Origin: Fidelibacterota bacterium | Lineage (GTDB): Bacteria; Fidelibacterota; Marinisomatia; Marinisomatales; Marinisomataceae | Assembly: GCA_014240005.1 (NCBI GenBank) | Contig: JAAZXT010000050.1 | Span: forward strand, 1-35,107 | DNA length: 35,107 nt | Direction of reading: 5' to 3' | In this document: positions 1 to 35,107 of the stretch, piece by piece | How the letters are laid out: every line of letters starts with the position of its first letter | Position numbering within the stretch: the first letter of the stretch is position 1 | Program-made: the position numbers and the translations under genes | Notes under the pieces: generated by a model | What the model was told of the DNA's origin: nothing | The model's database searches: none | The model's input: the letters and a program-made list of their open reading frames with translations, nothing else

Positions 1-885
1 TACAAATCCATCTACATACCAAGGTCGCGGTACTCCATCTGCAAATCCTGCTTGCACTACTGCAATTCTTGTATCTTTTTCAGTAGTATAGACTCCCCCA
101 TAGCTAATATGGGTTCCTGCTTTAACATCTCTGACTTCTACAACAGGCGCAGTAAAGGTCATCACCGGTTTAATTGGCAAATCTTGTGGCACTTCATCGG
201 ATGGAAAGGCTCCGTACAGCAACATCCCTGCTCTTACCATATTGAATCGAGATTCTGGAAGATTTAAAATAGCCCCACTATTACTACAGTGGATCAAAGG
301 AGGTTTAATATCTAATTTTTCTGCAATCGTTAACACTTCATTAAATTTATCTAATTGAGATTGTGCATATGTTAAATCTCCTTCATCTGCAGTTGCAAAA
401 TGAGAATACAATCCTTCAATTGCTATATAATCAATATCTTGTGCTTGCTTTAAGAAATCTTCTGCTTGACTATGAGCTACACCTAACCTTGTCATGCCAG
501 TATCTACCTTCAAATGTACTTTAAGTGTATTTCCTTGAGAATTATATGCTTTTAAAATTTCTAGATCATCAAAAGAAGAAATGTTTAAAGTAAGTTGATG
601 TTCAAAAGCTTTATTTAAACTGTATGGATTTAACTTTGAATAAATATAGATATCTGATTTAACACCAGCCTCTCTTAATTCTATACCCTCTTCAATTGTA
701 AAGACCGCTAAATATCTAACTCCTTCTTTTTCTAATGCTTTTGATACTTGTACAGCGCCATGACCATATCCATTAGCTTTTACTGTAGCCATAATAGGGA
801 TATTGCCGACTTGATCACTTAAAAGATAGTAATTTTTTACTAACTGTGTTAAATCAATATATACTTTTGGTCCAATATAATTCAT
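1..885 (-). CDS. alr: Alanine racemase (3' part outside window)
   Basis: Reverse-strand translation from ATG at 885 reads MNYIGPKVYIDLTQLVKNYYLLSDQVGNIPIMATVKANGYGHGAVQVSKALEKEG..., with the PLP-lysine motif KANGYGHG, then ..HLKVDTGMTRLG.., ..ALYSHFATAD-like and RAGMLLYG-type motifs. The ORF runs off the window start. It is not in the supplied ORF list because no stop is seen. Confidence 0.93.
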   Translation of the reverse strand, partial: MNYIGPKVYIDLTQLVKNYYLLSDQVGNIPIMATVKANGYGHGAVQVSKALEKEGVRYLAVFTIEEGIELREAGVKSDIYIYSKLNPYSLNKAFEHQLTLNISSFDDLEILKAYNSQGNTLKVHLKVDTGMTRLGVAHSQAEDFLKQAQDIDYIAIEGLYSHFATADEGDLTYAQSQLDKFNEVLTIAEKLDIKPPLIHCSNSGAILNLPESRFNMVRAGMLLYGAFPSDEVPQDLPIKPVMTFTAPVVEVRDVKAGTHISYGGVYTTEKDTRIAVVQAGFADGVPRPWYVDGFV

Positions 886-3602
886 TAGTGCGCCTCAAAC
901 CAAGATGGGCCAAAACCACAGTCGATTTCTACTGGAACGTCTAGCTGTATTGCATTTTTCATGTTTTTCACTACCATTTCTGATATATAATCTAATTCAT
1001 CTTTATGAACCTCTAGAAGCAATTCATCATGAACCTGTAAAATCAATTTTGATTTTAGATTTTTGTCTTTTAAATCTTTGTATATTTTAATCATTGCAAG
1101 CTTAATCATTTCAGCTGCTGTTCCTTGAATAGGCATATTAATAGCCATTCGTTCTGCAGCATCTCTTCGGATCTTATTTTGACTATCTGAGTCCCATACA
1201 GCTCTCTTCCTTCCTAGCAGAGTCTGTACAGATTTCTCAGATTTAATAAGCACTTTAGATTTCGCAATATAGCCTTCAATACCTTTATACTTGCTAAAAT
1301 AAGCGTCTTTTATCTTTTTAGCTTCCCCAAATGGAACATCCAATTCTTTGCTTAAACGAAATGGACCTGCGCCATACATAATTCCAAAATTTACTATCTT
1401 AGCTGTACGTCTCATCTCTAATAATATATCTTCATCATTTTCGATATTAAATATATTTTTTGCCGTAAATGTGTGAATATCTTCTCCATTATTTAGGGCT
1501 TCAATTAAAGCTTCATCTTGACTCAAATGCGCCATGACTCGCAACTCAATCTGAGAGTAATCTGCAGAAAAAATTTGATACTCTGATGACTGTGCTCTAA
1601 TAGCTTTTCTTACATCTTTTCCATCTTCTGTTCTAATAGGAATATTCTGAAAATTTGGACTACTTGAAGAAAGTCTTCCTGTAGCTGTCATCGTCTGATT
1701 AAATGAAGAGTGAACTCGATTAGATACTGGATTAATATTGGTTGGTATTGGATCAAGATAGGTATTTTTCAATTTAAATAACTTTCTATACTCTAAAACC
1801 AATTTTGGAAGTTCATGCTTATCTTTTAATTCCGATAAAACAGCTTCTGCCGTAGATCGCTTCTTAATCATCGGTAATTCTAATTTATCAAATAAAATCT
1901 CAGCAAGCTGTTGGGAAGAATTCACATTAAAATCTTGATCTGCTAATTTTGTGATCTCATTATGAAGGGCATCAATTTTTATACCAATTTCATTAGAACG
2001 TATTGCAAGATAATCTTTATCAACAAAGATCCCATTAAATTGCATGTCAATTAAAACAGGTAATAAATCAATTTCAATCGCTTTAAAATAATTATATAAT
2101 TTTTGATTTTTTAATTCTTTCAGAAAAATTTCAGTTAATTCAATAACAACATCGGCATCTTCTGCTGCATAAAAAGATACATCTTCTAAGGTAACTTGGT
2201 CCATTGTTATCTGATTCTTACCTAATCCAATTAAGTCTTGTATAGGGACCATCTTATAATTCAGATGTGCTAAAGATAAATTATCTAACTTATAGGATCT
2301 GACATTAGGACTAATCAAATGTGCAGCAATCATTGTATCAAAAGCAATTCCATTTAAATTAATTCCATATCGTTTCATGATTAATGCATCATATTTAATA
2401 TTTTGCCCTGTCTTTGGAATAGCTGGATTTTCCAATACTGGCTTTAGAATATCAATTGCAACTTGAAGATCATCCTCTCCAAATAAATTATCTATCTTAT
2501 CTTTAAAACGTATTGGAACGTATACGCCAGTATCTTTTTTGACAGAAAAACTAAACCCTACAATCTCAGCAATCATAGGATTTACAGATGTGGTTTCTAA
2601 ATCAACAGATAACCATTCATTTTCTTTAATTGAACTAACAAACGATGTTAATTGATCTACGCTTGTAAGATTTTCATATTTCTTTTCTCGTTTTACTGTG
2701 TGAGTGTCAACAGATTCATTTGAACCAATCTTTTTCAGTAAACCCGAAAATTCTAATTCTTTAAAAATGTCTTCTAATTTGGCTGAATCCATCTCTTTTT
2801 TTTCAAAATCATTAATGGTGGCCTCAATATTGACATCAGTTAGAATCGTTACTAATTGCTTGCTTAATAGAGCATTTTCTTTGCTATTTAATAGCTTCTC
2901 TCTCATTTTTTCATTGCTAATATTGTCAATCTCTTCATATATATTTTCAATAGATCCAAAGTCTTGTATCAACTTTTTTGCTGTTTTTGGACCCACTCCT
3001 TGAACGCCTGGAACATTGTCTGAACTATCTCCCATCAAACCTAGTAAATCAATGATGTGTTCTGGACCAACTCCCCATTTTTCTAATACTTTTTTCTTAT
3101 TAAACACTTCTTTTGCACGCTTCCTCGCTTGAGGGGCATATAAGAATGTTTTGTCGTTAATTAATTGCATAAAATCTTTATCTCCACTGACAATATTGCA
3201 TTGAAGATTTTCTTTATCACACATCTTAGCAACTGTTCCTATAATATCATCCGCTTCTACTCCTCCCACTCTTAATATTGGAATATTCATTGCCTCTAAA
3301 AGTTCCCATAAATACGGAAGTTGTGTCTGAATTTCATCAGGCATTGCAGATCGATTGGCTTTATAATCTTCATAGAGTTCATGTCTAAAATTTTTACCCT
3401 TTGAATCGAAAGCTGTTACAAGATAATCTGGATTTTCCTCTTCAATCAATTGAAATACTTGGTTAGCAAATCCAAATACAGCGCTAGTAGGTGTACCGGC
3501 GGTATTTGTTAGTGGATTTCTAATAAGAGCGTAATGTGCTCTGTATAAAGTGGCATAACCATCAATGATAAATAATCTTTTTTGTTTTTTTTCAGAACTC
3601 AT
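885..3602 (-). CDS. polA: DNA polymerase I (5'-3' exo, 3'-5' exo and polymerase domains)
   Basis: Motif A DYSQIELR, O-helix RRTAKIVNFGIMYG, motif C QVHDELLLE. Proofreading motifs DLETTS, GQNIKYD and YAAEDAD are retained. FEN-like N-terminus. Confidence 0.98.
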   Translation of the reverse strand: MSSEKKQKRLFIIDGYATLYRAHYALIRNPLTNTAGTPTSAVFGFANQVFQLIEEENPDYLVTAFDSKGKNFRHELYEDYKANRSAMPDEIQTQLPYLWELLEAMNIPILRVGGVEADDIIGTVAKMCDKENLQCNIVSGDKDFMQLINDKTFLYAPQARKRAKEVFNKKKVLEKWGVGPEHIIDLLGLMGDSSDNVPGVQGVGPKTAKKLIQDFGSIENIYEEIDNISNEKMREKLLNSKENALLSKQLVTILTDVNIEATINDFEKKEMDSAKLEDIFKELEFSGLLKKIGSNESVDTHTVKREKKYENLTSVDQLTSFVSSIKENEWLSVDLETTSVNPMIAEIVGFSFSVKKDTGVYVPIRFKDKIDNLFGEDDLQVAIDILKPVLENPAIPKTGQNIKYDALIMKRYGINLNGIAFDTMIAAHLISPNVRSYKLDNLSLAHLNYKMVPIQDLIGLGKNQITMDQVTLEDVSFYAAEDADVVIELTEIFLKELKNQKLYNYFKAIEIDLLPVLIDMQFNGIFVDKDYLAIRSNEIGIKIDALHNEITKLADQDFNVNSSQQLAEILFDKLELPMIKKRSTAEAVLSELKDKHELPKLVLEYRKLFKLKNTYLDPIPTNINPVSNRVHSSFNQTMTATGRLSSSSPNFQNIPIRTEDGKDVRKAIRAQSSEYQIFSADYSQIELRVMAHLSQDEALIEALNNGEDIHTFTAKNIFNIENDEDILLEMRRTAKIVNFGIMYGAGPFRLSKELDVPFGEAKKIKDAYFSKYKGIEGYIAKSKVLIKSEKSVQTLLGRKRAVWDSDSQNKIRRDAAERMAINMPIQGTAAEMIKLAMIKIYKDLKDKNLKSKLILQVHDELLLEVHKDELDYISEMVVKNMKNAIQLDVPVEIDCGFGPSWFEAH

Positions 3603-3646
3603 AACTTAGCAGGATTTTACACCCGCTAAATTATGAAAATAAGACA

Positions 3647-6070
3647 TTAGAAACTATAAGTTAATGACATTCCAATTTCTCTTGGAGGTGCAAAAGACTT
3701 GAATAGTTTCTCTTCATATAATGGAGGCTCTAAACCAAAAATAAATCCTCTATCTGCATAATTTTCATCGAGAATATTCTTTGCATAGAAACCTAAATTA
3801 ACTTTATTAAATGAATGAGAATAATATGCATTTAATAGATGATATGGATCTGATTCATACTCATCGTGTTCAGAATCAAATACAAACCCATCTTTTCCTG
3901 CAATCTCAATCACTAAAGAGTTGTTTTCATCGAAGTTATAGTTAAATGATAAGCTATAATTCCAGTTTGGAGAGTGCGCTTTTTTACCATGTGCATGATT
4001 ATCATGATCTCCATGATCATCATCGTGCTCGTCTTCTCCATGTTCGTCATGATCTCCATGATCATCATCGTGCTCGTCTTCTCCATGTTCGTCATGATGT
4101 CCTAGCTCAACTTCAGAACTCAATAACCCTAGAGTAGCATTAATAGTAAATTTATTACTTAGTCTAAATTCACCGCTTGATTCAGAACCGTATTCATAAC
4201 CTGATTCAGCATTTGTCTTAAAAAAGGCAAACGCATTAGGATTTATTGGATCCAACTGATCACTTGTTTCATAAATATGATTATCATGCTCTAAATAAAA
4301 TAGAGAACTTGATAATTTGATATTATCAGTATACCATCTTATTCCAGTAGTAATATCATAGTAAGTCTCTTGATTATATGTTTTTTCATCAGCATCCAAA
4401 TATGGATTTTGATTTATACCTCCAGGATGATATCCTTCAGCATAATAAGCAAACCAATGAAGGTTTGGAGTGGGATGCATTTCATAAGCAATCTTATATG
4501 AATTATTAAAATCGCCCATAATATCAAAGCTTGCACCTTGGTCACTAAAATCATGATATGTCATATCCCTCGCTTCTGATCTAAATGCTAAAGAAAGTGA
4601 TGAATCATTTTTCAAATTATATGCAACTTCACCATATGCAGACTTTGTAGTAATATCATAACTAGAAGATAAACCTGTCTCAGAACCTCCGAAAATATAT
4701 CCAGTAGCGTTAGTTTTTTCTTCATAATTAGAATGATATAATCCAATAACATAGTCTACTTTATTATCATCAGCAGGATTTGATCTTAATCTGAAGTCTA
4801 CAGTTCTTGTATCAATATCTCTATCGAATGAATCAAAGAAGTCATATTGATATCCTTCAACTGTTGGATCAAAATTATAAGGATCTTGAAGCCAGAAACT
4901 ATAATTTCCCCAATCTGAGTCATAGCTCTGCAATGTTTCATTGTTTGACATACCAATATTCAAATCAGCAAAACCCTCACCAAGATCATAAGTATAGTCA
5001 GCTATAAAAATCTGTGATTTTTGACTATCTTTACCTGGATTGTCTGAATATGTAATATTATCAGTATTATTATCTGGAGACCAATGATCGTATCCATTGT
5101 CAAAATCAGAGTAAATCATTGTATACTTTTGCGTGATATTATTATCGCCGCCATCTTTTAACAGTTTCGCTCTAAATGATGTCTCATCTCTATTAGCTGA
5201 TGCATCACTATCTAAAGCAACATTTTCTTTATATCCATCAGAAACATTAGAGTGACCTACTAATCTTAACTTCCAACCACTATCAAGAGGCAAGTTGTAA
5301 ACTAATCCATTTGTAAAAGTATTGTATGAACCAAACTGTGTCATCACATACCCTTCTTTTTTATCTGTTGGATCGTTGGTTTTGAAATTAATTAAACCAG
5401 AAGATGCGGCTGCGCCAAATAAACTGGTTTGAACACCCATTAATACTTCTACTTGTTGCATATCAAACAAAGGTGTAATCATACCAAGCTCAGATAAGTC
5501 CATTCCATCCAATACTAGTCCTACATAAGTACTTGGAGGGCCCTGATCCGCATATCTGCTAGTAGACCCTTCTCCACGTATCTGAAAATATCTCGGTCTA
5601 GAAGTTCCACCTGCATAATTTAGATTAGGAACTTTTTGTATTAAGTCACTGAAATGTTGTCCCTTTCTAACTTCCAACTCATCATTAAAGATAATTGCTG
5701 AACTAGCTAAATCACCTTCATTGACTTTACGAAGCGACGATATAACTCTTACACCCTTCAGCGATACAGCTTGACTGACAAGCTCAAATCTTAAGGGTTG
5801 TATAGTCAGATCTTTTAAATCAAGATTGACAACTGCATTTTTATATCCAATAACAGATACTTGAACTTTTCCGCTTTCAGAAAGACTAATCGTAAATCTT
5901 CCATTATCATCGGTACTAGTTCCGACAATGATTGTCCCCTCATCATCAAGAACAGATACATTAGCATCTTTTAATGGAAGACCTGTGCTTTGATCAAGGA
6001 CAAGTCCTATAATTTGTGATTGAGCAAAAGTAATGCTCATAAATAATAATGTTAAAATAAAATTCTTCAT
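3647..6070 (-). CDS. TonB-dependent outer-membrane receptor with N-terminal carboxypeptidase-regulatory-like domain and a His/Asp-rich loop
   Basis: Signal peptide MKNFILTLLFMSITFAQ; CarboxypepD_reg-like segment (IIGLVLDQSTGLPLKDANVSV); plug-like segment; C-terminal aromatic beta-strand SLTYSF. Start set at 6070 rather than 6124 because AAGGAG lies just upstream of this ATG and a signal peptide follows it. Confidence 0.9.
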   Translation of the reverse strand: MKNFILTLLFMSITFAQSQIIGLVLDQSTGLPLKDANVSVLDDEGTIIVGTSTDDNGRFTISLSESGKVQVSVIGYKNAVVNLDLKDLTIQPLRFELVSQAVSLKGVRVISSLRKVNEGDLASSAIIFNDELEVRKGQHFSDLIQKVPNLNYAGGTSRPRYFQIRGEGSTSRYADQGPPSTYVGLVLDGMDLSELGMITPLFDMQQVEVLMGVQTSLFGAAASSGLINFKTNDPTDKKEGYVMTQFGSYNTFTNGLVYNLPLDSGWKLRLVGHSNVSDGYKENVALDSDASANRDETSFRAKLLKDGGDNNITQKYTMIYSDFDNGYDHWSPDNNTDNITYSDNPGKDSQKSQIFIADYTYDLGEGFADLNIGMSNNETLQSYDSDWGNYSFWLQDPYNFDPTVEGYQYDFFDSFDRDIDTRTVDFRLRSNPADDNKVDYVIGLYHSNYEEKTNATGYIFGGSETGLSSSYDITTKSAYGEVAYNLKNDSSLSLAFRSEARDMTYHDFSDQGASFDIMGDFNNSYKIAYEMHPTPNLHWFAYYAEGYHPGGINQNPYLDADEKTYNQETYYDITTGIRWYTDNIKLSSSLFYLEHDNHIYETSDQLDPINPNAFAFFKTNAESGYEYGSESSGEFRLSNKFTINATLGLLSSEVELGHHDEHGEDEHDDDHGDHDEHGEDEHDDDHGDHDNHAHGKKAHSPNWNYSLSFNYNFDENNSLVIEIAGKDGFVFDSEHDEYESDPYHLLNAYYSHSFNKVNLGFYAKNILDENYADRGFIFGLEPPLYEEKLFKSFAPPREIGMSLTYSF
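4001..4090 (-). repeat. Perfect 2 x 45-bp tandem repeat encoding a 15-aa His/Asp/Glu-rich unit
   Basis: tcatgatctccatgatcatcatcgtgctcgtcttctccatgttcg at 4001-4045 is repeated identically at 4046-4090. It encodes (DEHGEDEHDDDHGDH)x2, followed by a His-rich tail DNHAHGKKAH. Confidence 0.97.
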
Positions 6071-6135
6071 TTTTTTCTCCTTAAAAATACGTTTAATAAA
6101 TTTGATACTTCTTATAAGTATCAATAAAATAATTA

Positions 6136-6444
6136 CTAAACGACAGGCGGAGACTTATTGGATATTTTATAAATTTCTGTATAAAAATATGTTTTAGAAC
6201 TAACTATACTAGACTCAATAGAAAAAACATTGTTCAATAGAGCGATATTTTCTGTAATAAAAAATTTAGTGTTACTTAATTTACAGATATCACATTCATG
6301 AATATCTTCATTTACTAAAGATTGAATATCATGATTGAATAATTCGTTATTTGACAAATTAAAATCATGTTGATGAAACACTTGAATGCTCATGAAGAAC
6401 ATCGCAATCAATGATAAGAGTGATATATAATTATTTTTCTTCAT
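6136..6444 (-). CDS. Small exported or membrane-anchored His/Cys-containing protein, unknown function
   Basis: 102 aa, N-terminal hydrophobic segment then FHQHDF...NHD...DIHECDICK. Co-directional and upstream of the TonB receptor gene. Confidence 0.7.
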   Translation of the reverse strand: MKKNNYISLLSLIAMFFMSIQVFHQHDFNLSNNELFNHDIQSLVNEDIHECDICKLSNTKFFITENIALLNNVFSIESSIVSSKTYFYTEIYKISNKSPPVV

Positions 6445-6473
6445 TAATAAAATAATTTGTAAGTTAGAAACTT

Positions 6474-8315
6474 ATGAAACAAGAGATTACTGTAAAAGCA
6501 TTTTTTTTAAGTATCATTTTATCAATAGTTCTTTCTTCTGCAATGGCTTATTTAGGGCTATATGCAGGTATGACAATCTCTGCTTCTATTCCCGCTGCAA
6601 TTATGTCAATGGGGATTTTAAAACTATTTCGTAAATCAAATATTCTAGAAAATAATATTGTACAAACTGCGGCATCAGCTGGAGAATCATTAGCAGCTGG
6701 AGTTATTTTCACTATTCCTGCTCTGCTATTAATAGGCTATTGGGATACTATTGATTATTGGGAAGTAACTAAGATTGCTATGGTGGGTGGAATATTAGGA
6801 GCATTATTTACTGTACCATTAAGACGTGCATTAATTTTAAAAGCAAACTTAAAGTTTCCTGAAGGTGTTGCAACTGCTGCTGTATTAAAAACCGGACATG
6901 AATCTGATGCTAAAAAATCGAATGAAAGTTTAAAAATAATTGGGCTATCTGCTCTTGTAGGAGGAGTGGTTAAGCTTGGAGAATTAGCGTTTGGTATTTG
7001 GTCTAGCGCTGTGGGTGGAGCAATGGCTATTAGAGGTGCTATTTTCGGAATGGGTTCTAGCTTATCTCCTTCACTTATTAGTGTAGGATATATTGTAGGT
7101 CGAAATATTGGTATTCTTGCATTTTCCGGTGGATTAATCTCGTGGGTAGTAGCAATTCCTATTTATTCTTATTTATATGGATATGAAGGTGATTCTCTAT
7201 TTGAAAGTGCAAACATTATTTGGAATGCAAAAATACGTTATCTAGGTGTTGGAGCGATGGTAGTTGGTGGGATTTGGTCTGTTATTCAACTAGCAAAACC
7301 ACTTATTGAAAGCATCCAGTTGAGTCTAAAAACTTTAGGAGAGAACGCTAATGATGTTCCATTAGAAGAGAGAGACCTTCCTATTAACTATGTCTTTATA
7401 GCTATCCTATTAATGCTTATACCTATATCATTTACATATTTTGATATTATTCCATCTTGGACTTCTGCAATTACACTATCTATTATCATGTGTATCTTTG
7501 GATTTCTATTCTCTGCTGTCGCTGCTTATATGGCAGGAGTAGTGGGATCTTCAAACAATCCTATATCAGGTGTTACTATCGCCACGATATTATTCAGTTC
7601 ATTATTAATTATTACTTTCTTTGATGTAGACTCATCCAAAGGAGGAGCTGCTGCTATTCTCATTGGTGCAGTAGTATGCTGTGCGGCTGCAATCGGTGGA
7701 GATAACTTGCAAGATCTTAAAACCGGTAATATTGTTGGTGCTACGCCATGGAAACAGCAACTTATGCAGTTAGTGGGTGTTATTAGCTCTGCATTAACGC
7801 TTGGAATTGTTTTAACGCTCCTACATGAAGCATACGGTATTGGAAGCTCAGACTTACCTGCCCCTCAAGCAGTACTCATGACTAGTGTAGCAAATGGTGT
7901 ATTCTCTGGCAATCTGGAATGGGGAATGATTTATGCTGGAGCAATATTAGGGGTATTAATCATTATGCTTGATCAATATCAATTACGCAGAGGAGCAGAG
8001 TTCCGGGTTCCTATATTAGCAGTTGCGATTGGAATTTACCTTCCTATTGAATTAACTCTTCCTATTTTTATTGGTGGAATGCTTAATCATTTTGCTGGAA
8101 AAACTGCTTCTGAAACTGGTAAAAATAATGGTCTATTACTAGCTTCAGGGTTAATTACAGGAGAAGCATTAATGGCTATATTTATTGCTATACCTTTATT
8201 CTTTGATAAAAATTACTGGCCTGAATATGCGCTACCTTCTCCTTATAATGATGTGGTAGGATTGGCCCTTATAGTGGCTATTATTGTTGGATTATATAGA
8301 ATAGCAAAGAAATAA
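6474..8315 (+). CDS. OPT family oligopeptide/metal-chelate transporter
   Basis: 613-aa polytopic protein; AYLGLYAGMTISASIPAAIMSMGILK start and NILENNIVQTAASAGESLAAGVIFTIPALL motif typical of bacterial OPT proteins. Confidence 0.92.
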   Translation: MKQEITVKAFFLSIILSIVLSSAMAYLGLYAGMTISASIPAAIMSMGILKLFRKSNILENNIVQTAASAGESLAAGVIFTIPALLLIGYWDTIDYWEVTKIAMVGGILGALFTVPLRRALILKANLKFPEGVATAAVLKTGHESDAKKSNESLKIIGLSALVGGVVKLGELAFGIWSSAVGGAMAIRGAIFGMGSSLSPSLISVGYIVGRNIGILAFSGGLISWVVAIPIYSYLYGYEGDSLFESANIIWNAKIRYLGVGAMVVGGIWSVIQLAKPLIESIQLSLKTLGENANDVPLEERDLPINYVFIAILLMLIPISFTYFDIIPSWTSAITLSIIMCIFGFLFSAVAAYMAGVVGSSNNPISGVTIATILFSSLLIITFFDVDSSKGGAAAILIGAVVCCAAAIGGDNLQDLKTGNIVGATPWKQQLMQLVGVISSALTLGIVLTLLHEAYGIGSSDLPAPQAVLMTSVANGVFSGNLEWGMIYAGAILGVLIIMLDQYQLRRGAEFRVPILAVAIGIYLPIELTLPIFIGGMLNHFAGKTASETGKNNGLLLASGLITGEALMAIFIAIPLFFDKNYWPEYALPSPYNDVVGLALIVAIIVGLYRIAKK

Positions 8316-8319
8316 ACTG

Positions 8320-8970
8320 CTAATATCCAGATATAATAAAATCAATATCCTTCTTTTTAAGTCTGTTTGCTTGTTTTTCTACTAAAATATATGATTTAAA
8401 ATTATTGCTTCTAACGTAATAAATCATTTTCCCTCTATTCATTACTTGACTCACTTGAATGTCTGCTAAACCATCTTCTATTAAAGATTGTTTCAAAATA
8501 TCTGCACTCTCTTTTTTACTATAAGCGCCGAACTGTAAGAACCATACTTTATTTTCCTTAGCAATAGTTTTTGCTTCTTTTGAAAATGCTGAACTATTTA
8601 ATTTTTTCTGATAGACCTTTAAAGAATCCATTTTTCCTGCAGCAGTTAATGATTTAAAAAACAAATCTTTTGAGTCGTCGCTTATTAAATGTTTTGGTGC
8701 TTCCATATTAAACTCTTTAAATAGGCTAGAAGCGGAGATATATGAACCTATAGCATAATTAATCTCAGCTTTTTTCAATATTGATAGCCAATAATAATCA
8801 GATTTATTATTTGACTGAATAATCTTATCATAAATTTTAGATGCCTTGTCTGCATCGATAGTATTAAGAGCTTCCTGATAAAGAACTGCTGAATCTGTAG
8901 TTTGACTAAATAATATATTTATAGCACAAACTAATATAGCCGTTGTTTTAATTAATGTTCGCATTCTCAA
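8320..8970 (-). CDS. SPOR-domain protein with N-terminal signal peptide
   Basis: C-terminal WFLQFGAYSKKESADILKQSLIEDGLADIQVSQV..IYYVRS. resembles a SPOR domain. Start is TTG at 8970 or ATG at 8964. Confidence 0.75.
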   Translation of the reverse strand: MRMRTLIKTTAILVCAINILFSQTTDSAVLYQEALNTIDADKASKIYDKIIQSNNKSDYYWLSILKKAEINYAIGSYISASSLFKEFNMEAPKHLISDDSKDLFFKSLTAAGKMDSLKVYQKKLNSSAFSKEAKTIAKENKVWFLQFGAYSKKESADILKQSLIEDGLADIQVSQVMNRGKMIYYVRSNNFKSYILVEKQANRLKKKDIDFIISGY

Positions 8971-9994
8971 TTATATCATTACAAAAACTCGATAAAGCTT
9001 TTCTTGTCTCAAAACTATCTGAATCTATTTTCATTCTATTTAATCGTATCACATATGATTTATTAGAACTTTTTGAATGATAATCGAATTTCGGCATAAA
9101 CTTTTCTACCAATTCTATGGCTTCTTCTTTCTCATTTTTTTCGAGATAGATATCAACCAATCGATTGAAAGCGTAGCTACTAAATCCATCATCTAAAATT
9201 TTCGTATATAGATTTTCCACATCATCAAATCTTTTTTCATCAAATAAAAGGTTTTCAATGCTCTTAAAGGCGGTAACGCTAGCGCTTGGATTTGCTTTAG
9301 AAAACATAATAAGATATTCCATAGCTAATTCTGTATTATCGATATGATGCGAAGATAACTCTAAATAAGATTCACTATAGACGTGATCCGACTTAATACT
9401 CTTTTTCAAGTAATACAGATATTTTTTTTCATTATCTTTATCTTTGTAATCCATAGCAACAAAATAATTTAGCTTTGATTCATCTCTTTTTTTAATCTCA
9501 GGATAATATTTTATTAGCTTTTTTTCATAATCAAGCGCATCATTCCATGATTTATTATCAGTAGCTATATTTTTTAGCATTCCTAAGGACCACTTATTTT
9601 TAGAGTCTAGATTTAACATTTTTTTAAATTCATCTTCTGCTCTAATTGTATTTCCAATCTCTAAATAATCTAAACCCAAGGCTTGGTGAATCTGAACTTT
9701 TAACTCTTTTGATAATTTCGGTCTAACAATAATGGTTTGATGAATTTTAGTAGCCTTATCAATATCTCTATCTCTTAAAAGATTTCCTAATAATAAATAT
9801 GCTTCTGTATTATTTGAATCTTTAGCAATCATACCTTTTAAGATCTTGAATGCTTTTTTATGATTGTTATCAATAATGGCTTTTAATGCCTGATTATATA
9901 CTTCAATATCGCTTGGTTGTTGTGACGGTCTTTTATTTACGAAATAAACAATAATGAGTATAATGAATACAAGAAGAAAATAGGTAATATTCAA
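8948..9994 (-). CDS. LapB/YciM-like TPR protein with N-terminal TM helix, no rubredoxin-like domain
   Basis: N-terminal TM, then TPRs including LGNLLRDRDIDKATKIHQTIIVRPKL...QALGLDYLEIGNTIRAEDEFKKML, LapB-like. TTG start with GGAG upstream. Directly follows a lapA-like gene. Confidence 0.7.
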   Translation of the reverse strand: MNITYFLLVFIILIIVYFVNKRPSQQPSDIEVYNQALKAIIDNNHKKAFKILKGMIAKDSNNTEAYLLLGNLLRDRDIDKATKIHQTIIVRPKLSKELKVQIHQALGLDYLEIGNTIRAEDEFKKMLNLDSKNKWSLGMLKNIATDNKSWNDALDYEKKLIKYYPEIKKRDESKLNYFVAMDYKDKDNEKKYLYYLKKSIKSDHVYSESYLELSSHHIDNTELAMEYLIMFSKANPSASVTAFKSIENLLFDEKRFDDVENLYTKILDDGFSSYAFNRLVDIYLEKNEKEEAIELVEKFMPKFDYHSKSSNKSYVIRLNRMKIDSDSFETRKALSSFCNDIIENANIN

Positions 9995-10000
9995 GGATGC

Positions 10001-10315
10001 TTACTCCTTTTCAGTAAAGCTAAACTCTTCGCCAACAGCTACATTCCTTAAACTATCAAGTTCTTCTGAAATGTCTTTATTTGTCTTAACAAGATTTGAT
10101 ATTTCTGATCGATAAGAAAAAACAGATTTTAATGATATAATATACCCTACAATGACACCAATCATTATAAATAGTATAAAAGCTAAATAACCAGGAATAG
10201 AATGTCCATTATCTCTAAAAAAATATATCATAATGGGCTCACTATTTTTATCAAATAGCAAAAAAGTTCCAGCTAAGATACTTAATACAAATAATACTCT
10301 TAATACTCTAAACAT
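10001..10315 (-). CDS. LapA-domain (DUF1049-like) small membrane protein
   Basis: Two TM helices plus a coiled tail; FDKNSEPIMIYFF...IPGYLAFILFIMIGVIVGYIISL pattern. ATG overlaps the miaB stop (TAATG). Confidence 0.65.
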   Translation of the reverse strand: MFRVLRVLFVLSILAGTFLLFDKNSEPIMIYFFRDNGHSIPGYLAFILFIMIGVIVGYIISLKSVFSYRSEISNLVKTNKDISEELDSLRNVAVGEEFSFTEKE

Positions 10316-11652
10316 TATGCTCCTGTTATCTCTTTTCCACGTAAAATGACTCCAGTAGCCTCTGTAATTTCTACTGGAATGATATCCTTAATTTTACTAT
10401 GATTTTTTTCTACAATCACCCATTCATTTGAATCAGTTCTTCCCGCCCAATGGTTTATCGATTTTTTACTCTCTTTCTCTATTAAAACTTGTTCAAAATT
10501 TCCAATCTTTTTCATATTTAGCTCAAGAGTATGCTTCCTTTGTAGATTAATCATCTCATTTAATCTATCTTTCTTAACTTGTTCTGAAATTTGATCTGAA
10601 AATTGTTCTGCTCTTGTATAAGGTCTTGGAGAGTATTTGAAGGTAAATGCTATATTAAATTTAATTTTTTCCATTAAATCTAATGTTTCTCTAAACTGTT
10701 CATCAGTCTCTCCCGGAAATCCTACAATAATATCTGTAGATAAACCACAATTAGGCATAATCTCTCTTATTTTCTCAGCCATATAATAAAAATGCTCTCT
10801 TGTATATGTTCTATTCATGCGTTTTAACAATTCATTTGATCCTGACTGCATTGGAAAATGAACATAATTACAAATATTATCTCTGGAAGCCATAACTTCT
10901 AATAATTCTACATTAATATCTTGTGGATGAGGCGATGTATATCTAATTCTTTTAACACCAGGAATATCAGATATTGTTAATAATAAATCAGCAAATGATT
11001 TTTTTTCATGTTTATAGGAATTTACATTTTGTCCCAATAATGTAATCTCAACATAACCTTGATCTACTGCTTTTTTTACTTCAGTAACAATACTATCAAC
11101 ACTTCTGCTTCTTTCTCTACCTCTAGTAAAAGGTACAATACAAAAAGAGCAAAACTTATCACAACCTCTCATAATAGAGACCCATGCATTGAATGTGTCT
11201 CCCCTGCTTGGGAACATATCTTCATATACTTCATATCTTGATAACTTAGTATCAACAATACTCTTTTTTTCTATTAGATGTCTATTCATTAACTTAGGAA
11301 TATTTCTATAAGAATCGGGGCCTAAAATAATATCAACATATGGTTTATTCTTCAATAAATCATCTTTCAAGTTTTGAGCCATACAACCAAGAACTCCAAT
11401 GATTAAATGTGGATTTTCTTGCTTTATCTTACGGAGATTTCCTAAACGTGAATGCACTTTAACTTCAGCATTCTCCCTTATAGCACAAGTATTAAGAAAG
11501 ATAGCATCTGCATCATACAAATCTTGTGTTTTTTCTAAACCTAAATCTACTAATATACCTTCAACAAGTTCAGAATCAGCTGTATTCATTTGACAGCCAT
11601 AAGTTTCAAGGACAAACCGTTTTATAGGGCTATTTTTTATTTTTGTCGTCAT
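10315..11652 (-). CDS. miaB: tRNA-2-methylthio-N6-dimethylallyladenosine synthase
   Basis: ETYGCQMNTADSE N-terminal cluster site, radical-SAM CDKFCSFCIVPFTRGRERSR, C-terminal TRAM-like segment. Confidence 0.97.
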   Translation of the reverse strand: MTTKIKNSPIKRFVLETYGCQMNTADSELVEGILVDLGLEKTQDLYDADAIFLNTCAIRENAEVKVHSRLGNLRKIKQENPHLIIGVLGCMAQNLKDDLLKNKPYVDIILGPDSYRNIPKLMNRHLIEKKSIVDTKLSRYEVYEDMFPSRGDTFNAWVSIMRGCDKFCSFCIVPFTRGRERSRSVDSIVTEVKKAVDQGYVEITLLGQNVNSYKHEKKSFADLLLTISDIPGVKRIRYTSPHPQDINVELLEVMASRDNICNYVHFPMQSGSNELLKRMNRTYTREHFYYMAEKIREIMPNCGLSTDIIVGFPGETDEQFRETLDLMEKIKFNIAFTFKYSPRPYTRAEQFSDQISEQVKKDRLNEMINLQRKHTLELNMKKIGNFEQVLIEKESKKSINHWAGRTDSNEWVIVEKNHSKIKDIIPVEITEATGVILRGKEITGA

Positions 11653-11673
11653 AAATCTTTAATTTTTTATTTG

Positions 11674-11691
11674 TTGGGTAATGTTGGGTAA
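11674..11691 (+). repeat. TTGGGTAA x2 direct (cluster A)
   Basis: ttgttgggtaatgttgggtaa; copies at 11674-11681 and 11684-11691. Confidence 0.9.
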
Positions 11692-11785
11692 AATTACAAC
11701 CCTACCAAACTTGTGTATGTATATGAATGATTATAGGTCCCCACACAATAAAATACAATGATTTATAGAATTATCTGATATGGTA

Positions 11786-11831
11786 TTTACCCAACAAGAT
11801 TTTTGAAAAGTTGGGTAAAATTCTTACCCAA
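11786..11831. repeat. TTACCCAA / TTGGGTAA / TTACCCAA inverted cluster (cluster B)
   Basis: Perfect 10-bp inverted repeat TTTACCCAAC(11786-11795)...GTTGGGTAAA(11810-11819), followed by a second perfect 8-bp pair TTGGGTAA(11811-11818)-aattc-TTACCCAA(11824-11831). Confidence 0.9.
11811..11831 (-). terminator. Possible hairpin terminator of the cargo gene
   Basis: On the minus strand, 3 nt after the lipoprotein gene stop: TTGGGTAA-GAATT-TTACCCAA then CTTTTC. The stem is short and the T-run weak. Confidence 0.35.
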
Positions 11832-11834
11832 TGA

Positions 11835-13880
11835 TTAAAAGGTTAGATTCCCTTGACTAGTGATTTTATTAATTATACCCTTATTAGAGCCTTCGAGTCT
11901 CCTTTCAACTTTATCGCTATTAGGTATACCATAGTTATAATAAGAATCTTGAACATTAAAAAAGATTAAATTATCATTAGAGTCTTTAACAATAGAGTTA
12001 GTATAGCCACTAGTATTTTGTATATTCATCCTAGTCGAGAATAAACTATTTCCATTCTCATCCAACTTATAAAATTTATACCTAGAATCATTAGAATTGT
12101 CATTTCCTATAATAATAAAGCCATCTTCTGTTTGTATAATTTTTCTTGGGTTAGAAATAGGATATACATTGTAAAAATATGATATCATTTTAAAGTTTTC
12201 ATCAAATCTTATAATTTTAGAATCTTGAAATAATATAAATCCATAACTGGTTTTAAAAATACCATTATCAGTACCATTATTCTGTGAATTCGAATCATAT
12301 TGAATGGTATTTACTAAACTACCATTTAGATCTCTTACAATAATGTTATTATTTCCATCGTCATCGAAGTTATTGCTATATAGGTTATCATTATGTACTA
12401 AAACATCTTCAGAATCAATATTATTAACTATATCAAAGTTTGAATCTAAAACAAAATCAGAAAACAAAAAATTTCCATTTGAAAGTTCTAATAAATTACG
12501 TCTTAAAACGGAGTAATTTCCACTATATTGGGTTGTACTGTAATCTAAAGATATCGATGTAAAGTCATCATTAACTAAATCATATGTTGATGAAATTCTA
12601 TGAAAGAATAGATTGCCCCTAGTTTGATCTGAGAAATCTTCAGTAGCAGAAACTAATATTATTTCTCCAGAATCTAATTCTAAAATATCTAATATTATTG
12701 AAGGATTAACACTTAATCCTTCAATAAAATTTCTTGAAATAATTTCTTTAGAAATTGGATCTATTTCAACTACTATTGGAGCTATATAGCTATGTACATA
12801 ATTAACGCCGCTATCACTAGATTTATCAATATTTAATCCCGCAGAAGCCATTAAATAATTTCCATTATTAAGTATTGTTCCAACTGCACTGAAACCATTT
12901 GGAAAATGATTAATTTCTTTGCCTATGACGTTTTTAAATAAATTAAACTGAAGGTTATTATATCCTTCAGAAATATCTAAGAATACTGAACCGGGAGAAC
13001 TATAGTCCGTCCCATCATATGCTTGAAAAGTAAATAAATCTGCACCGACAGAAAGAGGAGAGAAGTACGCAGTGTCATTGGATACTGTAACTGTTCCATT
13101 CGATGGAAAGTCTACAATCTCAAATGATACTGAATAACTATCCACATCCGATGCGTTCAACTTAATCGGTTTTACTTCACCTATCGTTGCCTCTACATCA
13201 TATATATCATTCACATTGGGAGGATCATTGAGTGCATTCACTACAATGGTTCCATTCCCAGATCTTATAATAGATCGTCCTGAACTATCATATACAGAAA
13301 ACTTAAAAGTATCGACTCCATACCAATTAGATGACGGAACATAGGTTGCAATATTTCCACTTAACGATAACGTTCCATTAGAGACTTGTTCATCAATTTG
13401 AAACACAATGGTATCCCCATCATATTCATTTGCCTGCAATGTAATATCGATAGAATTATCTTCATTAGTACTTACAGAAACATCAATAGACTCTGGGTCA
13501 TCATTCACTGGATTAATGGTAATCTGAACCGATCCTTGATTACTGGATTTAGAACCATTGGATGCAAAATAAGTAAACGTATCACTTCCGTTAAAATTAT
13601 TATTTGGTGTATAAGTACCTGCATTTCCACTTAAAGAAAAAGTTCCGTTTGTTGGTTGAGATGCAATCGTAAATGTAAGTGGGAGATTTGCAGGATCAGC
13701 TCCTTCTAAATTAATTACAGAAGGGACATCTTCGTTTGTAGTGAGTAAAATGTCTTCAACAACAGGTGCACTTGGTTCAGTAGGTCCGGTTGGTTCAGTA
13801 GGAGTATTACCTCCGCCACCTCCACCACCGCAAGTCCATATAAATAAGACACTGAGAGTTATAAGAAATTCTTTTTTCAT
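11835..13880 (-). CDS. Surface lipoprotein with about three tandem cadherin/Ig-like repeats and a C-terminal propeller-like region
   Basis: MKKEFLITLSVLFIWTCGGGGGGG (lipoprotein-like signal and Gly linker). Repeats end in ...NGTFSLSGNAGTYTPNNNFNGSDTFTYFASNG..., ...NGTLSLSGNIATYVPSSNWYGVDTFKFSVYD... and ...NGTVTVSNDTAYFSPLSVGADLFTFQAYDG.... ORF extends to a GTG at 13883; ATG at 13880 preferred. Confidence 0.8.
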   Translation of the reverse strand: MKKEFLITLSVLFIWTCGGGGGGGNTPTEPTGPTEPSAPVVEDILLTTNEDVPSVINLEGADPANLPLTFTIASQPTNGTFSLSGNAGTYTPNNNFNGSDTFTYFASNGSKSSNQGSVQITINPVNDDPESIDVSVSTNEDNSIDITLQANEYDGDTIVFQIDEQVSNGTLSLSGNIATYVPSSNWYGVDTFKFSVYDSSGRSIIRSGNGTIVVNALNDPPNVNDIYDVEATIGEVKPIKLNASDVDSYSVSFEIVDFPSNGTVTVSNDTAYFSPLSVGADLFTFQAYDGTDYSSPGSVFLDISEGYNNLQFNLFKNVIGKEINHFPNGFSAVGTILNNGNYLMASAGLNIDKSSDSGVNYVHSYIAPIVVEIDPISKEIISRNFIEGLSVNPSIILDILELDSGEIILVSATEDFSDQTRGNLFFHRISSTYDLVNDDFTSISLDYSTTQYSGNYSVLRRNLLELSNGNFLFSDFVLDSNFDIVNNIDSEDVLVHNDNLYSNNFDDDGNNNIIVRDLNGSLVNTIQYDSNSQNNGTDNGIFKTSYGFILFQDSKIIRFDENFKMISYFYNVYPISNPRKIIQTEDGFIIIGNDNSNDSRYKFYKLDENGNSLFSTRMNIQNTSGYTNSIVKDSNDNLIFFNVQDSYYNYGIPNSDKVERRLEGSNKGIINKITSQGNLTF

Positions 13881-13943
13881 CACTTTAGATTAATTTAACC
13901 CGAAGTGATCCTAATAGTAAATATAAAAAAGTAAGACTCGTTG

Positions 13944-13963
13944 TTGGGTAAAGTGTTGGGTAA
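13944..13963 (+). repeat. TTGGGTAA x2 direct (cluster C)
   Basis: ttgttgggtaaagtgttgggtaa; copies at 13944-13951 and 13956-13963, same orientation as cluster A. Confidence 0.9.
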
Positions 13964-13995
13964 TAGACTATTATAAATAATTTATTAAGATAAAA

Positions 13996-14046
13996 TTAAC
14001 AGACATATGTCTCAAGGACAAATTTTTTGATAGGAAGGGGTTGCAT
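13996..14046 (-). pseudogene. miaB 5'-end remnant (16 codons then stop)
   Basis: Reverse strand ATG CAA CCC CTT CCT ATC AAA AAA TTT GTC CTT GAG ACA TAT GTC TGT TAA = MQPLPIKKFVLETYVC*. Intact miaB has ...SPIKRFVLETYGCQMN. The ATG directly abuts the M23 peptidase stop codon (TAAATG). Confidence 0.8.
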
Positions 14047-14943
14047 TTATTTTATATATCCTGTGAAAAAATATTTTGCAGGATCTTCTACTTTTTTATT
14101 CTTATGCACTTCATAATGCAAGTGAAATCCAGCTGCTCTTCCACTGTTTCCAGACTTTCCAACCAAATCTCCTCTTTTAATTTTTTGGCCCTTCTTTACA
14201 TTTATTTTATATAAATGCGCATAGATTGTTTCATAACCATAGCCATGATCGATCTTAACATACCTTCCCCAACCAGAATCATACTGAGCCTTTTTAACAA
14301 CGCCATCTCCCGTTGCTATAACATCAGTGTTTAAATTAACAGCAAAATCTAATCCACGATGCATCCTTCTCTTTCCATCTATTGGATCTGTTCTATAGCC
14401 ATATCCCGATCCCAAGTAGGCCTCTACAGGACTAATAGATGGAATATGTGAATACATTTTTTCGTTAGATTTAATTTTATTGAAAATAGTACTATAACTA
14501 TCTTTTTCAAGATTTACAGTATATGACAAAGAATCAATCTTATCCTTAAGCTGAAACAAAATACTAGTAGCATCTTTATCTTCAATAGAAGTCTCTTCTA
14601 CAGAACCTCCCGTACCTTGAATCTTAATATCTTCACTAAGAGGTGGAATTGCAGCATAAGTTCTAAGCTCTTTATCTCTTTCTTCTATTAGTAATAATTC
14701 TTGTTCGAGCTGAGTTATCTTAGTTAAAAGTTCTTGAGATACATCTGCATATTTTTCGTCTGTTTCTTTCAATTTATCTTGATAGTACTGATTAGAAAAT
14801 CCTACAGATAGATAATAATTAGCACCAATAAAAATGATTAGAATTAATGCAAAACTAGCCAAAATATTTAATACTGAGAAATTGATCTGATGTAACCTAT
14901 CAGAAGATAAATATTGAAATGAGAAGAATTTTTTCTTTATCAT
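14047..14943 (-). CDS. M23-family metallopeptidase (LytM-like), membrane anchored with coiled coil
   Basis: GYGYRTDPIDGKRRMHRGLDFAVNLNTDVIATGDGVV...GYGYETIYAHL...GNSGRAAGFHLHYEV. Confidence 0.95.
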   Translation of the reverse strand: MIKKKFFSFQYLSSDRLHQINFSVLNILASFALILIIFIGANYYLSVGFSNQYYQDKLKETDEKYADVSQELLTKITQLEQELLLIEERDKELRTYAAIPPLSEDIKIQGTGGSVEETSIEDKDATSILFQLKDKIDSLSYTVNLEKDSYSTIFNKIKSNEKMYSHIPSISPVEAYLGSGYGYRTDPIDGKRRMHRGLDFAVNLNTDVIATGDGVVKKAQYDSGWGRYVKIDHGYGYETIYAHLYKINVKKGQKIKRGDLVGKSGNSGRAAGFHLHYEVHKNKKVEDPAKYFFTGYIK

Positions 14944-14946
14944 AAC

Positions 14947-15264
14947 CTACTTACTCTCTTTATCTTCTTCTTTACTTTCATGATGAATAGACTCTTTTTT
15001 ATCTGCAATTTTCTTTTTTATTTCTACAATCTTTCCAATTAAACCAAGATAGCGTTTATCTCCAACGAAGTTAAGTACATTTTTCTCCTGCGTTTTAACA
15101 AATACATACAATCCTAACTTAACATATAAACTAGATAGTTTTCTTTCTAGTTGTATAATATCTAGACGTAATTTGCTGTTATGTGTAAACTCTTCTGCTT
15201 TTTCTGAAGCAACTACGCTCCATTCAGAAACATTGTTTTTTAAATCTTCCCAAAATTTATTCAT
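14947..15264 (-). CDS. Small coiled-coil protein, unknown function
   Basis: 105-aa ORF between ftsZ and the M23 peptidase gene, 3 nt from the downstream gene. Highly charged C-terminus. Confidence 0.7.
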   Translation of the reverse strand: MNKFWEDLKNNVSEWSVVASEKAEEFTHNSKLRLDIIQLERKLSSLYVKLGLYVFVKTQEKNVLNFVGDKRYLGLIGKIVEIKKKIADKKESIHHESKEEDKESK

Positions 15265-15310
15265 AGGGTAGAATTTATAGATGAAAACAAATATAGCAAA
15301 GAGTTTAAGA

Positions 15311-15340
15311 GGCTCCCAAACTAAAAATTAGTTGGGAGCC
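15311..15340. terminator. Strong hairpin downstream of ftsZ
   Basis: GGCTCCCAA-A-CTAA-AAA-TTAG-TTGGGAGCC: 9 bp plus 4 bp stem with one bulged A and a 3-nt loop. No long T-run follows. Confidence 0.5.
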
Positions 15341-15366
15341 ATCTCGTTTATTGGTAGCCAACCAAA

Positions 15367-16569
15367 TTATTTTTGTTTTCTTATATAAGCAGGGACATTT
15401 AAGTCAGAACTTTGATCAAAATCATCAAATACTAAAGTAGGTCCATCTTCTGTATTGTCGCTATCTTCTTGATAGTCATCCATTTGAAAACTTGATCCCG
15501 GATTGTTTTTTTGGTATGATGTTGTATTTGGAGTATCCATAAGCTCTTCACTTTGTCTATCATAGCTACTTCGCATTCCTTCTTTTAACATTTCTTTCTG
15601 TTCAATAGGTTGACGATTAAATCCAGTTGCAATAACAGTAACTTGTAATTGATCTTCCATATTTTCATCAACACGTACTCCGAAAATAACCTTTACACCC
15701 TTACCTGCCTCTTCATGAATAAGCTTCATGGCAGCATTGACTTCCATCAGAGTCATTTTTTTATTACCAGTTATGTTTACTAAAGCTGCTTGAGCTCCAC
15801 TAATTGAATGAGAATCTAATAAAGGGCTACAAATAGCTTGCTGAGCAGCTAAAACAGCTCTTTCTTCCCCTCTTGCAGTTCCTGCACCTATAACCGCATC
15901 ACCCATGCCACTCATAACTGATTTAACATCAGCAAAATCAATATTTACATTTCCTTTTTTGTTAATTAAATCCGATATACTTTTAGCCGCTTGTAACAAA
16001 ATAGCATCAGATTCTTTAAACCCGTCTTCAAATGTTGTAGCATTATCAACTACAGATATTAATTTTTCATTTGGCACTACAATTAAAGTATCACAAAAAT
16101 TTCTCATTGAAGCGACACCCTTAAGCGCTGACTCCATTTTCTTTGAACCTTCAAATTCAAATGGTAAAGTAACAATACAAACTGTCAATATACCTAAGTC
16201 CTTACAAACTTTAGCTACCACTGGAGCTGCACCGGTACCTGTACCACCACCCATGCCAGCTGTAACAAAAACTAAGTCAGATCCAGCCACTAATGATGCT
16301 AACGCATCTGTATCATGCATAATTGCTTTGCGCCCAATCTCTGGCTTTGCTCCCGCTCCCAATCCTTTGGTTAAATCTTTCCCAATCTGCAGCTTAGTTT
16401 CTGCTGGATTACTTCCTAGATCTTGAGCATCCGTATTGATAGCAATAAATTCTACTCCATCCATACCAGAAGTAATCATTCTGTTTATTGCATTACCTCC
16501 AGCACCTCCAACTCCCAAGACCTTGATTCTTGCTCTCTGGCTTGCTAACTCATCAAATTCAAATAACAT
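15367..16569 (-). CDS. ftsZ: Cell division GTPase FtsZ
   Basis: GVGGAGGNAINRM, tubulin signature GGGTGTGAAPVVA, C-terminal tail LNVPAYIRKQK. Confidence 0.99.
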   Translation of the reverse strand: MLFEFDELASQRARIKVLGVGGAGGNAINRMITSGMDGVEFIAINTDAQDLGSNPAETKLQIGKDLTKGLGAGAKPEIGRKAIMHDTDALASLVAGSDLVFVTAGMGGGTGTGAAPVVAKVCKDLGILTVCIVTLPFEFEGSKKMESALKGVASMRNFCDTLIVVPNEKLISVVDNATTFEDGFKESDAILLQAAKSISDLINKKGNVNIDFADVKSVMSGMGDAVIGAGTARGEERAVLAAQQAICSPLLDSHSISGAQAALVNITGNKKMTLMEVNAAMKLIHEEAGKGVKVIFGVRVDENMEDQLQVTVIATGFNRQPIEQKEMLKEGMRSSYDRQSEELMDTPNTTSYQKNNPGSSFQMDDYQEDSDNTEDGPTLVFDDFDQSSDLNVPAYIRKQK

Positions 16570-16592
16570 ATTAATCTCCTTTTTATATTCTT

Positions 16593-17834
16593 TTACTCAA
16601 AAAACCCTTTCCATATACCGGAAATGCTCTTTGTAATTGATTTAAAATTTTTAACTCCAACAGTTGGGCTACTATCTTCGACATTAAATATTGGCCATGA
16701 TAAAAGACCAATGAGAGTAGAAAGTTCTCTTCTATCCTCTAGATTTTCTTTAAAGACAATATTACTTATTGATAAATATTCACACTTTGTGCTCTCAAAA
16801 TGTTTTTTAAATAACAAATCTAAATTTCTGACATTAGATCCACCACCCGTAATCTTAATACCTGATCTGATATCAGAGATATCCATGCCTAATAATTTTA
16901 GTTCAGACTTTATTTGATCTATAATATCTTCATATCTTAATTCAGCAATCTTAGATATTTCTTTCTTGTTGATACTCTTCGTTAAATCATCATTTTCTAT
17001 AGATAGTTCGAAATTAGATTCAGAATCTGCAAAATCCGATAGCGCGGAAACATGTTCATGTTTAATGATTTCTGCTTGTTTTATAGATGTTTGAAGATAT
17101 GCAGCTATATCTTTTGTAACAGACTTGGAGCCTAATGGAATAACTTTAGAATGAGTCAGATAATTATCCTTATATAATAACATGTTTGTCTTATCTGCAC
17201 CTACATCTATGAATATCACTCCTAAATCTTGATCGTCCTTACTAAGGTTCGCTAATGCAGCTGCTAAACCATCAAATACTGGATTAATATCAATGCTTAA
17301 ATCATTTCTAAAGCAATGGTCTATCTGTAATAGATTAAAATTTTTGATATGAATTACATGCGACTTTGCATCAATAGATCTACCAATCATACCTAAGGGA
17401 TTACGTATAAGAGATGAACCATCTATAAAAAATCCTCTTTTAAGATTATGTAGTACATATCTATCTGAAGAAACTTGAATATCAGCACATTGAGTTAATA
17501 ACTTTTGTTTTGTGGTCTCATCAACTTCAAATTCAGAATTATCCTTTGATCTAATTCGAGTTGATGAATTAATAGACTTGATATTTTTTCCAGATACTGA
17601 AACCCATGCATCATCATCGATACTGATTTTAGCATCTTTTTCCATTTTCTCAATTAAATATTCTAAACTGCGAAGCAATGCTTCTTTATCTACAATATCT
17701 CCATTATCCATACTATCTGTTCTTATAGATCGAATAGATAAAATTTCTATTTGATTTTCATTTATTATTCTTCCGACAGCTCCTTTAATACTAAAAGACC
17801 CTAAGTCAAAAGCTACTTGTATTCTATTCTTCAT
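16593..17834 (-). CDS. ftsA: Cell division protein FtsA
   Basis: VAFDLGSFSIKGAVG, actin-like fold motifs, C-terminal amphipathic SISGIWKGFFE; upstream of ftsZ. Confidence 0.97.
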   Translation of the reverse strand: MKNRIQVAFDLGSFSIKGAVGRIINENQIEILSIRSIRTDSMDNGDIVDKEALLRSLEYLIEKMEKDAKISIDDDAWVSVSGKNIKSINSSTRIRSKDNSEFEVDETTKQKLLTQCADIQVSSDRYVLHNLKRGFFIDGSSLIRNPLGMIGRSIDAKSHVIHIKNFNLLQIDHCFRNDLSIDINPVFDGLAAALANLSKDDQDLGVIFIDVGADKTNMLLYKDNYLTHSKVIPLGSKSVTKDIAAYLQTSIKQAEIIKHEHVSALSDFADSESNFELSIENDDLTKSINKKEISKIAELRYEDIIDQIKSELKLLGMDISDIRSGIKITGGGSNVRNLDLLFKKHFESTKCEYLSISNIVFKENLEDRRELSTLIGLLSWPIFNVEDSSPTVGVKNFKSITKSISGIWKGFFE

Positions 17835-18586
17835 TATATTTCATTCACCACTATCTGCCTTTTATACCTTAAATCTACATATCTATAACTCTCTAATTTT
17901 TTTGTCTCTGGTAATGCATTTGCAAAAGCGTTTAAATAGTCTATTTTTGCAAAAATATTGTCACTCCCCAACAAAATTTTTGTTCTTCCATTCTTTAAAA
18001 TAATCTCATACTCACTATCTTCATTAAAAACAAATTCTGATATATTGTCATATAATGAATCAAAGTTATCTTTTGAATATTTAATAACATCAATAGATTT
18101 TAAAACATTAGATGATTTGGTTTTTTTACCTTTTTCATACAGTTCTTGATTATTCTTAAAATTGGATAATATGGGTAGCGAAATTTCGCAATACTCGACA
18201 GGTAAACATACTCCCTCTGAGTCAAGAATAATTAAATCATTAGAACTAATCATAGCTAATGGCTCTCTTTCATAGATTTCTATTTTAATCGTCTTAGGAA
18301 ACACTCTTGACACTTTGCAATCCTTTATATGGTCCAATGATTTTATATCATTTTTATAATCTTTTAAATTTGAAAAGAAAATATTCTGATTCTTTATACT
18401 TGTCTTATACTCTATCAACATAGTATCATCAAAATAATTTATACCTTCAATTTTTACGTTTTCTACAATAAAAATTGCATTGAATTGGGCCCATTTAACA
18501 GATCCAAAAAGGGAAATTGCTATAAATAATAGACATAATAATGGCTGACTAATAAAATCAAAAATCTTTATAAAATTATTCTTCAT
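17834..18586 (-). CDS. ftsQ: Cell division protein FtsQ (POTRA-type)
   Basis: N-terminal TM, VENVKIEGINYFDDTMLIEY...FPKTIKIEIYEREPLAMI; synteny between murB and ftsA. Confidence 0.9.
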   Translation of the reverse strand: MKNNFIKIFDFISQPLLCLLFIAISLFGSVKWAQFNAIFIVENVKIEGINYFDDTMLIEYKTSIKNQNIFFSNLKDYKNDIKSLDHIKDCKVSRVFPKTIKIEIYEREPLAMISSNDLIILDSEGVCLPVEYCEISLPILSNFKNNQELYEKGKKTKSSNVLKSIDVIKYSKDNFDSLYDNISEFVFNEDSEYEIILKNGRTKILLGSDNIFAKIDYLNAFANALPETKKLESYRYVDLRYKRQIVVNEI

Positions 18587-19512
18587 AATTTATCAATCTC
18601 CTCAGCATTAAAGCCTAATAATTTCACTTCTAGATTTAGTTCAATATTAAATTTTTCTTTTACAGTATTCTTTGCTTTCTTAATAAGAGATATCATATCA
18701 TCAGCTTTTGCATCTCCATTATTCACAAAAAAGTTGGCATGCTTATTGGAAATCTTAGCACCTCCTATTGAAAATCCTTTTAATCCTGACTGGTCTATTA
18801 ACATTCCAGCAGAATGTTTAGTAGAAGGATTCTTAAATACACTACCTGCAGAACGATAGTTCAATGGTTGCGTATTCTTTCTTCCTAATTTTGCTAAATC
18901 AAAATTATCCTGAATGATTTTTTTTGGTGATTTTTTAAGCTTAAATGTTGCTGACAATAAAATAATATCTTTACTGAAAGAAGATGATCTATAAGAAAAA
19001 TCAATGTCTGCTTTAGAAAGTACTTGAATTTCATTTCTCCCATTTAATAACTCTACAGTTTCTAAATTTTCTGAAATCTCTCCACCCCAGGCACCCGCAT
19101 TCATCATCAATGCACCGCCAAGTGTTCCTGGCACTCCAATAAGATTTTCTAAGCCTTTTAAATCATGCTTCATAGATTCTCTTACCATCTTACCCAACAT
19201 AATTCCACACTCTACATAAATCTTATCTACATCAATATTAATTGTTCTTAAGCAATGTTTAATCGATACTACAACACCCTTAATACCCTGATCACTTATC
19301 AATAAATTTGATCCTGAACCTATAATAGTCACTGCCTGTTTATGTTCTTTACTCAATCTAACAATGTCGATTAAATCCTTCTTGTTTGATGGTAACACAA
19401 ATAATTCAGCTGGACCTCCAATTCCATATGTGGTATGCTTCTGCATTATTTCATTAACAGAAACAGTTGCATTGGTCGTACCTATAATCTTTTGTCTCAA
19501 AGACTCAATCAT
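18583..19512 (-). CDS. murB: UDP-N-acetylenolpyruvoylglucosamine reductase
   Basis: HTTYGIGGPAELFVLPS, GSGSNLLISDQGIKGVV, GVPGTLGGALMMNAGAWGGEI. Confidence 0.97.
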   Translation of the reverse strand: MIESLRQKIIGTTNATVSVNEIMQKHTTYGIGGPAELFVLPSNKKDLIDIVRLSKEHKQAVTIIGSGSNLLISDQGIKGVVVSIKHCLRTINIDVDKIYVECGIMLGKMVRESMKHDLKGLENLIGVPGTLGGALMMNAGAWGGEISENLETVELLNGRNEIQVLSKADIDFSYRSSSFSKDIILLSATFKLKKSPKKIIQDNFDLAKLGRKNTQPLNYRSAGSVFKNPSTKHSAGMLIDQSGLKGFSIGGAKISNKHANFFVNNGDAKADDMISLIKKAKNTVKEKFNIELNLEVKLLGFNAEEIDKL

Positions 19513-20876
19513 CTCATATTCTCAGTTAATTTATCTGCATATCTCCAAATATTACCCGCTCCAATAGTCAAAATAATGTCACCTTCATTATACTTGCTTT
19601 GTATATCTTTAAGTAAAGAGTCTATAGTAATATCAAATACATTTTTATGCTTTAATTCTTTAAGATGTTCACTAATTCTTTCAGAGCTAATAGAAAGATC
19701 TAATTTTTCTCTTGAAGCAAAAATCTCAGTAATAAAAATCAAATCAGCATCGAAGAGAGACTCTGCAAAATCTTTATAAAATTCTTTAGTTCTAGAAAAA
19801 AGATGTGGTTGAAAAACAACAAGCAATCTTCTATTCCAATTACTCTTAACTGCTTGAATCACACTTAATACTTCTACCGGATGATGAGCATAATCATCAA
19901 TAATAGTTAAGTTTTTGTTATGAACTTTAACATCAAATCTTCTTTTTACGCCTGAGAACATTTTTAAGCTTTGGCTAATATTCTCTATTGATAAGCCCAT
20001 CGTTTTACATACTGATATGGCTGCTAAAGCATTTAAAATATTGTATGTACCTGGAACAATCATTGAAAATGTATAGTTTTTATCTTTATGAACTACATCA
20101 AATGCAACTTTTCCATCATTATGAATAATGTTTATGGCTTTGAAATCAACATCATCAGACTCTATGCCATAAGTAACTATCGGCTTGTTAATGAATGGTA
20201 TAATAGATGCAGCATTATCAGAATCTTTACAAATACTAACCATTCCATAAAAAGGCACTGAATTAGCAAATTGAAGAAAAGCATTTTTTAGATCGTCTAA
20301 ATCTTTATAACAATCAACATGTTCCAAATCAATATTATTAATTACCGCTATAGTTGGAGAAAGTTCTAAGAAACTTCTATTAAACTCATCAGCCTCTACT
20401 ACGAAAGTATCACCAGCGCCTAGAACAGAATTAGTATTTATAGATTTAACTACACCTCCCACAATAATGGTAGGATCTAAATTAGAATCCTTTAATATTG
20501 AACCAATCATAGAGGTTGTAGTAGTTTTACCATGGGTTCCAGAAATCCCCACCGTAGAGCTTTTTAATTTCGCAAGCTGCGATATCATTTGTGCTCTAGA
20601 ATAACATTGAATATCTCTATCATTTGCTTCAATCAATTCAATATTATCTTTAGGAATAGCATCAGAATAGACTACAATTTCAGCTGTTGATATATTTTTC
20701 TTATCATGACCAATTGATATAGTGATATCCAATTTTTTAAGCCTATTAATATTTGGTGATTCAGATAAATCTGAACCAGTAATCTTGAAATCTTGATTGT
20801 GCAGAAGCTCGGCAATTCCGCTCATTCCAATGCCGCCTATGCCAATAAAATGTATTCTTTTTATACTAGATAGCAT
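19509..20876 (-). CDS. murC: UDP-N-acetylmuramate--L-alanine ligase
   Basis: HFIGIGGIGMSGIAELL, GISGTHGKTTTTSMI, DDYAHHPVEV. Confidence 0.98.
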   Translation of the reverse strand: MLSSIKRIHFIGIGGIGMSGIAELLHNQDFKITGSDLSESPNINRLKKLDITISIGHDKKNISTAEIVVYSDAIPKDNIELIEANDRDIQCYSRAQMISQLAKLKSSTVGISGTHGKTTTTSMIGSILKDSNLDPTIIVGGVVKSINTNSVLGAGDTFVVEADEFNRSFLELSPTIAVINNIDLEHVDCYKDLDDLKNAFLQFANSVPFYGMVSICKDSDNAASIIPFINKPIVTYGIESDDVDFKAINIIHNDGKVAFDVVHKDKNYTFSMIVPGTYNILNALAAISVCKTMGLSIENISQSLKMFSGVKRRFDVKVHNKNLTIIDDYAHHPVEVLSVIQAVKSNWNRRLLVVFQPHLFSRTKEFYKDFAESLFDADLIFITEIFASREKLDLSISSERISEHLKELKHKNVFDITIDSLLKDIQSKYNEGDIILTIGAGNIWRYADKLTENMR

Positions 20877-21954
20877 GTAAGTGCTCCATAATACTATTAC
20901 TTATAATCTTTATTGAATCAGGATTATTTATTCTTTCAATATTTTGTTTCATTGAACTATATACTCTGTCATTTTTACAGATTTCATTAATTTCTTTTGA
21001 TAGCAAAGAAATAGTTAAATCTTTTTCTTCAATTAAGAGTGCTGCAAACTTTTCCTCTAGATATTTTGCATTAAAAACTTGATGATTTTCTGCTGCAAAC
21101 CTGAAAGGAATAAGAATTGAAGGCTTCTTAAATTCTAATATTTCAGAAACTGTCATAGCGCCAGATCTGGAAACTATCAAATCACATATATCATATAAAT
21201 ATGGCATATTATCAACGAAGGAAAGTACTTTGATTGATTCAGTATTATAATGCTTATACTTATCGTAATGCTTTAGACCTGCAATCCAAATAATATTAAT
21301 ATTATTTAACATCTTATTATCAATACATTCTGAAATAATATTATTAAGGAATACTGAACCTTGGCTTCCTCCTAATATCAATACAGTTCTTTTAGTCTGA
21401 TCTAAAGATAAAGACATATCTTTTTGGCTATGATTATAAATTGGATTACCCGTAAAAAGAATGTCGCTATTTTTTAAATATTTCTTCGCATTATCAAAAC
21501 CGAGAAATACTTTTCTTGCTTTAGACCCAAATATTCTAGTTACTAATCCTGGAAATGAATTTTGTTCATGTAAAAAATATGGTACGTTAAATATTTTTGC
21601 TATCTGGAGAGGTATAAATGAAGCATACCCTCCCGTTGCAATCACTAAGCTAGGTTTATTCTTCATAAAGAAAAAACTGACTTTAACTAAGCCAAAAAAT
21701 AATTCAAAGAATAATAAGCAATTTCTTGCTATTGCATATAATGAAAAAGATCTATTGAATCCCTTAATTGGTATGAGCAAACTTTTCATATTTTCAGAAA
21801 TAATTTTCTTTGATTCAATTCCATATTTTGATCCGATATAATATAAATTATTATTTTCCATTTTCTTTTCAAGTTCATTCTTAATAGCCATTAATGGATA
21901 GTAATGTCCTCCTGTTCCTCCTCCACAAAAGATGATATTACGCTTATCCATCAA
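20866..21954 (-). CDS. murG: UDP-GlcNAc:undecaprenyl-PP-MurNAc-pentapeptide GlcNAc transferase
   Basis: GGGTGGHYYPLMAI N-terminus, HEQNSFPG, VSRSGAMTVSEIL, PFRFAAENHQ. Confidence 0.97.
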   Translation of the reverse strand: MMDKRNIIFCGGGTGGHYYPLMAIKNELEKKMENNNLYYIGSKYGIESKKIISENMKSLLIPIKGFNRSFSLYAIARNCLLFFELFFGLVKVSFFFMKNKPSLVIATGGYASFIPLQIAKIFNVPYFLHEQNSFPGLVTRIFGSKARKVFLGFDNAKKYLKNSDILFTGNPIYNHSQKDMSLSLDQTKRTVLILGGSQGSVFLNNIISECIDNKMLNNINIIWIAGLKHYDKYKHYNTESIKVLSFVDNMPYLYDICDLIVSRSGAMTVSEILEFKKPSILIPFRFAAENHQVFNAKYLEEKFAALLIEEKDLTISLLSKEINEICKNDRVYSSMKQNIERINNPDSIKIISNSIMEHLHAI

Positions 21955-23077
21955 CTCGGAGTCTCCATTTTTTAACTTTAAATTTTCGTTGTGCTTTACT
22001 GATATTCAATAAAATTGCTACCATTAGTAGGTTGATAATCAATGAAGATCCTCCATAACTAATAAATGGAAGTGGAACACCTGTAACTGGTATAACACCA
22101 ATTACTACACCAATATTTATTAATGCATAAAATGTAATACTCAAACCGAAACCTATAGAAAGAATAATACCAAAAATATCGTTTGATTTTTTAGAAATCT
22201 GAATAGCTCTAAATAAAATAACTATGTACGCTATCATTACCATAACGCCTACTATAAAACCTAGCTCTTCTCCAATAATAGCAAATATAAAATCAGTATG
22301 TGTCTCTGGTAAATATGAGTGCTTCTGTATGCTTTCTCCAATACCCATACCTGTGACACCTCCTTGTCTTAACCCAATCAAAGCCTGACTAGATTGATAT
22401 CCAACATTTCCTGCTGAATTAGGATCAAGGAATGATAATATTCTACTCAATGCATAATTCTTATTATTTAAAATAAAAATCCCAATTGCTCCTACTGACA
22501 GAACACCTATGGTTCCTATTTGAGGTAATGATACTCCACCAATAAATAATAAAGCAAATACAATAGTTAACAAGATTATGGCTGTTGAGTTATCTGGTTG
22601 CATAATAATCATTAAACAAATAGGTAAAACCCAACATAATGGGATTAAAATCCCTTTAACAAATTGATGCATATATTTATAATTTCTATCTATATAATCA
22701 GCTAAAAACAAGATCACTGAGAATCTTGCTAAATCAGATGTTTGGAAAGAAATCGGACCAATAGATAGCCATCTACAAGAATCCCCATCACAGCCTTGAA
22801 CTCGCGTATATACCAATAATAGAAATGATCCAACCATTAATACTGGAGCTAAATATTGTAGTTTTCTATAATTGAGATGAGATGCAATAAGAAAGACTAT
22901 TATTCCTGGAATAAATTTAAGTAATTGATTTTGTAAAAAATATATACGTGAAGCTCCATCAGTGATTTCAAGAGATTTGATCCAGCTAGCACTAAATAAA
23001 ATTGATAAACCAAAAATGGTTAATAATATTACTGTCCACAATAACCATTTATCCTGCTTTCTTTCTTTAATATTCAT
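21944..23077 (-). CDS. ftsW: SEDS-family peptidoglycan polymerase FtsW
   Basis: Polytopic; HTDFIFAIIGEELGF and GVPLPFISYGGSSL motifs. Confidence 0.96.
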   Translation of the reverse strand: MNIKERKQDKWLLWTVILLTIFGLSILFSASWIKSLEITDGASRIYFLQNQLLKFIPGIIVFLIASHLNYRKLQYLAPVLMVGSFLLLVYTRVQGCDGDSCRWLSIGPISFQTSDLARFSVILFLADYIDRNYKYMHQFVKGILIPLCWVLPICLMIIMQPDNSTAIILLTIVFALLFIGGVSLPQIGTIGVLSVGAIGIFILNNKNYALSRILSFLDPNSAGNVGYQSSQALIGLRQGGVTGMGIGESIQKHSYLPETHTDFIFAIIGEELGFIVGVMVMIAYIVILFRAIQISKKSNDIFGIILSIGFGLSITFYALINIGVVIGVIPVTGVPLPFISYGGSSLIINLLMVAILLNISKAQRKFKVKKWRLRVDG

Positions 23078-24417
23078 GAATAGTGCCTTTCTACTATACT
23101 TTTAAAACAATCGCCTCTTTCTTCAAAATTTTTGAATTGATCATAACTAGCACATCCCGGAGACATTAACACAGAGTCTCCTCTTTCTGCTAAGCTCATT
23201 GCGGAATTAATCGCTTGTTCGAACTCTTCAATCTTTAGCACTTCTAATGATTCAGAAAGTGAATGGTGTATATCATCTGAAGCAACACCATATGCAATTA
23301 TAGATTTTATAGAATCAGAGTACTCTAGAATTGCTGAAAAATCAGATTCCTTAGGAAGTCCTCCCATTATTAGTATAATATTTCTATCTATAGAATCTAT
23401 TGCTACTTGAACAGATGCAATATTTGTAGCCTTTGAATCATTAATAAACTTGATACCATCTACCTCTTTAAATATCTCGAATCTATGGTGTAATCCTTCA
23501 AATTTTTTCAAAGACTCAAAAATATCTTTGTCATCTAATTTTAAATGTGAAGCAATAGTAGCAACACCTATAAAGTTAGATACATTATGAATGCCCAATA
23601 ATTGACATTCATCTATATGAAGGGTCTCATTGCTATGAGATGATTCTATTTTTTTATTTTCTAAATAAAATGTGCTAAAATTTTTATTTAAAGAATAGGC
23701 TGTAAATACTCTATCTATTTTTTCTATTTCATCGGATAAAATATTATCATCATGATTGTAGATTATTAAATCGTCATCATTCATATTTTTAAAAAGACCC
23801 ATCTTTGAGTTAGTATAATCGAGAAAATCTTCATATCTATCTAAGTGATCATGGGAAATATTTAAAATCATTGCTATATCAGGTTTAAACGTATCAATAT
23901 CATCAATCTGGAAGCTAGACAACTCTAATATGCAAAAATCAGTGTTTAATTTTTTAGATATATTTTCTTCATAAATCATTTCTGAGAATGGGGTTCCTAT
24001 ATTTCCACTTTTTACAACATTAAATTTTTTCTTTAACACCTCATATAAGCATGTAACAGTAGTAGTCTTTCCATTAGTGCCTGTTATAGCAATGATTTTT
24101 AAATCTGATAGCCTATAGGCAAATTCAATTTCACTTATCATTTCTATATTACTTTCTAATATATCTTGAATTATTTTGATATCATTTGGTATGCCAGGTG
24201 ATTTTATAATTAAATCTGAATTAAGAATTCTATCAGAATGAAACCCTAGCTCAATATCAACACCCATATCTGTTAATTCTTTAGCATATATCTCATTAAT
24301 ATCTGATTTACTATCTGATATAAAAACATTGGCACCAAGAGAGGAAGCTAACTTTGCGGCCCAATAGCCACTAACTCCCAATCCAAGAATACCAATATCT
24401 CTATTCTCTATATTCAT
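23074..24417 (-). CDS. murD: UDP-N-acetylmuramoylalanine--D-glutamate ligase
   Basis: GLGVSGYWAAKL, AITGTNGKTTT, NISHDHLDRY, LMSPGCASYDQFKNFEERG. Confidence 0.97.
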   Translation of the reverse strand: MNIENRDIGILGLGVSGYWAAKLASSLGANVFISDSKSDINEIYAKELTDMGVDIELGFHSDRILNSDLIIKSPGIPNDIKIIQDILESNIEMISEIEFAYRLSDLKIIAITGTNGKTTTVTCLYEVLKKKFNVVKSGNIGTPFSEMIYEENISKKLNTDFCILELSSFQIDDIDTFKPDIAMILNISHDHLDRYEDFLDYTNSKMGLFKNMNDDDLIIYNHDDNILSDEIEKIDRVFTAYSLNKNFSTFYLENKKIESSHSNETLHIDECQLLGIHNVSNFIGVATIASHLKLDDKDIFESLKKFEGLHHRFEIFKEVDGIKFINDSKATNIASVQVAIDSIDRNIILIMGGLPKESDFSAILEYSDSIKSIIAYGVASDDIHHSLSESLEVLKIEEFEQAINSAMSLAERGDSVLMSPGCASYDQFKNFEERGDCFKSIVERHYS

Positions 24418-26345
24418 GATTTTATTTCCGCCTTTAATTCTACTCTTGTTCCTTTTTCTATTTTTGATCCAGGTTCTACAGATTGAGAAATTATTACTCC
24501 CATACCAGATACTATTTTGGGGTTAAGTCCTTTTTTGGCTAAAGTCATAAATGCACTATTGACATTTTTACCAATTACATTGGGCATTTCTACTATTTCA
24601 ATATCTTGTGATTTTTTATCATTTTTTTGAAGTAGAACTGGATCAGAATTTTTGGCTTTTAACTTTTTATTAAATTTCTTATCTGTTATCTCTTTATCGA
24701 TATTAATAATACGCTGCATAACGGATTTAAATACCGGAGCTGCGGACATTGAACCCCAATGATAGTTACTAGAAACTGATGCTCCATCAATTATGATTAA
24801 TGCTAATAATTGAGGATCCTCCTTTGGAAAAAATCCTACAAAACTAGCTAAAAATTCTGATTCTGAATATTCACCGTTTATAACTTTTTTAGATGTTCCT
24901 GTCTTCCCGGATACATCCCATCCGACTAATCTAGCTCCCTTTCCACTACCATTTTCAACTGCATAGGATAACATATCTTTTAATATTTCTGCATCTGACT
25001 GCGATAAAATTCTTTTTCTAAGTTTTTGTTGATTTTTCAAAATTGTATCATCACTTTTTTTAACTTCGTCAATCATATATGGTTTCAATAAAAATCCACC
25101 ATTTGCAATTGCTGCATATGCCATAGCGATTTGTATCGGAGTAACAGAGACCTCATAACCTATAGGAACGCTATGCATAGATGATAAACTCCATCTTTTA
25201 GCTTCATAGACTGTTCCACTCTCCTCACCAGTTGGATTAAGACCAGTTTTAGATCCAAAACCAAATTCTTTTGCTTGATTATAAATCTTATTTTTTCCTA
25301 AGGATTCAGCAATTTTTATTGTACCTATATTACTTGAATAAGCTAAAATTTCTTTAACAGTAAGAACGGAATGTGGCACAGAATCTTCTATCATTTTTAT
25401 ATCATGAAAATTATATGGGCCTTCAACATTATATTCATCTATAGGATTTATATCATTCTTAAGGGCTGCTGCAATAGTAACCACTTTAAAAGTTGAGCCA
25501 GGCTCTAATGTATCTAAAAGCAATCTATTTTTTTGATATTCTACCTCAAAATCTTGTGGATTATTAGGGTTAAAATCAGGAACGCTGACCATGGATACTA
25601 TTTCTCCTGTTTGAGGATTTAATATTATTCCCATTGCAGACGATGCTTCAGTCTTCTCTATTTGATCAATTAATTCCTCTCTTAAAATTGCTTGATATTC
25701 CTTATTAATAGTTAAATAAATATCTGATCCATCTTCGGGAGCTTCATATGGTAAAGTAGGATCAGAAATACGTTTACCCAATCCATTACTCTTAAAAACT
25801 CTGGAACCAATTTTAGGCTCTAAATATCTGTTATATTGAGATTCTAATCCAGAAATTCCTACATCATCTACATTAGTAAATCCAATAATTTGACCAAATA
25901 AATTTTCTTCAGGATAATATCTTTTATAATCCTGATTGATGATTAATGCATCTCCATATTTTGACTTTAATTTTTGACAATTTCTTATGGTCTTTTTTTC
26001 TAACTGTACATAAGATTTTCCAACATTAAACTTGGAAATATAAATACCTAAATCAGTACCTGTACAATCTGATAAATCTCTTAAAAAAGTATCTTTATTG
26101 GTGATTTTTGTTGGACGTACTCCAATATTATAAAAAGTTAAATTTTGAGTGATATTATTACCATTTATATCGAAAATATTTCCTCTTTTACCTTTAATCA
26201 TTTCTACTTTCATACCCTGAGGATTTTCAACTCTATCTATAATTTGAATTGTAAATAACTCGTATATAAAAACAACCCAAAAAAACATGATAAGAGTGCT
26301 TACAAATCGTATTCTATTTTTAAATTTTAGATAATTTTTAGTCAT
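24414..26345 (-). CDS. ftsI: Peptidoglycan transpeptidase FtsI/PBP3 with C-terminal PASTA domain
   Basis: Transpeptidase motifs STFK, SSN, KTGT; C-terminal VEMPNVIGKNVNSAFMTLAKKGLNPKIV...VEPGSKIEKGTRVEL is PASTA-like. Confidence 0.95.
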   Translation of the reverse strand: MTKNYLKFKNRIRFVSTLIMFFWVVFIYELFTIQIIDRVENPQGMKVEMIKGKRGNIFDINGNNITQNLTFYNIGVRPTKITNKDTFLRDLSDCTGTDLGIYISKFNVGKSYVQLEKKTIRNCQKLKSKYGDALIINQDYKRYYPEENLFGQIIGFTNVDDVGISGLESQYNRYLEPKIGSRVFKSNGLGKRISDPTLPYEAPEDGSDIYLTINKEYQAILREELIDQIEKTEASSAMGIILNPQTGEIVSMVSVPDFNPNNPQDFEVEYQKNRLLLDTLEPGSTFKVVTIAAALKNDINPIDEYNVEGPYNFHDIKMIEDSVPHSVLTVKEILAYSSNIGTIKIAESLGKNKIYNQAKEFGFGSKTGLNPTGEESGTVYEAKRWSLSSMHSVPIGYEVSVTPIQIAMAYAAIANGGFLLKPYMIDEVKKSDDTILKNQQKLRKRILSQSDAEILKDMLSYAVENGSGKGARLVGWDVSGKTGTSKKVINGEYSESEFLASFVGFFPKEDPQLLALIIIDGASVSSNYHWGSMSAAPVFKSVMQRIINIDKEITDKKFNKKLKAKNSDPVLLQKNDKKSQDIEIVEMPNVIGKNVNSAFMTLAKKGLNPKIVSGMGVIISQSVEPGSKIEKGTRVELKAEIKS

Positions 26346-26706
26346 TAGTTATTTTCACAATAAGTGTTTCTGGTTTACTTGCTATTAATCCAATTTTCTT
26401 TGCTTTTTTTGAAATAACATCTGCTCTTTTCATCTTCTCCACAGAATTAATTTTTAATGTAAGATCTTCATCCAATTGAGCTAATGTTTGTCGATTAAAA
26501 TCGATACTAGCTTGAGTTTTATCTATCTCTATGAAAGCGGCTAAATATAAAGAAATTGTTCCTACAGTTAGCACAAACATTAGAGTCCATTTTATATTTT
26601 CTCTTTTTTCATTTTGTCTCTTTGTTAATCTTTTTTTCCTAGATTTTTTACGTTTAGGTTTAGTTAGTCTTGTCCATTTGGCAAGATTTGTAAATAGATT
26701 AGCCAA
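26338..26706 (-). CDS. FtsL-like small bitopic division protein
   Basis: Basic cytosolic N-terminus, one TM, coiled coil; position between rsmH and ftsI. Confidence 0.75.
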   Translation of the reverse strand: MANLFTNLAKWTRLTKPKRKKSRKKRLTKRQNEKRENIKWTLMFVLTVGTISLYLAAFIEIDKTQASIDFNRQTLAQLDEDLTLKINSVEKMKRADVISKKAKKIGLIASKPETLIVKITND

Positions 26707-27589
26707 TTTTTTCTCCTACTCTCATTTTTGCACTTCGAGATCTCTTATTATCAAATATTTCTTCATCTGTAGGTATAAAAGGTTTCTTTGATAGAACTTT
26801 TAGTTCTTTATTTAATTTCAACTCTTTGAATTTGTGTTTGACCATTCGATCTTCCATAGAATGATAGCTGATAATGACAATCCTACCTTTGGGCTTAAGA
26901 AACTTCATAAAATCATTTAAAAATGACTCTAAATGATCTAATTCATTATTTGTTTTTATCCTCAGTGCTTGAAAAATTCGTGAATATGTTTTAATACGAT
27001 ATTTATACGCTGTCATTCGACTAATAATGCTAACTAGTCTATCAGCATTTATTTCTTCGCTTGATTCCTTTATCGCTCTAGCAATTCTAAAAGAATTCCT
27101 TTCCTCTCCAAATTCATTAAAAATATTAGTAAGCTCTCTAACTGATGAATTTTCAATAATTTCTTGTGCTGTTAATCCATCGTCTTTATCATCAAATCTC
27201 ATATCTAAAGACGAATTATATCGATGGGAAAATCCTCTTTGATTATCCTCCAACTGAAAAGAAGAAAGACCTAAATCTAAAAGCATTCCATCAACTTGCT
27301 TAATATCTAGTTTTCTACAAGCATCTTCTAGATTAGTATAACTAGCATGAACTAATTTAAAGTTATCAAATACATTGAGTCTTTTTTTTGCAATTTTGAT
27401 TGAATTTGAATCTCTATCAAAACCTATCAGAAATCCTTTTTTAATATGTTCAAGAATTTTAACTGAATGACCACCAAGACCTACTGTGCCATCGATATAA
27501 AATCCATTCTCTTTGATATTTAGATTATTAATTGATTCCGTCAGCATAACTGGATAATGGCCATAGCTTTCTGACGAAATTGAAGTCAT
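26699..27589 (-). CDS. rsmH: 16S rRNA (cytosine1402-N4)-methyltransferase
   Basis: GHYPVMLTESINNL, IDGTVGLGGHSVKIL, LLDLGLSSFQLEDNQRGFS, ISYHSMEDRMVK. Confidence 0.97.
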   Translation of the reverse strand: MTSISSESYGHYPVMLTESINNLNIKENGFYIDGTVGLGGHSVKILEHIKKGFLIGFDRDSNSIKIAKKRLNVFDNFKLVHASYTNLEDACRKLDIKQVDGMLLDLGLSSFQLEDNQRGFSHRYNSSLDMRFDDKDDGLTAQEIIENSSVRELTNIFNEFGEERNSFRIARAIKESSEEINADRLVSIISRMTAYKYRIKTYSRIFQALRIKTNNELDHLESFLNDFMKFLKPKGRIVIISYHSMEDRMVKHKFKELKLNKELKVLSKKPFIPTDEEIFDNKRSRSAKMRVGEKIG

Positions 27590-28047
27590 CAGATATTGAC
27601 TCTCTTGGAAAGCTCTTCATAGGATTCTTCATCAATGCTTTGTTCAGAATCTGATATTTCCAATGTAGCATTATCCCATATTTCAATTTTATTTAAAACA
27701 CCTATAATGGTTATATCTTTTAGAATATTTGCATATTCAATTAAACTTTTTGTTAGTATTAATCTTCCCTGATCATCTGAAGATACTATCTTAGCATGTC
27801 TTAAATGATTTCTTAAAAAAGTACGATTTGTTCTAGATAAAGAAGATAATTGACTTAATTCTTTTTCAATCTTTTCCCATTCGCCCAAAGGGTATACCCA
27901 AATACAGCGATCAATACCTCTTGTTATCACAAATCTATTTTTATCTGACTTGTGAAGTTGTTTACGAAATATTGATGGAATATTGATTCGATTTTTTGAA
28001 TCAATAACGAAATCATATTGTCCTGTAAATGTATATTGGCTACGCAT
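27589..28047 (-). CDS. mraZ: Transcriptional regulator MraZ
   Basis: Two SpoVT-AbrB-like repeats (DSKNRINIPSIFR..., DDQGRLILTKSLIEYANI); first gene of the dcw cluster. Confidence 0.95.
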   Translation of the reverse strand: MRSQYTFTGQYDFVIDSKNRINIPSIFRKQLHKSDKNRFVITRGIDRCIWVYPLGEWEKIEKELSQLSSLSRTNRTFLRNHLRHAKIVSSDDQGRLILTKSLIEYANILKDITIIGVLNKIEIWDNATLEISDSEQSIDEESYEELSKRVNI

Positions 28048-28072
28048 AATAAACGGGAATTAAGGGAATTTA

Positions 28073-28087
28073 ACCCACAATTCACCA
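28073..28087 (-). promoter_or_regulatory. Candidate MraZ operator (TGGTG-N5-TGGGT)
   Basis: Minus strand TGGTGAATTGTGGGT between the predicted start site and the mraZ ATG; 10-nt period as in known MraZ boxes (TGGGN repeats with 5-nt spacers). Confidence 0.4.
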
Positions 28088-28090
28088 CTT

Positions 28091-28120
28091 ATCTTAATAT
28101 ATATGTGACGTCTATGTCAA
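28091..28120 (-). promoter_or_regulatory. Candidate sigma70-type promoter of the dcw cluster
   Basis: Minus strand TTGACA (28120-28115), 18-nt spacer, TAAGAT (28096-28091); about 45 nt upstream of the mraZ ATG. Confidence 0.45.
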
Positions 28121-28187
28121 TAAGTTTGTTATAAACTGAATAAAAAGATGATAAAAAAGAAATGGGCTATAAGCGGATAAGTTAAAA

Positions 28188-29009
28188 CTATTTATTTTTT
28201 GGTATATATTTTGTAATGGAAACTGACAAAGGATCAGCTATAAGATCTACTTTTACTGGGAAATCGTTGATTATACTTTTAGAAAAATCGCTAAAAGTAT
28301 CTTTTGAAAAAAATATCAATTCAAAATTAATCGTATTTGCAATTAAAAAAGTTTTATCATCTCCATTCCAAATCTCAGAGAAAGAATTTGATTGATTAGT
28401 GCTTACATCATCAAATACAAAATATTCTTTTCCAGATACTCCATCTGAATATTCAATGTAATTTTCATTATTTGATTTAAATCGAATAGTGATTGGAAAT
28501 GAAAAAGCTTCCTCACTTAAAATTTCCTGAGTTCTTATAGCATATAGATCTTCTAAATCAGATTGAGATATTCTGAGTTCTTTTTCTTTGTCAGCATTAG
28601 AGATGTCAGAAGAATTATTAAGTGCAAAACTTAATAAAATTAGAATAAAGAATATAACTGCTCCAATCAAGATATTTGGATTAAATACCTTATCCGTATT
28701 GATAATATCAACAAACTTCAAATTTTTATCCTCATCTTCCACTTTTTCTTTTTTAGTTTTTAATTTATTTGGAGGATTTTTTTGATTAAGAAAATCATTT
28801 AATTCTTCAATACCTTCATCGATATCTACACCAATTTCTTTAAGATATGCTTTAAAAAATAATCTTACATATACACTAGAAATTTCAGAAAATTTACCGG
28901 ACTCAATAGCCTTAAGACTTACAATGTCTATTTTAGTCCTGCGCTGGATATCTTCAAGTGAAATTTTATTTTCTAATCTAAATTTTTTATATCTGGAGTA
29001 GAAAATCAT
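28188..29009 (-). CDS. RodZ-like HTH membrane protein
   Basis: N-terminal HTH (FRLENKISLEDIQRRTKIDIVSLKAIESGKF...YVRLFFKAYLKEIGVD), central TM helix, C-terminal beta-rich extracytoplasmic region. Confidence 0.8.
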   Translation of the reverse strand: MIFYSRYKKFRLENKISLEDIQRRTKIDIVSLKAIESGKFSEISSVYVRLFFKAYLKEIGVDIDEGIEELNDFLNQKNPPNKLKTKKEKVEDEDKNLKFVDIINTDKVFNPNILIGAVIFFILILLSFALNNSSDISNADKEKELRISQSDLEDLYAIRTQEILSEEAFSFPITIRFKSNNENYIEYSDGVSGKEYFVFDDVSTNQSNSFSEIWNGDDKTFLIANTINFELIFFSKDTFSDFSKSIINDFPVKVDLIADPLSVSITKYIPKNK

Positions 29010-29572
29010 AAATTATCTAATATTGTTTTTATTTTACTCATTTTGAATTTCTTCAATGGAAAACCTACGATATTATTGTAGCATCCGTCAATATGTTTAA
29101 TTAAAATATTTTCGGCATCTTCAATATTGTAAGCACCAGCTTTATCTAAAACATTAAAGGATTCAATATAATTTTCTATGATAGATTTAGATAGTTTTTT
29201 AAAAGTAACATCCGTTTTATCAAATATAGTAATGGCTTTTCCGTCATAAAAAAGGCTTAACCCACTTATCACAGAATGAGTTTTATTGGATAATTTATCA
29301 ATAATTTTAAATGCTTCATTATCTGAAGATGGTTTACCTATGATTTCACCATTAAAATCAATAATAGTATCGCCTGATAGCACATGACTATCTTTATAGC
29401 CTCTCCATACATGAGATGCTTTACTTTCTGATATCCTCAAGACATAATCAATTGACTCTAAATTATCGTTGTTTGATTCATCTATATTTGGTGATATACA
29501 TTTGAAATTATAACCTAAATCTTCTAGAATTTTCTTTCGTCTTGGAGAACTTGATGCTAATATTATACCCAT
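29006..29572 (-). CDS. maf: Maf-family nucleotide pyrophosphatase
   Basis: MGIILASSSPRRKKILEDLGYNF...SGDTIIDFNGEIIGKPSSDNEA. Start moved from 29635 to the internal ATG at 29572, which fits the canonical N-terminus. Confidence 0.92.
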   Translation of the reverse strand: MGIILASSSPRRKKILEDLGYNFKCISPNIDESNNDNLESIDYVLRISESKASHVWRGYKDSHVLSGDTIIDFNGEIIGKPSSDNEAFKIIDKLSNKTHSVISGLSLFYDGKAITIFDKTDVTFKKLSKSIIENYIESFNVLDKAGAYNIEDAENILIKHIDGCYNNIVGFPLKKFKMSKIKTILDNL

Positions 29573-29626
29573 TGTTTTAGTTATTTTTTTTGTAGTTAAA
29601 TTTAAATAATTTAGGGAGGATAAATA

Positions 29627-31885
29627 ATGGACCAAACTAAAATAGTTAAAAAAACATACTCAAAATATGTGAAGTCTCTTCCTGTTGCTAGAGATTTTTT
29701 CAATCGACCATTAACCTACACAGAAAAAATACTTTTTTCACATTTAAGCGAACCATTAGAATCTATTCCAGAAAGAACAAAAACATTTTGTTGTATAAAA
29801 CCTGATCGAGTCGCTATGCAAGATGCAACAGCGCAAATGGCATTGCTGCAATTTATTAATGCTGGGATGGAAACAACAGCTGTTCCTAGCACTGTCCATT
29901 GCGACCACTTAATTACGGCTATTAATGGGGCAAAAGATGATCTAGACAATGCGCTTATTACAAATAAAGAAGTTTATAATTTTTTAATATCTGTTTGTGA
30001 AAAATATGGTATCGGTTTTTGGAAACCAGGTGCAGGAATTATTCATCAGACTATATTGGAAAATTATGCATTTCCTGGATCTTTAATGATTGGAACTGAT
30101 TCACATACTCCGAATGCTGGAGGATTAGGAATGATTGCAATTGGTGTAGGTGGAGCTGATGCTGTGGATGTCATGACAGATTCACCATGGGAAATAAATT
30201 GGCCTGGCATTATTGGAGTTAATCTGGTTGGAGAATTAAAAGATTGGGCTTCCCCTAAAGATATAATACTTAAGCTAGCTGGAATTTTAACAGTTAAAGG
30301 CGGTACCGGGAAAATCATTGAATACTTTGGAGAAGGAACAAAAACAATAAGCTGTACAGGTAAAGCAACTATAACTAATATGGGCGCTGAAGTTGGAGCA
30401 ACTACCTCACTATTCCCTTATGACGAAAAAATGTTTGAATACTTAGTGGCTACTTCAAGATCTGATATTGCAAAATTAGCAGAAGAGTTAAAAGATGATT
30501 TAAAAGCAGATGATGAAGTAATAGAAAATCCAGAAAAATATTACGATGAAGTAATTGAAATCAATTTATCTGAACTTGAACCTCATATTGTTGGGCCATA
30601 CAGCCCCGATCTTTCTAGAAAAGTGTCAGATATGCCAATGGCTATTAAAAATAATAATTATGATGATGATCTAAAAGTTGGACTAATTGGAAGTTGTACT
30701 AATTCATCTTATGAAGATATTGAGAAAGCTGCTCACGTTGCAAAACAAGCATTAGATCAAGGATTAAGAGCTAAATCAGAATTTTATATTACTCCAGGAT
30801 CTAATCAAATAAAAGCTACTATGGAACGCGATGGATATACAGAAATCTTTCAAAAACTAGGCGGAAAAGTACTTGCGAATGCTTGTGGACCATGTATTGG
30901 GCAATGGAAAAGATCTGGAATTAAAGATGGAGAAAAAAATACGATAATCACATCATTTAATAGAAATTTTGCCAAAAGAAATGATGGTAACGCAGCTACT
31001 GAATCTTTTGTAGCAAGTCCAGAAATCGTAACAGCGCTAGCTATTGCAGGCAAGCTTAGTTTCAACCCTTTAAAAGATTCTATCTTAATGGAAAATGGGG
31101 ACAAATTTATGTTTGACGCTCCTATTGGTTCAGAACTACCTGCTGATGGCTTTGCAGATATAGAAAGTAGTGATTTTCTATCAGGAAATTTAAATCCATC
31201 TGTAGAGATTATTATAGATAAAGATAGTAAGCGACTACAGACATTAGAGCCATTCCAAAAATGGAATAATAAAGATATTAAAAATTTACGCGTTTTATTA
31301 AAAGCTGAAGGGAAATGTACTACCGATCATGTATCTCCAGCTGGACCGTGGTTAAAATATAGAGGACATCTTGAAAATATATCTCAAAATATGTATTCTG
31401 GTGCACTAAATGCATATACACAATCTACTGGAGAAGCAATAAATGCTGACACTAAAGAGCAAGGTGATATTTACGAGGTTGCAAAATATTATAGCTCAAA
31501 TTCTATTGATTGGATAGCAGTTGCTGATGAAAACTATGGAGAAGGATCTAGCAGAGAACATGCAGCCATGGAACCAAGATTTATGGGCTGTAAAATTATT
31601 TTAGCAAAAAGCTTTGCAAGAATCGCTCAAACAAATTTAAAAAAGCAAGGAATCTTACCTTTAATATTTGAAGACAAATCAGATTATGAAAAAATTGAAG
31701 CTTTTGATACTATATCAACTCTTAACTTAAATGAGTTTGGTCCAACAAATAATATTAATCTAAGCCTAAATAAACCTGACGGCTCTACATATGTTATTAA
31801 AACAATCCATACTTTTTCAGAAAATCAAATCTCATGGTTTAAAGCTGGATCTGCTCTAAACCTAATCGCAGATCAATTAAATTGA
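29627..31885 (+). CDS. Aconitate hydratase
   Basis: VAMQDATAQMALLQF, GTDSHTPNAGGLGMIAIGVGG, IGSCTNSSYED, ANACGPCIGQW, DENYGEGSSREHAA; GGGAGGA ribosome-binding site upstream. Confidence 0.97.
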   Translation: MDQTKIVKKTYSKYVKSLPVARDFFNRPLTYTEKILFSHLSEPLESIPERTKTFCCIKPDRVAMQDATAQMALLQFINAGMETTAVPSTVHCDHLITAINGAKDDLDNALITNKEVYNFLISVCEKYGIGFWKPGAGIIHQTILENYAFPGSLMIGTDSHTPNAGGLGMIAIGVGGADAVDVMTDSPWEINWPGIIGVNLVGELKDWASPKDIILKLAGILTVKGGTGKIIEYFGEGTKTISCTGKATITNMGAEVGATTSLFPYDEKMFEYLVATSRSDIAKLAEELKDDLKADDEVIENPEKYYDEVIEINLSELEPHIVGPYSPDLSRKVSDMPMAIKNNNYDDDLKVGLIGSCTNSSYEDIEKAAHVAKQALDQGLRAKSEFYITPGSNQIKATMERDGYTEIFQKLGGKVLANACGPCIGQWKRSGIKDGEKNTIITSFNRNFAKRNDGNAATESFVASPEIVTALAIAGKLSFNPLKDSILMENGDKFMFDAPIGSELPADGFADIESSDFLSGNLNPSVEIIIDKDSKRLQTLEPFQKWNNKDIKNLRVLLKAEGKCTTDHVSPAGPWLKYRGHLENISQNMYSGALNAYTQSTGEAINADTKEQGDIYEVAKYYSSNSIDWIAVADENYGEGSSREHAAMEPRFMGCKIILAKSFARIAQTNLKKQGILPLIFEDKSDYEKIEAFDTISTLNLNEFGPTNNINLSLNKPDGSTYVIKTIHTFSENQISWFKAGSALNLIADQLN

Positions 31886-33330
31886 ATAATATAGAAACAA
31901 TTAATAAAGATTGGGATTTTGTAATTGGGATAGAAGTGCATGTACAATTGGAAACAGAATCTAAAATGTTTAGCACATGCGAATATACTTATGGAAAAAA
32001 TCCAAATACTCTTACCTGTCCCACTTCTCTTGGATTACCAGGTGCATTGCCTTCAATAAATGAAAAAGCGATAGATTTTGCTATTAAATTTGGTAGTGCA
32101 GTTAACGCTAAAATACATTCCTCTTTTTCGTTTGCCAGAAAGCACTATTTCTATCCTGACCTACCAAAAGGATATCAAATATCTCAATTTGATAAACCTA
32201 TTGTTACAGGTGGAATTGTACCCATTTGGTGGAATAATAAAAAATATGATATTAAATTAACAAGAGCTCATTTAGAGGAAGATGCAGGTAAATCAACCCA
32301 CAATTCCTCAAACAATAATAGTCAGGTAGATTTCAATAGAAGCGGTGCCCCATTAATAGAAATTGTAACTGAACCTGTATTAACACACCCAGTACAAGCA
32401 AAAATATTTATTCAAAGAATAAAACAAATTGTTAATTATATAACGATTTCTAACGCTGAAATGGAACAAGGAAAATTAAGATGTGATGCCAATATATCTA
32501 TCAAGAAAAAAGGTGTTAAAGAATTTGGTACCAAAACAGAAATTAAAAATATTAATTCTTTTAGAAATGTACAAAAAGCAATTGAATCTGAGATTAAAAG
32601 GCAACATCAACTATTAGAAAATGGCCATCAAGTAGAGCAAGCAAGCCTTACTTGGAATAATGAAAAAAATACTGCAGAGATTATGCGAGTTAAAGAAAAT
32701 GCTGACGACTATAGGTATTTTCCAGATCCTGACTTGCCTCCAGTTACAATTAAAAATTCAAAAATAGAATCCATAAAAGAAATTTTACCGACTTTACCCT
32801 TTGAATTTGAAAATAAATGGATAAATACATATAATGTCAAGCCAGAAGAAGCAATTACCCTTGCTAGCACAAGATATATTGCTTCTTACTTTGAAGAAAT
32901 GATTAAACACAACGTTGACCCTAAAAATGCAAGTAAATGGATTACTGGTGAATTGTTTCGATTATTCAATGAAATAAACATACCCTTTGACCATAATAGA
33001 ATTTTAGCAAAAGATTTAGCAAAAATCATTTCTTTAAATGATTCAGAAGAAATAACTACAAATTCTGCAAAAGAAATCTTAAGAAAACTATTCGACTCCA
33101 ACAAATCAATAGAAGCAATTATGAATGAAGAAGATTATCTAAGTAGTACAAGTAACAATATAGAAGATATCGTTAATAAAGTATTAAAAGAAAACCCAAA
33201 CGAAGTTGCAAGATTCAAAAATGGCGAAGAAAAACTAATGAGCTATTTTATTGGTAAAATGATGAAAGAATCAAAAGGAAGAATTAGTCATAAAATTATT
33301 AGTGAAGAATTAATAAAAAAGCTTAAATAA
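31882..33330 (+). CDS. gatB: Aspartyl/glutamyl-tRNA(Asn/Gln) amidotransferase subunit B
   Basis: DFVIGIEVHVQLETESKMFS, CPTSLGLPGALP, RKHYFYPDLPKGYQISQFD. TTG start overlaps the aconitase stop (TTGA). Confidence 0.97.
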   Translation: MNNIETINKDWDFVIGIEVHVQLETESKMFSTCEYTYGKNPNTLTCPTSLGLPGALPSINEKAIDFAIKFGSAVNAKIHSSFSFARKHYFYPDLPKGYQISQFDKPIVTGGIVPIWWNNKKYDIKLTRAHLEEDAGKSTHNSSNNNSQVDFNRSGAPLIEIVTEPVLTHPVQAKIFIQRIKQIVNYITISNAEMEQGKLRCDANISIKKKGVKEFGTKTEIKNINSFRNVQKAIESEIKRQHQLLENGHQVEQASLTWNNEKNTAEIMRVKENADDYRYFPDPDLPPVTIKNSKIESIKEILPTLPFEFENKWINTYNVKPEEAITLASTRYIASYFEEMIKHNVDPKNASKWITGELFRLFNEINIPFDHNRILAKDLAKIISLNDSEEITTNSAKEILRKLFDSNKSIEAIMNEEDYLSSTSNNIEDIVNKVLKENPNEVARFKNGEEKLMSYFIGKMMKESKGRISHKIISEELIKKLK

Positions 33331-33396
33331 TTTTTCTACTATAACTGCTATCCCAATCATTACAAAAATAAATCCTATTAGTACTAACCCTTCCAT
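33310..33396 (-). CDS. Unlisted 28-aa single-TM microprotein ORF
   Basis: Reverse translation MEGLVLIGFIFVMIGIAVIVEKLFKLFY*. ATG 2 nt after the rpmB stop. Below the ORF track length cutoff. Confidence 0.4.
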   Translation of the reverse strand: MEGLVLIGFIFVMIGIAVIVEKLFKLFY

Positions 33397-33398
33397 AA

Positions 33399-33635
33399 TT
33401 AAAACTTTTTGCCTTTAGCAGACAACTCTTTAATCACAGAGTCTATACCTTTTTTATCAATGATTTTCAGACCTTTTGCAGATACTTTTAGCGTAACAGA
33501 TTTGTTTAAGCTATCAACCCAGAAAGTTTTTTTCTGTAGATTTACATCAAACCTTCTTCTGGTCTTATTATGAGCATGACTAACATTGTTGCCATACATT
33601 ACTTTTTTTCCTGTTACTTCACAAACTCTTGACAT
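33399..33635 (-). CDS. rpmB: 50S ribosomal protein L28
   Basis: [40 protein letters not shown]... Confidence 0.97.
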
Positions 33636-33714
33636 TTTTTAACCTTTTATGTTTAAGTTTAATTAAACTCCGGCAAATTTAAACCAATAATTGAACCTAA
33701 CAAACAAAAAGAAT

Positions 33715-34695
33715 ATGTTTGATTTAAATAAAAAAATAGAGATTGGATCTCTAACACTAGACTTCCCTTTCTTTCTAGCTCCTATGGCAGGAGTCACTGA
33801 TTATGCATACAGAGTCATTGCGAAAGAATTTGGTGCAGGTATTGTTTATTCAGAATTCGTATCAGCACATGGAATCATAAGGAAAAATGAAAAAACTCTA
33901 AAAATGATTGAATTTTCAGAATTTGAAAGACCTATTGGAATTCAAATATTTGGAGATACCCCTGAAGTCATGGAAAAAGCTGCTCGACTAGTATATGAGC
34001 AATTTAAGCCTGACTTAATTGATATTAACTACGGATGTCCTGTTCCAAAAGTAACCAAAAAAGGTGCTGGATCTGCAGCGTTAAAAGATTTATGCTTAAT
34101 GGAAGATATCACTGCTGCAGTTGTTGAATCTGTCAAAGAAGTTCCAGTAACTGTAAAAATGAGAGCAGGTTGGAATTCTGAAAACATCGTGAGTACAGAG
34201 GCAGGTATAAAATTAGAAAAAATTGGTATTAAAGCTATCACATTACATCCAAGAACAACTGTTCAGCTCTATAAAGGAAAGGCTGATTGGTCTCTTATTA
34301 AAGAATTAAAAGAAAATGTAAAAATTCCAGTAATAGGAAATGGTGATATACAAACTATAGAAGATATTGAAAGAATGTTCTTATCGACAAAATGTGATGG
34401 AATTATGATTGGTAGAGCCGCACTTGGGAATCCTTGGTTTTTTACTCAAATTAAAAAATATATGAAAAATGAAGATTTCAATGACATAAGTTTGAATGAA
34501 AGATTAGATGTTTGTGAGAAGCATTTAGATCTCTTGGTTGAAACTCATGGAGAAGTTGTAGGTACAAATAATATGAGAAAACACTTCGGTTGGTACTTTA
34601 AAGGCTTTAAGCATGCTTCCGAGTTAAGAAAAAAATTAGTTTTAGTAAAGAATTATTCTCAAATGAAGGATATTTTAACTAATATTAGGCACTAA
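33715..34695 (+). CDS. dus: tRNA-dihydrouridine synthase (DusB-like)
   Basis: FLAPMAGVTDYAYR, DINYGCPVPKVTKKGAGSAAL, VKMRAGW, IGRAALGNPWFF. Internal ATG at 33715 preferred over TTG at 33691. Confidence 0.93.
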   Translation: MFDLNKKIEIGSLTLDFPFFLAPMAGVTDYAYRVIAKEFGAGIVYSEFVSAHGIIRKNEKTLKMIEFSEFERPIGIQIFGDTPEVMEKAARLVYEQFKPDLIDINYGCPVPKVTKKGAGSAALKDLCLMEDITAAVVESVKEVPVTVKMRAGWNSENIVSTEAGIKLEKIGIKAITLHPRTTVQLYKGKADWSLIKELKENVKIPVIGNGDIQTIEDIERMFLSTKCDGIMIGRAALGNPWFFTQIKKYMKNEDFNDISLNERLDVCEKHLDLLVETHGEVVGTNNMRKHFGWYFKGFKHASELRKKLVLVKNYSQMKDILTNIRH

Positions 34696-34712
34696 AAACA
34701 AAAGGATAAATT

Positions 34713-35107
34713 ATGGACAAAAATTTTAAAGCAGTTAATGCTCCAATTATAAATTTTGAGCCCGGCTCAAAACATCGTGAAGAATTAATAAAAGAGATTG
34801 AAAGACAATCAAATAGAGAAAAAGAGATTCCAGTAATTATTCATGGAAAAGAATATTATACCGGTAACACAAAAACGTGTACAAAACCTCATAATCATCA
34901 ACATATTCTAGGAACATATCATGAAGCTGGAGAGAAAGAGATTGAAATGGCAATAGAATCTTCTCTTGAGGCATGGAAATCTTGGTCAAACACTTCTCTT
35001 GACTACAGAGCTTCAATTTTTAAAAAAGTTGCTGACTTGATTGATGGCCCTTACAGATATAAGATTAATGCTGCAGCAATGCTTGATCTTGGAAAAAGTG
35101 TTTTTCA
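34713..35107 (+). CDS. pruA: L-glutamate gamma-semialdehyde (1-pyrroline-5-carboxylate) dehydrogenase, N-terminal part, truncated by window end
   Basis: Translation MDKNFKAVNAPIINFEPGSKHREELIKEIERQ...IPVIIHGKEYYTGNTKTCTKPHNHQHILGTYHEAGEKEIEMAIESSLEAWKSWSNTSLDYRASIFKKVADLI... matches the P5C dehydrogenase N-terminal pattern. Confidence 0.88.
   Translation, partial: MDKNFKAVNAPIINFEPGSKHREELIKEIERQSNREKEIPVIIHGKEYYTGNTKTCTKPHNHQHILGTYHEAGEKEIEMAIESSLEAWKSWSNTSLDYRASIFKKVADLIDGPYRYKINAAAMLDLGKSVF

Follow-up and report, generated by a model that had tools for sequence, protein, structure and literature searches.

A recombinase-free lipoprotein gene cassette in the 5' end of miaB and sister-species cassettes at tRNA genes in a genus of small Fidelibacterota genomes

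We found that miaB of a Fidelibacterota bacterium carries in its 5' end a 2,406-bp insert that holds a single lipoprotein gene and has replaced the start of miaB while leaving the gene unbroken, thus documenting miaB as an integration site. The insert is probably, with a rough probability of 0.75, a nonautonomous integrative cassette that was recombined by a tyrosine integrase supplied in trans. Recombinase-free cassettes of one or two genes, with exchangeable surface or defense genes, recur at the same sites in this genus of roughly 1-Mb genomes.

The miaB locus and its empty sites

The window (the whole stretch of 35,107 nucleotides analyzed here) is a contig of an 812-kb draft genome that is 93.5% complete and consists of 63 contigs. 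The minus strand carries, in order, ftsA, ftsZ, a small gene, an M23 peptidase gene, a 16-codon open reading frame (ORF), the lipoprotein gene, and miaB. The main features are the following:

14047..14943, minus strand: M23 peptidase gene, native neighbor upstream of miaB
13996..14046, minus strand: 16-codon ORF MQPLPIKKFVLETYVC closed by a stop codon, orphaned old start of miaB, native up to the core and then insert derived
11617..14011, no strand: inserted cassette, amounting to 2,406 bp with one core copy, absent from 20/20 sister genomes
11835..13880, minus strand: cargo lipoprotein gene, sole gene in the insert, an ORF with Pfam Big_9/Cadherin matches
10315..11652, minus strand: miaB, N terminus replaced and native from codon 13, an ORF with 92 to 97% identity to the closest sister MiaB

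The 16-codon ORF (14046-13996, minus strand) stands directly after the M23 stop codon. We compared the locus with 23 other species of the same genus and used the other 172 genomes of the class as a wider set. An empty site, in which the M23 gene runs directly into miaB without the lipoprotein gene, was present in 20/20 same-genus genomes retaining the locus, bearing out the proposal of the initial annotation that miaB ancestrally lay directly after the peptidase gene. Three sister genomes (G007, G010, and G022) had no miaB match and no close M23 homologue either, indicating that these assemblies just lack the locus. Among the genus genomes compared, the insert with its lipoprotein gene was found in the window only, and the different cargo that had been envisaged between the same miaB boundaries occurred in none.

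Both junctions switch at a single 11-bp core

The insert is bounded by two direct repeats lying 2,406 bp apart (11590-11628 and 13996-14034), with 79% identity over 39 nt. Their shared 12-residue core is identical at 10/12 residues and differs at 7/36 nt, 4 of these 7 at third codon positions. The orphan ORF, the repeat spacing, and the core residues were all as first described; the accompanying statement that the differences are mostly third-position changes held, but barely. The likeness of the two copies is far beyond chance, the left copy being native up to and including the core and the right copy being native from the core onward.

At the empty site, the closest relative, G006, reads ATGCAACCTCTTCCTATCAAAAAATTTGTCCTTGAAACTTATGGCTGTCAAATG. 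The left copy matches G006 through TTTGTCCTTGA with one mismatch and then switches to GACATATGTCTGTTAA, while the right copy starts with insert sequence, CCTATAAAACGG, and is native from TTTGTCCTTGA on; the crossover lies within this 11-bp core. Beside the core, 38/39 (left) and 39/39 (right) positions match G006; farther out, identity is 290/300 and 294/300, respectively (about 97%), and inside the insert it drops to 25/60 and 27/60. The core is common to the window and its closest relatives (G006, G002, and G023) and differs in the other species. The G+C content of the insert is 30.5%, versus 30.9% for the window. The alignment to G006 gave the following features:

14012..14022, minus strand: left core copy TTTGTCCTTGA, attL-like
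11606..11616, minus strand: right core copy TTTGTCCTTGA, attR-like, encoding FVLE of MiaB
11617..11652, minus strand: insert-derived miaB codons 1 to 12 (MTTKIKNSPIKR) with the new start codon, identity 27/60 immediately upstream of the core

The window copy of miaB begins with MTTKIKNSPIKRFVLETYGC at 11652, and the MiaB proteins of the closest sister genomes have a different start. Codons 1 to 12, the new ATG, and the upstream region come from the insert, and since its miaB-like sequence serves as the beginning of the gene, miaB stays intact. The hybrid junctions at TTTGTCCTTGA and the insert-derived codons thus uphold the earlier view that an incoming element gave miaB its N terminus, start, and upstream region.

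The cargo lipoprotein

The cargo protein has a lipobox-like cysteine followed by three Ig/cadherin-like domains identified with Pfam (about residues 38 to 305). Its AlphaFold model is confident for about residues 45 to 305 only, and the C-terminal half mostly has a pLDDT under 60. In a search of the 172 further genomes of the class, this half gave one marginal 49-residue match and no other homologue. Among the lipoprotein homologues, the N-terminal repeats are kept while the C-terminal half is variable. Judging from these features, the protein may have a role at the surface or in adhesion, perhaps in the recognition of phages or neighbors. Matches of the lipoprotein alignment to viral contigs were confined to the repeat domains and were set aside; two short contigs among them look like phage structural genes.

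Arm-like repeats at the insert ends and search for an integrase

The 340 nt of noncoding insert ends contain seven copies of TTGGGTAA, in either orientation, with tandem pairs at both ends, whereas the most frequent 8-mer in any of 2,000 Markov simulations had four copies at most. These repeats look like tyrosine integrase arm sites, and we list them as candidates:

11672..11691, plus strand: two tandem copies of TGTTGGGTAA, candidate arm-type sites for an integrase, supported by simulation; the tandem also occurs in viral contigs L153 and L154
11787..11796, minus strand: inverted arm-like copy
11810..11831, both orientations: two arm-like copies, GTTGGGTAA (11810, plus strand) and TTACCCAA (11824, inverted)
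13942..13963, plus strand: tandem pair TGTTGGGTAA x2 (12-bp spacing) at the opposite cassette end

The 20-mer TGTTGGGTAATGTTGGGTAA, which corresponds to tandem TGTTGGGTAA, was present in 3 of 2.9 million viral contigs (IMG/VR). In two of these three, L153 and L154, the tandem adjoins a tyrosine integrase gene, in L153 on both sides. Since these two phages look related to each other and neither of the two arm motif matches in the GTDB genome collection is near an integrase, the link between arms and integrase is support rather than proof. Tandem GTTGGGTAA arms were absent from the other genomes of the genus. Elsewhere in the source genome (G000), TGTTGGGTAA 10-mers (window position 19190, contigs C35 and C46) are single and lie in or beside ordinary genes, and they were regarded as chance occurrences. 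A match of about 31 nt to an insert end in G003 (E value, 2e-6) lies inside an ordinary gene and was not accepted as a related end; the class-wide DNA search with the insert ends otherwise returned short AT-rich matches only, so that no related end was accepted outside the window.

No integrase or recombinase ORF was found within the insert. The 93.5%-complete genome has only two matches to PF00589 (Phage_integrase), both at XerC/XerD-like genes. The segment is thus recombinase free, as the initial annotation had it, and no miaB-specific integrase was found. Scans of viral contigs with the miaB att core and with the tRNA-Arg end found nothing, and among the genus genomes no element with an integrase was seen at miaB.

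Cassettes of sister species at tRNA genes

Through homologous lipoprotein genes in sister species, we reached further insertions. Recombinase-free cassettes of one or two genes and 1.2 to 3.4 kb are located at tRNA-Arg in G008, G012, G019, and G022, at tRNA-Pro in G007, and at tRNA-Phe in G008. The G007 tRNA-Pro cassette (3.4 kb) has a perfect 45-bp repeat and the G008 tRNA-Arg(tct) cassette (1.9 kb) a 43/44 repeat, both with lipoprotein cargo. The G008 tRNA-Phe cassette, at the 5' end of the gene, counts as a weaker example, with a repeat that is just 24/28 identical. Lipoprotein paralogues in G019:C2, G015, G006, and G008:C2 had no clear att repeats and were not retained.

A count of exact att copies across the genus gave one copy of the tRNA-Arg 3' end in 11 genomes and two in 5. 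Besides the lipoprotein gene of G008, the tRNA-Arg cargo comprises a GmrSD/HNH restriction-like gene that PADLOC matches to NsnA (G012), two short genes resembling lipoprotein genes (G019), and a gene for a 309-amino-acid unknown protein (G022), while in G007 the site is occupied by a 6.6-kb element with an integrase. By the same count, 6 genomes have one copy of the tRNA-Pro 3' end and 2 (G007 and G019) have two; the G019 element is 9.7 kb long and carries an integrase. When all 35 tRNA/tmRNA genes of G019 were scanned, exactly two att-flanked insertions emerged (tRNA-Arg and tRNA-Pro), which shows that the att method does not give wholesale false positives.

At tRNA-Pro, the G007 cassette and the G019 integrase element have about 135 bp in common at their tRNA-proximal ends, including a tandem AATGGTGTTAAT pair (local alignment score, 106; best of 100 shuffles, 35). 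The flanks of empty tRNA-Pro sites are unrelated to this common end, and the G015 sequence appears to be precisely the unoccupied site of the G019 element. The opposite ends of the two elements showed no significant likeness. At tRNA-Arg, the left ends of the G008 and G022 cassettes are 97.4% identical over 115 bp, versus 80.9% for the host flanks, and their cargo is unrelated, a pattern to be expected if small shells were transferred and their cargo exchanged. The common end of G007 and G019, together with the G008 and G022 shells with different cargo, makes action in trans likely, and these sister cassettes strengthen the proposal of the initial annotation that the miaB insert is nonautonomous.

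Origin of the miaB insert

According to the reading that we favor, the cassette would consist of an attP-like site, made up of the 11-bp core TTTGTCCTTGA and repeated GTTGGGTAA arms, and one surface lipoprotein gene. A tyrosine integrase of another element, acting in trans, would have joined the cassette core to its counterpart in the 5' end of miaB, stranding the old start as the 16-codon orphan, and the miaB-like sequence of the insert would have become codons 1 to 12, the start codon, and the upstream region of the gene. If excised, the circular form would carry the junction CCTATAAAACGG-TTTGTCCTTGA-GACATATGTCTG. As neither the genus genomes nor the viral scan contained a partner element for the miaB cassette, the extension from the tRNA cases to miaB is made by analogy; on that basis, an integrase presumably acted in trans at this site, and the cassette may still be able to move.

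The insert might instead be a dead relic of a larger integrase-bearing element that entered miaB and then lost its integrase and most of its genes by deletion. The lack of an integrase and the occurrence in one genome only would both fit such a history, and the integrase-bearing elements at tRNA-Arg and tRNA-Pro show that suitable parents exist in the genus. However, sister species have one- or two-gene cassettes in at least six other places, the att repeats being 98 to 100% identical at tRNA-Arg in G008 and tRNA-Pro in G007, and repeated independent decay explains less well why integrase-free cassettes of different species have common ends and different cargo. We therefore consider decay an unlikely origin without regarding it as far-fetched.

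Allelic replacement, that is, homologous import from a strain in which the lipoprotein gene is natural at miaB, is improbable. The miaB-like sequence at the insert end and the homologous flanks would permit a double crossover, but the flanks keep the normal identity of about 97% to the sister over 300 nt and the change at the core is abrupt. Moreover, the orphan miaB start remains in place, no genus genome has the lipoprotein gene at miaB, and the class-wide search leaves the C-terminal half of the lipoprotein practically without a homologue that could point to such a donor strain. An assembly chimera, for which the 63-contig draft might give cause, or a tandem duplication of the miaB start whose copies then diverged is more improbable still, since both copies are hybrid and switch at the same core rather than representing one drifted stretch, the insert resembles the window in G+C content, and terminal arm repeats would not be expected from misassembly. 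The hybrid junctions at a single 11-bp core led us to reject simple tandem duplication, in agreement with the initial annotation, as well as simple homologous import.

More tentatively, and with somewhat less than even confidence, we suggest that these streamlined bacteria keep an interspecies pool of recombinase-free cassettes that are swapped at fixed sites by borrowed integrases. Such pooled cassettes would consist of an attP end and one or two cargo genes, mostly for surface lipoproteins and once for a GmrSD-type defense gene, and the fixed sites would be tRNA-Arg, tRNA-Pro, tRNA-Phe, and miaB, amounting to a dispersed integron-like system without an integron. If the cassettes do move in trans, very small genomes could trade surface and defense genes at hardly any cost to the genome, and trans mobility can be tested directly on the empty and occupied sites described here.

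Comparison with known systems

The initial annotation drew a parallel with SXT at prfC, but the best precedent for a protein-coding target is the dusA islands and prophages, which enter the 5' end of a tRNA modification gene, supply a new 5' end, and leave the original start behind, with imperfect direct repeats flanking the element (PMC4482086). The same paper also gives a target in Polaromonas, the MiaB-like gene rimO; a search of a literature library for miaB itself as an integration target found no report of it. The miaB insert resembles these islands in its position in the 5' end, its replacement start, and the orphaned original start. It differs in that dusA islands target dusA or dusB, carry a dedicated dusA-specific integrase, and are much larger, one having been deleted within a 48-kb segment (PMC4482086), whereas the insert is 2.4 kb long, without a recombinase, and in miaB.

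Tycheposons are elements of 4 to 200 kb from marine streamlined genomes that are tRNA associated and carry a tyrosine recombinase and variable cargo (as described in PMC10872708). The elements of this genus are likewise tRNA-associated integrative elements with variable cargo in streamlined genomes, with a tyrosine recombinase in the family, but the cassettes are 1.2 to 3.4 kb long and recombinase free, and one (2.4 kb) is in the protein gene miaB. The ssrA islands of Dehalococcoides also bring varied cargo to one att site between direct repeats, but their target is the tmRNA gene and sixteen of them have a conserved serine recombinase in an integration module (PMC3146451), unlike the cassettes at tRNA genes and miaB, which have no recombinase aboard. 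Integron cassettes and CALIN arrays are small units without a recombinase of their own that can be mobilized in trans (PMC11389934). The cassettes described here share this small size and lack of a recombinase but are bounded by host gene att repeats and scattered over separate host genes rather than arrayed, and no integron integrase was seen in the 93.5%-complete genome, its only PF00589 matches being XerC/XerD-like. A phage satellite (PICI/PICMI) would carry replication, packaging, or phage control genes, whereas the insert has the lipoprotein gene only.

Cis-mobilizable elements (CIMEs), described from ICE and IME families, have attL and attR sites and no recombinase. They occur next to, or share sites with, relatives that carry an integrase, and their proposed mode of movement is accretion with an ICE. 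The miaB insert is similar in having attL- and attR-like copies without a recombinase, but the cassettes here comprise just one or two genes, and we saw no conjugative element with them. The integrase-bearing element that shares att and arm sequence with the tRNA-Pro cassette may be a mobilizing partner with the same att specificity, and no such partner of the miaB cassette turned up in the genus genomes or the viral scan. Replacement of the 5' end of a tRNA modification gene and att-flanked, recombinase-free elements of the CIME kind are thus already known; less usual are the size of one or two genes, the recurrence at a number of sites throughout a genus, and the end held in common with an integrase-bearing element.

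Elements and cassettes in sister genomes

The tRNA-Arg site used by integrase-free cassettes in four sister species is also occupied in the congeneric genome G007, where it holds a 6.6-kb element (locus L145:3551-10221) carrying an integrase, a serine resolvase-like gene and a gene for a single protein in which a ParB_N domain is fused to a DruA (Druantia) domain. The tRNA-Arg cassette of G012 measures 1.5 kb (L194, reverse complement, 2905-4462), and its sole gene encodes a GmrSD_N/HNH protein matching NsnA in PADLOC, a defence-type gene in a single-gene unit. That of G022 (1.17 kb, L196:2534-3748) encodes one 309-aa protein, to which no Pfam family was assigned, and its left end shows 97% identity to the G008 lipoprotein cassette.

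In G019, tRNA-Pro harbors a 9.7-kb element with an integrase (G019:C1:367669-377440; L191, L146), the other cargo of which appears to include a CusA-type efflux pump gene. Contig C2 of the same genome carries a tandem pair of related lipoprotein genes (L112:7325-11309) together with a truncated third copy (L112:6953-7204), and a HupE-like gene adjoins the group; att repeats were not obvious at this locus.

Sequence motifs near the crossover and around phage integrases

A palindrome, AGACATATGTCT, adjoins the 11-bp crossover core in the window (14000-14013), within the insert-derived portion of the orphaned miaB start. In each of the IMG/VR phage contigs L153 and L154, the integrase gene has tandem TGTTGGGTAA repeats, which are candidate arm-type sites, on its upstream side, and in L153 related repeats are also found downstream of it. 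The repeats around the integrase gene in these contigs clearly exemplify the arm-site layout.

Follow-up and report, generated by a model that had tools for sequence, protein, structure and literature searches.

An eight-base repeat beside a single-gene insertion in miaB: putative integrase arm-type sites of an element that has no integrase of its own

In 20 relatives of the genus studied here, a gene for an M23 peptidase and miaB are adjacent, and in 60 further upstream regions from the order the two genes lie almost always within about 110 bp of each other. In the window (the whole stretch of 35,107 nucleotides from a Fidelibacterota contig that was analysed), a lipoprotein gene separates them, and copies of the 8-mer TTGGGTAA/TTACCCAA crowd the DNA on both sides of it. 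How did this gene enter the locus, and what is the role of the repeats?

The first-pass annotation listed seven copies of the 8-mer and placed them only in the non-coding flanks of the inserted gene. All seven are present (plus strand at 11674, 11684, 11811, 13944, and 13956; minus strand at 11787 and 11824), and none is in the cargo ORF. The non-coding DNA around the cargo measures 345 nt, slightly more than the roughly 300 nt first given. The claim that this number is far beyond chance holds: the window has nine copies compared to 1.1 expected from shuffles, 0 of 100 shuffles reached nine, and the Poisson chance of seven copies in 2.29 kb at the genome-wide density is approximately 4e-12. 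A copy in murB (19190) had been noticed as the sole other one; there is one more in a 643-aa ORF (25774). The whole genome (812 kb) has 35 copies, and the 28 outside the locus compare with 32 for a reversed-motif control, which is background level. The doubled motif was found only at the insert locus among 24 genomes of the genus (the host and 23 congeners). Cluster A is TTGTTGGGTAATGTTGGGTAA, with a 10-bp period, and cluster C is TTGTTGGGTAAAGTGTTGGGTAA, with a 12-bp period. The first two copies of cluster B form a 10-bp inverted repeat (11786-11795 and 11810-11819) directly after the cargo stop codon, and the cluster B fold has a free energy of -15.7 kcal/mol (z -2.4); it may also form a hairpin at the 3' end of the cargo transcript.

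The nearest relative, G002, has an empty site and 96-98% DNA identity over the flanks. Alignment with this site places the crossover in an 11-bp core, TTTGTCCTTGA, that is common to both junctions and lies in miaB codons 13-16 (Table 1). At attR, miaB is native from the core onward, with element sequence upstream of the core. At attL, the sequence left of the core agrees with the sister empty site at 39 of 40 positions, and the sequence right of it at 22 of 49. The two cores are 2,406 bp apart, and attP and attB are alike at 13 of 20 positions right of the core. The integration is thus precise and of recent date: attL and attR with a common core flank the insert, and relatives have an empty attB, as in elements inserted by tyrosine recombinases. 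The rebuilt miaB starts with MTTKIKNSPIKR and continues in frame with FVLETYGC. The new 5' end has no homology to the native one except a miaB-like CCCTATAAAA stretch, and MiaB is 97% identical to its G002 counterpart from residue 7 on. When the order was surveyed for miaB as an insertion hot spot, 0 of the 60 upstream regions had an integrase or an arm pair. In one congener (G007:C2:30384-31687; L025 and L026), miaB is split between two frames that overlap, one covering residues 9-83 and the other 75-443, reflecting a frameshift or an assembly error.

Table 1. Features of the miaB insertion and their positions in the window.
Feature	Position	Strand	Remarks
miaB, target gene, intact 445-aa ORF	10315..11652	-	UPF0004, Radical_SAM, and TRAM domains
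attR core TTTGTCCTTGA, inside miaB, codons for FVLE	11606..11616	-	G002 junction alignment
Element-supplied new miaB 5' end, 12 codons, MTTKIKNSPIKR	11617..11652	-	Reading frame kept
Cluster A, proposed arm-type pair TTACCCAACATTACCCAACA	11672..11691	-	55 bp from attR core
Cluster B, three copies, inverted-direct-inverted	11786..11831	.	Further proposed arm-type sites
Cargo lipoprotein, Big_9 and cadherin-like domains, 682 aa	11835..13883	-	Pfam
Cluster C, proposed arm-type pair TTACCCAACACTTTACCCAACA	13942..13963	-	48 bp from attL core
Displaced native miaB 5' stub with attL	13996..14046	-	16-codon ORF MQPLPIKKFVLETYVC*, ended by a stop in element sequence
attL core TTTGTCCTTGA	14012..14022	-	Native sequence up to and through the core, then changes

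Lambda-type tyrosine integrases use an attP plan with arm-type sites on both sides of the core. When the ends of the insert are joined, one TTACCCAA pair lies 55 bp from the core and the other 48 bp from it on the opposite side, so that the A and C pairs are almost symmetric about the core; the three copies of cluster B lie beyond the first pair. These distances, taken from the recombined core, replace the 36-44 bp of the first-pass annotation, which had correctly placed A and C just inside the miaB-like repeats. The empty site in the sister genome identifies those repeats as attL and attR, which supports its suggestion of recombinase or accessory-protein sites at the element ends. By their position on both core flanks in attP, and by the link of the same word to integrases elsewhere, the repeats are likely to serve an integrase as arm-type sites within an element bounded by att sites, whether that element is still mobile or not.

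Three independent sets of observations support this attP plan, from viral contigs, from Sf6/KplE1-type phages, and from a genome of the same phylum. In IMG/VR, tandem copies of TTGGGTAA were compared by period. With an 11-bp period, 9 of 15 loci had a tyrosine integrase within 300 bp, compared to 0 of 108 with other periods (p about 4e-10, or 3e-7 after near-duplicate removal). In the full scan, the 11-bp form was near an integrase at 20 of 61 loci (12 of 46 clusters), while the reversed motif was at 2 of 55 loci (1 of 25 clusters; p 0.018). Integrases were detected with a home-made profile, so these counts are approximate; of ten members checked, Pfam assigned nine to Phage_integrase, and L447 had no Pfam match. 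The integrases beside the pairs span several families, with Arm-DNA-bind_3, Arm-DNA-bind_4, SAM_3, or SAM_5 domains. In the related phages L058, L064, L149, and L168, int is followed after 18 bp by the pair and then by a single copy 186 bp on, and another integrase locus (L115) has a mixed-orientation array resembling cluster B. The periods in the window (10 for A, 12 for C) differ from the enriched phage period of 11, and the 12-bp form scored 0 of 37 in IMG/VR; period 10 also occurs in the upstream pair of L058 and in a case from the same phylum described below. In a set of near-identical phages represented by L320:13589-13607, the control word AATGGGTT is itself paired at 11 bp, about 302 bp from an integrase. 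The reversed word may be an arm site in its own right, in which case the control would be conservative. Literature searches on the motif letters returned nothing relevant.

L066 encodes an integrase that shares about 62% identity with Int of Sf6 and CUS-3. In Sf6 and CUS-3, the region between the tRNA core and int contains GGGTAAA...TTTTACCC...TTTTTACCC, and in the phages L066 and L126 the same region contains exact TTGGGTAA pairs. According to the published account of KplE1 IntS, its P' arm sites are in the tRNA core-int region and all contain TAAA (PMC2951348). The motif copies may correspond to these P' sites. The insert is like the IntS attL of KplE1, Sf6, and CUS-3, with its P' arm-type sites, in having near the core a putative arm-type region of GGGTAAA/TTTACCC copies in direct and inverted orientation, and near relatives have exact TTGGGTAA pairs there; unlike them, the miaB insert has neither a tRNA target (argW in those phages) nor int beside the sites. 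Because copies fill the tRNA core-int region in Sf6/KplE1-type phages, perfect TTGGGTAA may be the general consensus of this arm-site class. Copies of TTGGGTAA/TTTACCC between the tRNA core and int were recorded at L066:156-203, L126:1131-1177, L614:127-177, and L615:142-192. The recombinase-site idea of the first-pass annotation is thus strengthened by a paired word that accompanies tyrosine integrases elsewhere and that, in phages of the Sf6 type, fills the region of the IntS arm sites.

A similar arrangement occurs in the same phylum, where on contig C119 of G202 TTACCCAATATTACCCAATA stands between a tRNA-Arg(CCG) gene and an integrase gene. The element in this tRNA gene (L509, G202:C119:1-6000) also has, by eye, genes for a DnaB-like helicase, a DNA methyltransferase, and an excisionase-like protein, and it looks like a prophage or satellite. 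Several relatives of the G202 integrase are beside tRNA genes, none with TTGGGTAA nearby, and TTGGGTAA was likewise not found near a small sample of unrelated phage integrases. Because of these absences, TTGGGTAA is regarded as one of several arm words, which some integrases use and others do not. The non-Xer integrases of the genus have no arm pairs nearby.

Islands and prophages in dusA supply a new 5' end for their target gene, and their imperfect direct repeats are attL and attR (Farrugia et al., 2015, PMC4482086). The miaB insert is like them in targeting the 5' end of a tRNA-modification gene, in restoring the target ORF with its own 5' end, and in leaving the native stub at its far end. 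Unlike dusA islands, which carry a specific integrase, it is in miaB, has one cargo gene, and has neither the dusA target nor a dusA-type integrase. Other tRNA-modification targets listed in that study are thdF/mnmE, the MiaB-like rimO, and rluA, and miaB itself is not in the list (PMC4482086). The present locus would add miaB to the tRNA-modification genes that serve as docking sites.

Cis-mobilizable elements (CIMEs), described for streptococcal ICEs, are bounded by attL and attR and have no recombination genes. No integrase was found in the insert, where the lipoprotein gene is the sole ORF, and this fits the att-bounded CIME definition; an integrase of its own would be expected in autonomous elements only. 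As in CIMEs, attL and attR are kept, the recombination module is absent, and only cargo is present. Unlike CIMEs, the insert has a single gene, resides in a streamlined 0.81-Mb genome, and lacks, among the sequences covered here, a related ICE or IME that shares its att sites. Tycheposons and small phage satellites of marine bacteria (e.g., PICMIs) are also small cargo elements reliant on helpers; they carry recombinase or replication genes, while the miaB insert has neither.

Searches for a helper and for sister copies covered the host genome, 245 genomes, and IMG/VR. No second copy of the element was found in the host genome or the 245 genomes, and the first-pass annotation's expectation of more copies around other cargo genes in the genome was not borne out. 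The element ends gave only AT-rich matches of 21-35 bp in the 245 genomes, at loci without the 8-mer, and the best of these was in an unrelated coding sequence. The search of IMG/VR for a miaB attP yielded no phage or island that has one; two candidate matches in a tail-type protein gene were attributed to chance. A mobilizing ICE, IME, or phage that shares these att sites was not found in IMG/VR or the 245 genomes, and neither a circular form nor a miaB-targeting integrase was seen in the data examined. The only tyrosine recombinases found in the host genome are two Xer-like proteins of about 305 aa, in an assembly that is 93.5% complete, so its missing part could hold an integrase. The cargo gene has no relatives in IMG/VR. 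Its base composition and GC3 (0.186, the same as miaB) match its neighbors, which suggests that the donor was probably a related genome.

The end repeats resemble docking sites of a phage-type integrase that was not found in the assembled genome, so the insert is probably a very small mobile cassette that depends on a helper for its movement. Our preferred reading, held with some reserve, is that of a 2.4-kb CIME-like integrative cassette without its own integrase, moved in trans and replacing the 5' end of its target in the manner of dusA islands. A tyrosine recombinase supplied in trans by a phage, prophage, or helper island would join the circular attP to the miaB attB within TTTGTCCTTGA. 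Its N-terminal domain would bind the TTACCCAA pairs, and probably cluster B too, as arm-type sites, while its catalytic domain would bind the core, and the circle would go into miaB codons 13-16. The miaB-like end of the cassette would then renew the miaB start codon and frame, so that the host would keep MiaB while gaining a surface lipoprotein. The precise insertion, the att repeats, the restored frame, the integrase-free insert, and the association of the word with integrases elsewhere are directly established; integrase binding, action in trans, excision, and the function of the cargo are what we infer from them.

The chief rival has the same att anatomy and differs from the trans-mobilized cassette only in present mobility: a prophage or island that once had its own integrase would have lost all but one gene and the att ends, and would now be fixed, with the repeats still being arm sites. 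The streamlined genome and its two Xer-like integrases agree with such a remnant, and occurrence in one genome fits both readings alike. The insertion took place after the host and its 97%-identical sister had separated, however, which leaves little time for deletion; no phage or island gene fragments are left, and the codon and base composition of the cargo match the genome. We therefore consider a remnant rather unlikely. An origin of the insert by illegitimate or homologous recombination between a foreign segment and a diverged miaB start, with TTACCCAA as a functionless local repeat expansion, could have used the 11-bp core as microhomology. It is very improbable given that the likeness of the element ends to miaB extends past the core with the frame kept, that the pairs are symmetric, and that the same word is beside integrases in unrelated genomes. 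An insertion sequence or transposon was rejected on the basis that the insert has no transposase ORF and its end repeats are direct, not inverted.

Other readings concern the repeats themselves. The TTACCCAA boxes could bind a transcription regulator of the lipoprotein gene and miaB and be unrelated to integration, which was the alternative offered by the first-pass annotation. Cluster A is upstream of miaB and cluster C upstream of the cargo gene, direct repeats of 10 to 12 bp suit a regulator dimer, and arm sites can double as operators, as described for KplE1 IntS (PMC2951348). This alternative is weakened, and in our judgment improbable, because elsewhere in the genome the 8-mer is no more frequent than background and so is not a genome-wide regulatory box; the copies track the insert and not miaB, and no second paired site was found in the genome or genus. 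A regulon box enriched upstream of several genes was rejected on the same counts. An integron-type gene cassette with cluster B as a short hairpin would explain one ORF with a hairpin after it. The attC core consensus is RYYYAAC/GTTRRRY, and ACCCAAC and GTTGGGT fit it. The crossover, however, took place at a distance of 48-55 bp from them, in TTTGTCCTTGA; this core contains no GTT, where an integron would have recombined at the G/TT of GTTRRRY. The arms of cluster B are 14 nt apart, too short for known attC, the A and C copies are in tandem direct orientation, and the tyrosine recombinases found are Xer-like, which makes an integron cassette scarcely credible.

If the cassette reading is correct, even a very small genome can acquire a surface protein through a clean insertion that spares the target gene and brings no recombinase of its own. 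The TTGGGTAA pair, spaced by approximately one helical turn, is linked both to several integrase families and to the region of the IntS arm sites. It could reveal att sites, and cassettes without an integrase, that escape island finders based on integrase genes. As a more speculative and, in our view, doubtful extension, streamlined bacteria of this group might swap single surface-protein genes as integrase-free att cassettes that dock in the miaB 5' end and rebuild its start, moved in trans by integrases sharing a TTGGGTAA arm code across distant families; such a system would be integron-like in effect and built from phage att sites.

The cargo lipoproteins are a fast-varying surface-protein family. 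The Pfam matches of the cargo protein are to Big_9 (E 3.6e-29) and Cadherin_4 (E 4.6e-20). No allelic copy was found in the nearest relatives, and what the rest of the genus has are paralogues, most of them no more than 46% identical. Congeners at L505, L506, L507, and L508 have one or more of these paralogues, with an N-terminal half about 35-46% identical to the cargo protein and without TTGGGTAA pairs. In G022, G017, and G023, two or more paralogues are close together, and some of those in G023 contain stops.
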